From Enorma massiliensis phI (GTDB lineage Bacteria; Actinomycetota; Coriobacteriia; Coriobacteriales; Coriobacteriaceae), in contig NZ_HE978575.1 in assembly GCF_000311845.1 (NCBI RefSeq), forward strand, positions 208,715 to 272,714: 64,000 nt of DNA. Direction: 5' to 3'. Of this stretch, positions 1 to 64,000 are shown piece after piece. The notes beneath the pieces were generated by a model. That model was not told the DNA's origin, ran no database searches, and was given only the letters and a program-made list of their open reading frames with translations. The translations under genes and the position numbers were made by a program. How positions within the stretch are numbered: the first letter of the stretch is position 1; each line of letters opens with the position of its first letter.

Positions 1-1193
1 AGGCATGCGAGATCGCGACCGCCGAGACCGGGCGCTTTTCCGCGAAGGTGCGCGCGGCGCTCGGTGACTTCGTGGCGATTGTGCGCGAGGGGCGCCGCAT
101 GGACGGTGAGCTGCAGCGCGTGGTCGAGGCCATTGTGGAGCAGAGCGGCCTTATGCAGGCGCTTCGTGCTGAGGGGACGCCCGAGGCCGAAGGCCGTGTG
201 GAGAACATCCAGGAATTCCTGGGCGTAGCGGCCGAGTTCGAGGAGAGTCACGACGATATCGAGGGTACGCTCGAGAGCCTTGAGGAGCTCCGTGCGGCTG
301 GGCTGACCGTAGGAGCAGAGGAGGTCGCCGCTCCGCAGCCGCCTGCGCCCGTTGCGGCCGCCGCGGCCCAGACGGCCGATGAGATCGACCGCACCTATGG
401 AGCCCTTGCCTGCAAGGCGCTCCCGGCGCTGCTCGAGTGGCTTGCGCTCCGCAGCGACCTCGACGCGCTCGCGGGTGAGACGCGCGCCATCACCATGATG
501 ACCGTGCATTCGGCAAAGGGCTTGGAGTTCCCCGCGGTCTTCGTGGCCGGTTTGGAAGAGGGCATCTTCCCGCACGTGGCCGGCTTCACCGACGACCCTG
601 CAAAGCTCGAGGAGGAGCGCCGCTTGGCCTACGTGGCCATCACGCGCGCTCGCAAGCGCTTGTTCCTCACGTATGCCGCCACGCGCCGCACGTACGGTTC
701 CACGCAGGCCAATCCGCGCAGCCGCTTTGTGGGCGAGATTCCCGCAGCGGATATCGAGTTCTCCGGCGTGGGCTCATCCGGGTTCGAGGGCACCGGTTGG
801 GAGAAGCGCGGCGACCGGCGCGGCACCTTCGGTTCCGGCGTGGGGTCCGACATGTACGGCGGGCGCGTCTTTGGCTCTTACACGCGTTCTACCGGCGGTG
901 CGGTGCGCCATACCAGCATCAGCCCCGACGCCGGAAGGAAGCCGTCGACGTTCGGCAGCGGCACCTCGCATCGCCAGCGCTCTGCGGCGCCTGCCCCCAA
1001 GGTGGAGCAGCGCCGTCCGGATGCGGCGAAAGCAGCGGAGGTGTTCGCGCCGGGTGACACCGTGCGGCACAAGACGTTCGGCACGGGCACGGTCATCACC
1101 GCCTCGGGCGATATGATCGAAGTTAAGTTTGAGAAGACCGGGCAGGTCAAGAAGCTCATGAAGGGCTTTGCGCCCATTGTGAAGGTCGACTAG
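1..1193 (+). CDS. pcrA: UvrD/PcrA-type DNA helicase, C-terminal part (5' end outside window)
   Basis: The window opens inside this gene; the frame is open from base 3, so about the last 396 residues are visible. PcrA/UvrD is an ATP-dependent 3'-5' superfamily 1 helicase used in excision repair and in clearing replication forks. Seen directly: motif V as TVHSAKGLEF (499-528), the GLEEGIFPH block, motif VI as YVAITRARKRL (631-663), then a Gly/Ser-rich linker and a C-terminal GDTVRHKTFGTGTV segment. That last segment matches the Tudor-like RNA-polymerase-binding domain of PcrA, which favours PcrA over Rep. An Ala/Pro-rich low-complexity patch sits near bases 330-370. The stop TAG ends at 1193 and a short tandem-repeat tract follows. 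Confidence 0.93.
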   Translation, partial: ACEIATAETGRFSAKVRAALGDFVAIVREGRRMDGELQRVVEAIVEQSGLMQALRAEGTPEAEGRVENIQEFLGVAAEFEESHDDIEGTLESLEELRAAGLTVGAEEVAAPQPPAPVAAAAAQTADEIDRTYGALACKALPALLEWLALRSDLDALAGETRAITMMTVHSAKGLEFPAVFVAGLEEGIFPHVAGFTDDPAKLEEERRLAYVAITRARKRLFLTYAATRRTYGSTQANPRSRFVGEIPAADIEFSGVGSSGFEGTGWEKRGDRRGTFGSGVGSDMYGGRVFGSYTRSTGGAVRHTSISPDAGRKPSTFGSGTSHRQRSAAPAPKVEQRRPDAAKAAEVFAPGDTVRHKTFGTGTVITASGDMIEVKFEKTGQVKKLMKGFAPIVKVD

Positions 1194-1240
1194 GGCACCG
1201 CTGGGGGAGTAGTGCAACCACGGGCCGATCCGAGCAACAC

Positions 1241-1357
1241 TGGCCACGTGGGACGACGCTTGCCAGGTGGGGCTACCCTTGCCAGGTGGGGCGACGCTCG
1301 CCAAGCGAAGCGACGCTGGTCCATTAGGGGAAGCTGTCCCAACTGAGCGATGCTGTC
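1241..1357. repeat. Degenerate tandem repeat, about 19-20 bp period
   Basis: Successive imperfect units begin near 1241, 1261, 1280 and 1299, each like TGCCAGGTGGGGCGACGCT, and two more decayed units follow to about 1357. It fills the convergent gap between the pcrA stop and the 3' end of the small minus-strand gene. Function unknown. Similar short GC-rich tracts lie at 60232-60292 and 62067-62195, with different unit sequences. Confidence 0.6.
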
Positions 1358-1380
1358 TGCCGCCCTGCTGCCGCGCTTTG

Positions 1381-1590
1381 CTACGCCGCCGTCGCGTGGT
1401 CTTGGGAAGTACCCGGTGCATAGATGAGCTCAAAGAGCTCATTGAGGTCGATGGGCTCGTCTTGCTGCTCCTTGGCGGAATCCACGGGTTGAGTCTCCGT
1501 GCTCTCCTCATCGGGCGATTCCGCATCGAAGGCAAGGCGGATAAGCTCGTTGATGTTCAAGGACTCTGCGTGGGGCATGACGTTCGACAT
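1381..1590 (-). CDS. Small acidic protein of unknown function with an internal duplication
   Basis: A 69-residue frame read leftwards. The start MSNVMPHAESL is chosen because GGGAGG lies five bases upstream; an in-frame ATG four codons further up has no such site. The product is acidic (many Glu, Asp and Gln) and contains two look-alike segments, LNINELIRLAFD near residue 12 and IDLNELFELIYA near residue 47, joined by an acidic linker. No signal peptide, membrane segment or known domain was recognised. A longer frame overlaps it on the other strand but has no ribosome-binding site. Being convergent with pcrA and divergent from the ROK kinase, it must have its own promoter. Confidence 0.5.
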   Translation of the reverse strand: MSNVMPHAESLNINELIRLAFDAESPDEESTETQPVDSAKEQQDEPIDLNELFELIYAPGTSQDHATAA

Positions 1591-1899
1591 GGTGCCTCCC
1601 AACGGTTGTAGATGACCTTATCTTTTCCCGTGTTGGGCTGGGGATTACCGCGCGTTGGCACATGTCACAGGCTGTTATTCAACATGAAACCAACTGTCAA
1701 CATGAGGTCGTGCCGCATTTTATTGCGCGTGGGGGCGTGCGCCTACCGATGCGTGGGGGCTGTTCGCCAAAGTGTGGTGCGCGGCGATAGGGTCCCGCCG
1801 TATACTGTGCGCCCATGCAGGCAGCATGCCGGCCCGCGCCTCGAGACCTCGACGTCTTGCGACGCCGATGCCGGATTCAACGCACGGAAAGGAATCGTC
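1591..1899. other. Divergent intergenic region
   Basis: About 310 bases between the small minus-strand gene and the plus-strand sugar kinase. It should carry two divergent promoters. A TATACT -10-like box at 1801-1806 faces the kinase; no convincing -35 was found. CAACATGA occurs twice (near 1679 and 1698). Nothing else recognised. Confidence 0.4.
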
Positions 1900-2856
1900 A
1901 TGACAGAGTCCCGGAAACTGTACGTAGGCCTCGATGTGGGCGGCACGTCCGTCAAGGTCGGCCTGTTCTTGCAGGACGGCACCTTGGTTGGCAAGGGTAG
2001 CGTGCCGACACCTCCCATCGTGGACGAGGCCGGTTATAACGCGGTAACGAATGGCATCGGCCAGGTGCTTGCCGAGGCCGATGCGACCACGGCCGAGGTG
2101 CTCGGCATCGGGCTTGCCATTCCCTGCCCCGTTCCTGCCGATGGCATCATCCGCATGCAGGCGAACATTCAGATCGACGCGCCCGGCCTGGAGGCCGCGC
2201 TGCACGCATTCTGCCCGCAAGCTGCGGTGAAGTTCGTGAACGACGCGAACGCTGCGGCGATGGGCGAACTCTGGACCGGCGCGGCGAAGGGGCGCACGAG
2301 CCTCGTGTTCGTGACTATCGGTACGGGCGTTGGCGGCGGCGTGGTCATCGATGGCAAGGTCGTTGCCGGAGCCTTTGGCGCGGGTGGCGAGATCGGCCAC
2401 CTGTGCATGAACCCAAGCGAGGAGCGTGCCTGCGGCTGCGGCGGCAAGGGCCATCTCGAGCAGTACGCCTCGGCAACCGGTGTTGTTTCCAATTATCTGG
2501 CTGAGTGCGAGGCGCGCGGTGTCGAGCCCACCGAGCTCACCGGGCCGAGCGATTCCAAGGACGTGTTCCAAGCGTGCCGCGAGGGTGATGAGGTGGCGCT
2601 TGCCGCCATGCGCACCATGGCCGATTACCTGGGGCGTGCGCTTTCGCTCATTGCCAACGTGGTTGACCCGGAGCTCTTCCTCTTGGGCGGCGGCGCGTCG
2701 GCCTCTGCCGATGTCTACCTCGAGACGCTCGTTGAGCGGTATCGCGCACACGCCATCAACGTGAATGCCGATACTCCGATCGAGGTCGCATCACTCGGCA
2801 ACGATGCGGGCATCTACGGCGCCGCCTACGTGGCGTTGCAGGCCGCCGAAGCGTAG
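1900..2856 (+). CDS. ROK-family sugar kinase (glucokinase-like)
   Basis: A 318-residue cytoplasmic kinase that probably phosphorylates glucose or a related hexose with ATP. The ATG at 1900 is preferred over upstream in-frame starts because AAGGA precedes it and DVGGTSVKVG, the N-terminal phosphate-binding motif, then lies at residues 12-21. ROK features: FVNDANAAAMGE with the catalytic Asp, the TIGTGVGGG phosphate loop, the GGEIGH metal ligand, and the CGCGGKGHLE zinc motif starting near residue 178. In that motif His replaces the Cys more often seen after the second Gly. Repressor-type ROK proteins carry an N-terminal helix-turn-helix; this one has none, so it is an enzyme. The gene stands alone and substrate cannot be fixed from sequence. 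Confidence 0.85.
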   Translation: MTESRKLYVGLDVGGTSVKVGLFLQDGTLVGKGSVPTPPIVDEAGYNAVTNGIGQVLAEADATTAEVLGIGLAIPCPVPADGIIRMQANIQIDAPGLEAALHAFCPQAAVKFVNDANAAAMGELWTGAAKGRTSLVFVTIGTGVGGGVVIDGKVVAGAFGAGGEIGHLCMNPSEERACGCGGKGHLEQYASATGVVSNYLAECEARGVEPTELTGPSDSKDVFQACREGDEVALAAMRTMADYLGRALSLIANVVDPELFLLGGGASASADVYLETLVERYRAHAINVNADTPIEVASLGNDAGIYGAAYVALQAAEA

Positions 2857-2966
2857 GTGAACTTGCGCTCTGCCCGGGCGAGCGATGCGCATAGCGTGCT
2901 AGGATAGGGAGTAACTGGGAAACTCGCGGGGCATCTGCCCCGCCCTGTGCGAAGGGAAGCATACAC

Positions 2967-3908
2967 ATGAGCAAGGTTCTCGTCTTCGGACACCAGAATC
3001 CCGATAACGATGCCGTTATGTCCGCCGTGGTGTTGGCTCAGCTGCTGAACCAGGTTGAGTTCAACGGGTGCACGTACGAGGCTCGCGCGCTCGGCCCGCT
3101 GCCGGCTGAGTCCGCGAAGCTCCTCGCCGACGCCGGCCTGCCCGAGCCGATGCTGCTCGACGCCATCGAGCCCGCGGCAGAGGGCGAGGACCCGCAGCAG
3201 GTCATCCTCACCGACCACAACGAGCCCGGACAGAGTGTTGCCGGTTTGGCGAACGCCCAGATCGTGGGCGTCGTGGACCATCACCGCTTCGGCGACTTCA
3301 CCACTGCCGCACCGCTGACCATCGTGGCCATGCCGTGGGGCTCCAGCTGCACCGTCGTGGCCAAGCTCTTCGAGGTGCTGGGCCAGGAGCTCACCGATAC
3401 GCAGGCCAAGCTTCTGCTCTCGGCCATGATGACCGACACGCTCATGCTCAAGAGCCCCACCACCACCGATGTTGACCGTGCCACCGCCGCCAAGCTCGGC
3501 GAGCAGCTGGGCGTCGACCCGGTGAAGTTCGGCATGGAGGTCTTCCTCTCCCGCCCGTCCGGTTCCTTCACGCCCGAGCAGATGGTCGGCAACGACATCA
3601 AGCTCTTCGAGGTTGCTGGCAAGCAGCTGCTCATCGGCCAGTACGAGACGGTCGATAAGACCCGCGCCCTCGGCATGATCCCCGAGATCCGCGAGGCGAT
3701 GCGCGCCTACCAGGCCCAGAAGGGCGCCGACGGCATCGTGCTGTGCATCACCGACATCATGGAGGAGGGCTCGCAGGTGCTGCTGGAGGGCGACACGGCT
3801 GCCGCTCAGAAGGGCCTTAAGATCGAGGACGTGGCCGACGGCGTTTGGTGCCCCGGCGTCCTCTCCCGCAAGAAGCAGGTGGCTGCACCCATCCTCGCTG
3901 CCAACTAA
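2967..3908 (+). CDS. ppaC: Manganese-dependent inorganic pyrophosphatase (DHH family)
   Basis: This 313-residue cytosolic enzyme hydrolyses pyrophosphate to two phosphates, pulling biosynthetic reactions forward. Family II hallmarks are present: GHQNPDND at residues 8-15 supplying His/Asp metal ligands, the DHH triad at 104-106 within VVDHHRF, and a C-terminal SRKKQ substrate-binding loop near residue 300. Length matches the family (about 310). The ATG follows GAAGGGAAG. It is monocistronic: a 110-base gap lies upstream and a long gap with a terminator lies downstream. Confidence 0.95.
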   Translation: MSKVLVFGHQNPDNDAVMSAVVLAQLLNQVEFNGCTYEARALGPLPAESAKLLADAGLPEPMLLDAIEPAAEGEDPQQVILTDHNEPGQSVAGLANAQIVGVVDHHRFGDFTTAAPLTIVAMPWGSSCTVVAKLFEVLGQELTDTQAKLLLSAMMTDTLMLKSPTTTDVDRATAAKLGEQLGVDPVKFGMEVFLSRPSGSFTPEQMVGNDIKLFEVAGKQLLIGQYETVDKTRALGMIPEIREAMRAYQAQKGADGIVLCITDIMEEGSQVLLEGDTAAAQKGLKIEDVADGVWCPGVLSRKKQVAAPILAAN

Positions 3909-4137
3909 GCTGAGATAGCGCTTCTCGGTACGCAGCCGAGCGGTCCAAGGCGCGCGTCGCGCGGCGACGCAGTCGAACGGATTGAGTGCGGGTCGCCCGA
4001 TTATGCGATCAGGCAATTCGAGGGGCAGGCTGAGCGCCCGCGCAGGCCCTTTCGAGGCGCTATCGCGGAGGTGCTGTGGATTCACGCGGCGGATGCTGTG
4101 GAAAAGCCCGTATTCCGGGGACAATAGAAACGATATC
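3909..4137. other. Intergenic DNA downstream of ppaC
   Basis: About 230 bases with no recognisable gene. GC-rich in the first half, ending in a strong terminator at 4138-4170. The whole gap from ppaC to the exchanger gene is about 500 bases; the second half holds a possible 23-codon frame (4238-4309). Confidence 0.35.
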
Positions 4138-4170
4138 GGCGAGGTGCCCGATCGGCGCCTCGCCTTTTTT
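4138..4170 (+). terminator. Rho-independent terminator
   Basis: GGCGAGGTGCC and GGCGCCTCGCC form a nearly perfect stem around a small ATC-containing loop, followed by six T. It probably ends a transcript from the ppaC side. Confidence 0.75.
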
Positions 4171-4237
4171 GGGCAACGTGCGCCGGGCAGAGAGCCCCTG
4201 GCGGCTACCTACAACGAACGAGAGCATGGAGGATGCT

Positions 4238-4309
4238 ATGGCGACGGGTCATAACAGCTCCTTGCGTTTGACCATGAGGGCTGGTGAGCGCAAGGCGATT
4301 GTTGCATAG
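4238..4309 (+). CDS. Possible 23-residue leader peptide upstream of the Na+/Ca2+ exchanger
   Basis: A very short frame, MATGHNSSLRLTMRAGERKA..., with GGAGG placed six bases before its ATG, lies between the terminator at 4170 and the exchanger start at 4417. It has no recognised homology and may be spurious. Its good ribosome-binding site and its position in the leader are the only support. It could be a small basic protein or a leader peptide controlling the downstream transporter. Confidence 0.22.
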   Translation: MATGHNSSLRLTMRAGERKAIVA

Positions 4310-4416
4310 GGACGACTGGTGTTCGGCGCATGCGCCGGGCCCGCCTGCGTCCCCAGCTCAAGCCCTTGCTCGCTGCTGCGTCCGCCGCGTGTTCCCGTGG
4401 CGGTTGGGAGGTCCTC

Positions 4417-5529
4417 ATGCCCTATGTCGTTGAATTCGCTTTCATCCTAATAGGTTTTGTCCTGCTCGTTGTTGGTGCCGATAAGCTCGTGGAGTCGGCG
4501 AGCAGCATCGCAGCGCGCTTCGGCATGCCCGAGCGCGTTATCGGGCTGACCATCGTTGCCGTGGGCACGTCGCTGCCCGAGCTGGTGGTGAGCGTGACGT
4601 CTGGTGCGGGCGGTCACGCCGACATGGTGTTCGGCAACGTGGTGGGCAGCTGCTTGGCAAACATCCTGCTCATCTTGGGCATCTCGTCGCTCATCTCGCC
4701 TATCCCGCTGGCCCGAAGCACGCGACGTTTCGAAATTCCCGCGAGTATCGCCTCGGTGGTGCTGCTCTTGGTGTTCGCCAATACCGGGGGCCAGATTACC
4801 GTGGTCGAAGGCGCGACGATGCTTGCTTTCTTTGCAGCGTTCATGGTGCGTTCTGCCGTGGTCGGCACGCGGGCTAAGCGTGCGGAGGACATGAGCGATG
4901 TCGAGCCGCTTGCACTTGCCGCCACGCCGGCCGCAGATTCAACGGGTGCGCTCGAGCAGGGCCCGATGGCCGCTGTTGCGCCCGCTGCCGGTTCGGTTGC
5001 TGGGTTCGCACAGGGTTCGGCTGCAGCGCCTGCTGCTGAATTGGCCACTGGTACGGCAGCGGTCAAGCTAAGGCAGCAGAATCTGCTGATCGATGCGCTC
5101 GTCATCGCGGTGAGCATCGTGCTGCTCAAATTCGGAGCGGACTTTGTGGTTGACAACTCGGTAATCGTGGCGAGCGGACTCGGCGTGAGCGAGCGCGTCA
5201 TCGGAATCACAGTCGTGGCGCTCGGCACGTGCCTGCCAGAGTTGGTAACCGGCGTAGTTGCTGCGCTCAAGGGCAATACCGAGATTGCCGTGGGCAACGT
5301 GATCGGTTCGAACGTGGCGAACGTGCTGCTGGTGATCGGCGCGCCGGCCCTGTTCTCGGCGGTTCCCTACGATGCGGCGTACAATGTCGATTTCATACTG
5401 CAGATCGTTTTCACCGCCGCGCTGCTCGCGTGCGCCTTCCATAGGCCGCGCAACCGTGTAGGGCGTATCGACGGGATCGCGTTCACGTTTCTCTATGTGG
5501 CGTATATCGTTGCCTCCCTGCTGCGATAG
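4417..5529 (+). CDS. CaCA-family Na+/Ca2+ (cation) antiporter
   Basis: A 370-residue integral membrane protein that exchanges cations, probably Ca2+, for Na+ or H+. The ATG at 4417 has GGGAGG six bases upstream and begins at once with a hydrophobic helix (MPYVVEFAFILIGF). The family's two inverted halves are visible. The first alpha-repeat has GTSLPE at 50-55 and GNVVGS at 73-78; the second has GTCLPE at 270-275 and GNVIGS at 293-298. An Ala/Pro-rich cytoplasmic loop of about 60 residues separates them, somewhat longer than usual. The next gene is NhaA, 38 bases on, so the two may form a sodium/cation homeostasis operon. Confidence 0.9.
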   Translation: MPYVVEFAFILIGFVLLVVGADKLVESASSIAARFGMPERVIGLTIVAVGTSLPELVVSVTSGAGGHADMVFGNVVGSCLANILLILGISSLISPIPLARSTRRFEIPASIASVVLLLVFANTGGQITVVEGATMLAFFAAFMVRSAVVGTRAKRAEDMSDVEPLALAATPAADSTGALEQGPMAAVAPAAGSVAGFAQGSAAAPAAELATGTAAVKLRQQNLLIDALVIAVSIVLLKFGADFVVDNSVIVASGLGVSERVIGITVVALGTCLPELVTGVVAALKGNTEIAVGNVIGSNVANVLLVIGAPALFSAVPYDAAYNVDFILQIVFTAALLACAFHRPRNRVGRIDGIAFTFLYVAYIVASLLR

Positions 5530-5567
5530 CGCGGTAGATGGCAAGACTGAGGAGAAGGAGACGCTCG

Positions 5568-6944
5568 ATGAGTGGGCAGAAGAGCAAGCAGGGCGCTGCG
5601 GCGAAGCAGGCGCCGTTGATCAGTAGCAGGCAGCGTCGCCGCCTTGAGCGGAGGAGCGTGCTCGAACGCATCACCTCAAACGGAACCATCGCGGCGGCGG
5701 TCATGATCGTGGCCGCGGTTGCGGCGGTGGTGTGCGCCAACACGGAGCTCTACGAGCCGCTGCACGAATGGTTCGCGCGCTCGGTCGTCCTTGGCATAGG
5801 CGGCTGGGAGTTCTCGCTCACCTTCGAGCTTTTCGTCAACGACTTTCTCATGGCGATTTTCTTCCTGCTCGTGGGCATCGAGCTCAAATACGAGATGACC
5901 GTGGGCGAGCTGCGCCGGCCCCGGCAGGCTATGCTGCCCATGCTTGCCGCCGTGGGCGGCGTGGTGGTTCCCGCGTGCATCTACGCGGTCATCAACCGCG
6001 GCGGCGCCATCTACGGGTGGGCCATTCCCATGGCGACCGACATCGCGTTCGCGCTCGGCGTGCTCTCGCTTCTGGGCAGCCGTGTGCCGCCAGCGATCAA
6101 GGTGTTCTTCTCAACGCTCGCCATCGCAGACGACCTCCTTGCCATTCTTGCCATCGCGCTCTTCTACGGGCATGCCCCGAGCGCGATCTGGCTTCTTGCA
6201 GCCGCTGCCGTCACGCTGGCGCTGGCGATGCTCAACCGGCGTCGGCACTTCGGGCTCGCGCCGTACGTGACGCTCGGTCTCGTGCTGTGGTTCTGTCTTT
6301 TCCAGTCCGGAATCCATGCGACGCTCGCCGGCGTGATCTTGGCGTTCACCATCCCTGCCCGTTCCGACATCAACGCCGGCGGGCTTGTGGGCTGGCTCGA
6401 GGGAAAGCTGCCCGAGCTTGACGATACGTTCGACGACGAAGCCCATATCCTGGGGCAGCACGATTTCACCCATGCCGTCTACGGCGTTGAGCGCGTCATG
6501 CACCGCGTGACGCCGCCGCTTCAACGCCTGGAGCACCGCATCTCGACGCCGGTCAATTTCATCATCCTGCCCATCTTCGCGTTCGTGAACGCTCAGGTGC
6601 GGCTCGTGGGCGTCGACATGGGCGCGCTCGTGGTGGATCCCGTCGCGGTGGGCACGTACCTGGGCATGCTGCTCGGGAAGCCGATCGGCATCTTTGGCAT
6701 GACGTTCCTCATGGTGAAGACCGGGCTCGCACAGCTGCCCGAGGGCGTGCAGTGGAAGCACATCGCGGGGATCGGCATTTTGGGCGGCATCGGCTTCACG
6801 ATGTCCATTCTCATCGCGGGCCTGGCGTTCACGGAGATTCCGGCGGAGCTGCTCGCGTCGAAGACGGCCATCCTTGCCGGCTCGGTATCGGCCGCAATCA
6901 TCGGCCTCATCTACATGAGCATTGCGTGTCGCGAGAGGCGCTGA
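5568..6944 (+). CDS. nhaA: Na+/H+ antiporter NhaA
   Basis: This 458-residue antiporter expels Na+ in exchange for protons to control internal pH and sodium. The ATG at 5568 follows AAGGAG by eight bases; an upstream ATG at 5538 lacks a site. The first 40 residues are a basic cytoplasmic extension (SRQRRRLERRS). The signature MATDIAFALG lies at 155-164, and the transport aspartate pair is D188-D189 in LAIADDLLAI. A hydrophilic insert with DDTFDDEAHILGQHD, characteristic of longer actinobacterial NhaA forms, sits mid-protein. About eleven to twelve hydrophobic segments are visible. It follows the CaCA exchanger closely. Confidence 0.94.
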   Translation: MSGQKSKQGAAAKQAPLISSRQRRRLERRSVLERITSNGTIAAAVMIVAAVAAVVCANTELYEPLHEWFARSVVLGIGGWEFSLTFELFVNDFLMAIFFLLVGIELKYEMTVGELRRPRQAMLPMLAAVGGVVVPACIYAVINRGGAIYGWAIPMATDIAFALGVLSLLGSRVPPAIKVFFSTLAIADDLLAILAIALFYGHAPSAIWLLAAAAVTLALAMLNRRRHFGLAPYVTLGLVLWFCLFQSGIHATLAGVILAFTIPARSDINAGGLVGWLEGKLPELDDTFDDEAHILGQHDFTHAVYGVERVMHRVTPPLQRLEHRISTPVNFIILPIFAFVNAQVRLVGVDMGALVVDPVAVGTYLGMLLGKPIGIFGMTFLMVKTGLAQLPEGVQWKHIAGIGILGGIGFTMSILIAGLAFTEIPAELLASKTAILAGSVSAAIIGLIYMSIACRERR

Positions 6945-7067
6945 CGGTCGTGCTGCGCGCAGCACTGCGCGCCCATAGCGGCGTTGCGCGCCGATGCTCA
7001 GGCTTGCGAGGCGCTTCGGCTCGTCGTGGCGCTGGCGGCCTCTGTGGCGCTGACGACTGCTATGGCT

Positions 7068-7484
7068 CTATAGCCTGCCGTTGAGCGCCTCGCGCACGGC
7101 CTCGACCTGCTGGATCGCCGCGGCCACCTGCTGGCGGGCCTCGCTGATCTGCATCTGGACGTACATATCGAGGAACGCGTTGTCGAAGAACATATCGGCG
7201 AACGACATGAAGCCGCCGGTGTCGATCTGGATGCCCGAGGCCCCTTCCACGTCATGCAGCTCTTTCACGAAGATGCGCAGGGCCTCGCGGGCCGCATCGA
7301 TTTCCGTCTGCGCTTCCTGCATCTTGCTCCGCTTGATATAGGAGCTGATCGCTCCTCCGGCGAAGATGTCGAACAGGCCCCAGTTTCCTGCGGAGCCGAG
7401 GAGCTCTTGGGCTCGGTACAGGTGCGCCAACGCCACGTCGGCGGCTTCGATGGCCTCGTTGTATTCGCGCTGGATGTCGTTCAT
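7068..7484 (-). CDS. Hypothetical protein, predicted helical, cytoplasmic
   Basis: A 138-residue protein read leftwards; the ATG in MNDIQREYNEA is chosen because AAAGG lies just upstream. It is mostly charged helix (EAADVALAHLYRAQELL...) with a glycine-rich hinge GLFDIFAGGAISSYIKRSKM near residue 40 and a second helical half ending in QQVEAVREALNGRL. No signal peptide or clear membrane helix. I do not recognise the function. It lies 92 bases after another small minus-strand gene and probably shares its transcript. Confidence 0.72.
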   Translation of the reverse strand: MNDIQREYNEAIEAADVALAHLYRAQELLGSAGNWGLFDIFAGGAISSYIKRSKMQEAQTEIDAAREALRIFVKELHDVEGASGIQIDTGGFMSFADMFFDNAFLDMYVQMQISEARQQVAAAIQQVEAVREALNGRL

Positions 7485-7576
7485 GGCTGCCTTTCTGTGG
7501 GAGAGCTCGCGCTGCGATGGCGGGGCGTTCAATCCGTCTTTGGGATGGCGGGCATACAATCCGGCTCTGCGATTGC

Positions 7577-7831
7577 TTATTCCACGGTGCCGTATACGCC
7601 GCCCCAGCCGTGAGCGGCGATTGCGGAATTGAGCTGGTCGCAGAGCCGCTGGCGCTCGTATGAGCCGGGAGGGAGCAGCGAGACGATTTCCTGGAGGTCG
7701 GCATCGAGGTCGAGGACCTCGGCTTGCATCACGAGGTCGAGCCGGTCGACGACGGTGCGTGTGGCATAGAGCCCGTCGACGAGGCTTTGCAGCTCGCCGT
7801 AGGATTCTGCCCGAAACGACGCCATGTCCAT
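7577..7831 (-). CDS. Small hypothetical protein
   Basis: An 84-residue frame starting MDMASFRAESYGELQ, with the strong site GAGGAGGATTCC directly before the ATG. It contains an acidic helical middle (MQAEVLDLDADLQEIVSLL) and ends GWGGVYGTVE. No domain recognised and no transmembrane helix. The same frame stays open far upstream, antisense to the aminotransferase gene, but only this segment has a ribosome-binding site. It heads the two-gene minus-strand unit with the helical protein at 7068-7484 and is divergent from the aminotransferase. Confidence 0.65.
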   Translation of the reverse strand: MDMASFRAESYGELQSLVDGLYATRTVVDRLDLVMQAEVLDLDADLQEIVSLLPPGSYERQRLCDQLNSAIAAHGWGGVYGTVE

Positions 7832-7911
7832 GGAATCCTCCTCATTCGTTGGTGGGCTCATTTTCCCCGTTTGCCGTGCGCCGCGCAAGATGCGGCACGG
7901 CTGCGCCCGCG

Positions 7912-7934
7912 ATGTCCAGATCTCGCCCGAGAAC
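7912..7934 (-). repeat. Single unit of the 30-bp family B repeat
   Basis: The sequence here reads ATGTCCAGATCTCGCCCGAG and then AACG. It matches the inverted units of the arrays at 20767-20950, 24771-24952 and 33130-33253. Only one unit is visible, in the divergent promoter region before the aminotransferase gene. Confidence 0.6.
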
Positions 7935-8122
7935 GTCGGAGCATGCGTCTCTGCGTTGGACGGCTGGGGTGCTGGCTCCCTCTTTGGCGGTGGAACGGAT
8001 ATTGTGTTTCGATACGCTGGCAAGCAGCGCGTTCCTCCAAGAACTCGGTATACTGTCCCGGGATAACGCAACGAATATGCGTCACGACCCGGCAAACGGG
8101 GAGACGCGGGGTGGAGGAGCGC

Positions 8123-14449: not shown

Positions 14450-17014
14450 TTGAAACTCGTCATCGCAGAGAAGAACATCGCCGCCCAAAAGATCGCCCAG
14501 CTTCTGGCCGATGGAAAGCCAAAGACCGACAAGGTATATAACACGCAGGTGTACCGCTTTACCGTGCAGGGCGAGGATTGGGTTTCCATGGGCCTCGCCG
14601 GCCACATTCTTGCCCCCGACTTCCCCGATGAGGTTCTCTTCGATAAGAAGCAAGGCTGGTACAGCGTAACGGAAGACGGGGAGGTCCTCCCCGCCGACGT
14701 GCCCGACGGGCTCGCGCGCCCGCCGTACGACACCAAGCGCAAGCCGTTTCTTGCCAACGGCATCAACATCAAGGGCTGGAAGGTCGAGAGCTTACCGTAT
14801 CTCACGTGGGCGCCCATTATCAAAAAGCCCGCGGAGAAGGAGATTATCCGTGTGCTCAAAAACCTTGCAAAAAAGGCCGATCACGTAATCATCGCCACAG
14901 ACTTCGACCGCGAGGGCGAGCTCATCGGTTCGGATGCCCTCAACTGCGTGCGCGAGGTGGCACCCGATGTTCCCACGAGTCGCGCCCGTTATTCCGCCCT
15001 CATCAAGGGCGAGGTCACGGCGGCCTTCGATAACCTGGTGAGCTTGGATCAAGATCTTGCCGATGCGGGCGAGAGCCGTCAATACATCGACCTCATCTGG
15101 GGTGCGGTGCTCACCCGCTATCTCACGCTCGCGCGCTTCGGGGGTTTTGGCAACGTGCGCAGCGCCGGTCGCGTGCAGACCCCCACGCTTGCCCTCGTGG
15201 TAGAGCGCGAGCGCGAGCGCATGGCTTTCGTGCCCGAGGATTACTGGCAAATCCGGGGTGTCAGCGCAGCACAGGGCAAGCCCGAGACAGCGTTCAAGAT
15301 GAGCCACGCCACGGCGCGCTTTACCGATAAGGCCGCTGCCGAGACCGCGTTCTCGCATGTCGATGGTGCAACGACGGGGACCATCACGGCTGTATCAAAG
15401 CGCTCTCGCAAGCAACAGCCGCCCACGCCCTTCAACACCACGAGCCTTCAGGCTGCCGCTGCTGCCGAGGGCATCAGCCCTGCGCGTACCATGCGTATCG
15501 CCGAGAGCCTCTACATGGCGGGCTTCATCAGCTATCCGCGCGTAGACAACACCGTCTATCCACGCACGCTCGACATCGCCGGCATCGTGGGCGGCCTCTC
15601 GTCTAACAGCCCGGCGCTGCGCCCGGTGTGCCAGAAGGTGCTTGCCGGCCCCATGAAGCCCACGCGCGGCAAGACCGAGACCACCGACCATCCCCCCATC
15701 CACCCCACGGGCCAAGGCGACCCCGAGACGCTCGACGGCGGGCAGAAGAAGCTCTACATGCTTATCGCGAGGCGCTTCCTCGCCACGCTTATGGGGCCGG
15801 CGACCATCGAGAACACGAAGCTTTCCATCGATGTGTCGGGCGAGCCCTTTACGGCTTCGGGCGATGTCCTGGTGGATGCAGGCTTCCGCGAGGCATACCC
15901 GTACGGCCTCAAGCGCGACGAGCAGTTGCCGCCGCTTGCAGAGGGCGACGCGATCGATGTCTCTGATATCAAGCTCGAGGCCAAGCAGACCGAGCCGCCC
16001 GCTCGCTACAGCCAGGGTCGGCTCGTGCAGGAGATGGAGAAGCGCGGCCTTGGCACCAAATCGACCCGTGCGAGCATCATCGAGCGCCTCTACCAGGTGC
16101 GCTACCTCAAGAACGATCCCATCGAGCCCAGCCAGCTCGGCATGGCCATCGTGGACGCGCTCCACGAGTTCGCTCCCCGCATCACCACGCCCGAGATGAC
16201 CTCGGAGCTCGAAGACGACATGACGCACGTTGCCGCGGGCGCCGACACTCAAGAGCACGTGGTCGAGCATTCGCGCGCGCTGCTCGCCGGCATGCTCGAT
16301 ACGCTCATCGCGCACAAGGACGATCTGGGCGAGGCCATCGCCGACGCGGTGACGGCCGACGCGAAGGTGGGCACGTGCCCCAAGTGCGGCAAGGACCTTG
16401 TGATGAAGACGAGCGCCAAGACGCGCGGGAGCTTCATCGGGTGCATGGGCTGGCCGGAGTGCGACGTGACCTATCCGGTACCGAGCGGTGTGAAGGTCTC
16501 GCCGATCGAAGGCGAGGGGGCGGTGTGTCCCGAGTGCGGTGCTCCGCGCATCAAGTGCCAGCCGTTCAGGCAGAAGGCCTATGAGGTCTGCGTGAACCCC
16601 AAGTGCCCCACCAATTTCGAGCCCGATCTGGTGGTGGGGGAGTGCCGCGTATGCGCCGAGGCCGGTCGCCACGGAGAGCTGGTCGCACATAAGAGCGAGC
16701 GATCTGGCAAGCGATTCATCCGCTGCACGAACTACGACGAATGTGGCGTGAGCTATCCGCTGCCGGCGCGCGGCAAGCTTGAGGCCACGGGCGAGGTGTG
16801 CGAGCACTGCGGTGCACCCGTCGTCGTGGTTCAGACGGCGCGCGGCCCATGGCGTATCTGCGTGAACATGGACTGCCCGGGCAAGGAGAAGAAGCCGGCG
16901 CGCGGTCGCGGGGCACGCGGCGCGGCCAAGGGCGGTTCTGCCAAGGGCGGTACGCGCAAGAGCGCGGCCAAGCCGGGTGCCAAGAAGACGGCGGCGAAGA
17001 AAACAACCAAGTAA
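14450..17014 (+). CDS. topA: DNA topoisomerase I, archaeal-like type IA enzyme with four zinc ribbons and basic tail
   Basis: An 854-residue enzyme that relaxes negative supercoils. I place the start at TTG 14450 because AGAGGT lies six bases upstream and the TOPRIM strand (LKLVIAEKNIAAQKIA) starts there; an ATG at 14384 would add a basic leader. TOPRIM acidic motif: ATDFDREGELIG. Catalytic Tyr362 lies in ISYPRVDNTVYP. These motifs resemble archaeal topoisomerase I rather than the usual bacterial form (DREGEAI, YMRTDS). Four Cys4 ribbons begin near residues 643, 693, 732 and 784. The last 45 residues are Lys/Ala/Gly-rich, a DNA-binding tail common in actinobacteria. Confidence 0.92.
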   Translation: MKLVIAEKNIAAQKIAQLLADGKPKTDKVYNTQVYRFTVQGEDWVSMGLAGHILAPDFPDEVLFDKKQGWYSVTEDGEVLPADVPDGLARPPYDTKRKPFLANGINIKGWKVESLPYLTWAPIIKKPAEKEIIRVLKNLAKKADHVIIATDFDREGELIGSDALNCVREVAPDVPTSRARYSALIKGEVTAAFDNLVSLDQDLADAGESRQYIDLIWGAVLTRYLTLARFGGFGNVRSAGRVQTPTLALVVERERERMAFVPEDYWQIRGVSAAQGKPETAFKMSHATARFTDKAAAETAFSHVDGATTGTITAVSKRSRKQQPPTPFNTTSLQAAAAAEGISPARTMRIAESLYMAGFISYPRVDNTVYPRTLDIAGIVGGLSSNSPALRPVCQKVLAGPMKPTRGKTETTDHPPIHPTGQGDPETLDGGQKKLYMLIARRFLATLMGPATIENTKLSIDVSGEPFTASGDVLVDAGFREAYPYGLKRDEQLPPLAEGDAIDVSDIKLEAKQTEPPARYSQGRLVQEMEKRGLGTKSTRASIIERLYQVRYLKNDPIEPSQLGMAIVDALHEFAPRITTPEMTSELEDDMTHVAAGADTQEHVVEHSRALLAGMLDTLIAHKDDLGEAIADAVTADAKVGTCPKCGKDLVMKTSAKTRGSFIGCMGWPECDVTYPVPSGVKVSPIEGEGAVCPECGAPRIKCQPFRQKAYEVCVNPKCPTNFEPDLVVGECRVCAEAGRHGELVAHKSERSGKRFIRCTNYDECGVSYPLPARGKLEATGEVCEHCGAPVVVVQTARGPWRICVNMDCPGKEKKPARGRGARGAAKGGSAKGGTRKSAAKPGAKKTAAKKTTK

Positions 17015-17141
17015 CAGGGCTGCACATAGCACCGGAGCGGTGCTGCCAATCGGGGCCCTTTTGGTGCGGCTGCGCCAAGGCCCCCCGTGCCGTGGTTCGC
17101 GTATCATGTACGTATCTTGCGAATAACGGCGGGAGGGTGCG

Positions 17142-19976
17142 ATGTTCTGCACGAATTGCGGCAGCAAATTGCCGGACGATGTGAAGTTTTGCACGCAATG
17201 CGGCGCTCCGGTGACGAAGGTGATTCCCCGGAGCGAACTCGAGAAGCAGCAGGCAGAGCAGGCGGATGAGCCCGTGCAACCGGCGGAGGAGCCGGCGGCT
17301 GGTACGGAGGCTGCATCGGCTGTGGGAGCCGCACCTGCAAACCAGGCTGCGCCGGCCGAGCAGGCCGTGCCCACCGCGTCCGCCGCGCAGGCTGCGCCAA
17401 TCGAGTCTGCTGCGCCGGTCACGCCTGCCGGGCAGGTCGCGTCGGCTGATTTCGTCACGCCTGCCGCGCAAGCCGATGCCGCTCTCGTCGAGGATGCCGC
17501 AGCCGCAAAGCCCGCGGTCGAAGGGGAGGCTCCGATGCCAGCGAAAGAGCCGGTGGCAGAGGTCGCCGCGTCGCCGCTCGATACCGATGCCGCGAGCGAT
17601 ACGCCGACAACCGTGCTGGGCGCGGACGACCATGAGGGCCCAAACGATGCGCCGACGACCGTTCTCTCCGCCGATGAAGCGGCTGCTGATGCCGCCAGCG
17701 AGGACGAGACGAGCGTATTCGTTATCGACGATGATGCCAGCGAGGATGAGACGACGGTGCTCCCGCCCGCACCCGATACCGACGAAGCGGAGCGCGCGGT
17801 GGCCGCCGCCGACGCCGCTGCCGCCGAGGACGCCCTGTGGTCCGAGCTGCCCGAGGACGAGCCGACCACCTTGCTGGGCCAGAGCCCCGCGCCGGCCGCA
17901 TCCGGCGATGCCGCCGGTCCTCTGCAGGTATCGTGGCGGCAGCCCCCGCAGCAGGCGACGCCCACACAAACGGCTTCCGCTGAGACACCCGGCCCGCAGC
18001 CGGCGACGGCTCCCGGCGCGGAGCCGCGTAAGAAAAAGCCCGTGGCGCTCATCGCGGGCATAGCGGTGCTGGCGCTTGCGGCCGTCGTTGCATTGTGCGT
18101 GTTCGTCGTGCCGCGTTTTCTGGATGCCGCAGGCCCAACCGTGACCTACGGCCAGACGGACCCGGTGCAGTGCTCGGTGGTTACGCGTATTCGCCCGCGC
18201 GACGCCGAGGGCAACGAGCTCACCTCGTATGTCGTGAGCCTTGTCGAGCGCACGGCTGACCGCCAGGATCGCACGAGCGCAGACGACGGCATCGCCGATG
18301 CCGTGGCGCAGATTCGCGTAACGGGCAACAACGGCTTTACCATGGAAGACTTCGGCGACGATATCGCGGATGGCGACTACTACCTCGTTATCGAGCCCTC
18401 GGATTCTTCGGATGATAGCTCGAGCGACCAGCGCATTCCCATCCATTATGAGCACGATAACCCCGACGCCGATTCGGAGGTCGTAGTCACGCCGCCCGCA
18501 CCTGAATCCGATGAGCCCGCTTCAGACGGTGAGAGCCAAGATGGCGAGGACGCACAGGACGAGGCAGAGTTCACCGAGGAGCAGCTCGCCTACGCGCACT
18601 ACTACCTGAAGTGCCAAGAGCTCATCGATGCCTATGGCCCCGCGGGCACGACGAATCTCTACGACGGCCAGATGACTGCCATGACGGGGCTCGCCCTCGC
18701 GAAGCTCATCGACTTCGATGACGACGGCTTGAACGAGCTCCTCGTCTCATATAACGCTGTGCAGATCGGCACGGACGCCGCGAGTGCCGGCGAGGTCTAC
18801 CCCGTCGAGGTTTGGGATTACCAAGACGGCGAACTCGTGCAAGTTTACGAGGGCAATGCTCCGTACACGAATGGCGGTGCGTACTTCCTCGATCTCTATG
18901 AGTATAATGACCTGCCGGTGATCTGCGCCGTGTGGTACGACATGCAGGTCGATAACGCGAGTCTGATCGACGAGTACACGGGCTACTTCTCGCAGGTGAG
19001 CGAGACGCTCGATGCGATCGCCGTGCGCGATTCGTTCTTCAATTACGACACCGGTGAGAATTCCGTGACCTACACGCTCGACGGGGAGAGCGCTACCGAG
19101 GAGGAGTGGAACGACTTCGAGGACGACCTTGACCACACGACCCATTACGACCTCGCGCTCTTCAACAACGCCGTCGAGGCGGAATCCACGGACGACGATG
19201 AGTGTGAGACGCTCTACGGCGAGGACCTGCGCGCGGCGACGGAGGATACGTTCGCGGAGCTCCAGGAGGGAGCAGGCGATGCGCTCGACGCCGTCGATGC
19301 CGCCAAGGGGGACGCCTCCTACGATTACGAGATCGTCGAGGAGGACGTGACCTACACCTCTTCACAGGGGGAGGGGATGGAGTGGGAGGCCACCTCGACG
19401 TGGTGCTACCCGCAGTTCACGCTGGCAGACGGCTCCACGACCCCGGCGCTCGATTCGCTGAATGCCCAACTTAAGGAATCGTTTGACCAGGACGTCGCCA
19501 ACGCGCAATCGTGGACGTTCGAATCGGGCGAGGTGCAGATACAGGTGCACCGCGATACCGTGACGTACCACGAGGGAACGATTGTGTGCGTGCGGAGCGA
19601 TCGAAGCGGCTTTACCGGCGGCGCGCACGGCACCGAGAGCGTGACGGGCACGTTCTACGATTTGGACACGGGCCAGCAGGTGGGGATCGAGACGGCGACG
19701 GGCGTTTCGCTCGATGAGCTGAAGAGCGCTGCGGTCAGCGCGGTGCTCGATTACATTGCCGCGCAGCCCAATGGCACGCTGAGCACCGATGAGGAATCGC
19801 TCAACACCCTCATCGATGAGGAACGGTTCTACGCGGACGAGAACGGTATCGTCGTGGCGCTGTGGCCGTACGAGATCGGTAGCTACGCGGACGGCGTGCA
19901 ACTCGTGTACGTGTATGCATTCGACGATGACTCGATCGTGGGCACCAACGCCGGCTCGTTTGAGTGGGGGAATTAA
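17142..19976 (+). CDS. Zinc-ribbon membrane protein with DUF3298-like extracellular domain
   Basis: A 944-residue protein. Order: a Cys4 zinc ribbon at residues 3-22 (CTNCG, CTQCG), about 270 residues of Ala/Pro/Glu/Asp-rich disorder with several TTVL repeats, and one membrane helix near 300-325 (VALIAGIAVLALAAVVALCV). An acidic beta-rich extracellular region follows, then a C-terminal domain with SGFTGGAHGTE and FYDLDTGQQV, resembling the DUF3298/RsiV family that can bind lysozyme. The TTVL segments (SDTPTTVLGAD, DAPTTVLSAD, EDETTVLPP, DEPTTLLGQ) look like repeated phospho-Thr/FHA-type motifs, which is inference. The ATG follows GGGAGGG. Its stop overlaps the tmk start. Confidence 0.78.
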   Translation: MFCTNCGSKLPDDVKFCTQCGAPVTKVIPRSELEKQQAEQADEPVQPAEEPAAGTEAASAVGAAPANQAAPAEQAVPTASAAQAAPIESAAPVTPAGQVASADFVTPAAQADAALVEDAAAAKPAVEGEAPMPAKEPVAEVAASPLDTDAASDTPTTVLGADDHEGPNDAPTTVLSADEAAADAASEDETSVFVIDDDASEDETTVLPPAPDTDEAERAVAAADAAAAEDALWSELPEDEPTTLLGQSPAPAASGDAAGPLQVSWRQPPQQATPTQTASAETPGPQPATAPGAEPRKKKPVALIAGIAVLALAAVVALCVFVVPRFLDAAGPTVTYGQTDPVQCSVVTRIRPRDAEGNELTSYVVSLVERTADRQDRTSADDGIADAVAQIRVTGNNGFTMEDFGDDIADGDYYLVIEPSDSSDDSSSDQRIPIHYEHDNPDADSEVVVTPPAPESDEPASDGESQDGEDAQDEAEFTEEQLAYAHYYLKCQELIDAYGPAGTTNLYDGQMTAMTGLALAKLIDFDDDGLNELLVSYNAVQIGTDAASAGEVYPVEVWDYQDGELVQVYEGNAPYTNGGAYFLDLYEYNDLPVICAVWYDMQVDNASLIDEYTGYFSQVSETLDAIAVRDSFFNYDTGENSVTYTLDGESATEEEWNDFEDDLDHTTHYDLALFNNAVEAESTDDDECETLYGEDLRAATEDTFAELQEGAGDALDAVDAAKGDASYDYEIVEEDVTYTSSQGEGMEWEATSTWCYPQFTLADGSTTPALDSLNAQLKESFDQDVANAQSWTFESGEVQIQVHRDTVTYHEGTIVCVRSDRSGFTGGAHGTESVTGTFYDLDTGQQVGIETATGVSLDELKSAAVSAVLDYIAAQPNGTLSTDEESLNTLIDEERFYADENGIVVALWPYEIGSYADGVQLVYVYAFDDDSIVGTNAGSFEWGN

Positions 19977-20833
19977 TGGCGGAGGAGATTGTCGAGCCAA
20001 CCGGGCCTGCGGTCGCTGAGGCCCTTTGCGCGAGCGGGGAGCCGGCGGGCGTGGAGCCGCTGGCCGCGGAGCCGACGGCAGCAGAGCCGCTGGCTGCAGG
20101 GCCGCTGGCAGCGGAATCGCTGGCTGCAGAACCGTCGGCAGCAGCGAGTTTTCCGGAGCAGCCCGCCATGCCCCGCTTCATCACGCTTGAGGGCATCGAT
20201 GGGTGCGGCAAATCCACGCAGGCGAAGCTTCTGGCTGAGGACCTCGAGCGCGCGGGCTACGACGTGCTGCTCCTGCGTGAGCCGGGTGGCGTGACCATAT
20301 CGGAGAAAATACGCGAGCTCCTGCTCGATCCGGCGCACGCAGCGATGAGCGACACCTGCGAGCTCCTGCTGTACGAGGCGGCGCGCGCTCAGCTCGTTCA
20401 CGAGGTGGTTGCTCCCGCTCTTGCTCAGGGGCGCATCGTGGTGTGCGACCGCTTCTATGATTCCACGACCGCCTACCAGGGCTATGCCAACGGGATGGAT
20501 CTCGGTGCAGTGCAGCGGGCTAACGCGCTCGCCGTTGGCGCATGCCACCCGGATCTCACGCTCGTTTTCGATATCGACCCAGCCAAGGCCGCTGCTCGTG
20601 CAGCCGCGCGCGACCGCGCCCAGGACCGCATGGAAGCCAAGGGGCTTGCCTACCAGGAGCGCGTGGCGGCCGGCTTCCGCGCAATTGCTGCCGCAGAGTC
20701 TGAGCGGGTTCGTCTTGTCGACGCCAGCCGCGGTATCGACGCAATCCATGCCGACGTTCGCGCCCTCGTTCTCGGGCAACAATTGGACACTGAGGGTGTT
20801 TTCGGGCGAGGTTTGGACATTGAGGGCGCATAA
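19976..20833 (+). CDS. tmk: Thymidylate kinase with repeat-derived extensions at both ends
   Basis: This 285-residue kinase converts dTMP to dTDP. Core motifs: P-loop GIDGCGKST at 73-81, the DRFYDSTTAYQG block, and an Arg-rich LID (RAAARDRAQDRME). A usual Tmk is about 210 residues and would start at MPRFITLEGID (ATG 20168). Here the frame starts at an ATG overlapping the upstream stop (TAATG at 19974-19978). Most of the extra N-terminus is six 15-bp repeats encoding EPLAA-like units (20056-20145). The last 22 or so residues (VLGQQLDTEGVFGRGLDIEGA) are encoded by two 30-bp family B units. If translation starts at 20168 the repeat would be a leader only. Confidence 0.92.
   Translation: MAEEIVEPTGPAVAEALCASGEPAGVEPLAAEPTAAEPLAAGPLAAESLAAEPSAAASFPEQPAMPRFITLEGIDGCGKSTQAKLLAEDLERAGYDVLLLREPGGVTISEKIRELLLDPAHAAMSDTCELLLYEAARAQLVHEVVAPALAQGRIVVCDRFYDSTTAYQGYANGMDLGAVQRANALAVGACHPDLTLVFDIDPAKAAARAAARDRAQDRMEAKGLAYQERVAAGFRAIAAAESERVRLVDASRGIDAIHADVRALVLGQQLDTEGVFGRGLDIEGA
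20056..20145 (+). repeat. Six tandem 15-bp units inside the tmk 5' extension
   Basis: Units start at 20056, 20071, 20086, 20101, 20116 and 20131, each a variant of GCCGCTGGCTGCAGA. The period is a multiple of three, so gains or losses keep the frame. It encodes an Ala/Pro/Glu-rich stretch. Confidence 0.85.
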
Positions 20834-20950
20834 CGTGGCGATATTCCGCTCGAAGACGCCGGGAATGTCCGAATGGCGCCCGAAGACGCGCCCAGCGTCC
20901 GGATATCGCCCGAGAACGTGCCGCATGGCGGAAAGCCGCCCGAAGACGCG
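20767..20950. repeat. Family B convergent 30-bp array, copy at the tmk end
   Basis: Direct CGGGC units at 20773 and 20803 are followed by inverted GCCCGA units at 20878, 20908 and 20938, all exactly 30 bp apart; a decayed unit lies between (20833-20858). The direct units supply the tmk C-terminus and stop codon. The inverted half lies in the tmk-holB gap. Confidence 0.8.
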
Positions 20951-21119
20951 CTGTGTAGTGCCGGAGGACACGTTCCTGGGAGCAGCGCGGGCAAGACGTG
21001 AGCGGGCCGGTCGGGGTATGATAATCGACACGGCTCGCATCGCAGATAGCCGAGATGTCGGAGAACACGTCGGATGCATCGCGGGCCAGACCGTTACGTC
21101 TTCAAGCTGGGGAGCCGCC

Positions 21120-22262
21120 ATGCCCGCCGCCGTGCTGGACAACCAACGCTCGCTGCTTGCGCAGCTCGACACGCAGCCGCGCGTGCGCGACTTCTTGGCG
21201 CGTGCCGTCGAGGCCGGCCGCACCTCGCATGCCTACCTCTTCCTCGGCTCTCCCGGATCGGGCAAGCTCGATGCCGCATGGGCGCTTGCACAGGCCCTCA
21301 TCTGCGAAGATTCCGGCTGCGGTTCGTGCGATGCCTGCGTGCGCGTGGCTCGGCACACGCATCCCGACGTGCACTATTTCGCACCCGAAAGCGCGACGGG
21401 CTATCTCATCTCGCAGGTTCGAGACCTGCTCGACGACGTGCTGCTCGCACCCATCCGCGCCACATGCAAGGTGTATATTCTCGACCGCGCGGAGCAGTTG
21501 CGGGCGAGTTCGGCAAACGCGCTGCTTAAAACGCTCGAAGAGCCGCCTAAGGGCGTCACGTTCATCCTGCTTGGCACCTCGAGCGAGACCATCTTGCCCA
21601 CGATCGTCTCTCGCTGCCAATGCGTTCCGTTCCGCATGATCTCTCCAGTGGACGCGGCGAACTTCGTCGCACGGTCAACGGGACTGCCGCAGGAGCGTTG
21701 CCGTATGGCGGTCGCCATCGCGGGAAGCCCCACCCGGGCGCGTGCGTTTCTCAAGAGCGCCGAGCGCCAGCAGGCACGTCGCGAGATGTTGCGCGCCATC
21801 GACTCGCTTGCCCATGCCGACGAGGCAGACGTTCTCGCGTCGGCGAAGGCACTCGTCGTTGCGGTGAAAGCCCCGCTTGCCGAGGTTCAGTCGACGCAAA
21901 AGGCCGTGCTCGAGCGCGATGCGGACTTCCTGAGCCGCGGTGCGCTGAAGCATCTGGAAGACCGCAACAAGCGCGAGCTCAACGCGCGCGAGCGTTCGGG
22001 TATCATGGAAGTGCTGGCTTGTGCCCGCTTGCTGCTGCGCGACGTGCTCATCGAGCTCGAAGGCGCGCCGGGCGGCATCGTGAACGCGGACGTCCGCTCG
22101 ATCGTCGAGAGGATCGCCGCGACGGCGCACCCGGCTGCAATCGTTCAGGCGCTCGACGCCGTCTCTTCCGCTGAGCGCGCCATTGCCAGGAACGTTACCC
22201 CTCAGCTGGCCCTCGAGGTCATGCTCTTCGATATCAGGAAGGCCCTCTCATGCCCGTCGTAG
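21120..22262 (+). CDS. holB: DNA polymerase III delta' subunit (clamp-loader)
   Basis: A 380-residue AAA+ protein of the clamp loader that opens the beta clamp with gamma/tau and delta. Seen: a Walker-A-like GSPGSGKLDAAW (Lys kept; Leu-Asp replaces the usual Thr-Thr), Cys4 zinc module CEDSGCGSCDAC near residues 62-73, NALLKTLEEPP, and the arginine-finger SRC in PTIVSRCQC. The ATG at 21120 follows GGGGAG; the frame is open far upstream through the repeat array, but a TATGATAAT promoter-like box at 21017-21025 supports a start after it. Its last 13 bases overlap ricT. Confidence 0.93.
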   Translation: MPAAVLDNQRSLLAQLDTQPRVRDFLARAVEAGRTSHAYLFLGSPGSGKLDAAWALAQALICEDSGCGSCDACVRVARHTHPDVHYFAPESATGYLISQVRDLLDDVLLAPIRATCKVYILDRAEQLRASSANALLKTLEEPPKGVTFILLGTSSETILPTIVSRCQCVPFRMISPVDAANFVARSTGLPQERCRMAVAIAGSPTRARAFLKSAERQQARREMLRAIDSLAHADEADVLASAKALVVAVKAPLAEVQSTQKAVLERDADFLSRGALKHLEDRNKRELNARERSGIMEVLACARLLLRDVLIELEGAPGGIVNADVRSIVERIAATAHPAAIVQALDAVSSAERAIARNVTPQLALEVMLFDIRKALSCPS

Positions 22263-23857
22263 TTCCCGTAAAATTCCCGTTTGCCTCGCGAGACCTGTGG
22301 TTCGATCCGCAAGGTCTTGACATCATCGAGGCAGACTACGCCATCTGCTCGACCGAGCGCGGCCAGGAGATTGGCCTCGTTACCGCCGATCCCTTCGAGG
22401 TGGAGGAATCGGCGCTCCGCGCGCCGCTCAAGCCGGTGCTGCGCATAGCCACCGATGCCGACCTTGACCGAGCCGATGAGCTCGCTCGCCGCGGCGAGGA
22501 GGCCATGCACGGTTTCCGTGATCTTGTGAAGCAGGACGACCTCGACATGAAACCGGTGGGGGTGGAGTATCTCTTCGGGGGAGAGAAGGCCGTCTTCTAC
22601 TTCGCCGCCGAGGACCGCGTGGACTTCCGCCAGCTCGTGAAGGACCTTTCCGCGCGCTTCCACACACGCGTCGACATGCGCCAAATCGGCGTCCGCGACG
22701 AGACGCGCCTCGTGGGAGGCATCGCGCATTGCGGGCAGGAGCTCTGCTGCGCGCGCTTCGGGGGCCAGTTCGAGCCGGTGAGCATCCGTATGGCCAAGGA
22801 GCAGGACCTTCCGCTTAACTCGGCGAAGATCTCGGGTGTATGCGGTCGCCTCATGTGCTGCCTGCGCTATGAGTTTGAAGCGTACAAGGACTTCAAGGGC
22901 CGCGCTCCCAAGAAGAAGGCGGTTATCGATACACCGCTCGGCAAGGCTCGCATCCAGGAATACGATACCCCGCGTGAACAGCTCATTCTGCGCCTGGAAA
23001 GCGGCAAGGTGTTCCGCGTGGACCTGGCCGACATGACCTGCTCCGATGCGGCTAAGAAGAAATCTGAGGAACAGGGGTGCGCGTGCCGTCCGGATTGCGT
23101 GACGCGCAGCGTGCTCGAGAAGCTCGAGAGCCCTGATATCGCGTTGGCGCTTATGGAGCTCGACCGCGAGAACGGCCTCGATGTGGGCGATGGCCTTTCG
23201 AGCGCCGACCGCATCGTGATCGATGGCGGCACCTCGCGCCGTCGCCGTCGTGGAGAGCGCGGCGATGGCCAGGCTGGCCAGGTGTCGCGCGGCGAAAAGC
23301 AGGGACGCGGCGCCCGTTCCGCCAAGGCCGCGCCGTCGCGTCGCCCCGGTGATGGCGGGCAGGGCGCTGCCGGGCAGGCCCAGAGCGGTTCCGGCCAGGG
23401 AGGTTCGCGCCGTCGCCGTAGGCATCTCTCGAGCGAGGAGCGCGAGAGCGCATTCCTGAGCGCCGCGGCGCGCGAGAGCCATCGGGATGCCGGGGAGGCT
23501 TCTTCTGAGAGTTCCGGACAAGGGGCAGGGCGCACGCGCCGTCGTCATCGTTCGGCTTCGGCGCCGCGAGCAGAGGCGCGGGGCGACGCGGCGAAGCAGA
23601 CGCCGCAAAAGCCCGATGTTCCCTCGGTGGCCAGCCAGGTTGCGGACGGCGATGTGAAGGTGTCGCGCCGGCGCCCCGGTGACGGCGGCGGAGCTCGCAG
23701 GAACGGTGTTGCTGGTCAGGAGCGGCCAAAGGCAGACACCGCCCGCGATGGCGCTGCGGATGGCGAGGGGCAGGCGCCCAAGAAGCGTCGCCGCCGCAGG
23801 CCGCGTAAGCCGAAGGGCTCGGCGCCGGGCTCACAGCCTCCCGCGTCTGAGGACTAG
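22250..23857 (+). CDS. ricT: PSP1/RicT-like stage 0 sporulation/RNA-processing factor with long basic tail
   Basis: A 535-residue protein of the YaaT/RicT family. In Bacillus, RicT with RicA and RicF forms an Fe-S complex stimulating RNase Y and phosphorelay signalling. The N-terminal 280 residues are the PSP1 domain, with the conserved cysteine pairs CGQELCC (C161, C166, C167) and CGRLMCC (C198, C203, C204). After residue about 340 comes 190 residues of Arg/Gly/Ser/Ala-rich disorder with repeated RRRRG and RRRRH clusters, absent from Bacillus RicT (about 275 residues). This tail suggests RNA binding. The tmk-holB-ricT order matches the Bacillus locus. RicA and RicF are not seen here. Confidence 0.88.
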   Translation: MPVVVPVKFPFASRDLWFDPQGLDIIEADYAICSTERGQEIGLVTADPFEVEESALRAPLKPVLRIATDADLDRADELARRGEEAMHGFRDLVKQDDLDMKPVGVEYLFGGEKAVFYFAAEDRVDFRQLVKDLSARFHTRVDMRQIGVRDETRLVGGIAHCGQELCCARFGGQFEPVSIRMAKEQDLPLNSAKISGVCGRLMCCLRYEFEAYKDFKGRAPKKKAVIDTPLGKARIQEYDTPREQLILRLESGKVFRVDLADMTCSDAAKKKSEEQGCACRPDCVTRSVLEKLESPDIALALMELDRENGLDVGDGLSSADRIVIDGGTSRRRRRGERGDGQAGQVSRGEKQGRGARSAKAAPSRRPGDGGQGAAGQAQSGSGQGGSRRRRRHLSSEERESAFLSAAARESHRDAGEASSESSGQGAGRTRRRHRSASAPRAEARGDAAKQTPQKPDVPSVASQVADGDVKVSRRRPGDGGGARRNGVAGQERPKADTARDGAADGEGQAPKKRRRRRPRKPKGSAPGSQPPASED

Positions 23858-23866
23858 CGGAAACCA

Positions 23867-23912
23867 GCCGGGCCGGAATCCGTCAATTGAGGGGTTTCGG
23901 CCCGGCTTCTTC
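23867..23912 (+). terminator. Terminator after ricT
   Basis: GCCGGGCC (23867-23874) and GGCCCGGC (23899-23906) pair as a perfect 8-bp stem, followed by TTCTT. It separates the tmk-holB-ricT unit from the ComF gene. Confidence 0.6.
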
Positions 23913-23946
23913 ATAGAGCGTTTGAGGCGAGGGGGGGGTGCTGCCC

Positions 23947-24750
23947 ATGGAAGATGCGCACCGCGAGGCTGCCGTGCCGACATGGCGGCAACGCATGCGC
24001 GAGGCCGCCCTCGAGGTCATCTCGCCGACGCGCTGTGCCGGATGCGAGCGCCCCGGTACTCTCTTATGCGACGGTTGCATCGCGCGCATAACGCCTATCG
24101 ATCCGGTGCATGCATGCACGCGCTGCGGCGCGCCATTCGGCGATGTGCTCTGCACGGAATGCGCGGGCGATGGCGCCTTCGCGGCATCCGACGCGCCTTC
24201 CGGTTTGCATGCCTGCGCGCCTGCGTGTGAGCCTTTGGGGAGAACGCTTGCGGCAACGGTATTCGAGGACCCTGTGCCGCGCATCGTCCGAGCGTACAAA
24301 GATGCTGGCGAGCGGCGTCTCGCCCAGCCCATCGCCGAGCTCATGCTGGATGCTGCCGAGCATGCTGAGGCTGCGGCGCCCGAACGGTACGGAGGCCTGC
24401 TCTCCGCTGCCGACGCCATCGTGTTCGTGCCTGTGACGGCCGCGGCGTTTTCGCGCCGAGGGTTCGACCATATGGAGCTCGTCGCTTCGACGTTTGCGTA
24501 CATGGCGGAAAAGCCGGTGCTCGATGCGCTGCTTAAACACGGCAAGGGCGATCAGCGCGCTCTTGGTCGTGCGGAGCGTCAAAAGCAGGCGCAGGGTTTG
24601 TACGAGGTGGTCGAGCCGGTTGCGGGCAAGCGCCTCCTTTTACTTGACGACGTCATCACCACCGGTGCAACGTTGCGTGCCGCCCGAGCAAGCTTGCTGC
24701 AGGCCGGCGCCGCGCGCGTTGATGCTCTAGCATTTGCCCGTGTCTGGTGA
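23947..24750 (+). CDS. ComF-family phosphoribosyltransferase-like protein
   Basis: A 267-residue double zinc-finger/PRTase protein related to competence factor ComFC. N-terminal zinc sites: CAGC, CDGC, CTRC and CTEC. The C-terminal half has the PRTase loop LLLLDDVITTGATL near residue 233 and the conserved VPVTAAAFSRRGFDHMELVA block. In competent bacteria ComFC assists DNA uptake; elsewhere the role is unclear, and comFA is not adjacent. The start could be ATG 23947 or GTG 23938; both lie after the G-rich GCGAGGGGG. The repeat array B begins 20 bases past the stop. Confidence 0.85.
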   Translation: MEDAHREAAVPTWRQRMREAALEVISPTRCAGCERPGTLLCDGCIARITPIDPVHACTRCGAPFGDVLCTECAGDGAFAASDAPSGLHACAPACEPLGRTLAATVFEDPVPRIVRAYKDAGERRLAQPIAELMLDAAEHAEAAAPERYGGLLSAADAIVFVPVTAAAFSRRGFDHMELVASTFAYMAEKPVLDALLKHGKGDQRALGRAERQKQAQGLYEVVEPVAGKRLLLLDDVITTGATLRAARASLLQAGAARVDALAFARVW

Positions 24751-24770
24751 GAGCGCGCCGCGCTGCGCCG

Positions 24771-24952
24771 CTTTCGGGCGCATTCCGGACGCTCCGCTCG
24801 TCTTCGGGCGACATACGGACACTGTCGGCGTTGTCGGGCGACATTTGGACACTCGATTCGTTTTCGGGCGATAATTTGCCATCTGGGAGGCTCTGAGCGT
24901 CCAAATCTCGCCCGACAACGCCCATGATGTCCAAATCTCGCCCGACAACGCC
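24771..24952. repeat. Family B convergent 30-bp array, best copy
   Basis: CGGGCG ends at 24780, 24810, 24840 and 24870, an exact 30-bp period, with conserved GGACACT about 15 bases on. The array then flips: CGCCCGA occurs at 24909 and 24939, also 30 bp apart, preceded by GTCCAAATCT. At the flip, TTTGCCATCTGGGAGGCTCT leads into GAGCGTCCA, closely matching the flip at 33175-33203. The spaces between units are not unique like CRISPR spacers. Confidence 0.88.
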
Positions 24953-25047
24953 TCAAGCCCGGCTCCGCCTGCCCGCCTGCCCTGCGCCCGGCTTCGCATC
25001 GCAGCCCTGTTTAGTGCCGCGAAACCCCACGCTAAGCGCCCGTGTTG

Positions 25048-25399
25048 TATAATTCCCCTCGTCCTCCCAGGCTGTGGTTGCGGGTGCGCCGCGCGCATCC
25101 TAGTCCATGACAGACGCGGTCAAAGGGACCCACGTAAGCACGCGTGTGCGCATGCGTGCGATCATGGCGCGTCCTAGAGGTAAGTCGCACCGTCCGTTTC
25201 TAGGGGCAATTCCGCCCCGCGGGCGAGCGGACAAGTCGTGATGCCATCGCGGTGGCTGAGCAAACGTTCCAGTGCGCAGGTGTGGGGGAAAAGACCAGGT
25301 CAGCTGGAGGACATCGCAAAAGGACCGCTTGCTTTCGTGGCGAGCGGAGCTCATAGGGTTGGCGCCGATTCCGGCGCGTGGGATGAAGAGGATCGCGCG
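25048..25399 (+). other. Long 5' leader upstream of the binding lipoprotein gene
   Basis: A TATAAT box at 25048-25053 (no clear -35) is followed by about 340 bases before the next start codon. The stretch is rich in short self-complementary runs, for example GGTCAAAGGGACC near 25117 and CTAGGGGCAATTCCGCCCC near 25201. I compared it mentally with T-box, SAM, TPP, cobalamin, RNase P and tmRNA signatures and saw none. It may be an uncharacterised structured leader; a 44-codon frame starting MTDAVKGTHVS at 25107 is also possible. Confidence 0.35.
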
Positions 25400-26356
25400 A
25401 TGGTGGATGGATTGAAGTCGAGGCTTGCACGGGCTGCGGCGGGGGTTGCCGCCCTCGCGCTCGCGTTTGGTCTGGGGGGCTGCTCGCTTGCCACGCCGTC
25501 GCTCGATGAGGCGGTAGACGAGACACCCGCTCAGGCGATTGCCGATTCCGAGCTCGTCCAGGCCGGCACGCTCACCGTCGCTCTCGATACGTCCGACGCT
25601 CCGCAGGTCATCACGGGCACGGATGGCGAGCTCGTAGGCTACGACATCGATGTCGCGACTGCGCTTGCCGAGAACATGGGACTCAAGGTGTCCTTCGTGA
25701 ACGCCACCTCGCCCTCGAGCGCGCTCGAGGGCGGCGAGGCCGATATCTACCTAGGCGCCACCGCCAGCGACGAGTCCGGCGACATCTCGACCGAGGGCGA
25801 GGTCCTGCAAAACGCGACCGCGATCTTCGGCATCAATACGGGTTCCACGAGTGCGGCGTCGACGACGGTGTCTGCGTCCGACCTCACGTCGGCCCGCGTG
25901 GGCGTGCAGGACGGCTCCGCTTCGCAGGAGGCGCTCGCTCGCGTGAGCGTCGTGGCGTCTAGCACCTACAGCAATGTGAACGAGTGCTTCGAGGCCCTTG
26001 CCGCGGGCGAGGTCGATTACGTTGCGTGCGACGCCACCGCGGGCGGTTACCTCGCCCGTTCGTACGAAGGCGTGTTCTTCGCGGGCACCATCAGCTCGTC
26101 GACCTCGTACGGCATCGCATACCTCTCGTCGTCGTCCGACCTAGCCGATGAGGTGAATAATGCGCTCGATGCCCTCGCGACCGATGGTACGCTCGATGCG
26201 ATTCACCAAGTATGGTATGGCCCGGTGCCGCTGAGCCTTTCGAGCGAGGTCATCTCGGGCGTCACCCTGGCTACGAGCGAGAGCGCGTCCGATGATGAGT
26301 CCGCCTCCTCGGACGGCGAGCCAACGATCACGGAGGATATCAACAGCCTCGATTAG
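25400..26356 (+). CDS. Amino-acid ABC transporter substrate-binding lipoprotein (family 3)
   Basis: A 318-residue exported lipoprotein. The ATG is placed at MVDGLKSRLAR because this gives a basic tip, a hydrophobic core and the lipobox LGGC with Cys28 as lipid anchor; the frame stays open upstream. The mature part has the SBP family 3 layout: GTLTVALDTSDAPQ, ELVGYDIDVATALAENMG (conserved GYDID), and a C-terminal DALATDGTLDAIHQVWYG block. It ends in an acidic Ser-rich tail. It probably binds a polar amino acid outside the membrane, but no permease or ATPase is next to it, so it is an orphan or works with a distant transporter. Confidence 0.86.
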   Translation: MVDGLKSRLARAAAGVAALALAFGLGGCSLATPSLDEAVDETPAQAIADSELVQAGTLTVALDTSDAPQVITGTDGELVGYDIDVATALAENMGLKVSFVNATSPSSALEGGEADIYLGATASDESGDISTEGEVLQNATAIFGINTGSTSAASTTVSASDLTSARVGVQDGSASQEALARVSVVASSTYSNVNECFEALAAGEVDYVACDATAGGYLARSYEGVFFAGTISSSTSYGIAYLSSSSDLADEVNNALDALATDGTLDAIHQVWYGPVPLSLSSEVISGVTLATSESASDDESASSDGEPTITEDINSLD

Positions 26357-26524
26357 CGCCGAGTTCAAGCGTGCATTCCGTACGGCGTCTAGCGTATGTG
26401 CCCGTGCGCGCTGCGCTCATTTCGATGAACGGCGCGTTCCGCAGCCTCAATGGCGCATGTGATGTCCGCGCTCCGATTGGGTACAAACATCATACGTACT
26501 GTCCCCGGATAGATAGGAGCACAT

Positions 26525-27109
26525 ATGGATATCACGGTCTCGGGACGTAAGACCACGGTAACTGATGCTCTGCGTGCACGTGTTGAAGAGAAAGTCGGCG
26601 AGGCGCTCAAGGTATTCGATATCGAGCCCATGACGGCCGACGTCGTTCTCCGTTACGAGAAGAACCCCTCGATTCCCGAGCCTGCGATCGTGGAGGTCAC
26701 TGTTCGTGCGAGAGGCTCGGTGATTCGTGTGGCCGAGCACGGGGCGGATATGTATGCCGCCATCGACCTTGCGGCCGATAAGGTCACGCGCCAGTTGCGC
26801 AAGTTCAAGACGAAGGTGGTCGACAACCGCCAGCAGGGTCCCTCGGCAGCCGAGGTTGCGCCGGTGCCGCCCGTCGACGATCTTGCCGACTTGCTTCTGC
26901 CCGAAGAGGAAGACGATCTGCTCGTGCGCGAGAAGGTCATCGACATCACCCCTATGACCGAAGAGGAAGCGCTCGTGCAGACCGACCTCATCGGACACGA
27001 CTTCTATGTGTTCGAAAATGCCACGACGGGCCTCATCAATGTGGTGTATCACCGTAAGAATGGTGGATATGGCATCATCAAGCCGAAAATTGAGAGCTTA
27101 GACGAGTAA
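26525..27109 (+). CDS. hpf: Ribosome hibernation promoting factor, long form
   Basis: A 194-residue long-type HPF that dimerises 70S ribosomes into inactive 100S particles in stationary phase. The N-terminal domain (MDITVSGRKTTVTDALRARV, ADVVLRYEKN, DMYAAIDLAADKVTRQLRKF) is the S30AE fold. After an acidic linker, residues 138-190 form the C-terminal dimerisation domain (REKVIDITPMTEEEALVQ, GHDFYVFENATTGLINVVYH). The ATG follows ATAGGAG. A clear terminator lies downstream, so it is monocistronic. Confidence 0.95.
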   Translation: MDITVSGRKTTVTDALRARVEEKVGEALKVFDIEPMTADVVLRYEKNPSIPEPAIVEVTVRARGSVIRVAEHGADMYAAIDLAADKVTRQLRKFKTKVVDNRQQGPSAAEVAPVPPVDDLADLLLPEEEDDLLVREKVIDITPMTEEEALVQTDLIGHDFYVFENATTGLINVVYHRKNGGYGIIKPKIESLDE

Positions 27110-27134
27110 AATACGTCTACTGCATGCGTAAAGG

Positions 27135-27169
27135 CGGGCGGCTGTCCATGCGGGGCAGCCGCCTTTTTT
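27135..27169 (+). terminator. Terminator after hpf
   Basis: GGCGGCTG (27137-27144) and CAGCCGCC (27156-27163) form a perfect stem followed by six T. The next gene starts only 16 bases beyond it. Confidence 0.85.
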
Positions 27170-27184
27170 GAGAAAGGCTTGTCG

Positions 27185-28135
27185 ATGAGCACTGCCGCGT
27201 CCGAAGGGTACAAGAACCGCTGCCGTATTGCGGTCGACACCTGCAGCGACCTCACCCCCGAGATCGCCGCGACCCTCGATGTCGATATCCTGGGCTTTCC
27301 CTATATTCTCGACGGCGTCGAGAAGGCCGACGACATCTGGACCTCGATGACGCCTAAGTGGTTCTACGACCAGATTCGCAGCGGCGTGAAGGCATCGACC
27401 GCGGCCATCTCGGTCGGTCGGTACCTCGAGTACTTCACCGAGTGCGCGGAAGAGGGGACGCCGACGGTGTACCTCGCCTTCACCTCTGCGCTCTCCTCGA
27501 GCTACGAGCACGCGTGCATCGCGGCTGACGAGGTGCGCGAGAAGTACCCCGATTTCGAGCTCTACGTGGTCGACAACGCGCTTCCCTGTGCGTGCGGTGA
27601 GCTCTTGGTGCTCGAGGCGGTGCGCCAGCGCGCGGCGGGCCTCTCAGCCGCTCAGCTCGCCGAGTGGGCGAACGAGTCCAAGACCTACGTGCACGGCTAC
27701 TTCACCCTCGATAGCCTCGACTCCCTTGCGGCGGGCGGTCGCATTCCTCCGGCGGCGGCGCAGATTTCCAGCAAGCTCGATATCAAGGCAAACCTGTCGT
27801 TCGATCTTTCCGGCTCGCTGACCCTCACCGGCGTCAACCGTGGGCGCAAGAAAGCGCTCAAATCGCTCGTGAAGGCCTTCAAGGAGAACTACGTCCTCGA
27901 TCCGAACCTGCCCATGACCATCGTCACCTCCGATTGCGAGAAAGACGGCGACTGGCTGGAGTCGGCGATCCGCAAGGAGCCGGGCTGCGCCGACCTCACC
28001 ATCATTCGGGGTGCCGTGGGCCCAACCATCGGCGCGCACGTGGGTCCGGGTATGGTTGCCGTCATTTTCTGGGGGAAGAACCGCGCCGACAAGGCATCGC
28101 TCACGGACCGTATCGCCAAGAAGGTCCGTGGGTAA
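27185..28135 (+). CDS. DegV family fatty-acid-binding protein
   Basis: A 316-residue cytosolic DegV/FakB-type protein. Such proteins bind fatty acids and can present them to the kinase FakA. Seen: the N-terminal IAVDTCSDLTPEIA (conserved D-S/T-x-x-D-L), the ISVGRYLEYF region, AFTSALSSSYEHA resembling the fatty-acid head-group site, the GYFTLDSLDSLAAGGRIP helix and a C-terminal GAVGPTIGAHVGPG motif with the conserved His. The ATG at 27185 follows AAAGG. It lies just after the hpf terminator. Several paralogues are usual per genome, so the lipid preference is unknown. Confidence 0.88.
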   Translation: MSTAASEGYKNRCRIAVDTCSDLTPEIAATLDVDILGFPYILDGVEKADDIWTSMTPKWFYDQIRSGVKASTAAISVGRYLEYFTECAEEGTPTVYLAFTSALSSSYEHACIAADEVREKYPDFELYVVDNALPCACGELLVLEAVRQRAAGLSAAQLAEWANESKTYVHGYFTLDSLDSLAAGGRIPPAAAQISSKLDIKANLSFDLSGSLTLTGVNRGRKKALKSLVKAFKENYVLDPNLPMTIVTSDCEKDGDWLESAIRKEPGCADLTIIRGAVGPTIGAHVGPGMVAVIFWGKNRADKASLTDRIAKKVRG

Positions 28136-28152
28136 GGAACGATCCATTTGAT

Positions 28153-28208
28153 CCATTTTGGGACGGGTTCAAAACGACTCATTTTGGAACGGGGTCAAAA
28201 CGGGTCAT
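28153..28208. repeat. Family E repeat, copy 1 (two direct units)
   Basis: CATTTTGGGACGGGTTCAAA, then CGACT, is followed 26 bp later by a second unit with CATTTTGGAACGGGGTCAAA. The unit matches, on the opposite strand, the palindrome at 47379-47440. It lies in the 91-base gap between the DegV gene and the dehydrogenase gene and covers the likely 5' UTR. Confidence 0.7.
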
Positions 28209-28226
28209 CTGATAGGAGAGATTAAC

Positions 28227-29357
28227 ATGGCAGAAACCAAGCAGCGCGTCGCGTTTATAGGAACGGGCATCATGGGCGCGCCCATCGCGGGCCACATCAT
28301 GGATGCTGGCTACCCGCTCACGGTCTACAACCGCACCGAAGCCAAGGCGCAGCCGCTCGTCGAGCGAGGCGCCGTGTGGGCAGCCTCGCCCGCAGAGGCG
28401 GTGCGCGATGCGGATGTCGTCTTCACGATGGTGGGATATCCCGAGGATGTCGAGGAGCTCTACCTGTCGAGCGACGGCCTGCTCGCGGCCTCCAAGCCCG
28501 GTGCCGTTCTCATCGACCTCACCACGAGCTCGCCCGCGCTTGCGCGCGATATCGCCGAGGCTGCAGCGGTGAGCGACCGCATGGCGTTCGACTGCCCTGT
28601 GACGGGCGGCGAGTCCGGTGCCATCGCCGGCACGCTCACGGCCATCGCGGGCGCGACCGAGCGCGACATCGAACCGGTCCGTGCGCTGCTGGAGACCTTC
28701 ACCGCGCGCATCTTCTGCTTCGGCGGTGCGGGCAAGGGCCAGTCGGCCAAGCTTGCCAACCAGATCGCGCTTGCATCCTCCATGGTTGGCATGGCAGACG
28801 CGCTCTCGCTCGCGCAGCAGAGCGGCCTCGACTTGGAGCAGGCCCGTAAGATGATCTTGACCGGCACGGGAGCATCGGGCGCTATGGACTCCCTTGCGCC
28901 CAAGGCGCTCGACGGCGATTGGAAGCCGGGCTTCATGGTGAAGCACTTCATCAAGGACATCCGTTTGGCGCTCGAGGAGGCCGAGGAGAAGGAGATCGCC
29001 CTTCCCGGTGCCGATACCGCGTACGCCCTCTACGACATGCTCGACGCTATCGGTGGCGCCGAGCTGGGCACGCAGGCAATTACCCTTCTCTATCAGGAGG
29101 AGGGCGATGCGGTTGCCGCCGGCCTCGATTGGTCGCTCTACACGAATGCACACGAGCATGGTGACGAGTGCGGCTGCGGCCACGACCATGAGCATGGCGA
29201 CGAGTGCGGCTGCGGCCACGACCACGGCGAAGGCGAGCACGAGTGCTGCCATGGGCACCATCATGATGGCGATCACGAGTGCTGCCATGGCGAAGGTCAC
29301 GGGCATCACGATCACGGCGAGGGCCATGAGTGCTGCCATGGGCACCATGGGAAGTAG
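28227..29357 (+). CDS. 3-hydroxyisobutyrate dehydrogenase-family oxidoreductase with His/Cys-rich metal-binding tail
   Basis: A 376-residue NAD(P)-dependent beta-hydroxyacid dehydrogenase. Rossmann motif GTGIMGAPIAGHI near residue 12, substrate-loop CPVTGGESGAIAG, and the catalytic Lys in GKGQSAKLANQ are typical; tartronate-semialdehyde reductase is an equal possibility. The normal enzyme ends near residue 300. From 309 to the end there is a 68-residue tail with 22 His and 10 Cys, made of repeats such as HEHGDECGCGHD (twice) and HECCHG (three times). Such tails bind Ni, Zn or Co in metallochaperones. AGGAGAG precedes the ATG. It probably shares a transcript with the next three genes. Confidence 0.88.
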   Translation: MAETKQRVAFIGTGIMGAPIAGHIMDAGYPLTVYNRTEAKAQPLVERGAVWAASPAEAVRDADVVFTMVGYPEDVEELYLSSDGLLAASKPGAVLIDLTTSSPALARDIAEAAAVSDRMAFDCPVTGGESGAIAGTLTAIAGATERDIEPVRALLETFTARIFCFGGAGKGQSAKLANQIALASSMVGMADALSLAQQSGLDLEQARKMILTGTGASGAMDSLAPKALDGDWKPGFMVKHFIKDIRLALEEAEEKEIALPGADTAYALYDMLDAIGGAELGTQAITLLYQEEGDAVAAGLDWSLYTNAHEHGDECGCGHDHEHGDECGCGHDHGEGEHECCHGHHHDGDHECCHGEGHGHHDHGEGHECCHGHHGK

Positions 29358-29363
29358 GCGCGC

Positions 29364-29831
29364 ATGACCGATCCCGCCTTCATCATCGCGTTCGTTCTCG
29401 TCTTCATTTTCAGCATCTACCTGGGGTTTACCGTGGGCACGTATGCGGGGGAGAGAGCCGCGACCTCGCGCGAGTATTGGGTGTACAACCTCATCGCGTT
29501 CGTTGCCTGCATCGTTGCGACAGCGGTTCTCACCCTCATTCCGCTGCTGTGTTCGGCGCCGCTGGGGTTCCTCGCAGGGTGCTTCACCGGCCTTAAGATG
29601 GGGTTCGGCGAGTCGAGCGGTCCATGGAAGAAGTTCGATCGGTTCTTTAACGTCAACAAGGGCCATCGCGCTCGCGCCGCTCGGGGGAGCGGCGAGGCTA
29701 CACGGCGCGCCCGCCACAAGGGAAAGGCGGCGCCGGATATGATTTCGGTCGCGCAGGAATCCGATGCCGGTCAAGGAGCCTCGCAGGGCTCAGGGCATGC
29801 CGCGCGCAAGGGCACACGTAAGAAGAGGTAG
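29364..29831 (+). CDS. Hypothetical membrane protein with basic cytoplasmic tail
   Basis: A 155-residue protein with two hydrophobic helices (AFIIAFVLVFIFSIYLGFTV and LIAFVACIVATAVLTLIPLL) and then about 70 hydrophilic residues rich in Arg, Lys, Gly and Ala, ending KGTRKKR. The tail should lie in the cytoplasm. No family recognised. It starts six bases after the metal-tailed dehydrogenase and ends six bases before the next gene, so an operon is likely. Confidence 0.72.
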   Translation: MTDPAFIIAFVLVFIFSIYLGFTVGTYAGERAATSREYWVYNLIAFVACIVATAVLTLIPLLCSAPLGFLAGCFTGLKMGFGESSGPWKKFDRFFNVNKGHRARAARGSGEATRRARHKGKAAPDMISVAQESDAGQGASQGSGHAARKGTRKKR

Positions 29832-29837
29832 GTTCGA

Positions 29838-30530
29838 ATGGCAGATATCACCGCGCAGGAACTCGATCCGCAGGAGCTCGCCACGCTGGCGCGCATCGAG
29901 AAGGACAACACGGCGCTCGCAGCGCTTATCGACGATCTGGGAAGCTCGAGCCGGCGCACGCGCCAGTTCTCCGCGCGCGTTGCTGCACTGCTCGCCCAGC
30001 ATGAGCCCGAGCTGCTCGCCCCGTACATCTCCGAGATGATCGACGCGCTCTATCGCCCCGAGGCGCAGACGCGCTGGGAGATTCTCGACGCGCTCACCGT
30101 GCTCGTGCCCGAGCACGCGAAGGAGATCGGTGCAGCGTACGAGGGAGCCGAGACCGCCCTTTTCGACGAGCTCTCTGCGACGCTCAGGCTCTCGGCATTC
30201 AAGATGCTCTGCACGTGGGGTGCCACCGAGCGCGGCCGCTCCAAGAAGGTGTGGCCGATCGTAGACGAGGCCATCCAGTGCTATCACGGCGACCTTGAGT
30301 ACCGTGACATGCTCGGCTACCTGTATGTTTTCGCCGAGGGCAAGATCGCGGGCGATGTTGCGGAGGAACTCGCCGCGCGCCTGCATTTCGATGCCGAGAA
30401 CGGCAAGGGCGCCTATCTCAAGGCGCGCTCGCGCGAGATTTACGACATGCTCGTCAAGCGCTTCAAGCTCGATGCGCCCAAGAAGAAGGCACGCGTCCAG
30501 AAGGACGATGTCGAGGACGAGGAGGAGTAG
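29838..30530 (+). CDS. Hypothetical HEAT-like helical repeat protein
   Basis: A 230-residue, almost entirely helical protein. Repeated helix pairs such as TRQFSARVAALLAQHEPELL, TRWEILDALTVLVPEHAKEI and LRLSAFKMLCTWGATERG resemble HEAT repeats. It ends in a charged tail (KKKARVQKDDVEDEEE). GAGGTAGG precedes the ATG. Three bases separate it from the dehydrogenase gene downstream. Function unknown; HEAT folds usually mediate protein binding. Confidence 0.72.
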   Translation: MADITAQELDPQELATLARIEKDNTALAALIDDLGSSSRRTRQFSARVAALLAQHEPELLAPYISEMIDALYRPEAQTRWEILDALTVLVPEHAKEIGAAYEGAETALFDELSATLRLSAFKMLCTWGATERGRSKKVWPIVDEAIQCYHGDLEYRDMLGYLYVFAEGKIAGDVAEELAARLHFDAENGKGAYLKARSREIYDMLVKRFKLDAPKKKARVQKDDVEDEEE

Positions 30531-30533
30531 CCC

Positions 30534-31616
30534 ATGGCGCACGACGTGGTGCTCATACCCGGCGATGGCATTGGCCCCGAGATCACCGAGGCGATGCGCC
30601 GCGTGGTCGAGGCGACCGGCGCCTCCATTACCTGGCACGTTGAGCAGGCTGGCGCGGGCGTTATGGACGAGTATGGGACGCCTCTGCCCCAGCGCGTGCT
30701 GGACGCGGTGTCCAAGGTGGGCGTAGCCATCAAGGGGCCCATCACCACACCGATTGGCACGGGTTTTCGCAGCGTCAACGTGGCCCTGCGCCATGCGTTC
30801 AACCTCTATGCCTGCGTGCGTCCGTGCCTTTCGCTTCCTGGAGACGGCTCGCGCTACCACGATGTCGACCTCGTTATCTTCCGCGAGAATACCGAGGACC
30901 TCTATGCCGGTATCGAATTCGATCCCGGCGCCCCCGAGGTCGCTGCGCTCGCCGGCCTCGTAGACCAGGCGGGCCTGCGCCCCTTCAGGGCAGACTCGGC
31001 CATCTCGATCAAGCCGATTTCCGAGGCGGGCTCGCGCGCCATCGCCGAGGCGGCGTTTGAGTATGCCGAGCGCTGCGGCAGGCGCAAGGTCACGGCAGTC
31101 CATAAGGCGAACATCATGAAGGCGACCGACGGCCTGTTTCTGCGCACGGTGCGCGAGGTTGCGTCGGAGCATCCCTCCATCGCCTTCGAAGACAAGATCG
31201 TCGACGCGGCGTGCATGGGCCTCGTGCAGGATCCGTCGAATTTCGACGTGCTCGTGCTGCCGAACCTCTACGGCGACATCGTGTCCGATCTGTGCGCGGG
31301 GCTCGTTGGCGGGCTTGGCATGGCTCCCGGTGCGAACATCGGTACCTCTTGTGCGATATTCGAGGCCACGCATGGCTCGGCGCCGGATATCGCAGGGCAA
31401 GACATCGCCAATCCCACCGCTGAGATTCTCTCGGCGGCCATGATGCTCGAGCATCTGGGCGAAACGGAGGCTGCCGAGCAGATTCGCGCTGCCGTGCGCG
31501 CGACGCTTGCCGAAGGTGCTGTGGTGACGGCAGACGTGCGCCGTGCGCTCACGGGAAGCACCGAGGGGGCGGCGGGCACGCAGGCATACGCCGACGCCGT
31601 TATTGCGCACCTTTAG
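30534..31616 (+). CDS. Isocitrate/isopropylmalate dehydrogenase family protein (NAD-type isocitrate dehydrogenase-like)
   Basis: A 360-residue metal-dependent oxidative decarboxylase. Seen: LIPGDGIGPEITEAM at the N-terminus, TGFRSVNVALRHAFNLYACV with the Ser/Asn/Arg pattern of isocitrate binding, FRENTEDLYAGIE, the catalytic Lys in VHKANIMK, NLYGDIVSDL with metal Asp residues, and the cofactor region EATHGSAPDIAGQDIANPTA. The length and SVNVALR signature favour NAD-dependent isocitrate dehydrogenase over LeuB or homoisocitrate dehydrogenase. No leuC/D or other TCA genes are nearby. It closes the four-gene run from 28227. Confidence 0.85.
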   Translation: MAHDVVLIPGDGIGPEITEAMRRVVEATGASITWHVEQAGAGVMDEYGTPLPQRVLDAVSKVGVAIKGPITTPIGTGFRSVNVALRHAFNLYACVRPCLSLPGDGSRYHDVDLVIFRENTEDLYAGIEFDPGAPEVAALAGLVDQAGLRPFRADSAISIKPISEAGSRAIAEAAFEYAERCGRRKVTAVHKANIMKATDGLFLRTVREVASEHPSIAFEDKIVDAACMGLVQDPSNFDVLVLPNLYGDIVSDLCAGLVGGLGMAPGANIGTSCAIFEATHGSAPDIAGQDIANPTAEILSAAMMLEHLGETEAAEQIRAAVRATLAEGAVVTADVRRALTGSTEGAAGTQAYADAVIAHL

Positions 31617-31629
31617 GAATGGGCGATTG

Positions 31630-31666
31630 AACCCGGCTCGAGCGACCGCACGGGCCGGGTTTATCA
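31630..31666 (+). terminator. Probable terminator after the isocitrate dehydrogenase gene
   Basis: AACCCGGC (31630-31637) pairs with GCCGGGTT (31654-31661), followed by a short T-containing tail. Confidence 0.5.
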
Positions 31667-31835
31667 ATTATCGGGTTAAGTAAAGCCCAAGGCGCGTAGG
31701 GCGGGCGACGGCGGTATCCTAAACAGGATGCTGCGTGGTTTCTCGTAGGGCTGCTGCGTGCCATATCGTTTCGCGCATGCGCAAAAGCTGCTGGCTCCAT
31801 GGAGCTGTTCGCTGGTTATCAGAGAGGTTGGACTC

Positions 31836-33008
31836 ATGGGTTTGATTCTTAAGAAGGATGAATCGGAGCACGAGGTCATTGAGGGCATCGAGGTTATCGA
31901 GCGCTCGGATGTGCCGGATGATCTGCCTGAGAACCCGGTAGAGCTTGTTTCTGGTGCATCTGCAGAAGATATCGCATCTGGTGACGATGAGGTGCAGGAT
32001 GCCCAGGTCGAAGGCATCGATGCCGACGGTCTTGACGACGAAGGCGGCCGCGAGCCCGCCTCGGGCGACGGTGGCGATGGCGGCGACGATGGTGACGATG
32101 CCGACGGCGAGCCCGGAGACGACGAGCTGCACGATGCCGGCGATGACGAGCCTGCTCATACGGGCGTGCTCGCCAACGTGCCGCGTGGCGTGAAGATCGG
32201 CGGCGTGGCGGCCCTTATCATCGTTGCCGTGGTTGCTGCGGTGATCGGCTACGTGATCGGAAGCGGCGGGTTCGGCGGCACGGGTACCGGCACGGCGACG
32301 GTGGGCGAGGACCAGCTCGACACGGTGATCGCGTCCTATACCTACAACGGGGCGTCGCACGATATCACCGTGCGCAGCGCCATCGAGAGCGAGTACAGTC
32401 TCGAGTCCGCGCAGAACAGCGACGGCACGTACAGCGTTCCCTCGGCCGAGACCATCATCTCCACGGTCCGCAACAATATCCTCGTGAGCGAGGCGGAATC
32501 GCGCGGCATCGAGGTCTCGGATGACGAGATGGACCAGTTTGCCGAGTCCATGCTGGGAAGCTCCGACTACGCGACGCTCGCCACCCAGTACGGCGTCACC
32601 GAGGACCAGGCAAAAGAGATCGTCCGCGAGCGCGCGCTCATTCAGAAACTCTACAGCCAGGTTGTTCCGGAGGCGTCGACCGCTACGGCTCCGACCGAGC
32701 CCACCACCCCTGAGAATGGCGACACCTCAACGTCATCGGCCGAATATGCCCAGTACATCATCGACCTTGCGGGCGATGAGTGGGATTCCGGGAACAACAC
32801 ATGGGCGTCTACGGACGGCTCCTACTATGTGGCGCTCGGCGATGCCTTTACCGGCGATACCGCTACCTATGAGCAGGCTGTTACCGCGTACTATGTGGCG
32901 TACCAGGAGTACAGCAACCAGATGTCGGGATATACGACCACGTGGACAGACTTCGCTAACGGGCTCTTCGCCAACGCGAATATCCGTCTCTATGGCGTTT
33001 ACGCGTAG
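31836..33008 (+). CDS. Membrane-anchored protein with SurA-N-like domain
   Basis: A 390-residue protein. The first 115 residues are acidic, with an Asp/Gly-rich run (ASGDGGDGGDDGDDADGEPG). A single membrane helix follows (IGGVAALIIVAVVAAVIGYV). The outside part has a Gly/Thr linker and a helical region (SAETIISTVRNNILVSEAES, GIEVSDDEMDQFAESML, YGVTEDQAKEIVRERALIQK) that resembles the SurA/trigger-factor N-terminal chaperone fold; no PPIase domain is present. The start MGLILKKDES has GAGAGG upstream. It is probably an extracytoplasmic chaperone-like factor. A strong terminator follows. Confidence 0.75.
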   Translation: MGLILKKDESEHEVIEGIEVIERSDVPDDLPENPVELVSGASAEDIASGDDEVQDAQVEGIDADGLDDEGGREPASGDGGDGGDDGDDADGEPGDDELHDAGDDEPAHTGVLANVPRGVKIGGVAALIIVAVVAAVIGYVIGSGGFGGTGTGTATVGEDQLDTVIASYTYNGASHDITVRSAIESEYSLESAQNSDGTYSVPSAETIISTVRNNILVSEAESRGIEVSDDEMDQFAESMLGSSDYATLATQYGVTEDQAKEIVRERALIQKLYSQVVPEASTATAPTEPTTPENGDTSTSSAEYAQYIIDLAGDEWDSGNNTWASTDGSYYVALGDAFTGDTATYEQAVTAYYVAYQEYSNQMSGYTTTWTDFANGLFANANIRLYGVYA

Positions 33009-33053
33009 TGAGCATTACAGCGTACGGTCTGTTGCGATAGGAAGATAGTTTGA

Positions 33054-33090
33054 GGGACCGGAGCCGTTGTCGCTCCGGTCCCTTTTGTTT
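33054..33090 (+). terminator. Rho-independent terminator
   Basis: GGGACCGGAGC (33054-33064) and GCTCCGGTCCC (33072-33082) form a perfect 11-bp stem with a 7-base loop, then TTTTGTTT. It ends the SurA-like gene transcript. Confidence 0.9.
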
Positions 33091-33129
33091 GCCGAGTTTG
33101 CTTGCCGGGCGGGATTCGGGCGCGCCCTG

Positions 33130-33253
33130 CGTTTCCGGGCCTAATCCGGACATTGCCGGGGTTTTCGGGCGACAATTCGCCATTTTGAGGGGTCTGAGCG
33201 TCCAGATCACGCCCGAGAACGAATTACATGTCCAAAAGTCGCCCGGCAACGCG
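33130..33253. repeat. Family B convergent 30-bp array, copy before tRNA-Thr
   Basis: CGGGC occurs at 33136 and 33166, then inverted GCCCG at 33211 and 33241, both pairs exactly 30 bp apart. The flip segment TTCGCCATTTTGAGGGGTCT, then GAGCGTCCA, closely matches that of the 24771-24952 array. It lies between two terminators, so it is not obviously within a transcript. Confidence 0.85.
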
Positions 33254-33272
33254 CGGGTCATCTGAGCACCAT

Positions 33273-33312
33273 AAAAACAAAACAGCCCGGATAGGCTACC
33301 TACCCGGGCTGC
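33273..33312 (-). terminator. Terminator of the tRNA-Thr transcript
   Basis: Read leftwards, CAGCCCGG and CCGGGCTG form an 8-bp stem (33283-33290 with 33304-33311) followed by TTTTGTTTTTA. Confidence 0.85.
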
Positions 33313-33321
33313 AATATTCAA

Positions 33322-33397
33322 TGGAGCCAGCAATCGGACTCGAACCGATGACCCCCGCTTTACGAGAGCGGTGCTCTACCAACTGAGCTATGCTGGC
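33322..33397 (-). tRNA. tRNA-Thr (anticodon CGT)
   Basis: A 76-base cloverleaf read leftwards. The acceptor GCCAGCA pairs with TGCTGGC before TCCA, so the CCA end is encoded. The D-arm is GCTC...GAGC, the anticodon stem CCGCT/AGCGG encloses CTCGTAA (anticodon CGT), the variable loop is short, and the T-arm is ATCGG-TTCGAGT-CCGAT. It reads ACG threonine codons. A promoter lies upstream and a terminator downstream, so it is a single-gene transcript. Confidence 0.97.
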
Positions 33398-33433
33398 GGC
33401 CACATGCACGGCGCAAAGCGCCTGCGAACGACA

Positions 33434-33462
33434 ATAATACGTGGAAACCGCCCACAGCGCAA
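33434..33462 (-). promoter_or_regulatory. Promoter of tRNA-Thr
   Basis: On the minus strand, TTGCGC (33457-33462) and TATTAT (33434-33439) are separated by exactly 17 bases and lie about 37 bases before the mature tRNA 5' end. Confidence 0.7.
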
Positions 33463-33529
33463 GGTCGCTCGCATAGAAATCCAAAAGCTATGGACAAAGC
33501 GGCAGCGGGATTGTGCCGGCGCGGCAATC

Positions 33530-33592
33530 TTCGGGCGCTTTTACGCAGCTCTGAGAGAAAAAACCGGCACAGAATGCGAAAAAGCGCCCGAA
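33530..33592. repeat. Inverted repeat downstream of galT
   Basis: TTCGGGCGCTTTT (33530-33542) pairs with AAAAAGCGCCCGAA (33579-33592), giving a 13-bp stem with a roughly 36-base loop. It lies about 65 bases past the galT stop and may end the gal transcript. It resembles family D in layout but not in loop sequence. Confidence 0.5.
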
Positions 33593-33656
33593 AGAAATCG
33601 AGTGAAGATCCTCTGTTGCGGAAGGTCGGCCGCACCTGCGCAGCCGACAGGCCAGC

Positions 33657-35339
33657 TTACAGCGCGTCGATGAAGCGCTGCTGCGCCGCACGACCCTCGT
33701 CGTCCCACTTGTAGACGCCGGCATCTTCGAGCACATGGCCGAAGACCTCGCCCACGCCCGCGCGCACGACGTCCTCCACGGTGTCCGCGGTTATCGGCCC
33801 GTGGGCCTCAGCAAGCTCGAGTGCCCATGCGGCGTGCGGGGCGGAAAGGGCGTCTGCCTCGAGCGCCTTGGCCAGCGCGGCGGGCTCCCCCGAAAGCTCA
33901 ACGAGGTGCTGCTCCACAGCCCCGAGCTCGTCAACCAAGCGGGGAGGTAGAATCGCCAGGCCCATGACCTCGATGAGGCCGATGTTCTCCTTCTTGATGT
34001 GGTGCCACTCCGCATGCGGGTGGAACACGCCCAGCGGGTGCTCGTCGGTGGTGACATTGCAGCGAAGCGCAAGGTAGAGCACGTAGTTCCCGCCCTCGCG
34101 GCATGCGACGGGGGTGATGGTGTTGTGGCGCTCGCCGTTGCTCTCCGCAACTACGCCTACAGCCTCATCGGACCAGTCGCGCCACACATCGAGCACGTGC
34201 GCCGCAGCATCGAGCAACTGCTCGCGGTCGCGCGCCGCGAGTTTGAGCACGCTGAGCGGCCAGCGCACAACCGAGCACTCAACGTGAGGGAACCGGTCCA
34301 TAGAGAATGTGGAAGCAACCTGGGCTTTCATCATGGGGAAGACGTGCCGCCCGCCCTGGAAGTGATCATGCGAGAGAATCGAGCCGCCCACGATGGGGAG
34401 GTCGGCGTTCGAGCCCACGAAGTAGTGGGGGAACAGGTCCACGAAGTCGAGCAAGCGCCCCATGTTCTCGCGGTCAACGTGCATGAGCCGGTGTTCGGCG
34501 CTCATGGCGATGCAGTGCTCGTTGAAGTACGCGTACGGGCTGTACTGCAGGCCCCAATGCTCGCCACCGAGCGTGATGGGCACGATGCGCAGGTTCTGGC
34601 GAGCGGGATGCGCGCCGTTGGCCTCGCCCGCGCCGCGGCCGCGGTAGCCTTCGTTTTCCATGCAGAGCTGGCAGGCGGGATAGACATCGCCCGTCGCAGG
34701 GGCGGCGCCGGCCGCCGCGATGGCCTTCGGGTCCTTCTCGGGCTTGGAGAGGTTGATGGTAATCTCCAGGTCGCCCCACTGCGTGGGAGAGGTCCAGCCG
34801 ATGTTTTTCGCAATGGCCGCCGTGCGCACATAGCGCGCGTCGCAGCACATGCGGTAGAACCAGTCGGTCGCTGCCTCGGCACCGTCTTCGTCATAGAGCG
34901 CGGCGAAGGTGGCGCTTACCTCGGAGGGACGCGGCATGACAAGGTCCATCACGCGGGTGGCGATGCGATCGGCGCCCGATGGCGTATCTTCCTCGCGCCC
35001 GTTCGCAACGCCTGCGGCAGCGATGCGCTCGATGACCGCCTCAAGATCGAAGCCATCGGTTGCGGGTAGCTCGAACTCGAGGATGCCTTCGGGGTCGGCA
35101 AGGTCGCGCGTGGGGGCAAGCGCGTATTGGTCGGCGAGCATCTCGGCCGCATGCGGAGCGCCTGGGCCGGTGGCGCCCACGCACTCGAGCACGGCGTTAT
35201 AGGCCCACGTCTCATCTTCGGGGGCCAAGAGCCCGTTCGCTACGGCATAGCGCACGAGCGCTTCGATGTCTTGAGCGAGCGAGGGGGCCTGCGCGGTAGT
35301 CTGTTCGCCTGCGACGGCCTGAGCATTGTTTACAGCCAT
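33657..35339 (-). CDS. galT: Galactose-1-phosphate uridylyltransferase, class II
   Basis: A 560-residue Leloir enzyme that swaps UMP between UDP-glucose and galactose-1-P. The catalytic motif HDHFQ (H324-D325-H326-F327-Q328) lies in GGSILSHDHFQGGRH, the form seen in the class II family (GalT_2) of Firmicutes and actinobacteria; the length fits class II (about 500 or more) rather than E. coli GalT (348). Other signs: PACQLCMENEGYRGR, PYAYFNEHCI and FHPHAEWHHIKKENIG. It overlaps galK by ten bases. GGAG lies ten bases upstream of the ATG. Confidence 0.95.
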   Translation of the reverse strand: MAVNNAQAVAGEQTTAQAPSLAQDIEALVRYAVANGLLAPEDETWAYNAVLECVGATGPGAPHAAEMLADQYALAPTRDLADPEGILEFELPATDGFDLEAVIERIAAAGVANGREEDTPSGADRIATRVMDLVMPRPSEVSATFAALYDEDGAEAATDWFYRMCCDARYVRTAAIAKNIGWTSPTQWGDLEITINLSKPEKDPKAIAAAGAAPATGDVYPACQLCMENEGYRGRGAGEANGAHPARQNLRIVPITLGGEHWGLQYSPYAYFNEHCIAMSAEHRLMHVDRENMGRLLDFVDLFPHYFVGSNADLPIVGGSILSHDHFQGGRHVFPMMKAQVASTFSMDRFPHVECSVVRWPLSVLKLAARDREQLLDAAAHVLDVWRDWSDEAVGVVAESNGERHNTITPVACREGGNYVLYLALRCNVTTDEHPLGVFHPHAEWHHIKKENIGLIEVMGLAILPPRLVDELGAVEQHLVELSGEPAALAKALEADALSAPHAAWALELAEAHGPITADTVEDVVRAGVGEVFGHVLEDAGVYKWDDEGRAAQQRFIDAL

Positions 35340-36520
35340 GCGTATGCAGCTCCTTCGGGCACGATGCGGTAATGACGGGAAGCGCCCTCGCCGAACCAGC
35401 TATCCATGCCGGCAAGGAAGGCGTCAACGCGCTCGACGGGAACGAAAGCCTGGATGCTGCCGCCGAAGCCGCCGCCGTGGATGCGGCAGGCGCCGCGGCC
35501 CTCGAGCAGGCGCTCGGCAAGGCCCAGCGCGACCATAGCGGACTGCTCGGGCGCGCCTCCTACAGACACGTTCTGTAGGAACATGGCGGAGCTGGCTCCG
35601 GACTCGCGCGTGAGCTCCAGGAATGCGTCGATATCACCAGCCTGGAGGGCGTTCCAGCGCTTGAGCACGAGGTCGTTCTCGCGCCAATAGTGCAGGGCGC
35701 GCAGCACCGGGCGGTCGCCCAGCTCGCGGCGCAGGCGTACGACCTCGCTGTCGAAGGCAGCAGGATCAACCTCGCACAGACGCTCCTTGCCAAAGACGGC
35801 GGCAATCTGCTTCATCTCGGCGGGGACGGCGGCGTACTCGCCGGTCAGGGCGCTGTGGTCGCTGCCCACGTTTACCAGCACGAGCGCATAGCCCTTGTCT
35901 TCGAAGTCGAAGGCGAGCTTTTCGGTGGCAGGGGTCTCGGGGTCGGCGAAGCTCATGTGGGCGAGGCCGCCGAGTGCCTCCGCAAGCTGGTCGAGCAGGC
36001 CGCAGGGCTTGCCGAAGTAGTTGTTCTCGGTGCGCTGGGCCATCTTGGCGAGCGTCACGGCATCGATCGCCGCGCCCTCCCAGAGCGCCTCCATCGCGCG
36101 ACCGAAGGCGAGCTCCACGGCTGCGGAGGACGAGAGGCCGCTGCCGGAGGGGATGGAGCTCTGCATGATGAGGTCGAAGCCCTGGGGCGTACGCCCGGTC
36201 GCGGCGAGCTCGGAGGCCATGCCGCGGGCGAGCGAGGCGGTCGTTTCCTGCTCGGAGGCCTGTACGGCGAGGTCGGAGAGGTCAATCTCGAAGCCGCCGT
36301 AGCCTACGCTCTCGATACGGGCGGTGCCGGTGCCGTTAAGCGCGCAGACGGCTTCGATGCGCGCGTCGAGCGCGCCGCCGATGACGTCGCCGCCCTCATG
36401 GTCGGTATGGTTGCCAGCGATCTCGGACCGTGCGGGCACGGTCACGGAAAGCAGGGGGTTGCCGGTGTTGCCGAAGTGCTCAGCAAAGCGGTCTACGAGC
36501 GGCGTTGTTGGTGAAGACAT
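35330..36520 (-). CDS. galK: Galactokinase
   Basis: A 396-residue GHMP-family kinase converting galactose to galactose-1-P with ATP. Seen: ARSEIAGNHTDHEGG near the N-terminus (galactokinase signature; Ala-Arg-Ser replaces the common Gly-Arg-Val/Asn start), the ATP loop SSIPSGSGLSSSAAVE, the catalytic Asp in CGLLDQLAEALGG, and the C-terminal RIHGGGFGGSIQAFVP. GGGAGG sits right before the ATG. It leads galT in the same transcript. galM lies 196 bases upstream on the same strand. Confidence 0.94.
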   Translation of the reverse strand: MSSPTTPLVDRFAEHFGNTGNPLLSVTVPARSEIAGNHTDHEGGDVIGGALDARIEAVCALNGTGTARIESVGYGGFEIDLSDLAVQASEQETTASLARGMASELAATGRTPQGFDLIMQSSIPSGSGLSSSAAVELAFGRAMEALWEGAAIDAVTLAKMAQRTENNYFGKPCGLLDQLAEALGGLAHMSFADPETPATEKLAFDFEDKGYALVLVNVGSDHSALTGEYAAVPAEMKQIAAVFGKERLCEVDPAAFDSEVVRLRRELGDRPVLRALHYWRENDLVLKRWNALQAGDIDAFLELTRESGASSAMFLQNVSVGGAPEQSAMVALGLAERLLEGRGACRIHGGGFGGSIQAFVPVERVDAFLAGMDSWFGEGASRHYRIVPEGAAYAWL

Positions 36521-36716
36521 TGGTTCCTCCCTTTCCTGAGGCTGATGCTAACGATGGTGGCGAATACATATAACAGGGGACGGCTTGTCGATGCCATGGG
36601 GCGGGCTGTGGGCGAAGCGAGCCCGTTGCCTTGCTCGTGAGGCTCGGTGCCGCGCGCGCCGTGAGGTCGCGCGGCCGCGGTACCGCGTGCGCTACCAGGG
36701 CACCGTGTGCGCCCCG

Positions 36717-37781
36717 CTATGCAGTGAAGAAGCGATATTCGTTGTGCGCGCGATAGGGGTGCGCCTCATCGAAGATCGCTTGCGGGAAGGACGGATGCGA
36801 GGGCGTTGCAGGGTAGAATTGCGGTTCCAACGCGAATCCCTCCTGCACGCGGTACGTGCAATCGCCTTTACCGTGATCTTCATCGAGGAAGTTGCCGGTA
36901 TAGAGCTGCATGCCGGGAAGCGAGGTCCAAACCTCCATGCCGCGTCCGCTCACGGGGTCCAGGGCGCGCACCGCGAAGCGGGCAGAGCCTCCATCCGCGG
37001 CGTTCGACGTATAGCCATCGATGCAGAAGCAGTGGTCATAGCCATGGGCGAGCGCGAGCTGTTCGTCGTTGCCGGCGATATCCTTCCCAATGAGCTTGGG
37101 TGCACGGAAGTCGAAGGGTGTGCCCTCAACGGGCCGGAGCTCGCCGGTGGGTATCGAGGTCGCGTCGATGGGCAGATAGCGTTCCGCGGCAATCTGTAGT
37201 TGCTGGCCGTGGACCGAGCCCGAGCCCGCTCCCGACATATTGAAATACGTGTGGTTCGTGAGGTTGAAAAACGTCGCCGTGTCGGTGGTGGCGGTGTAGT
37301 CGGCCAAGAGTCGCATCCCGTCGAGCGCGTAGCGCACCGTGAACGTGCGGTTTCCGGGAAGCCCGTAGGCACCGTCGTCGACAGCGCGGGTGAACGTTAT
37401 CGCGCATGTGTCTTCGTTAACATCTGCGTCCCAGATGAGCGCGTGCAGCCCGCAGGCGTGGTCGGTGTGCAGGTTGTTGCTGCCCTCGTTGCGCGGCAGG
37501 TAGTAAACCGTGCCGTCGATGGGCACCTCTCCGCGGAAAACGCGGTTGGCGCTCGGGCCAACGGTCGCACCGAAGAAATAGGGTGTGTTGGGATAATATG
37601 CCGCCGCATCATCGTAGCCGAGCACGATATCGGCGAGTTCGCCTTGCGACCCCGGTGCATCGATGCCCATGATAGTCGCTCCCAGGTCGGTCACGCGCAC
37701 GGTGATCTGGCCGTTGCTCAATAGGTACAACGTTGCGGAATCTCCGGTTGGAAGGGTTCCGAACGGTTGCGACTCGATCAT
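36717..37781 (-). CDS. galM: Aldose 1-epimerase (galactose mutarotase)
   Basis: A 354-residue cytosolic enzyme interconverting beta- and alpha-galactose so that galactokinase can use it. Seen: LGATIMGIDAP, GPSANRVFRGE, the NNLHTDH substrate His region, FFNLTNHTYFNM with the catalytic acid His, and LEPQFYPATPSHPSFPQ with the catalytic base Glu. The start at MIESQPFG is chosen because GGAGG lies eight bases upstream; a TTG five codons earlier overlaps that site. It is the first gene of the galM-galK-galT set and faces away from the GH35 gene across a 590-base regulatory gap. Confidence 0.93.
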   Translation of the reverse strand: MIESQPFGTLPTGDSATLYLLSNGQITVRVTDLGATIMGIDAPGSQGELADIVLGYDDAAAYYPNTPYFFGATVGPSANRVFRGEVPIDGTVYYLPRNEGSNNLHTDHACGLHALIWDADVNEDTCAITFTRAVDDGAYGLPGNRTFTVRYALDGMRLLADYTATTDTATFFNLTNHTYFNMSGAGSGSVHGQQLQIAAERYLPIDATSIPTGELRPVEGTPFDFRAPKLIGKDIAGNDEQLALAHGYDHCFCIDGYTSNAADGGSARFAVRALDPVSGRGMEVWTSLPGMQLYTGNFLDEDHGKGDCTYRVQEGFALEPQFYPATPSHPSFPQAIFDEAHPYRAHNEYRFFTA

Positions 37782-38071
37782 GACAACAGCCTCCAACCCC
37801 CGCCCACCGCTTTTACGATGCAGCCACTCAAACGATGCGACGGATGCAATATGAGTATGTGCGCATGAGTAGCATAGCGCACCTGCACCGGCTTGCAGTC
37901 CGAAGAATGCCGGTCTTGCGGGGAGTGGGGGCGAAAGGGCGTGTGTTTCAAACGCGTCTCGAAAGCGTTGCGATTCTGGGGACCGCTGGCCGGACGAAGA
38001 CGACCGTTCACGGAAGCTTCATACTATGCGTCATGGAGAGGTGAGGGTGGAGCGCTGAGAATCACGTTTCC
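37782..38071. other. Divergent regulatory region, galM side
   Basis: About 290 bases between galM and the operator cluster. It should hold the galM promoter on the minus strand; I see no convincing hexamer pair. Direct sequence interest starts at 38072, where GGT/ACC motifs cluster. Confidence 0.35.
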
Positions 38072-38107
38072 ACTGGTATACATACTGGTTAAGTGGTTGT
38101 AACCACC
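38072..38107. promoter_or_regulatory. Candidate GntR operator cluster upstream of the GH35 gene
   Basis: ACTGGTATACATACTGGT is followed by AAGTGGTTGTAACCACC: two ACTGGT half-sites and one near-palindrome. A third block with inverted sites, GAGTACCACC...CATACCA, lies at 38137-38158. These resemble HutC-type GntR operators built on TGGT/ACCA. The likely regulator is encoded at 44064-44795. Confidence 0.5.
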
Positions 38108-38232
38108 TCGAAATACGATGCACTTGTATCAGAAATGAGTACCACCTTTCTCATACCAATTTACCTGCGGAAATAAAGATTTACCGCTCATGGGCAAAAA
38201 CCAACCGTTCGCAGGCGCTTCATAAGTTTTCA

Positions 38233-38268
38233 ATTTTTGTGGTGAGAATGTGGTTATACTGGTCTACC
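38233..38268 (+). promoter_or_regulatory. Promoter overlapping an operator, GH35/PTS locus
   Basis: -10 box TATACT (38255-38260) with a weak A/T-rich -35 (38233-38238). The -10 is embedded in TGGTTATACTGGTCTACC (38251-38268), another TGGT/ACC-type site, so a bound repressor would block RNA polymerase. Confidence 0.45.
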
Positions 38269-38373
38269 TGAGGCACCAATCTGTCACGCCGACAGGGTGC
38301 CGTGAAGGCGAAGGGACCGCAAGAATCAAGCCCGGTCTGCGCCTTGGTCGATTCGCTTGCCGTTGGGAGGGTC

Positions 38374-40176
38374 ATGCACACCTTTGAGATCAGCAATGAG
38401 TTCCTACTTGATGGGGAACCTTTCACGATCCTCTCTGGTTCGATCCACTACACGCGTGTCCATCCCACCGATTGGCACCATTCCCTCTATAACCTGAAGG
38501 CCATGGGTTTCAACACGGTTGAGACCTACGTGCCGTGGAACATGCACGAGCCCGAGCCCGGTGTATTCGATTTCGCCGGCATCAAGGACCTCGCGCGCTT
38601 CCTCGACGAGGCTGCCGAGCTTGGCCTTTGGGCCATCGTGCGTCCCAGCCCCTTCATCTGCGCCGAGTGGGAGTGGGGCGGCCTACCCGCGTGGCTGCTG
38701 CCCGAGCGCTCCATGCGCGTCCGTGCGAACGACCCCGCCTTCCTGGCACACGTTGCGAGCTACTACGATCACCTCATGCCCATCCTGGTGGAGCGCCAGA
38801 TCACGCATGGTGGCAACATCATCATGATGCAGATCGAGAACGAGTACGGCTCGTACTGCGAGGATAAGGACTACCTGCGCGCCATCCGCGACCTCATGGT
38901 CGAGCGCGGCGTGAATGTACCGCTCTGCACCTCCGACGGCCCGTGGCGCGGTTGCCTGCGCGCGGGCACCCTCATCGATGACGACGTGCTCGCAACCGGC
39001 AACTTCGGTTCGCGTTCCGCGGAGAACCTCGCTGCCCTCAAGGCCTTCCATGAGGAGCATGGCAAGAACTGGCCCCTCATGTGCATGGAATTCTGGGATG
39101 GCTGGTTCAATCGCTGGGGCGAGAACGTGATTCGCCGCGATGCCCAGGACCTCGCCGATTGCGTGCGCGAGTGCCTCCAGGTTGGTAACGGTATCAACCT
39201 CTACATGTTCCATGGCGGCACCAACTTCGCCTTCATGAACGCCTGCTCCGCGCGCCATACGCACGATATCCATCAGGTGACTTCGTACGATTATGATGCG
39301 CCGCTCAACGAGGAGGGCAATCCCACCGAGAAGTGGTATCTGCTTCGCGATGTGGTGCGCGAGCTCTTCCCGAGCGCTTGGACCGGCGAGCCCCTCATCA
39401 AGGAGGCCGTCGCCGTCGAGAGCATCAAGTGCAAGGAGCGCGTGAGCCTCTTCAACGTGCTCGACGCCCTCTCCGAACCCGTTACCTCTCAGTATCCGCA
39501 GCCCATGGAGGACCTAGGCCAGAGCTATGGCTATACCCTCTACACGACGCAGATTGAGCGCGATACCGCGCCGAACGCCGAGGAGCGCATCCGCGTGATC
39601 GACGGCCGCGACCGCGCCAAGGTGTACGTCGAGGGCACCTGTGTTGCCACGCAGTACCAGGAACATATCGGCGAGGACATCAAGTGCGTGCTTCCCGCCG
39701 AGCAGAACCGCCTGGACATCCTCATGGAGAACATGGGGCGCGTGGGTTACGGCCACAAGCTGCTGGCCGATACGCAGCACAAGGGCATCCGCACGGGCGT
39801 CTGCGTTGACCTTCACTTCATCACCGGTTGGGAGCAGCGCTGCCTGCCGCTCACCGACATCTCTGGTATCGATTATTCCGCTGGGTTCGAGGAGGGCCAG
39901 CCCGCCTTCCACCGCTTCGAGTTCAATCTCGATGAACCCGCCGATACTTTCATCGACACGACGGGCTTCGGTAAGGGCTGTGCGTTCGTGAACGGGGTGA
40001 ACGTCGGGCGCTTCTGGGAAGTTGGCCCCATCATGACGCTCTATGTTCCCCACGGCTTCACGCGCGCCGGCGTGAACGAGCTCGTTTTGTTCGAAACCGA
40101 GGGCGTGTACGAGAGCACGATCTCCCTGCGCTCAGAGCCCCTCATCAGGCATCTTGAGAAAGAAGGAGTTGAGTAA
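38374..40176 (+). CDS. GH35 beta-galactosidase (probably intracellular, for Gal-beta-1,3-HexNAc disaccharides)
   Basis: A 600-residue retaining beta-galactosidase without signal peptide. The acid/base Glu157 lies in MMQIENEYGSY and the nucleophile Glu239 in CMEFWDGWFNRWG, the two GH35 signatures. Beta-sandwich domains follow to the end. The ATG at 38374 has GGGAGG very close (three-base spacing). Downstream come PTS subunits, a GntR regulator, AgaS and NagA. The same set surrounds pneumococcal bgaC and Lactobacillus casei gnbG, which act on Gal-beta-1,3-GlcNAc/GalNAc; for gnbG the substrate is the PTS-phosphorylated disaccharide. The substrate here is inferred from that resemblance. Confidence 0.9.
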   Translation: MHTFEISNEFLLDGEPFTILSGSIHYTRVHPTDWHHSLYNLKAMGFNTVETYVPWNMHEPEPGVFDFAGIKDLARFLDEAAELGLWAIVRPSPFICAEWEWGGLPAWLLPERSMRVRANDPAFLAHVASYYDHLMPILVERQITHGGNIIMMQIENEYGSYCEDKDYLRAIRDLMVERGVNVPLCTSDGPWRGCLRAGTLIDDDVLATGNFGSRSAENLAALKAFHEEHGKNWPLMCMEFWDGWFNRWGENVIRRDAQDLADCVRECLQVGNGINLYMFHGGTNFAFMNACSARHTHDIHQVTSYDYDAPLNEEGNPTEKWYLLRDVVRELFPSAWTGEPLIKEAVAVESIKCKERVSLFNVLDALSEPVTSQYPQPMEDLGQSYGYTLYTTQIERDTAPNAEERIRVIDGRDRAKVYVEGTCVATQYQEHIGEDIKCVLPAEQNRLDILMENMGRVGYGHKLLADTQHKGIRTGVCVDLHFITGWEQRCLPLTDISGIDYSAGFEEGQPAFHRFEFNLDEPADTFIDTTGFGKGCAFVNGVNVGRFWEVGPIMTLYVPHGFTRAGVNELVLFETEGVYESTISLRSEPLIRHLEKEGVE

Positions 40177-40177
40177 C

Positions 40178-40642
40178 ATGATCGTAGGCGCTCGTATCGA
40201 TTTCCGTCTGATTCACGGCCAGGTTGCGAACCTGTGGGCCAACGCCCGTCAGGTGAGCCGCTTCATGGTCGTCGACGATCAGGTGGCTGAGGACGCCACC
40301 CAGAAGCAGGTGCTGCGCATGGCGACTCCCGCCACCTGCAAGCTCTCCGTGCTTCCCGTGGAGAAGGCCGCTGCCAACATCAACGCTGGCAAGTATGACG
40401 CTCAGCGTCTGTTCATCGTGGCCAAGAAGCCCGAGACCTATCTACGCCTGCTCAAGGCCGGCGTGAAGCTCGACGAGATTATCGTGGGCAACATGACCAC
40501 GATGGATAGCGTCAAGAAGTTCGGCCTCAACATCAACTGCGACCAGGGCGACCTCGACGCATTCGCCGAGATCCAGGCCATGGGCGTGCCCATGGTTATG
40601 CAGCTCACGCCGCAGAACACCCCGGAGAAGTTCACGGTCTAA
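40178..40642 (+). CDS. PTS mannose/sorbose-family IIB component
   Basis: A 154-residue cytoplasmic subunit that accepts phosphate from IIA on a His and passes it to the sugar during import. The phospho-acceptor is His13 in RIDFRLIHGQV, followed by the conserved VANLWANARQVSRFMVVDDQ. The ATG at 40178 follows AAGGAG by nine bases; only one base separates it from the GH35 stop, so the two are co-expressed. By context it belongs to an N-acetylgalactosamine or galacto-N-biose system (AgaV/GnbB type). Confidence 0.93.
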   Translation: MIVGARIDFRLIHGQVANLWANARQVSRFMVVDDQVAEDATQKQVLRMATPATCKLSVLPVEKAAANINAGKYDAQRLFIVAKKPETYLRLLKAGVKLDEIIVGNMTTMDSVKKFGLNINCDQGDLDAFAEIQAMGVPMVMQLTPQNTPEKFTV

Positions 40643-40743
40643 CTTCCCGGACGCCAATTTGGCGCTACGCCGCGAGGGGAGATGCGCGGCTGTCCATAGC
40701 GTAGGAACGTATTGTTTCGAGAAATGTTAGAAGGGGGAAAACC

Positions 40744-41634
40744 ATGATTGCTTGGTGGCAGATTATCTTGCTCACCCTGTACGCCGGCTTCCAGATCATG
40801 GACGAGCTGCACTGGTACTCCAGCGCCGGCTCCGCCGTGTTCTCCGGCTTCATCACTGGCCTCATCATGGGCGACATGGCTACCGGTCTCTACATCGGCG
40901 GCTCCATGCAGCTCACCATCCTCGGCGTCGGCACCTTCGGCGGCGCGTCCCGCATCGACGCCAACTCCGGCACGCTCATCGCCACGGCCTTCGCCGTGAG
41001 CTCCGGCATGGACCCGGAGCAGGCGCTCGCCGTCCTCGGCGTGCCCGTGGCGGCCATCCTGGTCTACACCGACATCGCCGGCCGCTTCGCCAACACCTTC
41101 TTCGGTCACATGTGCGACGCCGACGTCGAGAAGATGAACTGGGGCGCCTACAACGTGCACTACTGGCTCGGCGCCGTCTCCTGGATGCTCAGCCGCATGC
41201 TCCCGGTCTTCCTGGCCCTCGCCTTCGGCCAGCCGGTCGTCGAGGCCATCACCGCGGCCCTCAACGGCGACTTCGCCTGGCTCGGCGCCGGCCTGACCGT
41301 CGCCGGCGGCGCGCTGCCCGCGGTCGGCTTCGCCATCCTGCTCCGCTACCTGCCGGTCAAGAAGCACATCGCCTACCTCATCCTCGGCTTCGTCATCGCC
41401 GCGCTCCTCGGCACGCTCTTCACGAACGTCGCGGGCGTGGCCGGCGACGTGGCGACCGCCGCTGCCGCGACCGAGACCGCCATCAACGGTGGCGACTACA
41501 ACAGCCTGTCGATGCTGACCATCGCGCTCATCGGCTTCGCGCTGGCCTACATCTACTACGTGCAGAACAAGGCGCAGGCTGCTGCCCCCGCTGCGGCTGC
41601 CGCTGTGGAGGGAGATGACGACGATGAGCTCTAA
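40744..41634 (+). CDS. PTS mannose/sorbose-family IIC component
   Basis: A 296-residue integral membrane channel subunit of the same PTS. It starts MIAWWQIILLTLYAGFQIMD, the typical IIC N-terminus, and has YIGGSMQLTILGVGTFGGAS and MDPEQALAVLGVPVA, conserved in the family, plus about eight hydrophobic helices. It ends with an Ala-rich acidic tail (AAVEGDDDDEL). AGAAGGGGG precedes the ATG. Codon usage is extremely C/G-ending, more so than neighbours, suggesting high expression. Its last bases overlap the IID start. Confidence 0.93.
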   Translation: MIAWWQIILLTLYAGFQIMDELHWYSSAGSAVFSGFITGLIMGDMATGLYIGGSMQLTILGVGTFGGASRIDANSGTLIATAFAVSSGMDPEQALAVLGVPVAAILVYTDIAGRFANTFFGHMCDADVEKMNWGAYNVHYWLGAVSWMLSRMLPVFLALAFGQPVVEAITAALNGDFAWLGAGLTVAGGALPAVGFAILLRYLPVKKHIAYLILGFVIAALLGTLFTNVAGVAGDVATAAAATETAINGGDYNSLSMLTIALIGFALAYIYYVQNKAQAAAPAAAAAVEGDDDDEL

Positions 41635-42466
41635 TGAGAAGCTTCTCCCGAACGGGACCACGGGCTATAAGCTCACGAAGGAAGACTTCGCGCAGATCAA
41701 CCGCCGCAACCTCATCGGTTTCCAGGCTGGCTGGAACTACGAGCGTATGCAGCACTCCGGTTATCTGTGGATCATTCTTCCGCAGCTCCGTAAGATCTAC
41801 GGAGACAACACCGAGGGCCTGAAGACCGCTGCCCGCACCCACTGCGCTCCGTTCTTCAACACCTCCAACTTCCTCAACACGATCATCACCGGTATCGACC
41901 TGGCGATCGAGGAAGAGGAAGGCCTGCAGAGCCTCGAGACCGTCGCTTCGCTGAAGACCGGCCTCATGGGCCCGCTCGCCTCCATCGGCGACTCCATTTT
42001 CGGCTCGCTGCTGCCCACCATCTTCGGTGCTCTGGCCGCTAACATGGCCATCGCCGGCAACCCGCTCGGTATCTTCATCTGGATCGCCGTGAACATCGTG
42101 GTCGACTGGTTCCGCTGCAAGCAGACCCACATCGCCTACGATCAGGGCATGAAGCTCGTCACCACGATGAGCGACCAGCTCAACGCCATCACCGACGCCG
42201 CCACCGTCATGGGCGTGTTCATGGTGGGCGCCCTCGTGTCCACCAACGTCGGCATCGTCATCTCCGCCCCGATCGACCTGGGCGGCGTGACCGTCGACCT
42301 GCAGCACATCTGCAACATGATCTGCCCGAAGCTCGTGCCCGCCGCCCTCGTGGGCGCCGTGTACTGGCTGCTCGGCAGGAAGGGCATGACCTCGACCAAG
42401 GCGATCTTCATCGTCCTGATCGTCGCCATCGTCCTCGGCGGCCTCGGCTGGATCGCCAAGGGCTAA
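41624..42466 (+). CDS. PTS mannose/sorbose-family IID component
   Basis: A 280-residue membrane subunit partnering IIC. Family blocks: LTKEDFAQINRRNLIGFQAG, NYERMQHSGYLWIILPQLRK, the FFNTSNFLNTIITGIDLAIE segment and GPLASIGDSIFGSLLPTIFG. C-terminal hydrophobic helices anchor it. Two ATGs are possible: 41615 lies almost on the GGAGGGAG site, so 41624 (MSSNEK), nine bases after it, is preferred. It overlaps IIC by 11 bases. A hairpin follows the stop. Confidence 0.92.
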   Translation: MSSNEKLLPNGTTGYKLTKEDFAQINRRNLIGFQAGWNYERMQHSGYLWIILPQLRKIYGDNTEGLKTAARTHCAPFFNTSNFLNTIITGIDLAIEEEEGLQSLETVASLKTGLMGPLASIGDSIFGSLLPTIFGALAANMAIAGNPLGIFIWIAVNIVVDWFRCKQTHIAYDQGMKLVTTMSDQLNAITDAATVMGVFMVGALVSTNVGIVISAPIDLGGVTVDLQHICNMICPKLVPAALVGAVYWLLGRKGMTSTKAIFIVLIVAIVLGGLGWIAKG

Positions 42467-42482
42467 GCCTCTCTGCTTTGCT

Positions 42483-42518
42483 CGGTGCCCGTTCGCTTGC
42501 GGGCGGGCACCGTTCCCT
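42483..42518 (+). terminator. Hairpin after the IID gene
   Basis: CGGTGCCCG (42483-42491) pairs with CGGGCACCG (42504-42512), then TTCCCTT. A weak T-run suggests partial termination, which would set IIB/IIC/IID levels apart from the downstream IIA. Confidence 0.5.
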
Positions 42519-42703
42519 TCGGGAATTGCGAATAAGACGGGTGCACACCTCACGGCTGGAGCCTTGCTTCGCCACGTTCTCCCAGGAGGTGCGCGCCCGT
42601 TTTTCGTATCATATGACTGTGCTGGCGTGAGCCGGCGTATCGCGCACGGGGCGCATGCCCGCAACTGCGCGTGTCATACGAGCTCGGTCGAAAGGTTCTA
42701 TTC

Positions 42704-43366
42704 GTGAGACCAGAAGTCATCATCTTCATCGCCATCGTGGTCGTCTACTTCTTGGCGAGCACCATTCTTCGCCATTATCTCGATCTGAAGATCCAGGCGC
42801 TTTATTCGGCTGGGCTCTATGATGATGCGTTCAAGACGCTCAATACCTTTTTTGCTCGTATCCTCTTGCCCACCTTCAGGCAGTACACGCTGCGCTTCAT
42901 GGTTCACGAGGCGCGCGGTGAGCGCGAGATGGCAACGCGCATGATGGAGCTCATGCTTCGTATGCGCAATTCCAAGAAGCGTCAGGCGCAGGTAACCGTC
43001 ATGGGTTTCAACTACTTCATCACCATCGACGACAAAAAGCGCGCCAAGGAGCTGCTGAGCGATGTCAAACAGCGCTGCGACCAGGCCGTTGCGGCCGATT
43101 GCCAGCTCACCTACGATATCATGTGCGGCAAGCGCCATGACTATATCGAGCGCATGGAGGGCATGCTCGATAGCGCTGATCCTGCGCTGAAGAGCAAGCT
43201 CTACCTGCTCATCGCGAAGCAGTATCGCAATGCCGGCGATACCAAGAGCGCAAAGAAATACGAGCAGATGCTCGATGACCTCGCAAAGGAATTCGAGTTC
43301 CCCATGCCCCAACCGGGCAGTGGGGAAAAGGCCGGCACCGTGCCGGCGGACAAGAAGGACGCCTAG
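42704..43366 (+). CDS. Hypothetical protein with N-terminal membrane helix and helical repeats
   Basis: A 220-residue protein inserted between the IID and IIA genes. The start is GTG 42704 with AAAGG upstream. A membrane helix (VIIFIAIVVVYFLASTIL) is followed by a cytoplasmic region of paired helices (AGLYDDAFKTLNTFFARIL, SKLYLLIAKQYRNAGDTKSAKKYEQML) that resemble tetratricopeptide repeats. It is not a known PTS part. It could be a housekeeping gene caught inside the locus, or an accessory factor; position is the only clue. Confidence 0.75.
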   Translation: MRPEVIIFIAIVVVYFLASTILRHYLDLKIQALYSAGLYDDAFKTLNTFFARILLPTFRQYTLRFMVHEARGEREMATRMMELMLRMRNSKKRQAQVTVMGFNYFITIDDKKRAKELLSDVKQRCDQAVAADCQLTYDIMCGKRHDYIERMEGMLDSADPALKSKLYLLIAKQYRNAGDTKSAKKYEQMLDDLAKEFEFPMPQPGSGEKAGTVPADKKDA

Positions 43367-43453
43367 GAAGGCGTCACCGTGCTCGGCTCAAACGGCCGAG
43401 CGCCCTGTTGGAAATTCGATGTCCGCATGCAATCGAGCATCGAGTTTTCGAAC

Positions 43454-43478
43454 AGCTGGTAGTAACCAGTTACCACTC
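43454..43478. promoter_or_regulatory. Candidate GntR operator before the IIA gene
   Basis: CTGGTAGTAACCAG is a perfect inverted repeat (CTGGT, AGTA, ACCAG), followed directly by TTACCACTC. It shares TGGT/ACCA half-sites with the cluster upstream of the GH35 gene (38072-38268) and lies about 75 bases before the IIA start. Confidence 0.5.
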
Positions 43479-43551
43479 GCAGGCGGTAACAGTAGATGGA
43501 CCGGAGCCTCGCGAGCGCAAGCGAACGGTCCACCTTTGAAAGGAGTATTTG

Positions 43552-43980
43552 ATGATCGGCTTCATTCTTACCGGCCACGGTGACTTCTCCCTCGGCGTGA
43601 AGAGCGCTGTCGACATGGTTGCCGGCGATCAGCCCGCGTTCAAGGCCGTGCCCTTCGAGGGCTCCCAGGCCGCGACCTACGGCGAGGACCTTCGTGCCGC
43701 CATCACCGAGATGCGCGAAGAGTGCGAGGGCGTCCTCGTGTTCTGCGACCTGCTCGGTGGCACCCCGTTCAACCAGTCGATGCTCATCTCCCAGGATGTC
43801 GACAACGTCGAGGTCGTCGCTGGCACCAACCTCCCCATGCTCATCGAGCTTGTCATGACCCGCAGCTTTGCGAACGCCACGCTCGAGGAGATGGCAGAGC
43901 AGGCGGTAACCGTTGGCCAGGCTGGCGTTTGCCACAAGAAGCTCGAGCCGGCGGGCGACGACGAAGACGACGAGATGTAG
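43552..43980 (+). CDS. PTS mannose-family IIA component
   Basis: A 142-residue cytoplasmic phosphocarrier. The phospho-acceptor is His9 in ILTGHGDFSLG; VFCDLLGGTPFNQS is the second conserved block. It receives phosphate from HPr and hands it to the IIB encoded 3 kb upstream. The ATG follows AAAGGAG; the TTG just before it is not needed. It ends in an acidic tail (GDDEDDEM). An operator-like palindrome precedes it, and the GntR regulator is next. Confidence 0.93.
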   Translation: MIGFILTGHGDFSLGVKSAVDMVAGDQPAFKAVPFEGSQAATYGEDLRAAITEMREECEGVLVFCDLLGGTPFNQSMLISQDVDNVEVVAGTNLPMLIELVMTRSFANATLEEMAEQAVTVGQAGVCHKKLEPAGDDEDDEM

Positions 43981-44063
43981 GATGAACCGCTCGCCCTTCG
44001 GGCGGTAGCGCCATGTAGGGCCGAGAGGATGCCGAGACGTTTACGCGGAAAGGAGGGGCTTTC

Positions 44064-44795
44064 GTGGCTGTGAACATGAGACGCCAGCCGCTGTATGATC
44101 AGCTGGTCGATATTCTCTCCGAGAAGATCGAATACGAGTACCGGCCGGGAGACCTCATGCCTTCCGAGCGCGAGCTCTCGGAGCGCTACGGTCTGTCGCG
44201 TACGACCGTGCGCTTGGCCCTGCAGGAACTTGAGCTGTTGGGGCTCGTGGTGCGCCAGCACGGGCGCGGCACCTTTGTTGCCGATCGCTCTGCGCAAACC
44301 ACGAACCTCATGCAGTCCTATAGCTTCACCGATCAGATGCGTGAGATGGGGCGTGAGCCGCACACCACAATCTTGGAGTTCAGCGAGATTGAGGCAGATG
44401 CGAACCTCGCCGACCATCTGGGCGTTCGAGAGGGCGACAAGCTCTTCAAGCTCAAGCGCCTGCGCTCTGCGGACGATATTCCCATGATGGTGGAGCGCAG
44501 CTATCTGCCCATGCGCAAGTTCCTTTCGCTCAAGCGCCCGCTGTTGGAGAGCAAGCCGCTGTACGAGGTTATCGAGCACGACTTTCACGAGAAGATCCGC
44601 GTTGCCGAGGAAGAGTTCTTCGCGAGCATCGCGCGCACGGCCGATGCCCATCTGCTCGGCATCAACGAAGGGGCTCCCGTGCTCGACCTCGTGCGCACCA
44701 CATTCAACATGAGCAACGAGATCGTGGAGTACACGCTTTCGGTTGCCCGTGCCGACCAGTTCAAGTACAAGGTCTACCACCACCGGGGAGAGTAG
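44064..44795 (+). CDS. GntR-family regulator (HutC/UTRA type)
   Basis: A 243-residue repressor. The N-terminal winged helix (YDQLVDILSEKIEYEYRPGD, MPSERELSERYGLSRTTVRL, GLVVRQHGRGTFV) is joined to a UTRA ligand domain (KLFKLKRLRSADDIPMMVER, EEFFASIARTADAHLLGINE). Such regulators sense phosphorylated amino sugars. The start is GTG 44064 with AAAGGAGG upstream. Its placement among IIA, AgaS and NagA makes it the likely regulator of this locus, acting at the TGGT/ACCA sites at 38072-38268 and 43454-43478. Confidence 0.9.
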   Translation: MAVNMRRQPLYDQLVDILSEKIEYEYRPGDLMPSERELSERYGLSRTTVRLALQELELLGLVVRQHGRGTFVADRSAQTTNLMQSYSFTDQMREMGREPHTTILEFSEIEADANLADHLGVREGDKLFKLKRLRSADDIPMMVERSYLPMRKFLSLKRPLLESKPLYEVIEHDFHEKIRVAEEEFFASIARTADAHLLGINEGAPVLDLVRTTFNMSNEIVEYTLSVARADQFKYKVYHHRGE

Positions 44796-44861
44796 GCTGC
44801 GGGATTAGGGCGGCGCGGGCATATGGACCCGGATGATGACCATAGATAAGGGGAAACGCAG

Positions 44862-46028
44862 ATGTTTACTAAAACCGTCGAGGAGCTGAAGGAGCTCGGT
44901 GCCGATATCACGACCGCCGAGATCATGCAGCAGCCCGATCTTTGGGAGGACACCTTCCAGATCTATGCCGATAACAAAGAGGCCATCGAGGCCTTCCTCG
45001 CATCGGCCAAGGCCATGGCCGAGGGTCGTGTCTCGGTGATCTTCACTGGTGCCGGCACGTCCGACTATGTGGGCGATACGGTCGCGCCCTATCTGCGTCA
45101 CGCAGGCGATACCGACGCGTACGATTTCAAGCCGATCGCTACGACCGATATCGTCTCGGCGCCGCGCGACTTCCTTCGTCCCGAAGACCCGACGATTCTG
45201 GTGTCGTTCGCTCGCTCCGGCAACAGCCCCGAGAGCCTTGCCGCCGTCCAGGTTGCCAAGAGCTACGTCAAGAACATCAAGTTCCTGAACATCACCTGCG
45301 CACCCGAAGGCAAGCTCGCCGTGGAGAGCGCGGGCGACCCGGACTCGCTCACCTTGCTCATCCCGCGTGCGAACGATAAGGGCTTCGCGATGACCGGCAG
45401 CTACAGCTGCATGGAGCTGCTCTCCGCCCTCATCTTCGACACTTCCTCCGGCGAGCAGAAGCTCGCTTGGGTGCGCGAGGCGGCGGAGATGGGCCGCGAG
45501 GTCGTGGCTCGCGAGGACGAGATCGCCGCGTACCTGGCCGGCGACTTCAACCGTGTGACCTATCTGGGTTCCGGCTCCTACGTGGGCCTTGCCCAGGAAG
45601 CGCAGCTCAAGATTCTCGAGCTCGCCCATGGTCTCGTTGCGACCTCGTGGGATAGCTCCATGGGTTATCGCCATGGGCCCAAGAGCTTCGTGGACGACAA
45701 GACCCTCGTGTTCGTGTTCGTGAACAACGACGCCTACACCCGCCAGTACGATCTCGATATCTTGAACGAGATTGCAGGCGACGAGATCGCGCAGAAGACC
45801 GTCGCGATTCAGCAGGCTGGTGAGACCGGTTTCGCGGGTGAGTCCTTCACCTTCGAGGGCCATGGCGAGCTGCCGGAGGCCTACCTGGCACTGCCGTTCG
45901 TGATGGTTGCCCAGACGGTATCGCTCATCAACTCCGTGCGCGTGGGCAACACCCCCGACACGCCGAGCCCCACCGGTACGGTGAACCGCGTGGTGAAGGG
46001 CGTGACCATCCACCCTTTTAGCGCCTAG
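44862..46028 (+). CDS. agaS: Galactosamine-6-phosphate deaminase/isomerase AgaS (SIS domain)
   Basis: A 388-residue protein with two SIS sugar-phosphate domains. AgaS converts galactosamine-6-P to tagatose-6-P and ammonia. Seen: VIFTGAGTSDYVGDTVAPYL and VSFARSGNSPESLAAVQVAK in the first SIS domain; YLGSGSYVGLAQEAQLKILE and DSSMGYRHGPKSFVDDKTLV in the second; and the C-terminal NTPDTPSPTGTVNRVVKGV typical of AgaS. GGGGAAACGCAG precedes the ATG. It feeds tagatose-6-P to LacC encoded at 53.8 kb. A family A hairpin begins three bases after the stop. Confidence 0.92.
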   Translation: MFTKTVEELKELGADITTAEIMQQPDLWEDTFQIYADNKEAIEAFLASAKAMAEGRVSVIFTGAGTSDYVGDTVAPYLRHAGDTDAYDFKPIATTDIVSAPRDFLRPEDPTILVSFARSGNSPESLAAVQVAKSYVKNIKFLNITCAPEGKLAVESAGDPDSLTLLIPRANDKGFAMTGSYSCMELLSALIFDTSSGEQKLAWVREAAEMGREVVAREDEIAAYLAGDFNRVTYLGSGSYVGLAQEAQLKILELAHGLVATSWDSSMGYRHGPKSFVDDKTLVFVFVNNDAYTRQYDLDILNEIAGDEIAQKTVAIQQAGETGFAGESFTFEGHGELPEAYLALPFVMVAQTVSLINSVRVGNTPDTPSPTGTVNRVVKGVTIHPFSA

Positions 46029-46031
46029 CTA

Positions 46032-46086
46032 ATGAGACAGTTGTGCCGGGTGAAACTGTCTCATAGATGAGACAGCGGTGCCGGGG
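46032..46086. repeat. Family A hairpin repeat, copy 2, plus a half copy
   Basis: ATGAGACAGTT (46032-46042) and AACTGTCTCAT (46054-46064) enclose GTGCCGGGTGA. A second ATGAGACAG with CGGTGCCGGGG starts at 46067 and lacks its right arm. The element starts three bases after the agaS TAG and ends before the nagA leader. Confidence 0.85.
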
Positions 46087-46149
46087 CGGGCGTGCCGCGT
46101 GCGGAAGCGTCTGCCCCTCCGGACAGGCCTGTTGTTGAGAGGAGTTCTC

Positions 46150-47316
46150 TTGAGTACGTTTGCCATCTCGGCAGCCAAGTTCGTACTGCCGGGCGCCACC
46201 ATGCAGGGTGGCTACCTCACCATCGAGGATGGGAAGTTCGCGGGTTGGACGGCCGAGAAGCCGGCGTGCGAGGTCGTCGAATATCCCGGCGCCATCGTGG
46301 GCCCCGGCCTTGTCGATACGCATATCCACGGCTTCCATAACCACGCGACCACCGATTGCGATCCCGCCGCTATCGACGACGCGAGCGTAGCGCTCGCCAA
46401 GTCGGGCACGACGACGTGGCTGCCCACGACCTTCACCGAGTCCGTTGAGGACATCGGCCGCGCTTGCGCCGCCATCGCGCAGGCCGACGAGGCCCGCAGC
46501 GAGGACTACGCGGGCGCGCACATCGGCGGCATCTTCCTCGAGGGTCCGTTCTTCACCACGGCGCACGTGGGCGCGCAGAACCCCAAGTTCCTCATCGATC
46601 CCACGGTCGAGGTCTTCGATGGCTGGCAGGAGCAGGCCGGCGGCCGCATCGTGAAGAGCGCGCTTGCGGCTGAGAAGGATGGCGCGCTCGAGTACATCGC
46701 GGCGCTCGATGCGCGCGGCGTGGTGACGGCCATCGGGCATTCGGACGCCACCTATGACGAGGCGCTCGCCGCGGTGAACGCCGGTGCCAGCTGCTTCGTT
46801 CACACCTACAACGGCCAGCGCGGCCTGCATCATCGCGACCCGGGTGTGACCGGTTGCGCCATGACGACGCCCGAGACCTACGCGGAGATCATCTGCGACG
46901 GCAAGCACGTGGTGCCCGCCGCCATCAAGGCGCTTGTCGATGCGAAGGGCTGGCAGCATACGGTGCTCATCACCGACTGCCTTATCTGCGGCGGCATGCC
47001 CGAGGGCGAGTACGTCTCGGGCGGCATGCCTGTCGTCATGAAGGGCGGCCTCTGCTACGTCAAGGCCGAAGACGGCTCGACGGGCACCATCGCGGGCTCG
47101 GTTCTCACGCTTGCCAAGGGCGTGAAGAACATGGTCGACTGGCAGATCGTTACAGCCGAGCAGGCCATCCGCATGGCGACGGAGGTTGCGGCGAGGAGCG
47201 CGAAGATCGACCACGTGTGCGGCTCCATCAAGCCGGGTCGCGCGGCGGACCTTACCATCTTCAACGCCGACATGACGCTTGCGGCCACCTACGTGAGCGG
47301 CACGCTCGCCGAATAG
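46150..47316 (+). CDS. nagA: N-acetylhexosamine-6-phosphate deacetylase (NagA/AgaA type)
   Basis: A 388-residue amidohydrolase that removes acetate from N-acetylglucosamine- or N-acetylgalactosamine-6-P. Metal motif DTHIHGFHNH, the GIFLEGPFF Glu, the IGHSDATYDEA His and the catalytic Asp in LITDCLICGG are visible. The start is TTG 46150, set by GAGAGGAG five bases upstream; the frame stays open further up but no other good start exists. Sitting next to agaS, it most likely produces galactosamine-6-P from the imported sugar (the AgaA/GnbF role). Confidence 0.9.
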   Translation: MSTFAISAAKFVLPGATMQGGYLTIEDGKFAGWTAEKPACEVVEYPGAIVGPGLVDTHIHGFHNHATTDCDPAAIDDASVALAKSGTTTWLPTTFTESVEDIGRACAAIAQADEARSEDYAGAHIGGIFLEGPFFTTAHVGAQNPKFLIDPTVEVFDGWQEQAGGRIVKSALAAEKDGALEYIAALDARGVVTAIGHSDATYDEALAAVNAGASCFVHTYNGQRGLHHRDPGVTGCAMTTPETYAEIICDGKHVVPAAIKALVDAKGWQHTVLITDCLICGGMPEGEYVSGGMPVVMKGGLCYVKAEDGSTGTIAGSVLTLAKGVKNMVDWQIVTAEQAIRMATEVAARSAKIDHVCGSIKPGRAADLTIFNADMTLAATYVSGTLAE

Positions 47317-47378
47317 CGTAAGCTGCCCCGCGCGGGGTGAATACACTTGAATCGCGGCCTCGCTCTGCGTCATTTTGC

Positions 47379-47440
47379 GTCATTTTGGGACGTGTCTCAA
47401 ATGACCCAAATGAGACGTTTTGAACACGTCCCAAAATGAC
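47379..47440. repeat. Family E repeat, copy 2 (perfect palindrome)
   Basis: GTCATTTTGGGACGTGT (47379-47395) and ACACGTCCCAAAATGAC (47424-47440) form a perfect 17-bp stem. The loop carries a nested stem, GTCTCA with TGAGAC. Its reverse complement aligns with the two direct units at 28153-28208. It lies between nagA and the SIS-domain gene and could stop or pause transcription. Confidence 0.85.
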
Positions 47441-47487
47441 CGATGGGCGGGGCCGCTGTTTAGTGCCAATGTGAAGGGAGCAGGGGA

Positions 47488-48201
47488 ATGCTCAAGACAG
47501 CTGAGCGTTTCAAGGCAGAGATTCTGCGTCGTTTGGACGAGGTGACGGAGGGGCAGGACGAGGCCATCCACGAGGCGGCCGTCATCATGGCCGACACCAT
47601 CGAGCGCGGTGGCATCATTCGCGCATTCGGCTCCGGCCATAGCCACGCGAACGCACTCGAGATCTGCGGGCGAGCGGGCGGCTACATTCAAACGAAGATC
47701 GTGCGCGAGCCGGCGCTCGGCATCTACGAGATGCTCAACGGCGTGGGCGACCAGTTCTGGCTCAAGCTCGATGTTCGCCCCGAGGATTGCCTGGTGCTCA
47801 TTTCGAATTCGGGTAGGAACCCGTTGCCGGTGGAGCTTGCGCTTCATGCGCGCGAGGCCGGCATCAAGGTGATTGTCGTGACCGCGCGCGAGGTGTCTGC
47901 TGCGGGTACGTCGCGTAGCAAGACGGGAAAGCTCCTCTATGAGCTGGGCGATGTGGTGCTCGACAACAAGAGCAGCTTCGGTGACGCGGCGCTCGAGGTG
48001 GAGGGCATCCCGACCAAGGTGGGCGGCACCTCGCTCTATACGGGCTGCCTGCTGCTTGACTGCGCGGTCATGGAGTCGCTCGACATCCTGCTCGAGCGCG
48101 GCGTGCGGCCACCGCTCTACATGAGCGCCAACGTTGACGGTGGCCCGGAGTTCAACCAGAAGCTTCTCGACCAGTTCAAGGACCGCCTGGCGGAGTACTA
48201 G
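47488..48201 (+). CDS. SIS-domain protein, UPF0309-like
   Basis: A 237-residue single SIS-domain protein, a sugar-phosphate isomerase or binding protein. Seen: IIRAFGSGHSHANALEICGR (conserved GSGHS), LVLISNSGRNPLPVELALHA (SNSGRN phosphate-binding loop), IVVTAREVSAAGTSRSKTGK, and KVGGTSLYTGCLLLDCAVM. This is the pattern of the UPF0309 family often found beside amino-sugar genes; the exact reaction is unproved. GGGAGCAGGGG precedes the ATG. It may belong to the same transcript as nagA, separated by the family E palindrome. Confidence 0.82.
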   Translation: MLKTAERFKAEILRRLDEVTEGQDEAIHEAAVIMADTIERGGIIRAFGSGHSHANALEICGRAGGYIQTKIVREPALGIYEMLNGVGDQFWLKLDVRPEDCLVLISNSGRNPLPVELALHAREAGIKVIVVTAREVSAAGTSRSKTGKLLYELGDVVLDNKSSFGDAALEVEGIPTKVGGTSLYTGCLLLDCAVMESLDILLERGVRPPLYMSANVDGGPEFNQKLLDQFKDRLAEY

Positions 48202-48246
48202 GCAGAGCCCCCGAGTAGCATTCTCATTCGGATGTTGCCGGTGCAA

Positions 48247-48464
48247 GGGAAACGCTGATTTTCTGCTTCCCGCCACCCGAGGGCGTTCGGTTTTACAGTT
48301 TTTGGGCACTTATGAGAGGTGCTCCCGAGTACAGCCCTATCGTCTGTGGAAGAGGGGCAGGTAAACCGGCTAGAAGCCTCGATCAGACACCGCATATACT
48401 TGGGGCCCGTCCAGGAAAGTGCCCGAAAGTTGAAATCTCGGCATCGGAGTCGGTGTGCTGATTA
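48247..48464. repeat. Family C element, copy 1 (218 bp with inverted ends)
   Basis: The left part has GGGAAACGCTGATTTT and AGTTTTTGGGCACTT; the right part has AAAGTGCCCGAAAGTTGAAA and GTGCTGATTA, so the halves mirror each other. The reverse complement of 60351-60569 carries the same landmarks in the same order at nearly the same total length. The central 100 bases differ. It covers most of the SIS-to-DeoR gap. No open frame or transposase is present. Confidence 0.75.
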
Positions 48465-48512
48465 CCATCTTCCTAGGAGAAGCTGCAGCGCGGATGCGCG
48501 CGCCTACATGAT

Positions 48513-48555
48513 GACGCCCGGGTTGGAGTTGCATCCAGCCCGGGCGTCTTGTTAC
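48513..48555 (+). terminator. Terminator before the DeoR gene
   Basis: GACGCCCGGG (48513-48522) and CCCGGGCGTC (48539-48548) form a perfect 10-bp stem followed by TTGTT. It may end the SIS gene transcript. Confidence 0.65.
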
Positions 48556-48623
48556 TCGTATTGTTTGTTCGTCTGTGAGAAAATCGAACACACTCTATCA
48601 GATAGGCGAGAGGGCAAGAAGCC

Positions 48624-49388
48624 ATGATCAAAGCGGAACGTCAGGAGCGCATCGTCGGAGTGGTTGAGAAGCTCGGAAGTATCTCGGTTCACGGCATTGC
48701 CGAACAGCTCGGTGTGTCAGAGATGACGGTTCGGCGTGACCTTGAAGAGCTTTCCCGCAAAGACCAGCTTATTCGCGTTCACGGAGGAGCGAGAAGCCTG
48801 TCAGCAGATGAGCGAAGCATGCTGCGCCGCGAATTCACCCATTCCGAGAAGCGCTCCATCAACGCGGACGAAAAGCGCGCCATCGCTCACATCGCCGCGA
48901 GCGTGATCGAGGAGCGGGAGACTGTGTATCTGGGTACGGGTACCACGGTCGAGCAGATGGTGCCGCTGCTTCCGCGCATTCCGCTACGCATCATCACCAA
49001 TTCGCTTTCGGTGTTCAACCTGCTCGAAGGTCGTTCCGAATTTGAGTTGTGCTTGGTAGGGGGTATGTATCGGCGCCGGACGTCGGCGTTTGTCGGGCCG
49101 GTTGCCGAGGATATGGTTTCTTCTTTGGGGACCGACATCGCCTTCATCGGGGCCAACGGCATTCAGGGTAATGCGGTCACTACCTCTAACATGGAAGAGG
49201 GCAAGCTTCAGCAGTTAGCACTTGATATGGCTGATAGGCGGATTCTCGTTGCCGATTCCAGCAAGGTGGGGAAGCGGGACTTCTTCTCGTTTTACCGTTT
49301 AAGCGATTTCGATGCCGTGGTCATGGAACCCGACGCTTCGCAAGAGGCGCGCAACGCCGTAGAGGAGCATACGCGCGTGCTCGGGTAG
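48624..49388 (+). CDS. DeoR-family regulator (LacR/AgaR-like)
   Basis: A 254-residue repressor. The N-terminal DeoR helix-turn-helix reads RQERIVGVVEKLGSISVHGI and VSEMTVRRDLEELSRKDQLI, followed by RVHGGARSL. The C-terminal sugar-phosphate sensor shows VYLGTGTTVEQMVPLL, ITNSLSVFNLLEG, LVGGMYRRRTSAFVG, DIAFIGANGI and VADSSKVGKRDFFSF. It lies between the amino-sugar locus and lacG. A LacR-like role sensing tagatose-6-P is plausible but not proved. The ATG has AGAGGGCAAG upstream; the promoter region is covered by family C element 1. Confidence 0.87.
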   Translation: MIKAERQERIVGVVEKLGSISVHGIAEQLGVSEMTVRRDLEELSRKDQLIRVHGGARSLSADERSMLRREFTHSEKRSINADEKRAIAHIAASVIEERETVYLGTGTTVEQMVPLLPRIPLRIITNSLSVFNLLEGRSEFELCLVGGMYRRRTSAFVGPVAEDMVSSLGTDIAFIGANGIQGNAVTTSNMEEGKLQQLALDMADRRILVADSSKVGKRDFFSFYRLSDFDAVVMEPDASQEARNAVEEHTRVLG

Positions 49389-49400
49389 CGCCCTGAACAC

Positions 49401-49442
49401 AGGCGCCCCGCCGGAACGCGTGCGGTTCCAAGCGGGGCGCCT
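49401..49442. terminator. Bidirectional hairpin between the DeoR gene and lacG
   Basis: AGGCGCCCCGC (49401-49411) and GCGGGGCGCCT (49432-49442) pair perfectly over 11 bp, with an inner GGAAC/GTTCC stem. There is no T-run on either side. It sits between convergent genes, so it probably limits read-through both ways. Confidence 0.6.
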
Positions 49443-49517
49443 GCGTGCAACGTTGCCCACAGGTTGCGCGAGTGCCGTTGTCGGCATGGATTTCGGCAAC
49501 GCGAGCAGGTGGGTGTT

Positions 49518-50954
49518 CTAATCGATGCGCCTGGTCTCTGCTACCGTTTTGAACCAATAGGCGCTTGCCTTCGGGATGCGCCGCTGCGTCTCATAGTCAA
49601 CATAGAAGAATCCGTAGCGCTTGTTATAGCCATTGGTCCAGCTGAACTGGTCCTGCAGGCTCCACATGAAGTAACCGCCTACGTTTACGCCGAGCTCCAT
49701 GGCCTTGAGGAGCCAACGAAGGTGTTGACGCACGTAGTCGATGCGCGGCGCGTCGTCTACGAATCCGTCGATGAGCGCGTCTTTATAGCCCATGCCATTT
49801 TCGGTGATGATAATCTGCTTGTAGTTGGGGTATTGCAGCTTGATGCGCACGAGCAGGTCGAAGAGTCCCTTGGGATAGATGATCCAGTCCCAGTCGGTGG
49901 TGGGAATGCCCGGTTTGTTGACGCGCTTGCCCACGCCGGCCAAGCGGAAGCGATCAATGCCCTTTTCGCCCGTGCCATTGTGGTGCAGGTCGTTCTCGCC
50001 GTCATACGCCTTGAGGAAGCGGCACTGATAGTTGTTCACGCCCAGGTAGTCGTTCACCTTGGCCGCGGCGCGCATGATGTCGAGGTCCTCTTCGCGAATG
50101 TCCAGCTCACCGCCGGAAACCGCTGCCAGGCGCTGGGCGATCTCCAGCGTATCCGGCGCGTAGTCACCGCGGAAGGTGGCATCGAGCAGGAGCTGGTTCT
50201 GCAGCACGTCCTCGTTCTTGGCGGCGGCGATGTCGGCGGGATCGTTCTCGTCGAGCGGGTACTTGTACTCAAGCGATTGGATGGCGCCGATCTTGCCCGG
50301 GTAGCCACCCTCCTTGAAGGCGAGCACGGCGCGTGCGTGCGCGAGCATCATGTTGTGCTCGCATTGGAAGCACTTGTGCAGCTGGGCTTTTTCGCCACCG
50401 GGGAACGTACCTTCGATGTAATGATTGGTGGCGTCGGCCCAGATCTCGTTGAACGTGGTCCAATACGTCACCTCGCCGGCGTATTCCTCAAAGCAAAAGC
50501 GCGCGTATTCAGCAAACGCGTCGATGGTGTCGCGATTGAGGAATTCCCCAGCTTCAAAAAGCGGGAGCGGAGTGTCAAAGTGATGAGGCGTCACAAAGGG
50601 CTCTACGCCACGGGAGTGGCAAGCGGAGAACAGGTCGTGGTAGAACTGCACGCCCTCGGGGTTCACCTGTCCGGTGCCCTCGGGGAAGATGCGCGTCCAA
50701 GCAATCGAGACGCGAATGCCGTTGATGCCGAATCGCTCGCAGAGCTCGAGGTCCTGTTCATAGCGGTTGTAGAAGTCGCTTGCCGGGTCGGGGGAGAATC
50801 GGCCCTGGTCGGCGAGATAATCGTCCCATGCGACCTTGCCCTTTCCATGGGTTCTGGTCTCGCCCTCAACCTGGTAGGCAGCAGTCGATCCGCCGAAGAT
50901 GAACCCTTCTGGGAACTGAGGGCCTGGCGAGCCGATAGGATCGGAATAGGTCAT
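49518..50954 (-). CDS. lacG: 6-phospho-beta-galactosidase
   Basis: A 478-residue GH1 enzyme that hydrolyses lactose-6-phosphate to galactose-6-P and glucose. Acid/base Glu170 lies in YWTTFNEIW and nucleophile Glu385 in IITENGMGYKD. The C-terminal FSWTNGYNKRYGFFYVDYET carries the Ser/Lys/Tyr phosphate-binding pattern that separates phospho- from plain glycosidases, and the whole protein follows streptococcal LacG (for example PHHFDTPLPLFEAGEFLNRD and YLGVNNY). Its partner transporter gene lacE, 76 bases upstream, is truncated. Galactose-6-P would go to LacAB encoded nearby. Confidence 0.93.
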   Translation of the reverse strand: MTYSDPIGSPGPQFPEGFIFGGSTAAYQVEGETRTHGKGKVAWDDYLADQGRFSPDPASDFYNRYEQDLELCERFGINGIRVSIAWTRIFPEGTGQVNPEGVQFYHDLFSACHSRGVEPFVTPHHFDTPLPLFEAGEFLNRDTIDAFAEYARFCFEEYAGEVTYWTTFNEIWADATNHYIEGTFPGGEKAQLHKCFQCEHNMMLAHARAVLAFKEGGYPGKIGAIQSLEYKYPLDENDPADIAAAKNEDVLQNQLLLDATFRGDYAPDTLEIAQRLAAVSGGELDIREEDLDIMRAAAKVNDYLGVNNYQCRFLKAYDGENDLHHNGTGEKGIDRFRLAGVGKRVNKPGIPTTDWDWIIYPKGLFDLLVRIKLQYPNYKQIIITENGMGYKDALIDGFVDDAPRIDYVRQHLRWLLKAMELGVNVGGYFMWSLQDQFSWTNGYNKRYGFFYVDYETQRRIPKASAYWFKTVAETRRID

Positions 50955-51030
50955 GGTCGTTCCTTTCTAGGCGCGGGCGGCATGAAGCTACGAGCTCTGA
51001 TGCCGCCCGCGATCACGTGTGTGCGCCCGG

Positions 51031-52344
51031 CTACTGCGCGAGCTGGTCGAGGACGAAGTTCAGGGCAGCCTCGCCATCGCGGGAGAGGTCAATGTATTGC
51101 TTGCCGCGGCAGCTGCAGCATTTGATGCCCATGCGATCGGCATCTTTCTTCAGGTCGTCGTAGTAGGAGGCAGCCTGCGGTGCCAACACGACGAGGTCGA
51201 AATCGGGCATCATGTCGATGTGGTTGCCGTACGCTTCTGCACCCGTGGTGAGGTCGATGCCGTGCTCTTTGGCAGCCTTGGCGAGGGCGTTGGCGAGAAG
51301 CCCGGAGGTTCCACCGCCCTGGCAGAGCACGAGGACGCCTTTGCCGTTGAGCGAGGAGAGGTCGCCTGTCTGAACCGGAGTGCTGCTTGTTGAACCCGCG
51401 GAGGAGCTTGCGGCAGCTGCGCCGGCGACCGTGCTCGCTGCAGCGCCTGCGGCGACGCTCTCGGCCGATACCTCGCCCTGGAAGGCAGCGGTCATAGCGG
51501 CGCCCTTCTGCGCGGCGCGCTCGGCGAGCTCCTCTTCCAGCACCTCAGATTCCTCTTCGCACTTCTGGCGGTCGTAGACCTTGAAGAACAGGTAGTACGC
51601 CGCGAAATCGAGCGCGAGGACCGCGATGAGGAAGACGAAGGCGAGCGGCTGGAGGCCCAGGCCCATGATGATGCCGATGGGCGCGGGCGTGGTCCAGGGG
51701 AGCGTGTACATGAAGCCGTTCATGTCCAGCACGTCGACGAAGATCTTGAGAAGCCAGATGTTGAGTACCGGTGCCGCGATGAACGGTACGAAGAACACGG
51801 GGTTGAGCACCATGGGCGCGCCGAACAGGAAGGGCTCGTTGACCGCGAAACATACCGGGACGATGGAGGCGCGGCCCACGGCGCGCATTTCCTTAGACTT
51901 GGCAAGGAAGCAGAACATGAGGCACAGCACGAGCGTGGCGCCGGTGCCGCCCATGCAGACCACGAAGTACTGCGCGGACTGCGTGAGGATGTAGGTTGCC
52001 TGCTCGCCTGCCTGGTAGGCAGCGTAGTTTGCCGTGAGGTTGGATACCAGGGCGGCCGAGATGGCGGGCTCTACGATGGAGGGGCCGTGCACGCCCACGA
52101 ACCAGTAGAGGCTCATAGCACCGTAGATGATGGCAAGGCCCACATAGCCGTCGGCGGCGGTGAACAGCGGCTGGAACACCTGGATGACGCCCTGAGCGAA
52201 GCAAATGCCGAACGCAGCACGGAACACCTGGTCAAAGGCCCAGAAAATCGCAATGGAGGCGGAGAAGGGGATGAGGTCCTTGAACGTCTGCGAGATGTTG
52301 GGCGGCACCTGCTCCGGCAGGCGGATTGTGATGTTGTGCAGCAA
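51031..52344 (-). pseudogene. lacE: PTS lactose IICB component LacE, lacking its N-terminal part
   Basis: A 437-residue frame. From MLHNITIRLPEQVPPNISQT onward it matches LacE IIC from about its residue 165-170, including GVHGPSIVEPAI, MGGTGATLVLCL and NEPFLFGAPMVLNPVFF. A linker then leads to a complete IIB domain with active Cys341 in LVLCQGGGTSGLLANAL. Normal LacE is about 565-590 residues; the first several membrane helices are missing. No ribosome-binding site precedes the TTG/CTG start area, and an in-frame TGA occurs about 60 bases upstream. A good promoter (52387-52415) lies directly before it. No lacF (IIA) is seen. It is probably inactive in transport. Confidence 0.68.
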
Positions 52345-52386
52345 ACATATGTCTTGCCGTGAACGGTATAAAATGAGCGGTAAGTG

Positions 52387-52445
52387 GTAATATCAAACAA
52401 ATCAAACAAATTCAATCAAATAATTGTTGAATAAATTGTGCGTTT
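52387..52445 (-). promoter_or_regulatory. Promoter and operator-like region before truncated lacE
   Basis: On the minus strand, TTGAAT (52410-52415) and TATTAC (52387-52392) are exactly 17 bases apart. The spacer and upstream DNA consist of TTTGTTTGA-type repeats (TCAAACAAA twice, then TTCAATCAAA on the plus strand), in an A/T-rich island unlike its surroundings. Such repeats resemble LacR (DeoR-type) operators. The region may also drive lacA on the other strand. Confidence 0.6.
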
Positions 52446-52575
52446 ATGTTCAAATGAGCGCGGGATGATTGCCGTTTAGGATTCATCGCACAACAACGAA
52501 GAGCGTGGTGCATCTATGTGATGGCATTCACCCGAGAGCATACGTTGCGCGGCAAGCGCGCACAAAGGAGGACAC

Positions 52576-53004
52576 ATGAGGGTTGTGATTGCATCCGACG
52601 CCGAGGGCATGTCCCTCAAGGAAATCATCAAAGACGTGCTTATCGCCGATGGTCACGAGGTGGTCGACTATTCAACGGAACCTGCGGCAGACTTCATCGA
52701 TTCCGCGCTTGCGGTCGCGCACGACCTGCTCGAGCACGAGGATTCGCTCGGCTTCGCCTTCGACGGCTACGGCGTGGGCAGCTACATGGCCGCTACCCGG
52801 GTGAAGGGCATGGTGGCCGCCAACATCTCCGACGAGCGCTCCGCCTACATGACGCGCGAGCACAACAACTGCCGCATGGTGTGCATGGGCCCCAAGGTCG
52901 TCGGCCCCGAGGTCGCCACGAAGATCGCGCGCGAGTTCCTCGCCGCCGATTACGCCGCCGGACGCCATCAGATTCGCGTTGACATGCTCAACAAGATGGC
53001 TTAG
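52576..53004 (+). CDS. lacA: Galactose-6-phosphate isomerase subunit LacA
   Basis: A 142-residue subunit of the LacAB heteromer that isomerises galactose-6-P to tagatose-6-P. It matches the LacA/RpiB fold: [80 protein letters not shown] and [22 protein letters not shown] precedes the ATG. lacB starts 50 bases later. Confidence 0.95.
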
Positions 53005-53053
53005 CCAGCGTGAAATTAGGACAGAGGATTTTTTACATGAGAGGGGACTCAGT

Positions 53054-53572
53054 ATGATTATCGCACTCGGCTGCGACCATATCGTTACCGACGAAAAGAC
53101 CTACCTGCACGACCGTCTCGAAGAGGCGGGCTACGAGGTGCTGGACCTCGGCACCTATAGTCACACGCGCACCCACTATCCCATCTACGGCAAGGCGGTG
53201 GGCGAGGCCGTGGCATCCGGCCGCGCCGACCTGGGCGTGGTGCTCTGCGGTACGGGCATCGGCATCACCAACTCCGTTAACAAGGTTCCGGGCGCCCGCT
53301 GCGCCCTCGTCCGCGACATGACGAGCGCGCTCTACGCCCGCCGTTGCCTCAACGCCAACGTGGTCGGTTTCGGCGGCAAGATTACCGGCGAGTTCCTCAT
53401 GGCCGATGTCATGCTCGCGTTCCTCGAGGCAGAGTACGAGGCCACGCCGGAGCACGATGCGCTCGTGGCGAAGCTCGACGCTATCAACCAGGCCGATCCC
53501 GAAGCGCAAGCCGACCCGCACTTCTTCGATGAGTTCCTTGAGAAATGGGACCGCGGCGAATATCACGACTAG
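53054..53572 (+). CDS. lacB: Galactose-6-phosphate isomerase subunit LacB
   Basis: A 172-residue partner of LacA. It begins [20 protein letters not shown] and has [40 protein letters not shown] with the conserved Cys of the RpiB/LacB active site, and [15 protein letters not shown]. Length equals that of known LacB (about 171). The ATG at 53054 has GAGGGG upstream; an in-frame start inside lacA is less likely. A family A hairpin begins four bases after the stop. Confidence 0.95.
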
Positions 53573-53576
53573 CGAG

Positions 53577-53650
53577 ATGAGACAGTTGTACCGGGTTAAA
53601 CTGTCTCATGCACGCCGGGGGAGACAGTTGTGCCAGGCTAAACTGTCACG
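53577..53650. repeat. Family A hairpin repeat, copy 3, plus a degenerate copy
   Basis: ATGAGACAGTT (53577-53587) and AACTGTCTCAT (53599-53609) enclose GTACCGGGTTA. A second, shorter copy GAGACAGTT...AACTGTCAC follows at 53621-53650. It starts four bases after the lacB TAG. Confidence 0.85.
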
Positions 53651-53734
53651 TTTTGCGGCTATCGATAGCGAGCCCTGATCGGTCGTCTTGCACCGCCCCA
53701 TCTCCCAAGGTTGCCTCGCGGTAGCATCGACGAA

Positions 53735-53762
53735 GTCCCGTTCGCATTTCAGCGAGCGGGAC
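53735..53762. terminator. Hairpin between lacB and lacC
   Basis: GTCCCGTTCGC and GCGAGCGGGAC pair over 11 bp with one G-T wobble and a 6-base loop. No T-run follows, so it could be a terminator that needs help or an mRNA stabiliser. A TACAAT box at 53794-53799 suggests lacC also has its own promoter. Confidence 0.4.
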
Positions 53763-53832
53763 TGCTCATGTCGCGAGGCCCTGCGGCGGGGGTTACAATA
53801 TGGATACTTACATCCTGCTTCAAGGAGGAGCC

Positions 53833-54768
53833 ATGATTCTCACGGTAACGATGAACCCGTCCATCGATACGGCGTACCACATCGACCACCTGGTGATCGA
53901 CGACGTGAACCGCGTCGTGCCCGAGAAGACTGCGGGCGGCAAGGGCCTCAACGTGAGCCGCGTACTCGTGCAGCTGGGCGACGAGGTGCTGGCCACCGGC
54001 CTGCTCGGGGGCCATATGGGCGAGTTTCTTGCCGACCGCATGACGGACGACCATATCCCGAACGACTTCACGCCCATCGCGGGCGAGAGCCGCATCTGCA
54101 TCGCGGTGCTCCACGACGGGAACCAGACCGAGTTCCTGGAGAGCGGCCCCACCGTCTCCTCGGAGGAGCTCGACGCCTTCATGGCGCATTTCTCTGAGCT
54201 GGTCGAGAAGGCCGACTGCGTAACGATTTCCGGTAGCCTGCCTAAGGGCGTGCCGGCTGATTGCTATGCCAAGATGGTCGCAGTCGTGGCCAAGGCGGGT
54301 AAGCCGGTGCTCCTCGACACCTCGGGCGCCTCGCTCGATGCGGCGCTTGAGGCCGAGGTCAAGCCGACGCTTGTGAAGCCTAACCTCACCGAGATCAACG
54401 GCCTTTTGGGCACGAGCTTCACGCCCGACGACCTGCCCGCCCTGCAGGCTGCCCTTGCGGCCGATGAGCGCTTCTCGGGCATCCCTTGGGTCGTGGTGAC
54501 CATGGGCGGCGCAGGCGCCGTTGCCTTCCATGGCGAGAAGGGCTATCGCGTTGTCATGCCGAATATCCCGGCGGTCAATGCCACCGGTTCCGGCGATTCC
54601 ACCATCGCCGGCTTCGCTCACGCGCTCGCGCGCGGTGCTGGTGACGATGAGGTCCTTCGTTGCGGCAACACCTGCGGTAAGCTCAACGCCATGGATCCCA
54701 AGACCGGTCACCTGGTCATCGAGCGTTGGGATGAGGTCTACAACGCGGTGCAGATCACCGAGCTGTAG
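53833..54768 (+). CDS. lacC: Tagatose-6-phosphate kinase LacC
   Basis: A 311-residue PfkB-family kinase that phosphorylates tagatose-6-P to tagatose-1,6-bisphosphate. Seen: ILTVTMNPSIDTAYHID, TAGGKGLNVSRVLVQLGDEV (PfkB signature 1), VKPNLTEINGLLG, and NATGSGDSTIAGFAHAL (signature 2 with the catalytic Asp). LacC and 1-phosphofructokinase are close relatives; adjacency to lacAB favours LacC, as a separate FruK lies at 57 kb. The ATG at 53833 follows AAGGAGGAG; an ATG at 53800 is less well placed. It joins the LacAB and AgaS branches. Confidence 0.92.
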   Translation: MILTVTMNPSIDTAYHIDHLVIDDVNRVVPEKTAGGKGLNVSRVLVQLGDEVLATGLLGGHMGEFLADRMTDDHIPNDFTPIAGESRICIAVLHDGNQTEFLESGPTVSSEELDAFMAHFSELVEKADCVTISGSLPKGVPADCYAKMVAVVAKAGKPVLLDTSGASLDAALEAEVKPTLVKPNLTEINGLLGTSFTPDDLPALQAALAADERFSGIPWVVVTMGGAGAVAFHGEKGYRVVMPNIPAVNATGSGDSTIAGFAHALARGAGDDEVLRCGNTCGKLNAMDPKTGHLVIERWDEVYNAVQITEL

Positions 54769-55070
54769 CGAACGCGGCGACGCGGCACCCGCGCATTCAC
54801 GGGCGCTTTGCCGCAGCGCCATCGCGTTTGCGGGCGCCCCACAGCGGTGCCACTGCGTTCACGGGCTATTTACGGGCGCCTTCCAATGGCACCATCGATT
54901 TTCGGGCAGGAAATCGCAGAAAAGAGGGGCTATAAAAAACTCTATTCTGCGATATTCTGCCCGTTAACGTTTGGCTACGAATAGCGTGCTGGCGAGATGC
55001 CGTACTCGTTGCCCGCTCAGCACGCAGCCGCGTTGCGCGGCCGCCTTCCCGTCGCAATCTGCTAGCCGGC
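54769..55070. repeat. Repeat-filled gap with family D hairpin, copy 2
   Basis: No gene. CGGGC occurs at 54800, 54831, 54862, 54873 and 54903, mostly 30-31 bp apart, in units like GCGCCATCGCGTTTGCGGGC. The last unit opens the hairpin 54903-54963: CGGGCAGGAAATCGCAGAA pairs with TTCTGCGATATTCTGCCCG (17 of 19), around a loop containing GAGGGGCTATAAAAAACTC. It lies between convergent lacC and a DeoR gene. Confidence 0.75.
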
Positions 55071-55877
55071 CTAGTGGTCGGCTGGGGCCACGATAAGCTC
55101 GCACCCCGCTTCCTCGGCGTCGGCCGCAACGAGGTCGTGGGGATCGGCGTCTACCACGATAGCTTCGACGCCCTCAAGCGTTCCGAACCACAAAAGTCCC
55201 GGCGCGTCGATCTTCGAGGCGTCCATGAGCACGTAGGTCTCGTTCGCGCAGTGTAAGAACGCCTGCTTGAGCTCGGCCATCTCCTGGTTGTTGGTCATAA
55301 GACCGCGTCCGGGCACGTATGAGGTGGGCGTTACGAACGCTTTGTCCGGCCTGAGCATCTCGAGCATGCGTAGGGTGAGCGGCCCCGTGATGTAACGATG
55401 CCCCTTGCGCAGGCTCCCTCCCAAGATGATGACATCGAGCGCCGGGGCGGACCGGTCGATATAGTCGGCGATGCTGAAATCGTCGGTCACGATGGTGATG
55501 CCCGTATGGTCGGCGAGCGCCCTCACGAATTCGAGCGCTGTGGTTCCCGAGTCCACGAGCACCGAGTCTCCATCTTGCACGAACGCGGCCGCGGTTCGCG
55601 CGATGGCGCGTTTTGCTTCGGCATTCACGTTAACGCGCTTGTCTTGGACCGATACGGTGAGCGTCTTAGACAGCGAGATGGCTCCTCCGTGCGTGCGCCT
55701 GAGCTTGCCATCGCGGGCGAGCGCATCAAGATCCGCTCGGGCGGTGACGCGCGAGACGCCGAAGCGCTCGGCAAGCTGGGAGACCTGCACCGAGGCGGTG
55801 CGGTCAAGCAGGGAGAGTATCTCGGCCCGACGCTCCTCGGGGGTACGAATGACAGGCTTTTCCGCGGTGTCCAGCAT
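55071..55877 (-). CDS. DeoR-family sugar regulator (second of a pair)
   Basis: A 268-residue repressor. Helix-turn-helix: ERRAEILSLLDRTASVQVSQ and VSRVTARADLDALARDGKLR, then RTHGGAISL. Sensor domain: VLVDSGTTALEFVRALADH, IVTDDFSIADYIDRSAP, VIILGGSLRKGHRYITGPL, and LMDASKIDAPGLLWFG. The start MLDTAEK follows GGGAG. It lies 22 bases after another DeoR gene on the same strand, so they share a transcript. The ligand is unknown; candidates are tagatose- or fructose-phosphates from the neighbouring pathways. Confidence 0.87.
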   Translation of the reverse strand: MLDTAEKPVIRTPEERRAEILSLLDRTASVQVSQLAERFGVSRVTARADLDALARDGKLRRTHGGAISLSKTLTVSVQDKRVNVNAEAKRAIARTAAAFVQDGDSVLVDSGTTALEFVRALADHTGITIVTDDFSIADYIDRSAPALDVIILGGSLRKGHRYITGPLTLRMLEMLRPDKAFVTPTSYVPGRGLMTNNQEMAELKQAFLHCANETYVLMDASKIDAPGLLWFGTLEGVEAIVVDADPHDLVAADAEEAGCELIVAPADH

Positions 55878-55899
55878 GGCGGCTCCCAACTATGTGATG

Positions 55900-56838
55900 C
55901 TACGCGAGCGTCTCGAGGACCTGCACTGGCCGTGCCCCATCGTTGCAAGCAGAGGCAACGAGGCCTTCAGGGTCATAATCCATGATGACGCAGTCGACGT
56001 CGTGTGGCTTGGCGAAGCGCAGGAACAACTGGCTCGCGCCGACCTTCGTCGCGTCCATGAGGATGATCTTGCTGCGTGCGTGGCGCATGAACTCGACCTT
56101 GGCGCGTGCGGTCTCCTCGTATTCGGCAAGGAAGCCAAAGCTCGGCTCGAAGCCATCCGCACCAAGAAAGACCTGGTCTACATAGACGTCGGCGAGGCTT
56201 GCCGCGAGAAATGAGCCGGTGTAGTGGCGCCAGGTGCGCGCAAGCTGCCCACCTGTCGAGATGATCGTTACCTGGGGCATGTGCTGCTCGGCAAACTCGA
56301 TGATGTGGCAGGAGTTCGTAACGATCGTAAGGTTCTGCTTCTCGGTCAGAGCCTTCACGAATTCCAGAGTCGTTGACCCCGAGCCCACAAGGATCATCTC
56401 GCCGTCGCGCACGCGCTCAGCAGCGGCTTGGGCTATGGCCTGTTTGGCGCGCACGTTCTTGTGGATGCGCTTCGAAACGACGGGAACGATGTATTCGCTC
56501 GCGGGCACCGCGCCTCCGTGGGTGCGCTTCAGGCGACCTTCGTCTTCAAGGTAGGCAAGGTCGTTGCGAATGGTCACTGCTGAAACCCCGCACCGCGCGC
56601 GAACGTCGGACACGCTCACCGATCCGTGGTCGCGGAGCATGCTGAGGATGAGCCCGCGCCGTTCGCTGGCAAGCATGTGACGGTCGGGGGCATCTGCCTG
56701 CGCGGCGGCCTGTTCGGATGTCGTCATCGCGGCGCTGGGAGCGGGAGCCTGCGCCGGTGCTGCGGTGGTTGCTGCGGCGTTCGCGGAGGCTCGCTCGGAT
56801 GCCGGCGCCGATGGGGTCGATGTCGTTTGGTCTGCCAT
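55900..56838 (-). CDS. DeoR-family sugar regulator with disordered N-terminal extension
   Basis: A 312-residue repressor. Residues 1-60 are Ala/Pro/Ser/Thr-rich and probably disordered, which is unusual for the family (about 250 residues). The helix-turn-helix follows (ERRGLILSMLRDHGSVSVSD, CGVSAVTIRNDLAYLEDEGR, KRTHGGAVP), then the sensor domain (ILVGSGSTTLEFVKALTEKQ, IVTNSCHIIEFAEQ, GADGFEPSFGFLAEYEETAR, LMDATKVGASQLFLRF). AAAGG precedes the ATG. A terminator separates it from fruK, so the two DeoR genes form their own unit; one of them may control fruAK. Confidence 0.87.
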   Translation of the reverse strand: MADQTTSTPSAPASERASANAAATTAAPAQAPAPSAAMTTSEQAAAQADAPDRHMLASERRGLILSMLRDHGSVSVSDVRARCGVSAVTIRNDLAYLEDEGRLKRTHGGAVPASEYIVPVVSKRIHKNVRAKQAIAQAAAERVRDGEMILVGSGSTTLEFVKALTEKQNLTIVTNSCHIIEFAEQHMPQVTIISTGGQLARTWRHYTGSFLAASLADVYVDQVFLGADGFEPSFGFLAEYEETARAKVEFMRHARSKIILMDATKVGASQLFLRFAKPHDVDCVIMDYDPEGLVASACNDGARPVQVLETLA

Positions 56839-56863
56839 GACGTGCCTTTCCAAATGTCGCTGC

Positions 56864-56909
56864 ATAAAAATGCGGCGCAACGAGATGATACCATCCCCTT
56901 GCGCCGCAT
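56864..56909 (-). terminator. Terminator after fruK
   Basis: Read leftwards, ATGCGGCGCAA and TTGCGCCGCAT form a perfect 11-bp stem (56899-56909 with 56870-56880), followed by TTTTT. Confidence 0.85.
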
Positions 56910-56964
56910 CTCGTCCGTGCGCCTCGGGGCGCGCGGTTGCGAATGCGCCTTTAGGTTTGCGCCT

Positions 56965-57885
56965 CTACGCGACCTGCTTGACGTGCACGGTCTTGGCAAG
57001 CTCGTCAACGCGGGCGAAGTCTCCCAGACCCGCGCACATGGTAACGTTGGCGCCGGTTGCCATGGCGCGCGTGAGCGCCGGCTCCACGGCTCCGCGGTCG
57101 GCGAGCCACAGCGACAGGAAGCTTGCGAGGGTGGCGTCTCCCGCGCAAGCCGTAGAGAGGATCGAGTCCTTCTTGGCGGCGCTTGCATGCCACACGTGCT
57201 CTCCGTTCGAGAAATACGCGCCGTCACCGCCAAGGGTGAGCAGCACGTTCTGCGCCCCGTGCTCGTGCAGGCGTCCGAGTGCGGCCACGGCATCGGCGCG
57301 AGACTCGATGGCCTCGCCGAAGATATCGGCAAGCTCGTCGTCGTTCGGCTTGATAAGCAGCGGCTTCTTCTCGATGAGCTCGCGCAGATGCGCATGCGAG
57401 ATGTCGAGCACGAACTCGGCGCCCTTCTCTCGCACAATGTCGATGACCTCGTCATAGAAGCTCGGGTCCATCTCGGGCGAGAGACTGCCCGACACGATGA
57501 GGCAGCTCATATCGTCGAGCCCGCGCAGCAGCTCGAGCAGCTCCTCCTGCTTGGTGCGCGGTACCGGGGCTCCGGCGTTCGGCATAACGAACTCGCCCTC
57601 CGGTGTGGAGAGGAACACGTTGATGCGCGTGATGCCATCGATCTCGATGGGTTTGACCGGGCAGATGCGTCCCGCCTCGCGAACGATGAACTCGCCGGAG
57701 AAGCCACCGAAGAAGCCCAGGATCGTCGAGTCGACGCCGTAGTGCTTCAACGTGAACGAGACGTTGAGGCCTTTGCCGTTGGGCGTGTAGACCGCGTCGC
57801 GCGTCCGATTGATGTGGTCGTGCGAGAGCGTGTCCGACGTGATGTTCATGTCGATGGCGGGGTTGGTGGTGAGCGTGTAAATCAT
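56965..57885 (-). CDS. fruK: 1-phosphofructokinase
   Basis: A 306-residue PfkB-family kinase that turns fructose-1-P, made by the fructose PTS, into fructose-1,6-bisphosphate. Seen: MIYTLTTNPAIDMNI, the PNGKGLNVSFTLKHYGVDS signature, SGSLSPEMDPSFYDEVI, LLIKPNDDELADIFGEA, LLTLGGDGAYF and ACAGDATLASFLSLW with the catalytic Asp. GxGD is written AGDA here, a mild variant. The start follows AAAGG. It is 72 bases after fruA in the same direction, so fruA-fruK is an operon. Tagatose-6-P kinase is the alternative, but position favours FruK. Confidence 0.88.
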   Translation of the reverse strand: MIYTLTTNPAIDMNITSDTLSHDHINRTRDAVYTPNGKGLNVSFTLKHYGVDSTILGFFGGFSGEFIVREAGRICPVKPIEIDGITRINVFLSTPEGEFVMPNAGAPVPRTKQEELLELLRGLDDMSCLIVSGSLSPEMDPSFYDEVIDIVREKGAEFVLDISHAHLRELIEKKPLLIKPNDDELADIFGEAIESRADAVAALGRLHEHGAQNVLLTLGGDGAYFSNGEHVWHASAAKKDSILSTACAGDATLASFLSLWLADRGAVEPALTRAMATGANVTMCAGLGDFARVDELAKTVHVKQVA

Positions 57886-57957
57886 GGAAGGCCTTTCTTG
57901 AGGGGAAGGGGAGCGAAGCACGCGGCTTCACTCCCCGATGATACCCCTTGCGAGCGT

Positions 57958-59979
57958 TTAGGCGTTCAAGCGGTCATTGATGAGCTTGGCGATGGTCGCC
58001 GCGTCATCGGTTCCCTTGACGGCGGAGCGGAACTCGTCGTCCATGAGTGCCTCGGCAACCTTGGAGAGCAGCTTGAGGTGCGTGGTGCCGGCCTCGATAT
58101 CGGGGATGAGGAGCGCGATCGCAACCTCGACGGGCTTCTGGTCGAGCGTCTCCCAGCCAGCGATGTCGGAGGTCTTGATGGCCATCACGGCGGCGTTGGT
58201 CACCGTGGTCGACTTGGCGTGCGGAATGGCGAAGTTGTCCGTCATGCCGGTGGTGCCCATGTTCTCACGGGCGATGAACGCGCTCATGAGCTCGTCGGCG
58301 TCCTGGGCGATGCCCTGCTCCACGGCCTTCTTCGAGACAAAGGTGAGGAGCTCGTCGCGGGAGGCGAAGGACTCGCCCACGAAGACCTGCTCGGGCTTCA
58401 CGAAGTCGGTGGTCTGCGGTGCCTGTGCGGCGGGTGCGGCCTTCACGGCAGCGGTCGCGGTGCCGGCGGTTTCGAGCACCGGCTGCTCGGCGGCCTTCTT
58501 GGCGTTCTTGTCGTAGTCGTACTTCTTGAACGCGGTGAAGAGCACGCCGCCCACCACGGTGCCGATGAGGATGGCGAGCACCCACAGCGGGCCGTTCTCG
58601 ACGACCGGAAGCACGAGGAAGCCGCCGTGCGGCGCGGGATCGTGAACGTTGAAGAAGATGGTCAGGATGGATGCGATGGAGGAGCCGATCATCATGATGG
58701 GCATGACCGGGATGATGTTCTTGGTCATGAACGGAATGGCGCCCTCGGTGATGTGGGTGCAGCCCAGGATGAGGTTGACGATACCTGCGTCGTGGTCTTC
58801 CTGGCTGAAGTACTTCTTGCCCACGATGACGGCGAAGGTGGTGATGAGCGGCGGAACGATGCACGCGGCGGAGACGGCGGCCATGAAGTTGGTGCCGAAG
58901 TTGTAGGTCTCGGTGCCCACGCCCGCTTCAAGGGCGGTACCCAGAAGCAGCGTGCCGGTGGTGTAAGCGGCCTTGTTGACCGGGCCACCCATGTCGAAGG
59001 CGCACATGCAGCCAATGGCGAGGCCCAGAACCACGGGGCCGGAGCTAGAGAGACCCTGCAAGAAGTCCATCATGCCCTGGTTGATGGCGGCCATGGGGCC
59101 GGAGATGCCGAGCATGACGAGGCCCACGATCGCAGTGGAGCACAGCGGATAGAGGAAGATCGCCTTGAGGCCGTTCAGGCTCTCGGGGATCTTGGAGAAG
59201 ACCTTCTCGAGCAGCACGATGGTGTAGCCGGAGAGGAAGCCGCCCACGATGCCGCCGAGGAAGCCGAAGCCCACGCCCGAGCCGCCGGCGTCGATGAGGC
59301 CGGTCTCGGCGTTCACGGGCAGGCCCTGGATGGCGATCATGCCGGCCACGAAGCCGGGGACGAGTGCCGGGCGCTTGCCGATGGATTCGGCGATGTATGC
59401 CGAGAGGACGGGCACCATGAGGTTCATGGCGATGCCGCCGATGATCTTCAGCATGGCGGCGAAGGAGTTGTAATCCGAGGCGGTGGAGTCGTAAGACGTG
59501 ATGCCCCACAGGAACGAGATGGCGGTGAGCACGCCGCCTGCGACCACGAAGACCAGCATGTGGCTGACGCCGTTCATGAGGTGCTTGTAGATCTGGTGGC
59601 CGATGGATTCCTTCTCTTCGAGATCATCGTCCTCTGCCACCGCGGCGACTGCGGAGGCGTCGCCTTTAGCGGCGAGCGCACGGTCGATGAGCTTGCCGGC
59701 CTCTTCGACCGAGAGCGCCTTGGAGACGCCCACGGAAACCATGGGCTTGCCAGCGAAGCGCTCAGCCTGAACGTCTTTGTCGGCGGCGACAACGACGGCG
59801 CGCGCCGAGGCGATTTCGCCGCGCGTGAGCTCGTTCTCGATGCCAACCTGGCCGTGGGTCTCGACCTTGATGGTGAGCCCGCGTTCGGCAGCTGCCTTCT
59901 CGAGCGCCTCCTTCGCCATGAAGGTATGCGCGATGCCCGTTGGGCAACCGGTGGCCGCGATGATGTCGTACTGTGCCAC
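57958..59979 (-). CDS. fruA: PTS fructose transporter IIBCA
   Basis: A 673-residue fused transporter that imports fructose as fructose-1-P. Order: IIB with phospho-Cys12 in IIAATGCPTGIAHTFMAKEA; IIC with about nine membrane helices (MLVFVVAGGVLTAISFLWGI, MGGPVNKAAYTTGTLLLG, GAIPFMTKNIIPVMPIMMIG); an Ala/Pro linker; and IIA with phospho-His587 in DNFAIPHAKSTTV. The start is GTG 59979 with AAAGGAGG upstream; upstream in-frame starts lack a site. A tandem CGAAAG operator-like sequence lies about 130 bases upstream. Tagatose or mannose could also be carried. Confidence 0.93.
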   Translation of the reverse strand: MAQYDIIAATGCPTGIAHTFMAKEALEKAAAERGLTIKVETHGQVGIENELTRGEIASARAVVVAADKDVQAERFAGKPMVSVGVSKALSVEEAGKLIDRALAAKGDASAVAAVAEDDDLEEKESIGHQIYKHLMNGVSHMLVFVVAGGVLTAISFLWGITSYDSTASDYNSFAAMLKIIGGIAMNLMVPVLSAYIAESIGKRPALVPGFVAGMIAIQGLPVNAETGLIDAGGSGVGFGFLGGIVGGFLSGYTIVLLEKVFSKIPESLNGLKAIFLYPLCSTAIVGLVMLGISGPMAAINQGMMDFLQGLSSSGPVVLGLAIGCMCAFDMGGPVNKAAYTTGTLLLGTALEAGVGTETYNFGTNFMAAVSAACIVPPLITTFAVIVGKKYFSQEDHDAGIVNLILGCTHITEGAIPFMTKNIIPVMPIMMIGSSIASILTIFFNVHDPAPHGGFLVLPVVENGPLWVLAILIGTVVGGVLFTAFKKYDYDKNAKKAAEQPVLETAGTATAAVKAAPAAQAPQTTDFVKPEQVFVGESFASRDELLTFVSKKAVEQGIAQDADELMSAFIARENMGTTGMTDNFAIPHAKSTTVTNAAVMAIKTSDIAGWETLDQKPVEVAIALLIPDIEAGTTHLKLLSKVAEALMDDEFRSAVKGTDDAATIAKLINDRLNA

Positions 59980-60109
59980 GCAGCCCTCCTTTCGAATTCT
60001 CGGCGCCTGAGCGCCGAACCCTATGGGAACACGATTTCGCACCGCAGCGCCGATTGCTTGGCCGGCTCACGGCTTAGACACGATGCGACTTCTTGCGGTA
60101 ATGGTATAC

Positions 60110-60129
60110 GAAAGATTTCGAAAGAATCT
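60110..60129. promoter_or_regulatory. Tandem operator-like repeat upstream of fruA
   Basis: CGAAAGATTT and CGAAAGAATC are adjacent 10-bp direct repeats. Next to them is GGTATA (TATACC, a -10-like box on the minus strand, 60104-60109). DeoR-type repressors often use such CGAAA repeats, and two DeoR genes lie downstream of fruK. Confidence 0.5.
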
Positions 60130-60231
60130 ATTGACCTGCAGAACTAATGCAAGTTTGTAGTTCACCGGTCAATTTGAACCGTTTATGCTTTCGATTTTGC
60201 CGAAATGATTAAAAACGTAAATACGCGTGGT

Positions 60232-60330
60232 GGCGCGCTGGACGGGGAGGGCGGCGCGCTGGCGGGAGAGCGGCGCGCAGGCCGGGGAGGGAGGTGTGGC
60301 TGGCCGGGACGAGCCGCGCGCCGACGGGGG
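60232..60330. repeat. GC-rich tandem repeat, 19-21 bp period
   Basis: GGCGCGC units start at 60232, 60253 and 60272 (GGCGCGCTGGACGGGGAGG, GGCGCGCTGGCGGGAGAGC, GGCGCGCAGGCCGGGGAGG); more decayed units run to about 60330. It lies in the 880-base gap between fruA and the aldolase gene, next to family C element 2. Confidence 0.65.
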
Positions 60331-60350
60331 AGGGCGGTGCGCTAGGGAGA

Positions 60351-60569
60351 TGCTGATTATCGGGTGTCGGAGGCATCCGTCCCGTCGAGGTTTCAACTTT
60401 TGGGCACTTCCCGACGCGGCAGGCGGGTAGAGGAAAGCGAGGGGAAGGGAAAGGCGCAGCTCAGGCGGCCGGCGCCCTCCCGGCCGCGGCGTGGATACCC
60501 TGGCCCTCCGCCCCGAAGTGCCCAAAAGCTGCAATCCCGATCGCCCCAAAGATAAAGTCAGCGTTTCCC
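60351..60569. repeat. Family C element, copy 2 (219 bp with inverted ends)
   Basis: Left landmarks: TGCTGATTAT, TTTCAACTTTTGGGCACTTC. Right landmarks: GAAGTGCCCAAAAGCTGCAA, TCAGCGTTTCCC. It is the reverse-complement relative of 48247-48464. Inside, CTTTTGGGCACTTC and GAAGTGCCCAAAAG form a perfect 14-bp inverted pair about 100 bases apart. From 60600 to 60810 the DNA turns A/T-rich with no recognised gene. Confidence 0.75.
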
Positions 60570-60811
60570 GAGAGCGAGCGGCGTCCGTCCGGCTGGGAAT
60601 ATCGGCAGGCGATTCTATGAATATGCAGATAGTGTGTTTCCTTTCAAGCTTAAAAGGAAAATAAAAGCAACAATAATGCTTTCCTTTATATGCAAAAAGC
60701 ATGTAGAGCTCGCAGTTACAGTCGTGTTGGTCAAGTCAGGCCTTGTGTTTATTTGCTCTTTTGGCCGAGCTCGCCCGAAGGATTCTGATTCTGCTCTTGC
60801 CTTGTGCTGCG

Positions 60812-60817
60812 TACAAT
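60812..60817 (+). promoter_or_regulatory. -10-like box before the aldolase gene
   Basis: TACAAT 43 bases upstream of the aldolase ATG, in a locally A/T-rich segment. No convincing -35 hexamer was found. Confidence 0.35.
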
Positions 60818-60859
60818 AAACGCAAGGTTTAGCTGCCTTTGGCAGGGAGAGGAGACACA

Positions 60860-61711
60860 ATGCTCGTTACCACTAAGGAGATGCTGCTCGACGCGCAGAA
60901 GAACCACTACGCTGTGGGTGCCTTCAATGTCGAGAACCTCGAGTTCGTGATGGCGGTCCTCGCCGCCGCGGAGGAGACCAAGTCTCCCGTTATCATGCAG
61001 ACCACCCCTGGTACCATCAAGACTGCCGGCCTCGACTACTTCTACGGCATGGTGGCCGCCGCTGCCGCCCGCACCGATGTGCCGGTGGCGCTGCACCTCG
61101 ACCATGGTGACGGCTACGACCGCTGCATGCAGGCCTTCCGCACCGGCTACACCTCCGTCATGATCGACGGCAGCCACGAGTCCTTCGAAGACAACATCGC
61201 CCTTACCGCGAGCGTTGCCCGCGCCGGTGCCGCCATGGGCGTGCCAGTTGAGGCTGAGCTCGGCAAAGTCGGCGGCAAGGAGGACGACGGTCCGGCGGTC
61301 GAGGGCGAGAACCCCTACACCGACCCCGAGGAGGCGCGCGAGTTCGTCGAGCGCACCGGCTGCACCTCGCTCGCTATTGGCGTGGGCACCGCGCACGGCG
61401 TCTACACCGAGACCCCACACATCGAGCAGGAGGTCGTGAAGGCCATCCGCGCTGCCGTGGATGTGCCGCTCGTGCTGCACGGCACCTCCGGTGTGCCCGA
61501 TGAGCAGGTGGCCGAGGCTGTGAAGAACGGCATCTGCAAGGTGAACTACGCCACCGAGCTGCGTCAGGCCTACACCAAGGGCTACATGGCCTTCATGGCC
61601 GAGAACCCCGGCGTGTTCGATCCGAAGAAGCCCGCCAAGCAGGGCATGGCCGAGATCACGAACATCGTGAAGGTCCGCATGGAGAACCTGGGCTCCGTGG
61701 GTCGCGCGTAA
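60860..61711 (+). CDS. Class II ketose-bisphosphate aldolase (fructose- or tagatose-bisphosphate)
   Basis: A 283-residue zinc aldolase. It splits fructose-1,6- or tagatose-1,6-bisphosphate to dihydroxyacetone-P and glyceraldehyde-3-P. Seen: YAVGAFNVENLEFVMAVLAA, the zinc and catalytic residues in ALHLDHGDGYDRC, AELGKVGGKEDD, GVGTAHGVYTETPHI with a zinc His, LHGTSGVPDEQVAEAVKNGI and KVNYATELRQAYTKGY. Length and motifs fit the GatY/KbaY/Fba class. No LacD (class I) is present, so this enzyme is the best candidate to finish the tagatose pathway as well as serving FruK. GAGAGGAG precedes the ATG. Confidence 0.9.
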   Translation: MLVTTKEMLLDAQKNHYAVGAFNVENLEFVMAVLAAAEETKSPVIMQTTPGTIKTAGLDYFYGMVAAAAARTDVPVALHLDHGDGYDRCMQAFRTGYTSVMIDGSHESFEDNIALTASVARAGAAMGVPVEAELGKVGGKEDDGPAVEGENPYTDPEEAREFVERTGCTSLAIGVGTAHGVYTETPHIEQEVVKAIRAAVDVPLVLHGTSGVPDEQVAEAVKNGICKVNYATELRQAYTKGYMAFMAENPGVFDPKKPAKQGMAEITNIVKVRMENLGSVGRA

Positions 61712-61737
61712 GCTCGAAGCCTTCCTAACTTCCGACG

Positions 61738-61820
61738 GTGGCGCCGGAGGTTCCACGCCGATGTCCTTGCGCTTCGCGCTGCGGATTACGGCTTGGGAAC
61801 CTTCGGCGCCACTTGCATTT
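61738..61820 (+). terminator. Large hairpin after the aldolase gene
   Basis: GTGGCGCCGGAGGTTCC (61738-61754) pairs with GGGAACCTTCGGCGCCAC (61795-61812) at 16 of 17 positions, around a 40-base loop, then TTGCATTT. Probable terminator with an unusually large loop. Confidence 0.55.
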
Positions 61821-61966
61821 AGAGGTTTCAAATAGGGGAGGGGAGTGCCGTGGTAACGGCTTCGTTGCAGCAACAGAACTGGAGTGGCAACGGGGTCGGC
61901 GCCGCAGCAGTAGCGCCACCCGAGCACCTTCTCGTACATCCATCCGCCCACACGCTATTGCATTTT

Positions 61967-62027
61967 CGGGCAGGAATTCGCCGAAAAGAGGGGTTATTAA
62001 TAGCTCAATTCAGCGATTTTCTGCCCG
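61967..62027. repeat. Family D hairpin repeat, copy 3
   Basis: CGGGCAGGAATTCGCCGAA pairs with TTCAGCGATTTTCTGCCCG (16 of 19), around a loop with GAGGGGTTATTAATAGCTC. The loop pattern GAGGGG-YTAT...CTC is shared with copy 2 at 54903-54963. Confidence 0.8.
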
Positions 62028-62066
62028 AAAACTTTTCCGTCTAGTGGGGGATAGCCTGGTTGGGGG

Positions 62067-62195
62067 TTCGCCCAGCTGAAAGACTTCGACCGGCTGGGTT
62101 CGCCCGGCTGGAAGACTTCGCCCAGCTGGATTCGCCCAGCTGGAAGGTTTCGCCCGGCTGGTCTTGTCCTGTTGGAGGGTTCCATCCAGCTGAGG
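62067..62195. repeat. Tandem repeat upstream of pyk, 14- and 18-bp units
   Basis: TTCGCCCAGCTGGAAGAC-type 18-bp units alternate with shorter 14-bp forms (TTCGCCCAGCTGGA) over about 130 bases, with CAGCTG/CGGCTG as the core. No gene is present. The 740-base gap 61712-62453 thus holds a hairpin, a family D copy, this tract and the pyk promoter region. Confidence 0.7.
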
Positions 62196-62453
62196 GGCTG
62201 TTCTTCCAGGGCACACGTGGCCCATGGGCGTCCAACGTAACCTTCGTGCAAGCAGCAGGCAAACATTTGGCAAGAACTTCGCAGGACCCGCGCCATGCTG
62301 GGGGGTTCTTGCTTTATGGTCTGAGGGATGCAGAAAATGCGCGCGTCGCGTCATATCATTTCGACGTGCGATTCTCTACTATATAGACAAATGGAACGGG
62401 CCAGCGCCGCGCCGCTCCGTAGGCTATGACGAACGGCTCAGATGGAGGAATTC

Positions 62454-63914
62454 ATGAACAAGCGCACCAAGATCGTATGCACCATGGGACCGGCGTGTGA
62501 CGACGAGAACATCCTTCGCGAGATGATTCTTTCGGGCATGAACGTCGCCCGCTTCAACTTCAGCCATGGCAGCCATGAAGAGCACCATGAGCGCATGGAG
62601 CGCGTGAAGCGCATCTCCCGCGAGCTCGACATCCCCGTGGGCATCCTGCTCGACACCAAGGGCCCCGAGATCCGCACCGGCTTCCTTGAAGGCCATGCCA
62701 AGGTCACGCTTGTTGCCGGCAGCCAGGTCACGGTGACTGCCGCCGAGACCTCCGAGGAGCTCCAGGGCACCGCCGAGCATTTCTACCTCGACCACCTCGA
62801 GCTGCCGCGCGAGGTGCACGAGGGCAGCACGATTCTCATCGACGACGGCCTCATCGGCCTCACCGTCGATAGCGTCGAGGGCCAAGATATCCTTTGCACC
62901 GTTCAGAACGGTGGCGAGCTTGGTGAGAAGAAGGGCGTGAACGTGCCCAACGCAAAGCTTTCGCTGCCGAGCATCACCGAGCAGGACCGTTCGGATATCC
63001 TCTTCGGCTTGGAGGAGGGCATCGACTTCATTGCTGCCTCCTTCATCCGCGACGCCGATGGCGTGCGCGAGATTCGCCATCTCTGCTGTGAGAACGGCGG
63101 CGAGCACGTGGACATCTTCCCCAAGATTGAGTGCGCGCTGGCGGTCTATCACTTCGACGAGATCCTCAAGGTGTCCGACGGCATCATGGTCGCCCGCGGC
63201 GACCTGGGCGTAGAGGTGGCGCCGGAGGTGTGCCCCACCATCCAGAAAGAGATCATCGCTAAGTGCAACGCGGCGAGCAAGCCGGTCATCACGGCCACGC
63301 AGATGCTCGATTCCATGATTCGCAACCCGCGCCCCACGCGCGCCGAGGTTACCGACGTTGCCAACGCAATCAACGACGGCACGGATGCGGTTATGCTGTC
63401 CGGCGAGTCCGCCGCTGGCAAGTACCCGCTCGAGGCCGTGCGGATGATGGCGAACATCGCGCTCACCACCGAGGCGACGATTCCCGAGCACAAGCCGTTC
63501 GATTTCGACCTTATCGATCCCGGCCGCAACCGCGTGAATGCCGCCGTGGGTCTTTCCGCGGTGACCACGGCGTTCAACGTGGGCGCCAAGGCCATTCTCA
63601 CCCCGACGAACTCTGGCCGCTCCGCGCGCCTCGTGTCCAATTTCCGCCCGGTGCTGCCCATCCAGGCGGCTACGCCCAACGAGTGGGCCATGCGCAAGAT
63701 GACCGTGTACTGGGGCGTTGAGCCCAAGCTTTCCGGCCACACCGTGGGGAGCATCGCGTACGTGGTGAACAACGCGATGGTCGAGGCTAAGGAGTCTGGC
63801 ATCGTGAACAAGGACGACCTCGTGGTCGTGACCGCCGGCGACCCCGCGATCCCCGTGATCGTGCCGGGCAGCCAGGTGTCCACCAACGTGGTCTACGTCG
63901 CGCAGGTGCTGTAG
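62454..63914 (+). CDS. pyk: Pyruvate kinase
   Basis: A 486-residue glycolytic enzyme making ATP and pyruvate from phosphoenolpyruvate. Seen: TKIVCTMGPA, MNVARFNFSHGSHEEH, LLDTKGPEIRTG with the substrate Arg/Lys, IFPKIECALAV holding the catalytic Lys and metal Glu (Cys replaces the common Asn after Glu), DGIMVARGDLGVEV, ITATQMLDSMIRNPRPTRAE, NAINDGTDAVMLSGESAAGK, and a C-terminal allosteric domain. The ATG at 62454 has GGAGG five bases upstream; the ATG at 62442 overlaps that site. It stands alone after a long repeat-rich gap. Confidence 0.95.
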   Translation: MNKRTKIVCTMGPACDDENILREMILSGMNVARFNFSHGSHEEHHERMERVKRISRELDIPVGILLDTKGPEIRTGFLEGHAKVTLVAGSQVTVTAAETSEELQGTAEHFYLDHLELPREVHEGSTILIDDGLIGLTVDSVEGQDILCTVQNGGELGEKKGVNVPNAKLSLPSITEQDRSDILFGLEEGIDFIAASFIRDADGVREIRHLCCENGGEHVDIFPKIECALAVYHFDEILKVSDGIMVARGDLGVEVAPEVCPTIQKEIIAKCNAASKPVITATQMLDSMIRNPRPTRAEVTDVANAINDGTDAVMLSGESAAGKYPLEAVRMMANIALTTEATIPEHKPFDFDLIDPGRNRVNAAVGLSAVTTAFNVGAKAILTPTNSGRSARLVSNFRPVLPIQAATPNEWAMRKMTVYWGVEPKLSGHTVGSIAYVVNNAMVEAKESGIVNKDDLVVVTAGDPAIPVIVPGSQVSTNVVYVAQVL

Positions 63915-64000
63915 CCGCGCGGGTGCTGTGGCTGGGAAGGCATGCGGACTGCCATAGTCGCTCCTGACGCAACAGATTGCAACAATATGCAAGACAGGGA

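Follow-up and report, generated by a model that had tools for sequence, protein, structure and literature searches.

Convergent arrays in the window

The 64,000-nucleotide stretch of the Enorma massiliensis phI genome analysed here (the window) contains three arrays in which direct copies of a 30 bp unit are followed by inverted copies, so that the two sets converge; no strand is assigned to these two-armed features. Array 1 (24767–24952; PWM scan and repeats) is located directly after a comF-like gene and before a raiA RNA. Its four direct units start at 24767, 24797, 24827 and 24857, the last being the innermost and of the 'GCCAT' type, and a 6 bp centre (24887–24892) separates them from two inverted units starting at 24893 and 24923. 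The raiA RNA (Rfam RF03072, 150 bits) occupies 25061–25312, directly to the right of the array. Array 2 (20765–20950; PWM scan) overlaps the 3' end of a thymidylate kinase ORF (19964–20833) and consists of two direct units (20765 and 20795), a centre at 20825–20830 and four inverted units (20831, which is of the GCC type, 20861, 20891 and 20921). Array 3 (33098–33253; PWM scan) sits between an apparent terminator hairpin (33053–33083) and a tRNA gene (33325–33397), with three direct units (33098, 33128 and 33158, the last of the GCC type), a centre at 33188–33193 and two inverted units (33194 and 33224). The steps between units are exactly 30 bp throughout, and the flip, measured between the starts of the two innermost units, is 36 bp in each array, which bears out the exact period and convergence described for these loci in the initial annotation. 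The unit counts given there, 4+2 and 2+4, stand for arrays 1 and 2, whereas array 3, which had been read as 2+2, is 3+2, the unit at 33098–33127 having been overlooked. A conserved flip segment had also been described; this is real in part, and corresponds to a specialised innermost GCCAT unit facing an inner unit that ends in GCTCAG.

Outside the arrays, the single unit previously placed near 7912–7934 is present on the minus strand at 7908–7937 (PWM score 33.1), upstream of the part of a plus-strand ORF (7724–9403) that encodes a conserved aminotransferase domain. A possible degenerate 1+1 pair (61959–62035; no strand assigned) has a left unit of the GCC type (PWM 16.3) and a right unit at 1.4, such that only the left unit scores; its centre is A+T-rich and its flip of ~47 bp (36+11) is one helical turn greater than 36 bp. 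To the right of this pair, a separate short tandem family, TTCGCCCRGCTGG, occupies 62064–62170 with a spacing of alternately ~18 and 14 bp (lag 32). A weak unit on the plus strand (54854–54883; PWM score 13.3) adjoins a degenerate repeat stretch with a 31 bp lag that begins at 54769, and is possibly a decayed array. The two-unit pattern has five matches in the window and none in 100 dinucleotide shuffles. At the Rfam gathering score no family in the window corresponds to the arrays, the only matches being the raiA RNA and one tRNA. Elsewhere in the window, approximately four tandem 19 bp units (GCCAGGTGGGGCGACGCTT) lie in a short intergenic stretch at 1237–1316.

Size and geometry of the family

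A search of the whole 2,280,503 bp genome (three contigs), as had been proposed, revealed further copies in which the 30 bp period holds: the family comprises ~36 arrays, a total that counts two seen only by profile search, and more than 200 units. The one-unit pattern, allowing at most one mismatch, has 98 matches genome-wide compared with three for a reversed control, and the PWM, trained on units with 209 distinct sequences, gives 210 hits at a score of 11 across 36 loci, compared with none in the reversed sequence. The unit is asymmetric, with the 30 bp consensus GGCGTTnTCGGGCGAnATTcGGACACTC, and each array carries between one and seven units per side, all pointing to the centre. Of 142 same-strand neighbours, 119 are spaced by exactly 30 bp and nine more by 29 or 31 bp, and 30 of the 31 convergent flips measure 36 bp, the remaining one 35 bp. 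Every two-armed array has its direct units first and its inverted units second; a divergent arrangement was seen nowhere among neighbouring units. Six of the eight spacings of 32–58 bp are of 39–42 bp, that is, 30 bp plus about one helical turn, a pattern which is suggestive but was spotted post hoc in just these eight spacings.

Array copies are only ~60% alike, and apart from one local pair at locus L042, 3 kb apart, there are no recent copies of whole arrays. Positions 1, 16, 29 and 30 of the unit carry almost zero information, and the free stretch amounts to ~7–10 bp per unit. The innermost units are specialised: GGAC gives way to GTAC in 11 of 62, and 15 of 62 are of the GCC type, features found in none of the 58 units at the second position. 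The tails of the inner units (GCTCRG) together with a 6 bp centre close to RGGCYY form a central palindromic core, with a consensus of approximately GGACGCTCRG-RGGCYY-CYGAGCGTCC.

The arrays are mostly intergenic and often nearer to gene 3' ends. Using a home-made gene caller, whose calls are approximate, 20 arrays were placed between co-directional genes, nine between convergent and four between divergent genes. Clustering of arrays along the genome is unconvincing (p 0.10–0.17), and the GC skew of array loci is weak. In agreement with the earlier view that no associated gene accompanies all copies, no one family is common to the genes beside the arrays, and none of the families listed is an obvious transposase.

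Tests of hairpin and coding origins

The convergent arms raise the possibility that the arrays act as RNA or extruded-DNA hairpins, serving as terminators, RNase sites or protection for mRNA 3' ends, in which case the arms exist in order to pair. Consistent with this, array 1 folds far better than its shuffles (z −7.4) and many arrays are nearer to gene 3' ends. However, any array folds strongly because its arms share one motif, and none of the tests for selected pairing departs from its control. The Watson–Crick identity of innermost mirrored units is 0.611 compared with 0.627 for shuffled partners (p 0.88; second pair p 0.58), covariation between the arms of 26 aligned arrays is 0.170 against a shuffle mean of 0.171, and native arms fold at −65.6 kcal/mol compared with −65.0 kcal/mol for chimeric arms (p 0.33). 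Within the unit, the position pairs that an imperfect palindrome would require (7–16, 8–15, 9–14 and 6–17) likewise show pairing only at the column-shuffled level across 204 units. Since opposite arms pair no better than the arms of unrelated arrays, a selected RNA or DNA hairpin is disfavoured, and with it the suggestion in the initial annotation of a selected fold with dyad symmetry. The location of array 3 beyond an apparent terminator hairpin, and of another array within coding sequence, also argue against a hairpin function, which we regard as improbable.

Both 30 and 36 are multiples of three, and the units could instead have originated as codon repeats. At least one frame is open in all 28 arrays with at least four units, and one array is translated in frame within an open gene. 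Against this, nearly all arrays are intergenic, and their stop codons are not depleted, with 105 observed and 112 expected from column composition (sd 7). This match to column composition refutes a coding origin as a general account of the family, and we consider such an origin highly improbable.

Insertion, distribution and length change

Comparisons with relatives covered the three window loci and loci L037, L043 and L046, with one genome per species. The siblings are syntenic at roughly 65–90% nucleotide identity, and the sites of the window arrays are empty or shorter in them. The arrays thus behave as insertions in the host lineage, although empty sibling sites alone would also fit loss in the siblings. 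Gain, rather than loss elsewhere, is indicated by two arrays that meet coding sequence. At L043, an array with six direct units and five inverted ones (336 bp, equivalent to 112 aa in frame) separates the two ABC domains within a 1009 aa protein, a fused ABC-ABC-EcfT (two ABC domains plus CbiQ/EcfT); the orthologous ORFs in four siblings are 829–866 aa, and the array was judged absent from them on the basis of this length. In the window, the C-terminus of thymidylate kinase (tmk) runs on into the sequence of array 2, whereas the orthologue in the same-genus genome G003 ends at once.

Three other genomes of the genus (G001, G002 and G004) have zero profile matches; in G003 the profile search found a single truncated array together with one weak remnant. 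Across 67 genomes of the family and 396 of the phylum, the two-unit pattern is at background level except in G003 and in G211, which belongs to another genus. The repeat family is restricted to the host genome and to DNA apparently from its lineage. In G003 (contig C18; L147 2950–3020), a decayed 1+1 pair resembling these units lies next to a GAGACAGTT repeat, a hint that the family may predate the E. massiliensis lineage. Also in G003, a deletion of ~1.26 kb relative to L037, either real or an assembly artefact, begins within an MFS gene and extends into the array (L078 3640 compared with L037 1885–3142). In G002, the comF–raiA gap syntenic to array 1 (L142 1410–1650) contains a different repeat, GAGTCAATTGAACCCGTCCCCAATGACTC, and the repeat family housed in this gap therefore varies from one species to another.

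G211 contains a 6 kb stretch that is 90% identical to L046, array included, from which we infer that this array moved between lineages together with its flank; contamination of the bin is the alternative. The two arrays differ by exactly one 30 bp unit, and the single unit in the host genome (G000) resembles a join of the two present in G211. Across the family, a similarity of 80% or more is reached by 9 of 119 pairs of adjacent units, compared with 1.9% of random pairs, such that neighbours are over-similar. Taken with the L046 pair, this supports a change of copy number, one of the two options raised earlier, by whole units. Identity between L046 and G211 is 89/96 in the array and 192/203 in flanking intergenic DNA, with several of the changes at conserved positions. 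The array is thus no more alike than its flank, and no present constraint is apparent on it.

Search for a mobilising activity

No mobiliser was found in the host genome by examination of RAYT and rve genes, neighbouring genes, array tips or target duplications. Three Y1/RAYT hits are present in the genome, with other repeat motifs around them and no family unit within ~1.5 kb on either side, and no rve-type transposase gene adjoins an array. The 40 bp outside the outermost unit carry no information that would indicate conserved tips. Flank matches average 4.94, compared with 4.89 for permuted flanks, and so give no sign of a target-site duplication, although the flanks are old and such a signal may have eroded. 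The two-unit pattern occurs in none of 2.9 million viral contigs; the one-unit pattern matched two, as single units only. Plasmid and phage searches returned no match to the array pattern, and a sequence search of the literature returned one chance match, in a Drosophila paper, and no published match to the family. At 28140–28200 the window also contains a REP-like GGGACGGGTTCAAAACG repeat, and the GGGACGGG motif of this repeat recurs close to two of the Y1/RAYT hits (L151 and L152, out of three), so that the repeat probably represents the genome's RAYT-linked family.

Discussion

The strict spacing, the fixed flip and the specialised centre are retained across copies even though the free positions no longer resemble one another, which points to a protein of constant footprint that recognises the arrays as double-stranded DNA. 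If the free positions were diverse from birth, this argument from spacing would be weaker. Our preferred reading of these sequence patterns, to which we give a probability of about one half, is that the arrays are lineage-specific short-repeat inserts, placed in the manner of REP or RPE elements, whose units may act as phased sites for a putative DNA-binding protein. Each unit would be a candidate site for a sequence-specific protein, and both spacing and flip would be kept because the bound proteins need to occupy one constant side of the helix and come together at the dyad. Unequal exchange between units would lengthen and shorten the arrays, and a putative mobilising activity would carry them to new loci. 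This reading has to contend with the lack of a genomic or gene context shared by the arrays, with the negative results for a mobiliser, conserved tips and target-site duplications, and with the L046 array, which is no better conserved than its flank. The recognising protein could be a binding protein of the host or the mover that the family itself uses, and the data fit both.

A related explanation dispenses with host function altogether, and takes the arrays as a selfish, non-autonomous mobile repeat (MITE-, REP- or RPE-like) whose mover recognises the geometry and whose copies then decay. Gains at new loci, some of them inside genes, together with restriction to one species, the lack of a gene context common to the arrays, and the existence of a decaying array and of isolated or weak units, are all in keeping with such a repeat. 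It sits less well with the lack of conserved ends or target-site duplications, with copies so divergent that the L042 pair is the sole recent whole-array duplication, and with the separation of the arrays from the three Y1/RAYT genes and the rve-type transposase genes. We consider it somewhat unlikely. More doubtful still is the proposal that the arrays are dispersed nucleoprotein elements of a new class, in which convergent, helically phased asymmetric sites around a palindromic core, spread within a lineage by their own mobiliser, would have an organising effect on DNA or transcription at some three dozen loci.

The family keeps its spacing and dyad near-invariant across ~36 divergent copies without a palindromic unit, a linked transposase or covariation between arms, and 'inverted arms' and 'hairpin' are here separable as selected traits. 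With one motif at ~200 sites, it offers a clear bait for a binding-protein search, and both the in-frame insertion and the single-unit length change can be tracked in strains. Should there be no binder, the arrays would exemplify a mobile repeat whose strict geometry is maintained solely by its mover.

The majority of short repeats in bacteria are REP-type palindromes associated with RAYT transposases. The present family resembles REP, BIME and REPIN elements in being composed of short, dispersed, mostly intergenic and species-specific units, in tens to hundreds of copies, that form inverted pairs and clusters. In those systems the unit is palindromic, carries GTAG/CGTC as a terminal tag and is associated with RAYT (PMC3733652, PMC3116915), whereas the unit described here is neither palindromic nor tagged, is repeated several times per arm at a 30 bp step, and is unlinked to RAYT. 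Rickettsia palindromic elements are dispersed inverted-repeat inserts of 100–350 bp which can sit in frame inside genes (PMC10969869). The arrays are likewise dispersed inverted-repeat inserts, one of them in frame in a gene; RPE are often genic, however, whereas here there is one clear case and one C-terminal extension among ~36 arrays. The unit-array anatomy also differs, a separation made by description and not by sequence. A regular repeat period is shared with CRISPR arrays, of which no repeats are reported in E. massiliensis phI (PMC3746427). The original judgement that this is not a CRISPR layout holds, as orientation flips in each two-armed array, the free stretch is only ~7–10 bp per unit and the arrays are scattered. 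Like MITEs, the arrays are short non-coding inserts with inverted arms, but they lack conserved terminal repeats and detectable target-site duplications, and the number of units out to the end varies per arm. Phased multi-site protein arrays are familiar from plasmid iterons and centromeres, and from transposase end arrays of the Mu, Tn7 and IS21 type. These share with the present family asymmetric sites of 20–30 bp, fixed spacing and opposed sets; what distinguishes the family from them is that it adjoins no replication, partition or DDE-transposase gene and that it exists as three dozen dispersed copies, strictly convergent on a fixed core.
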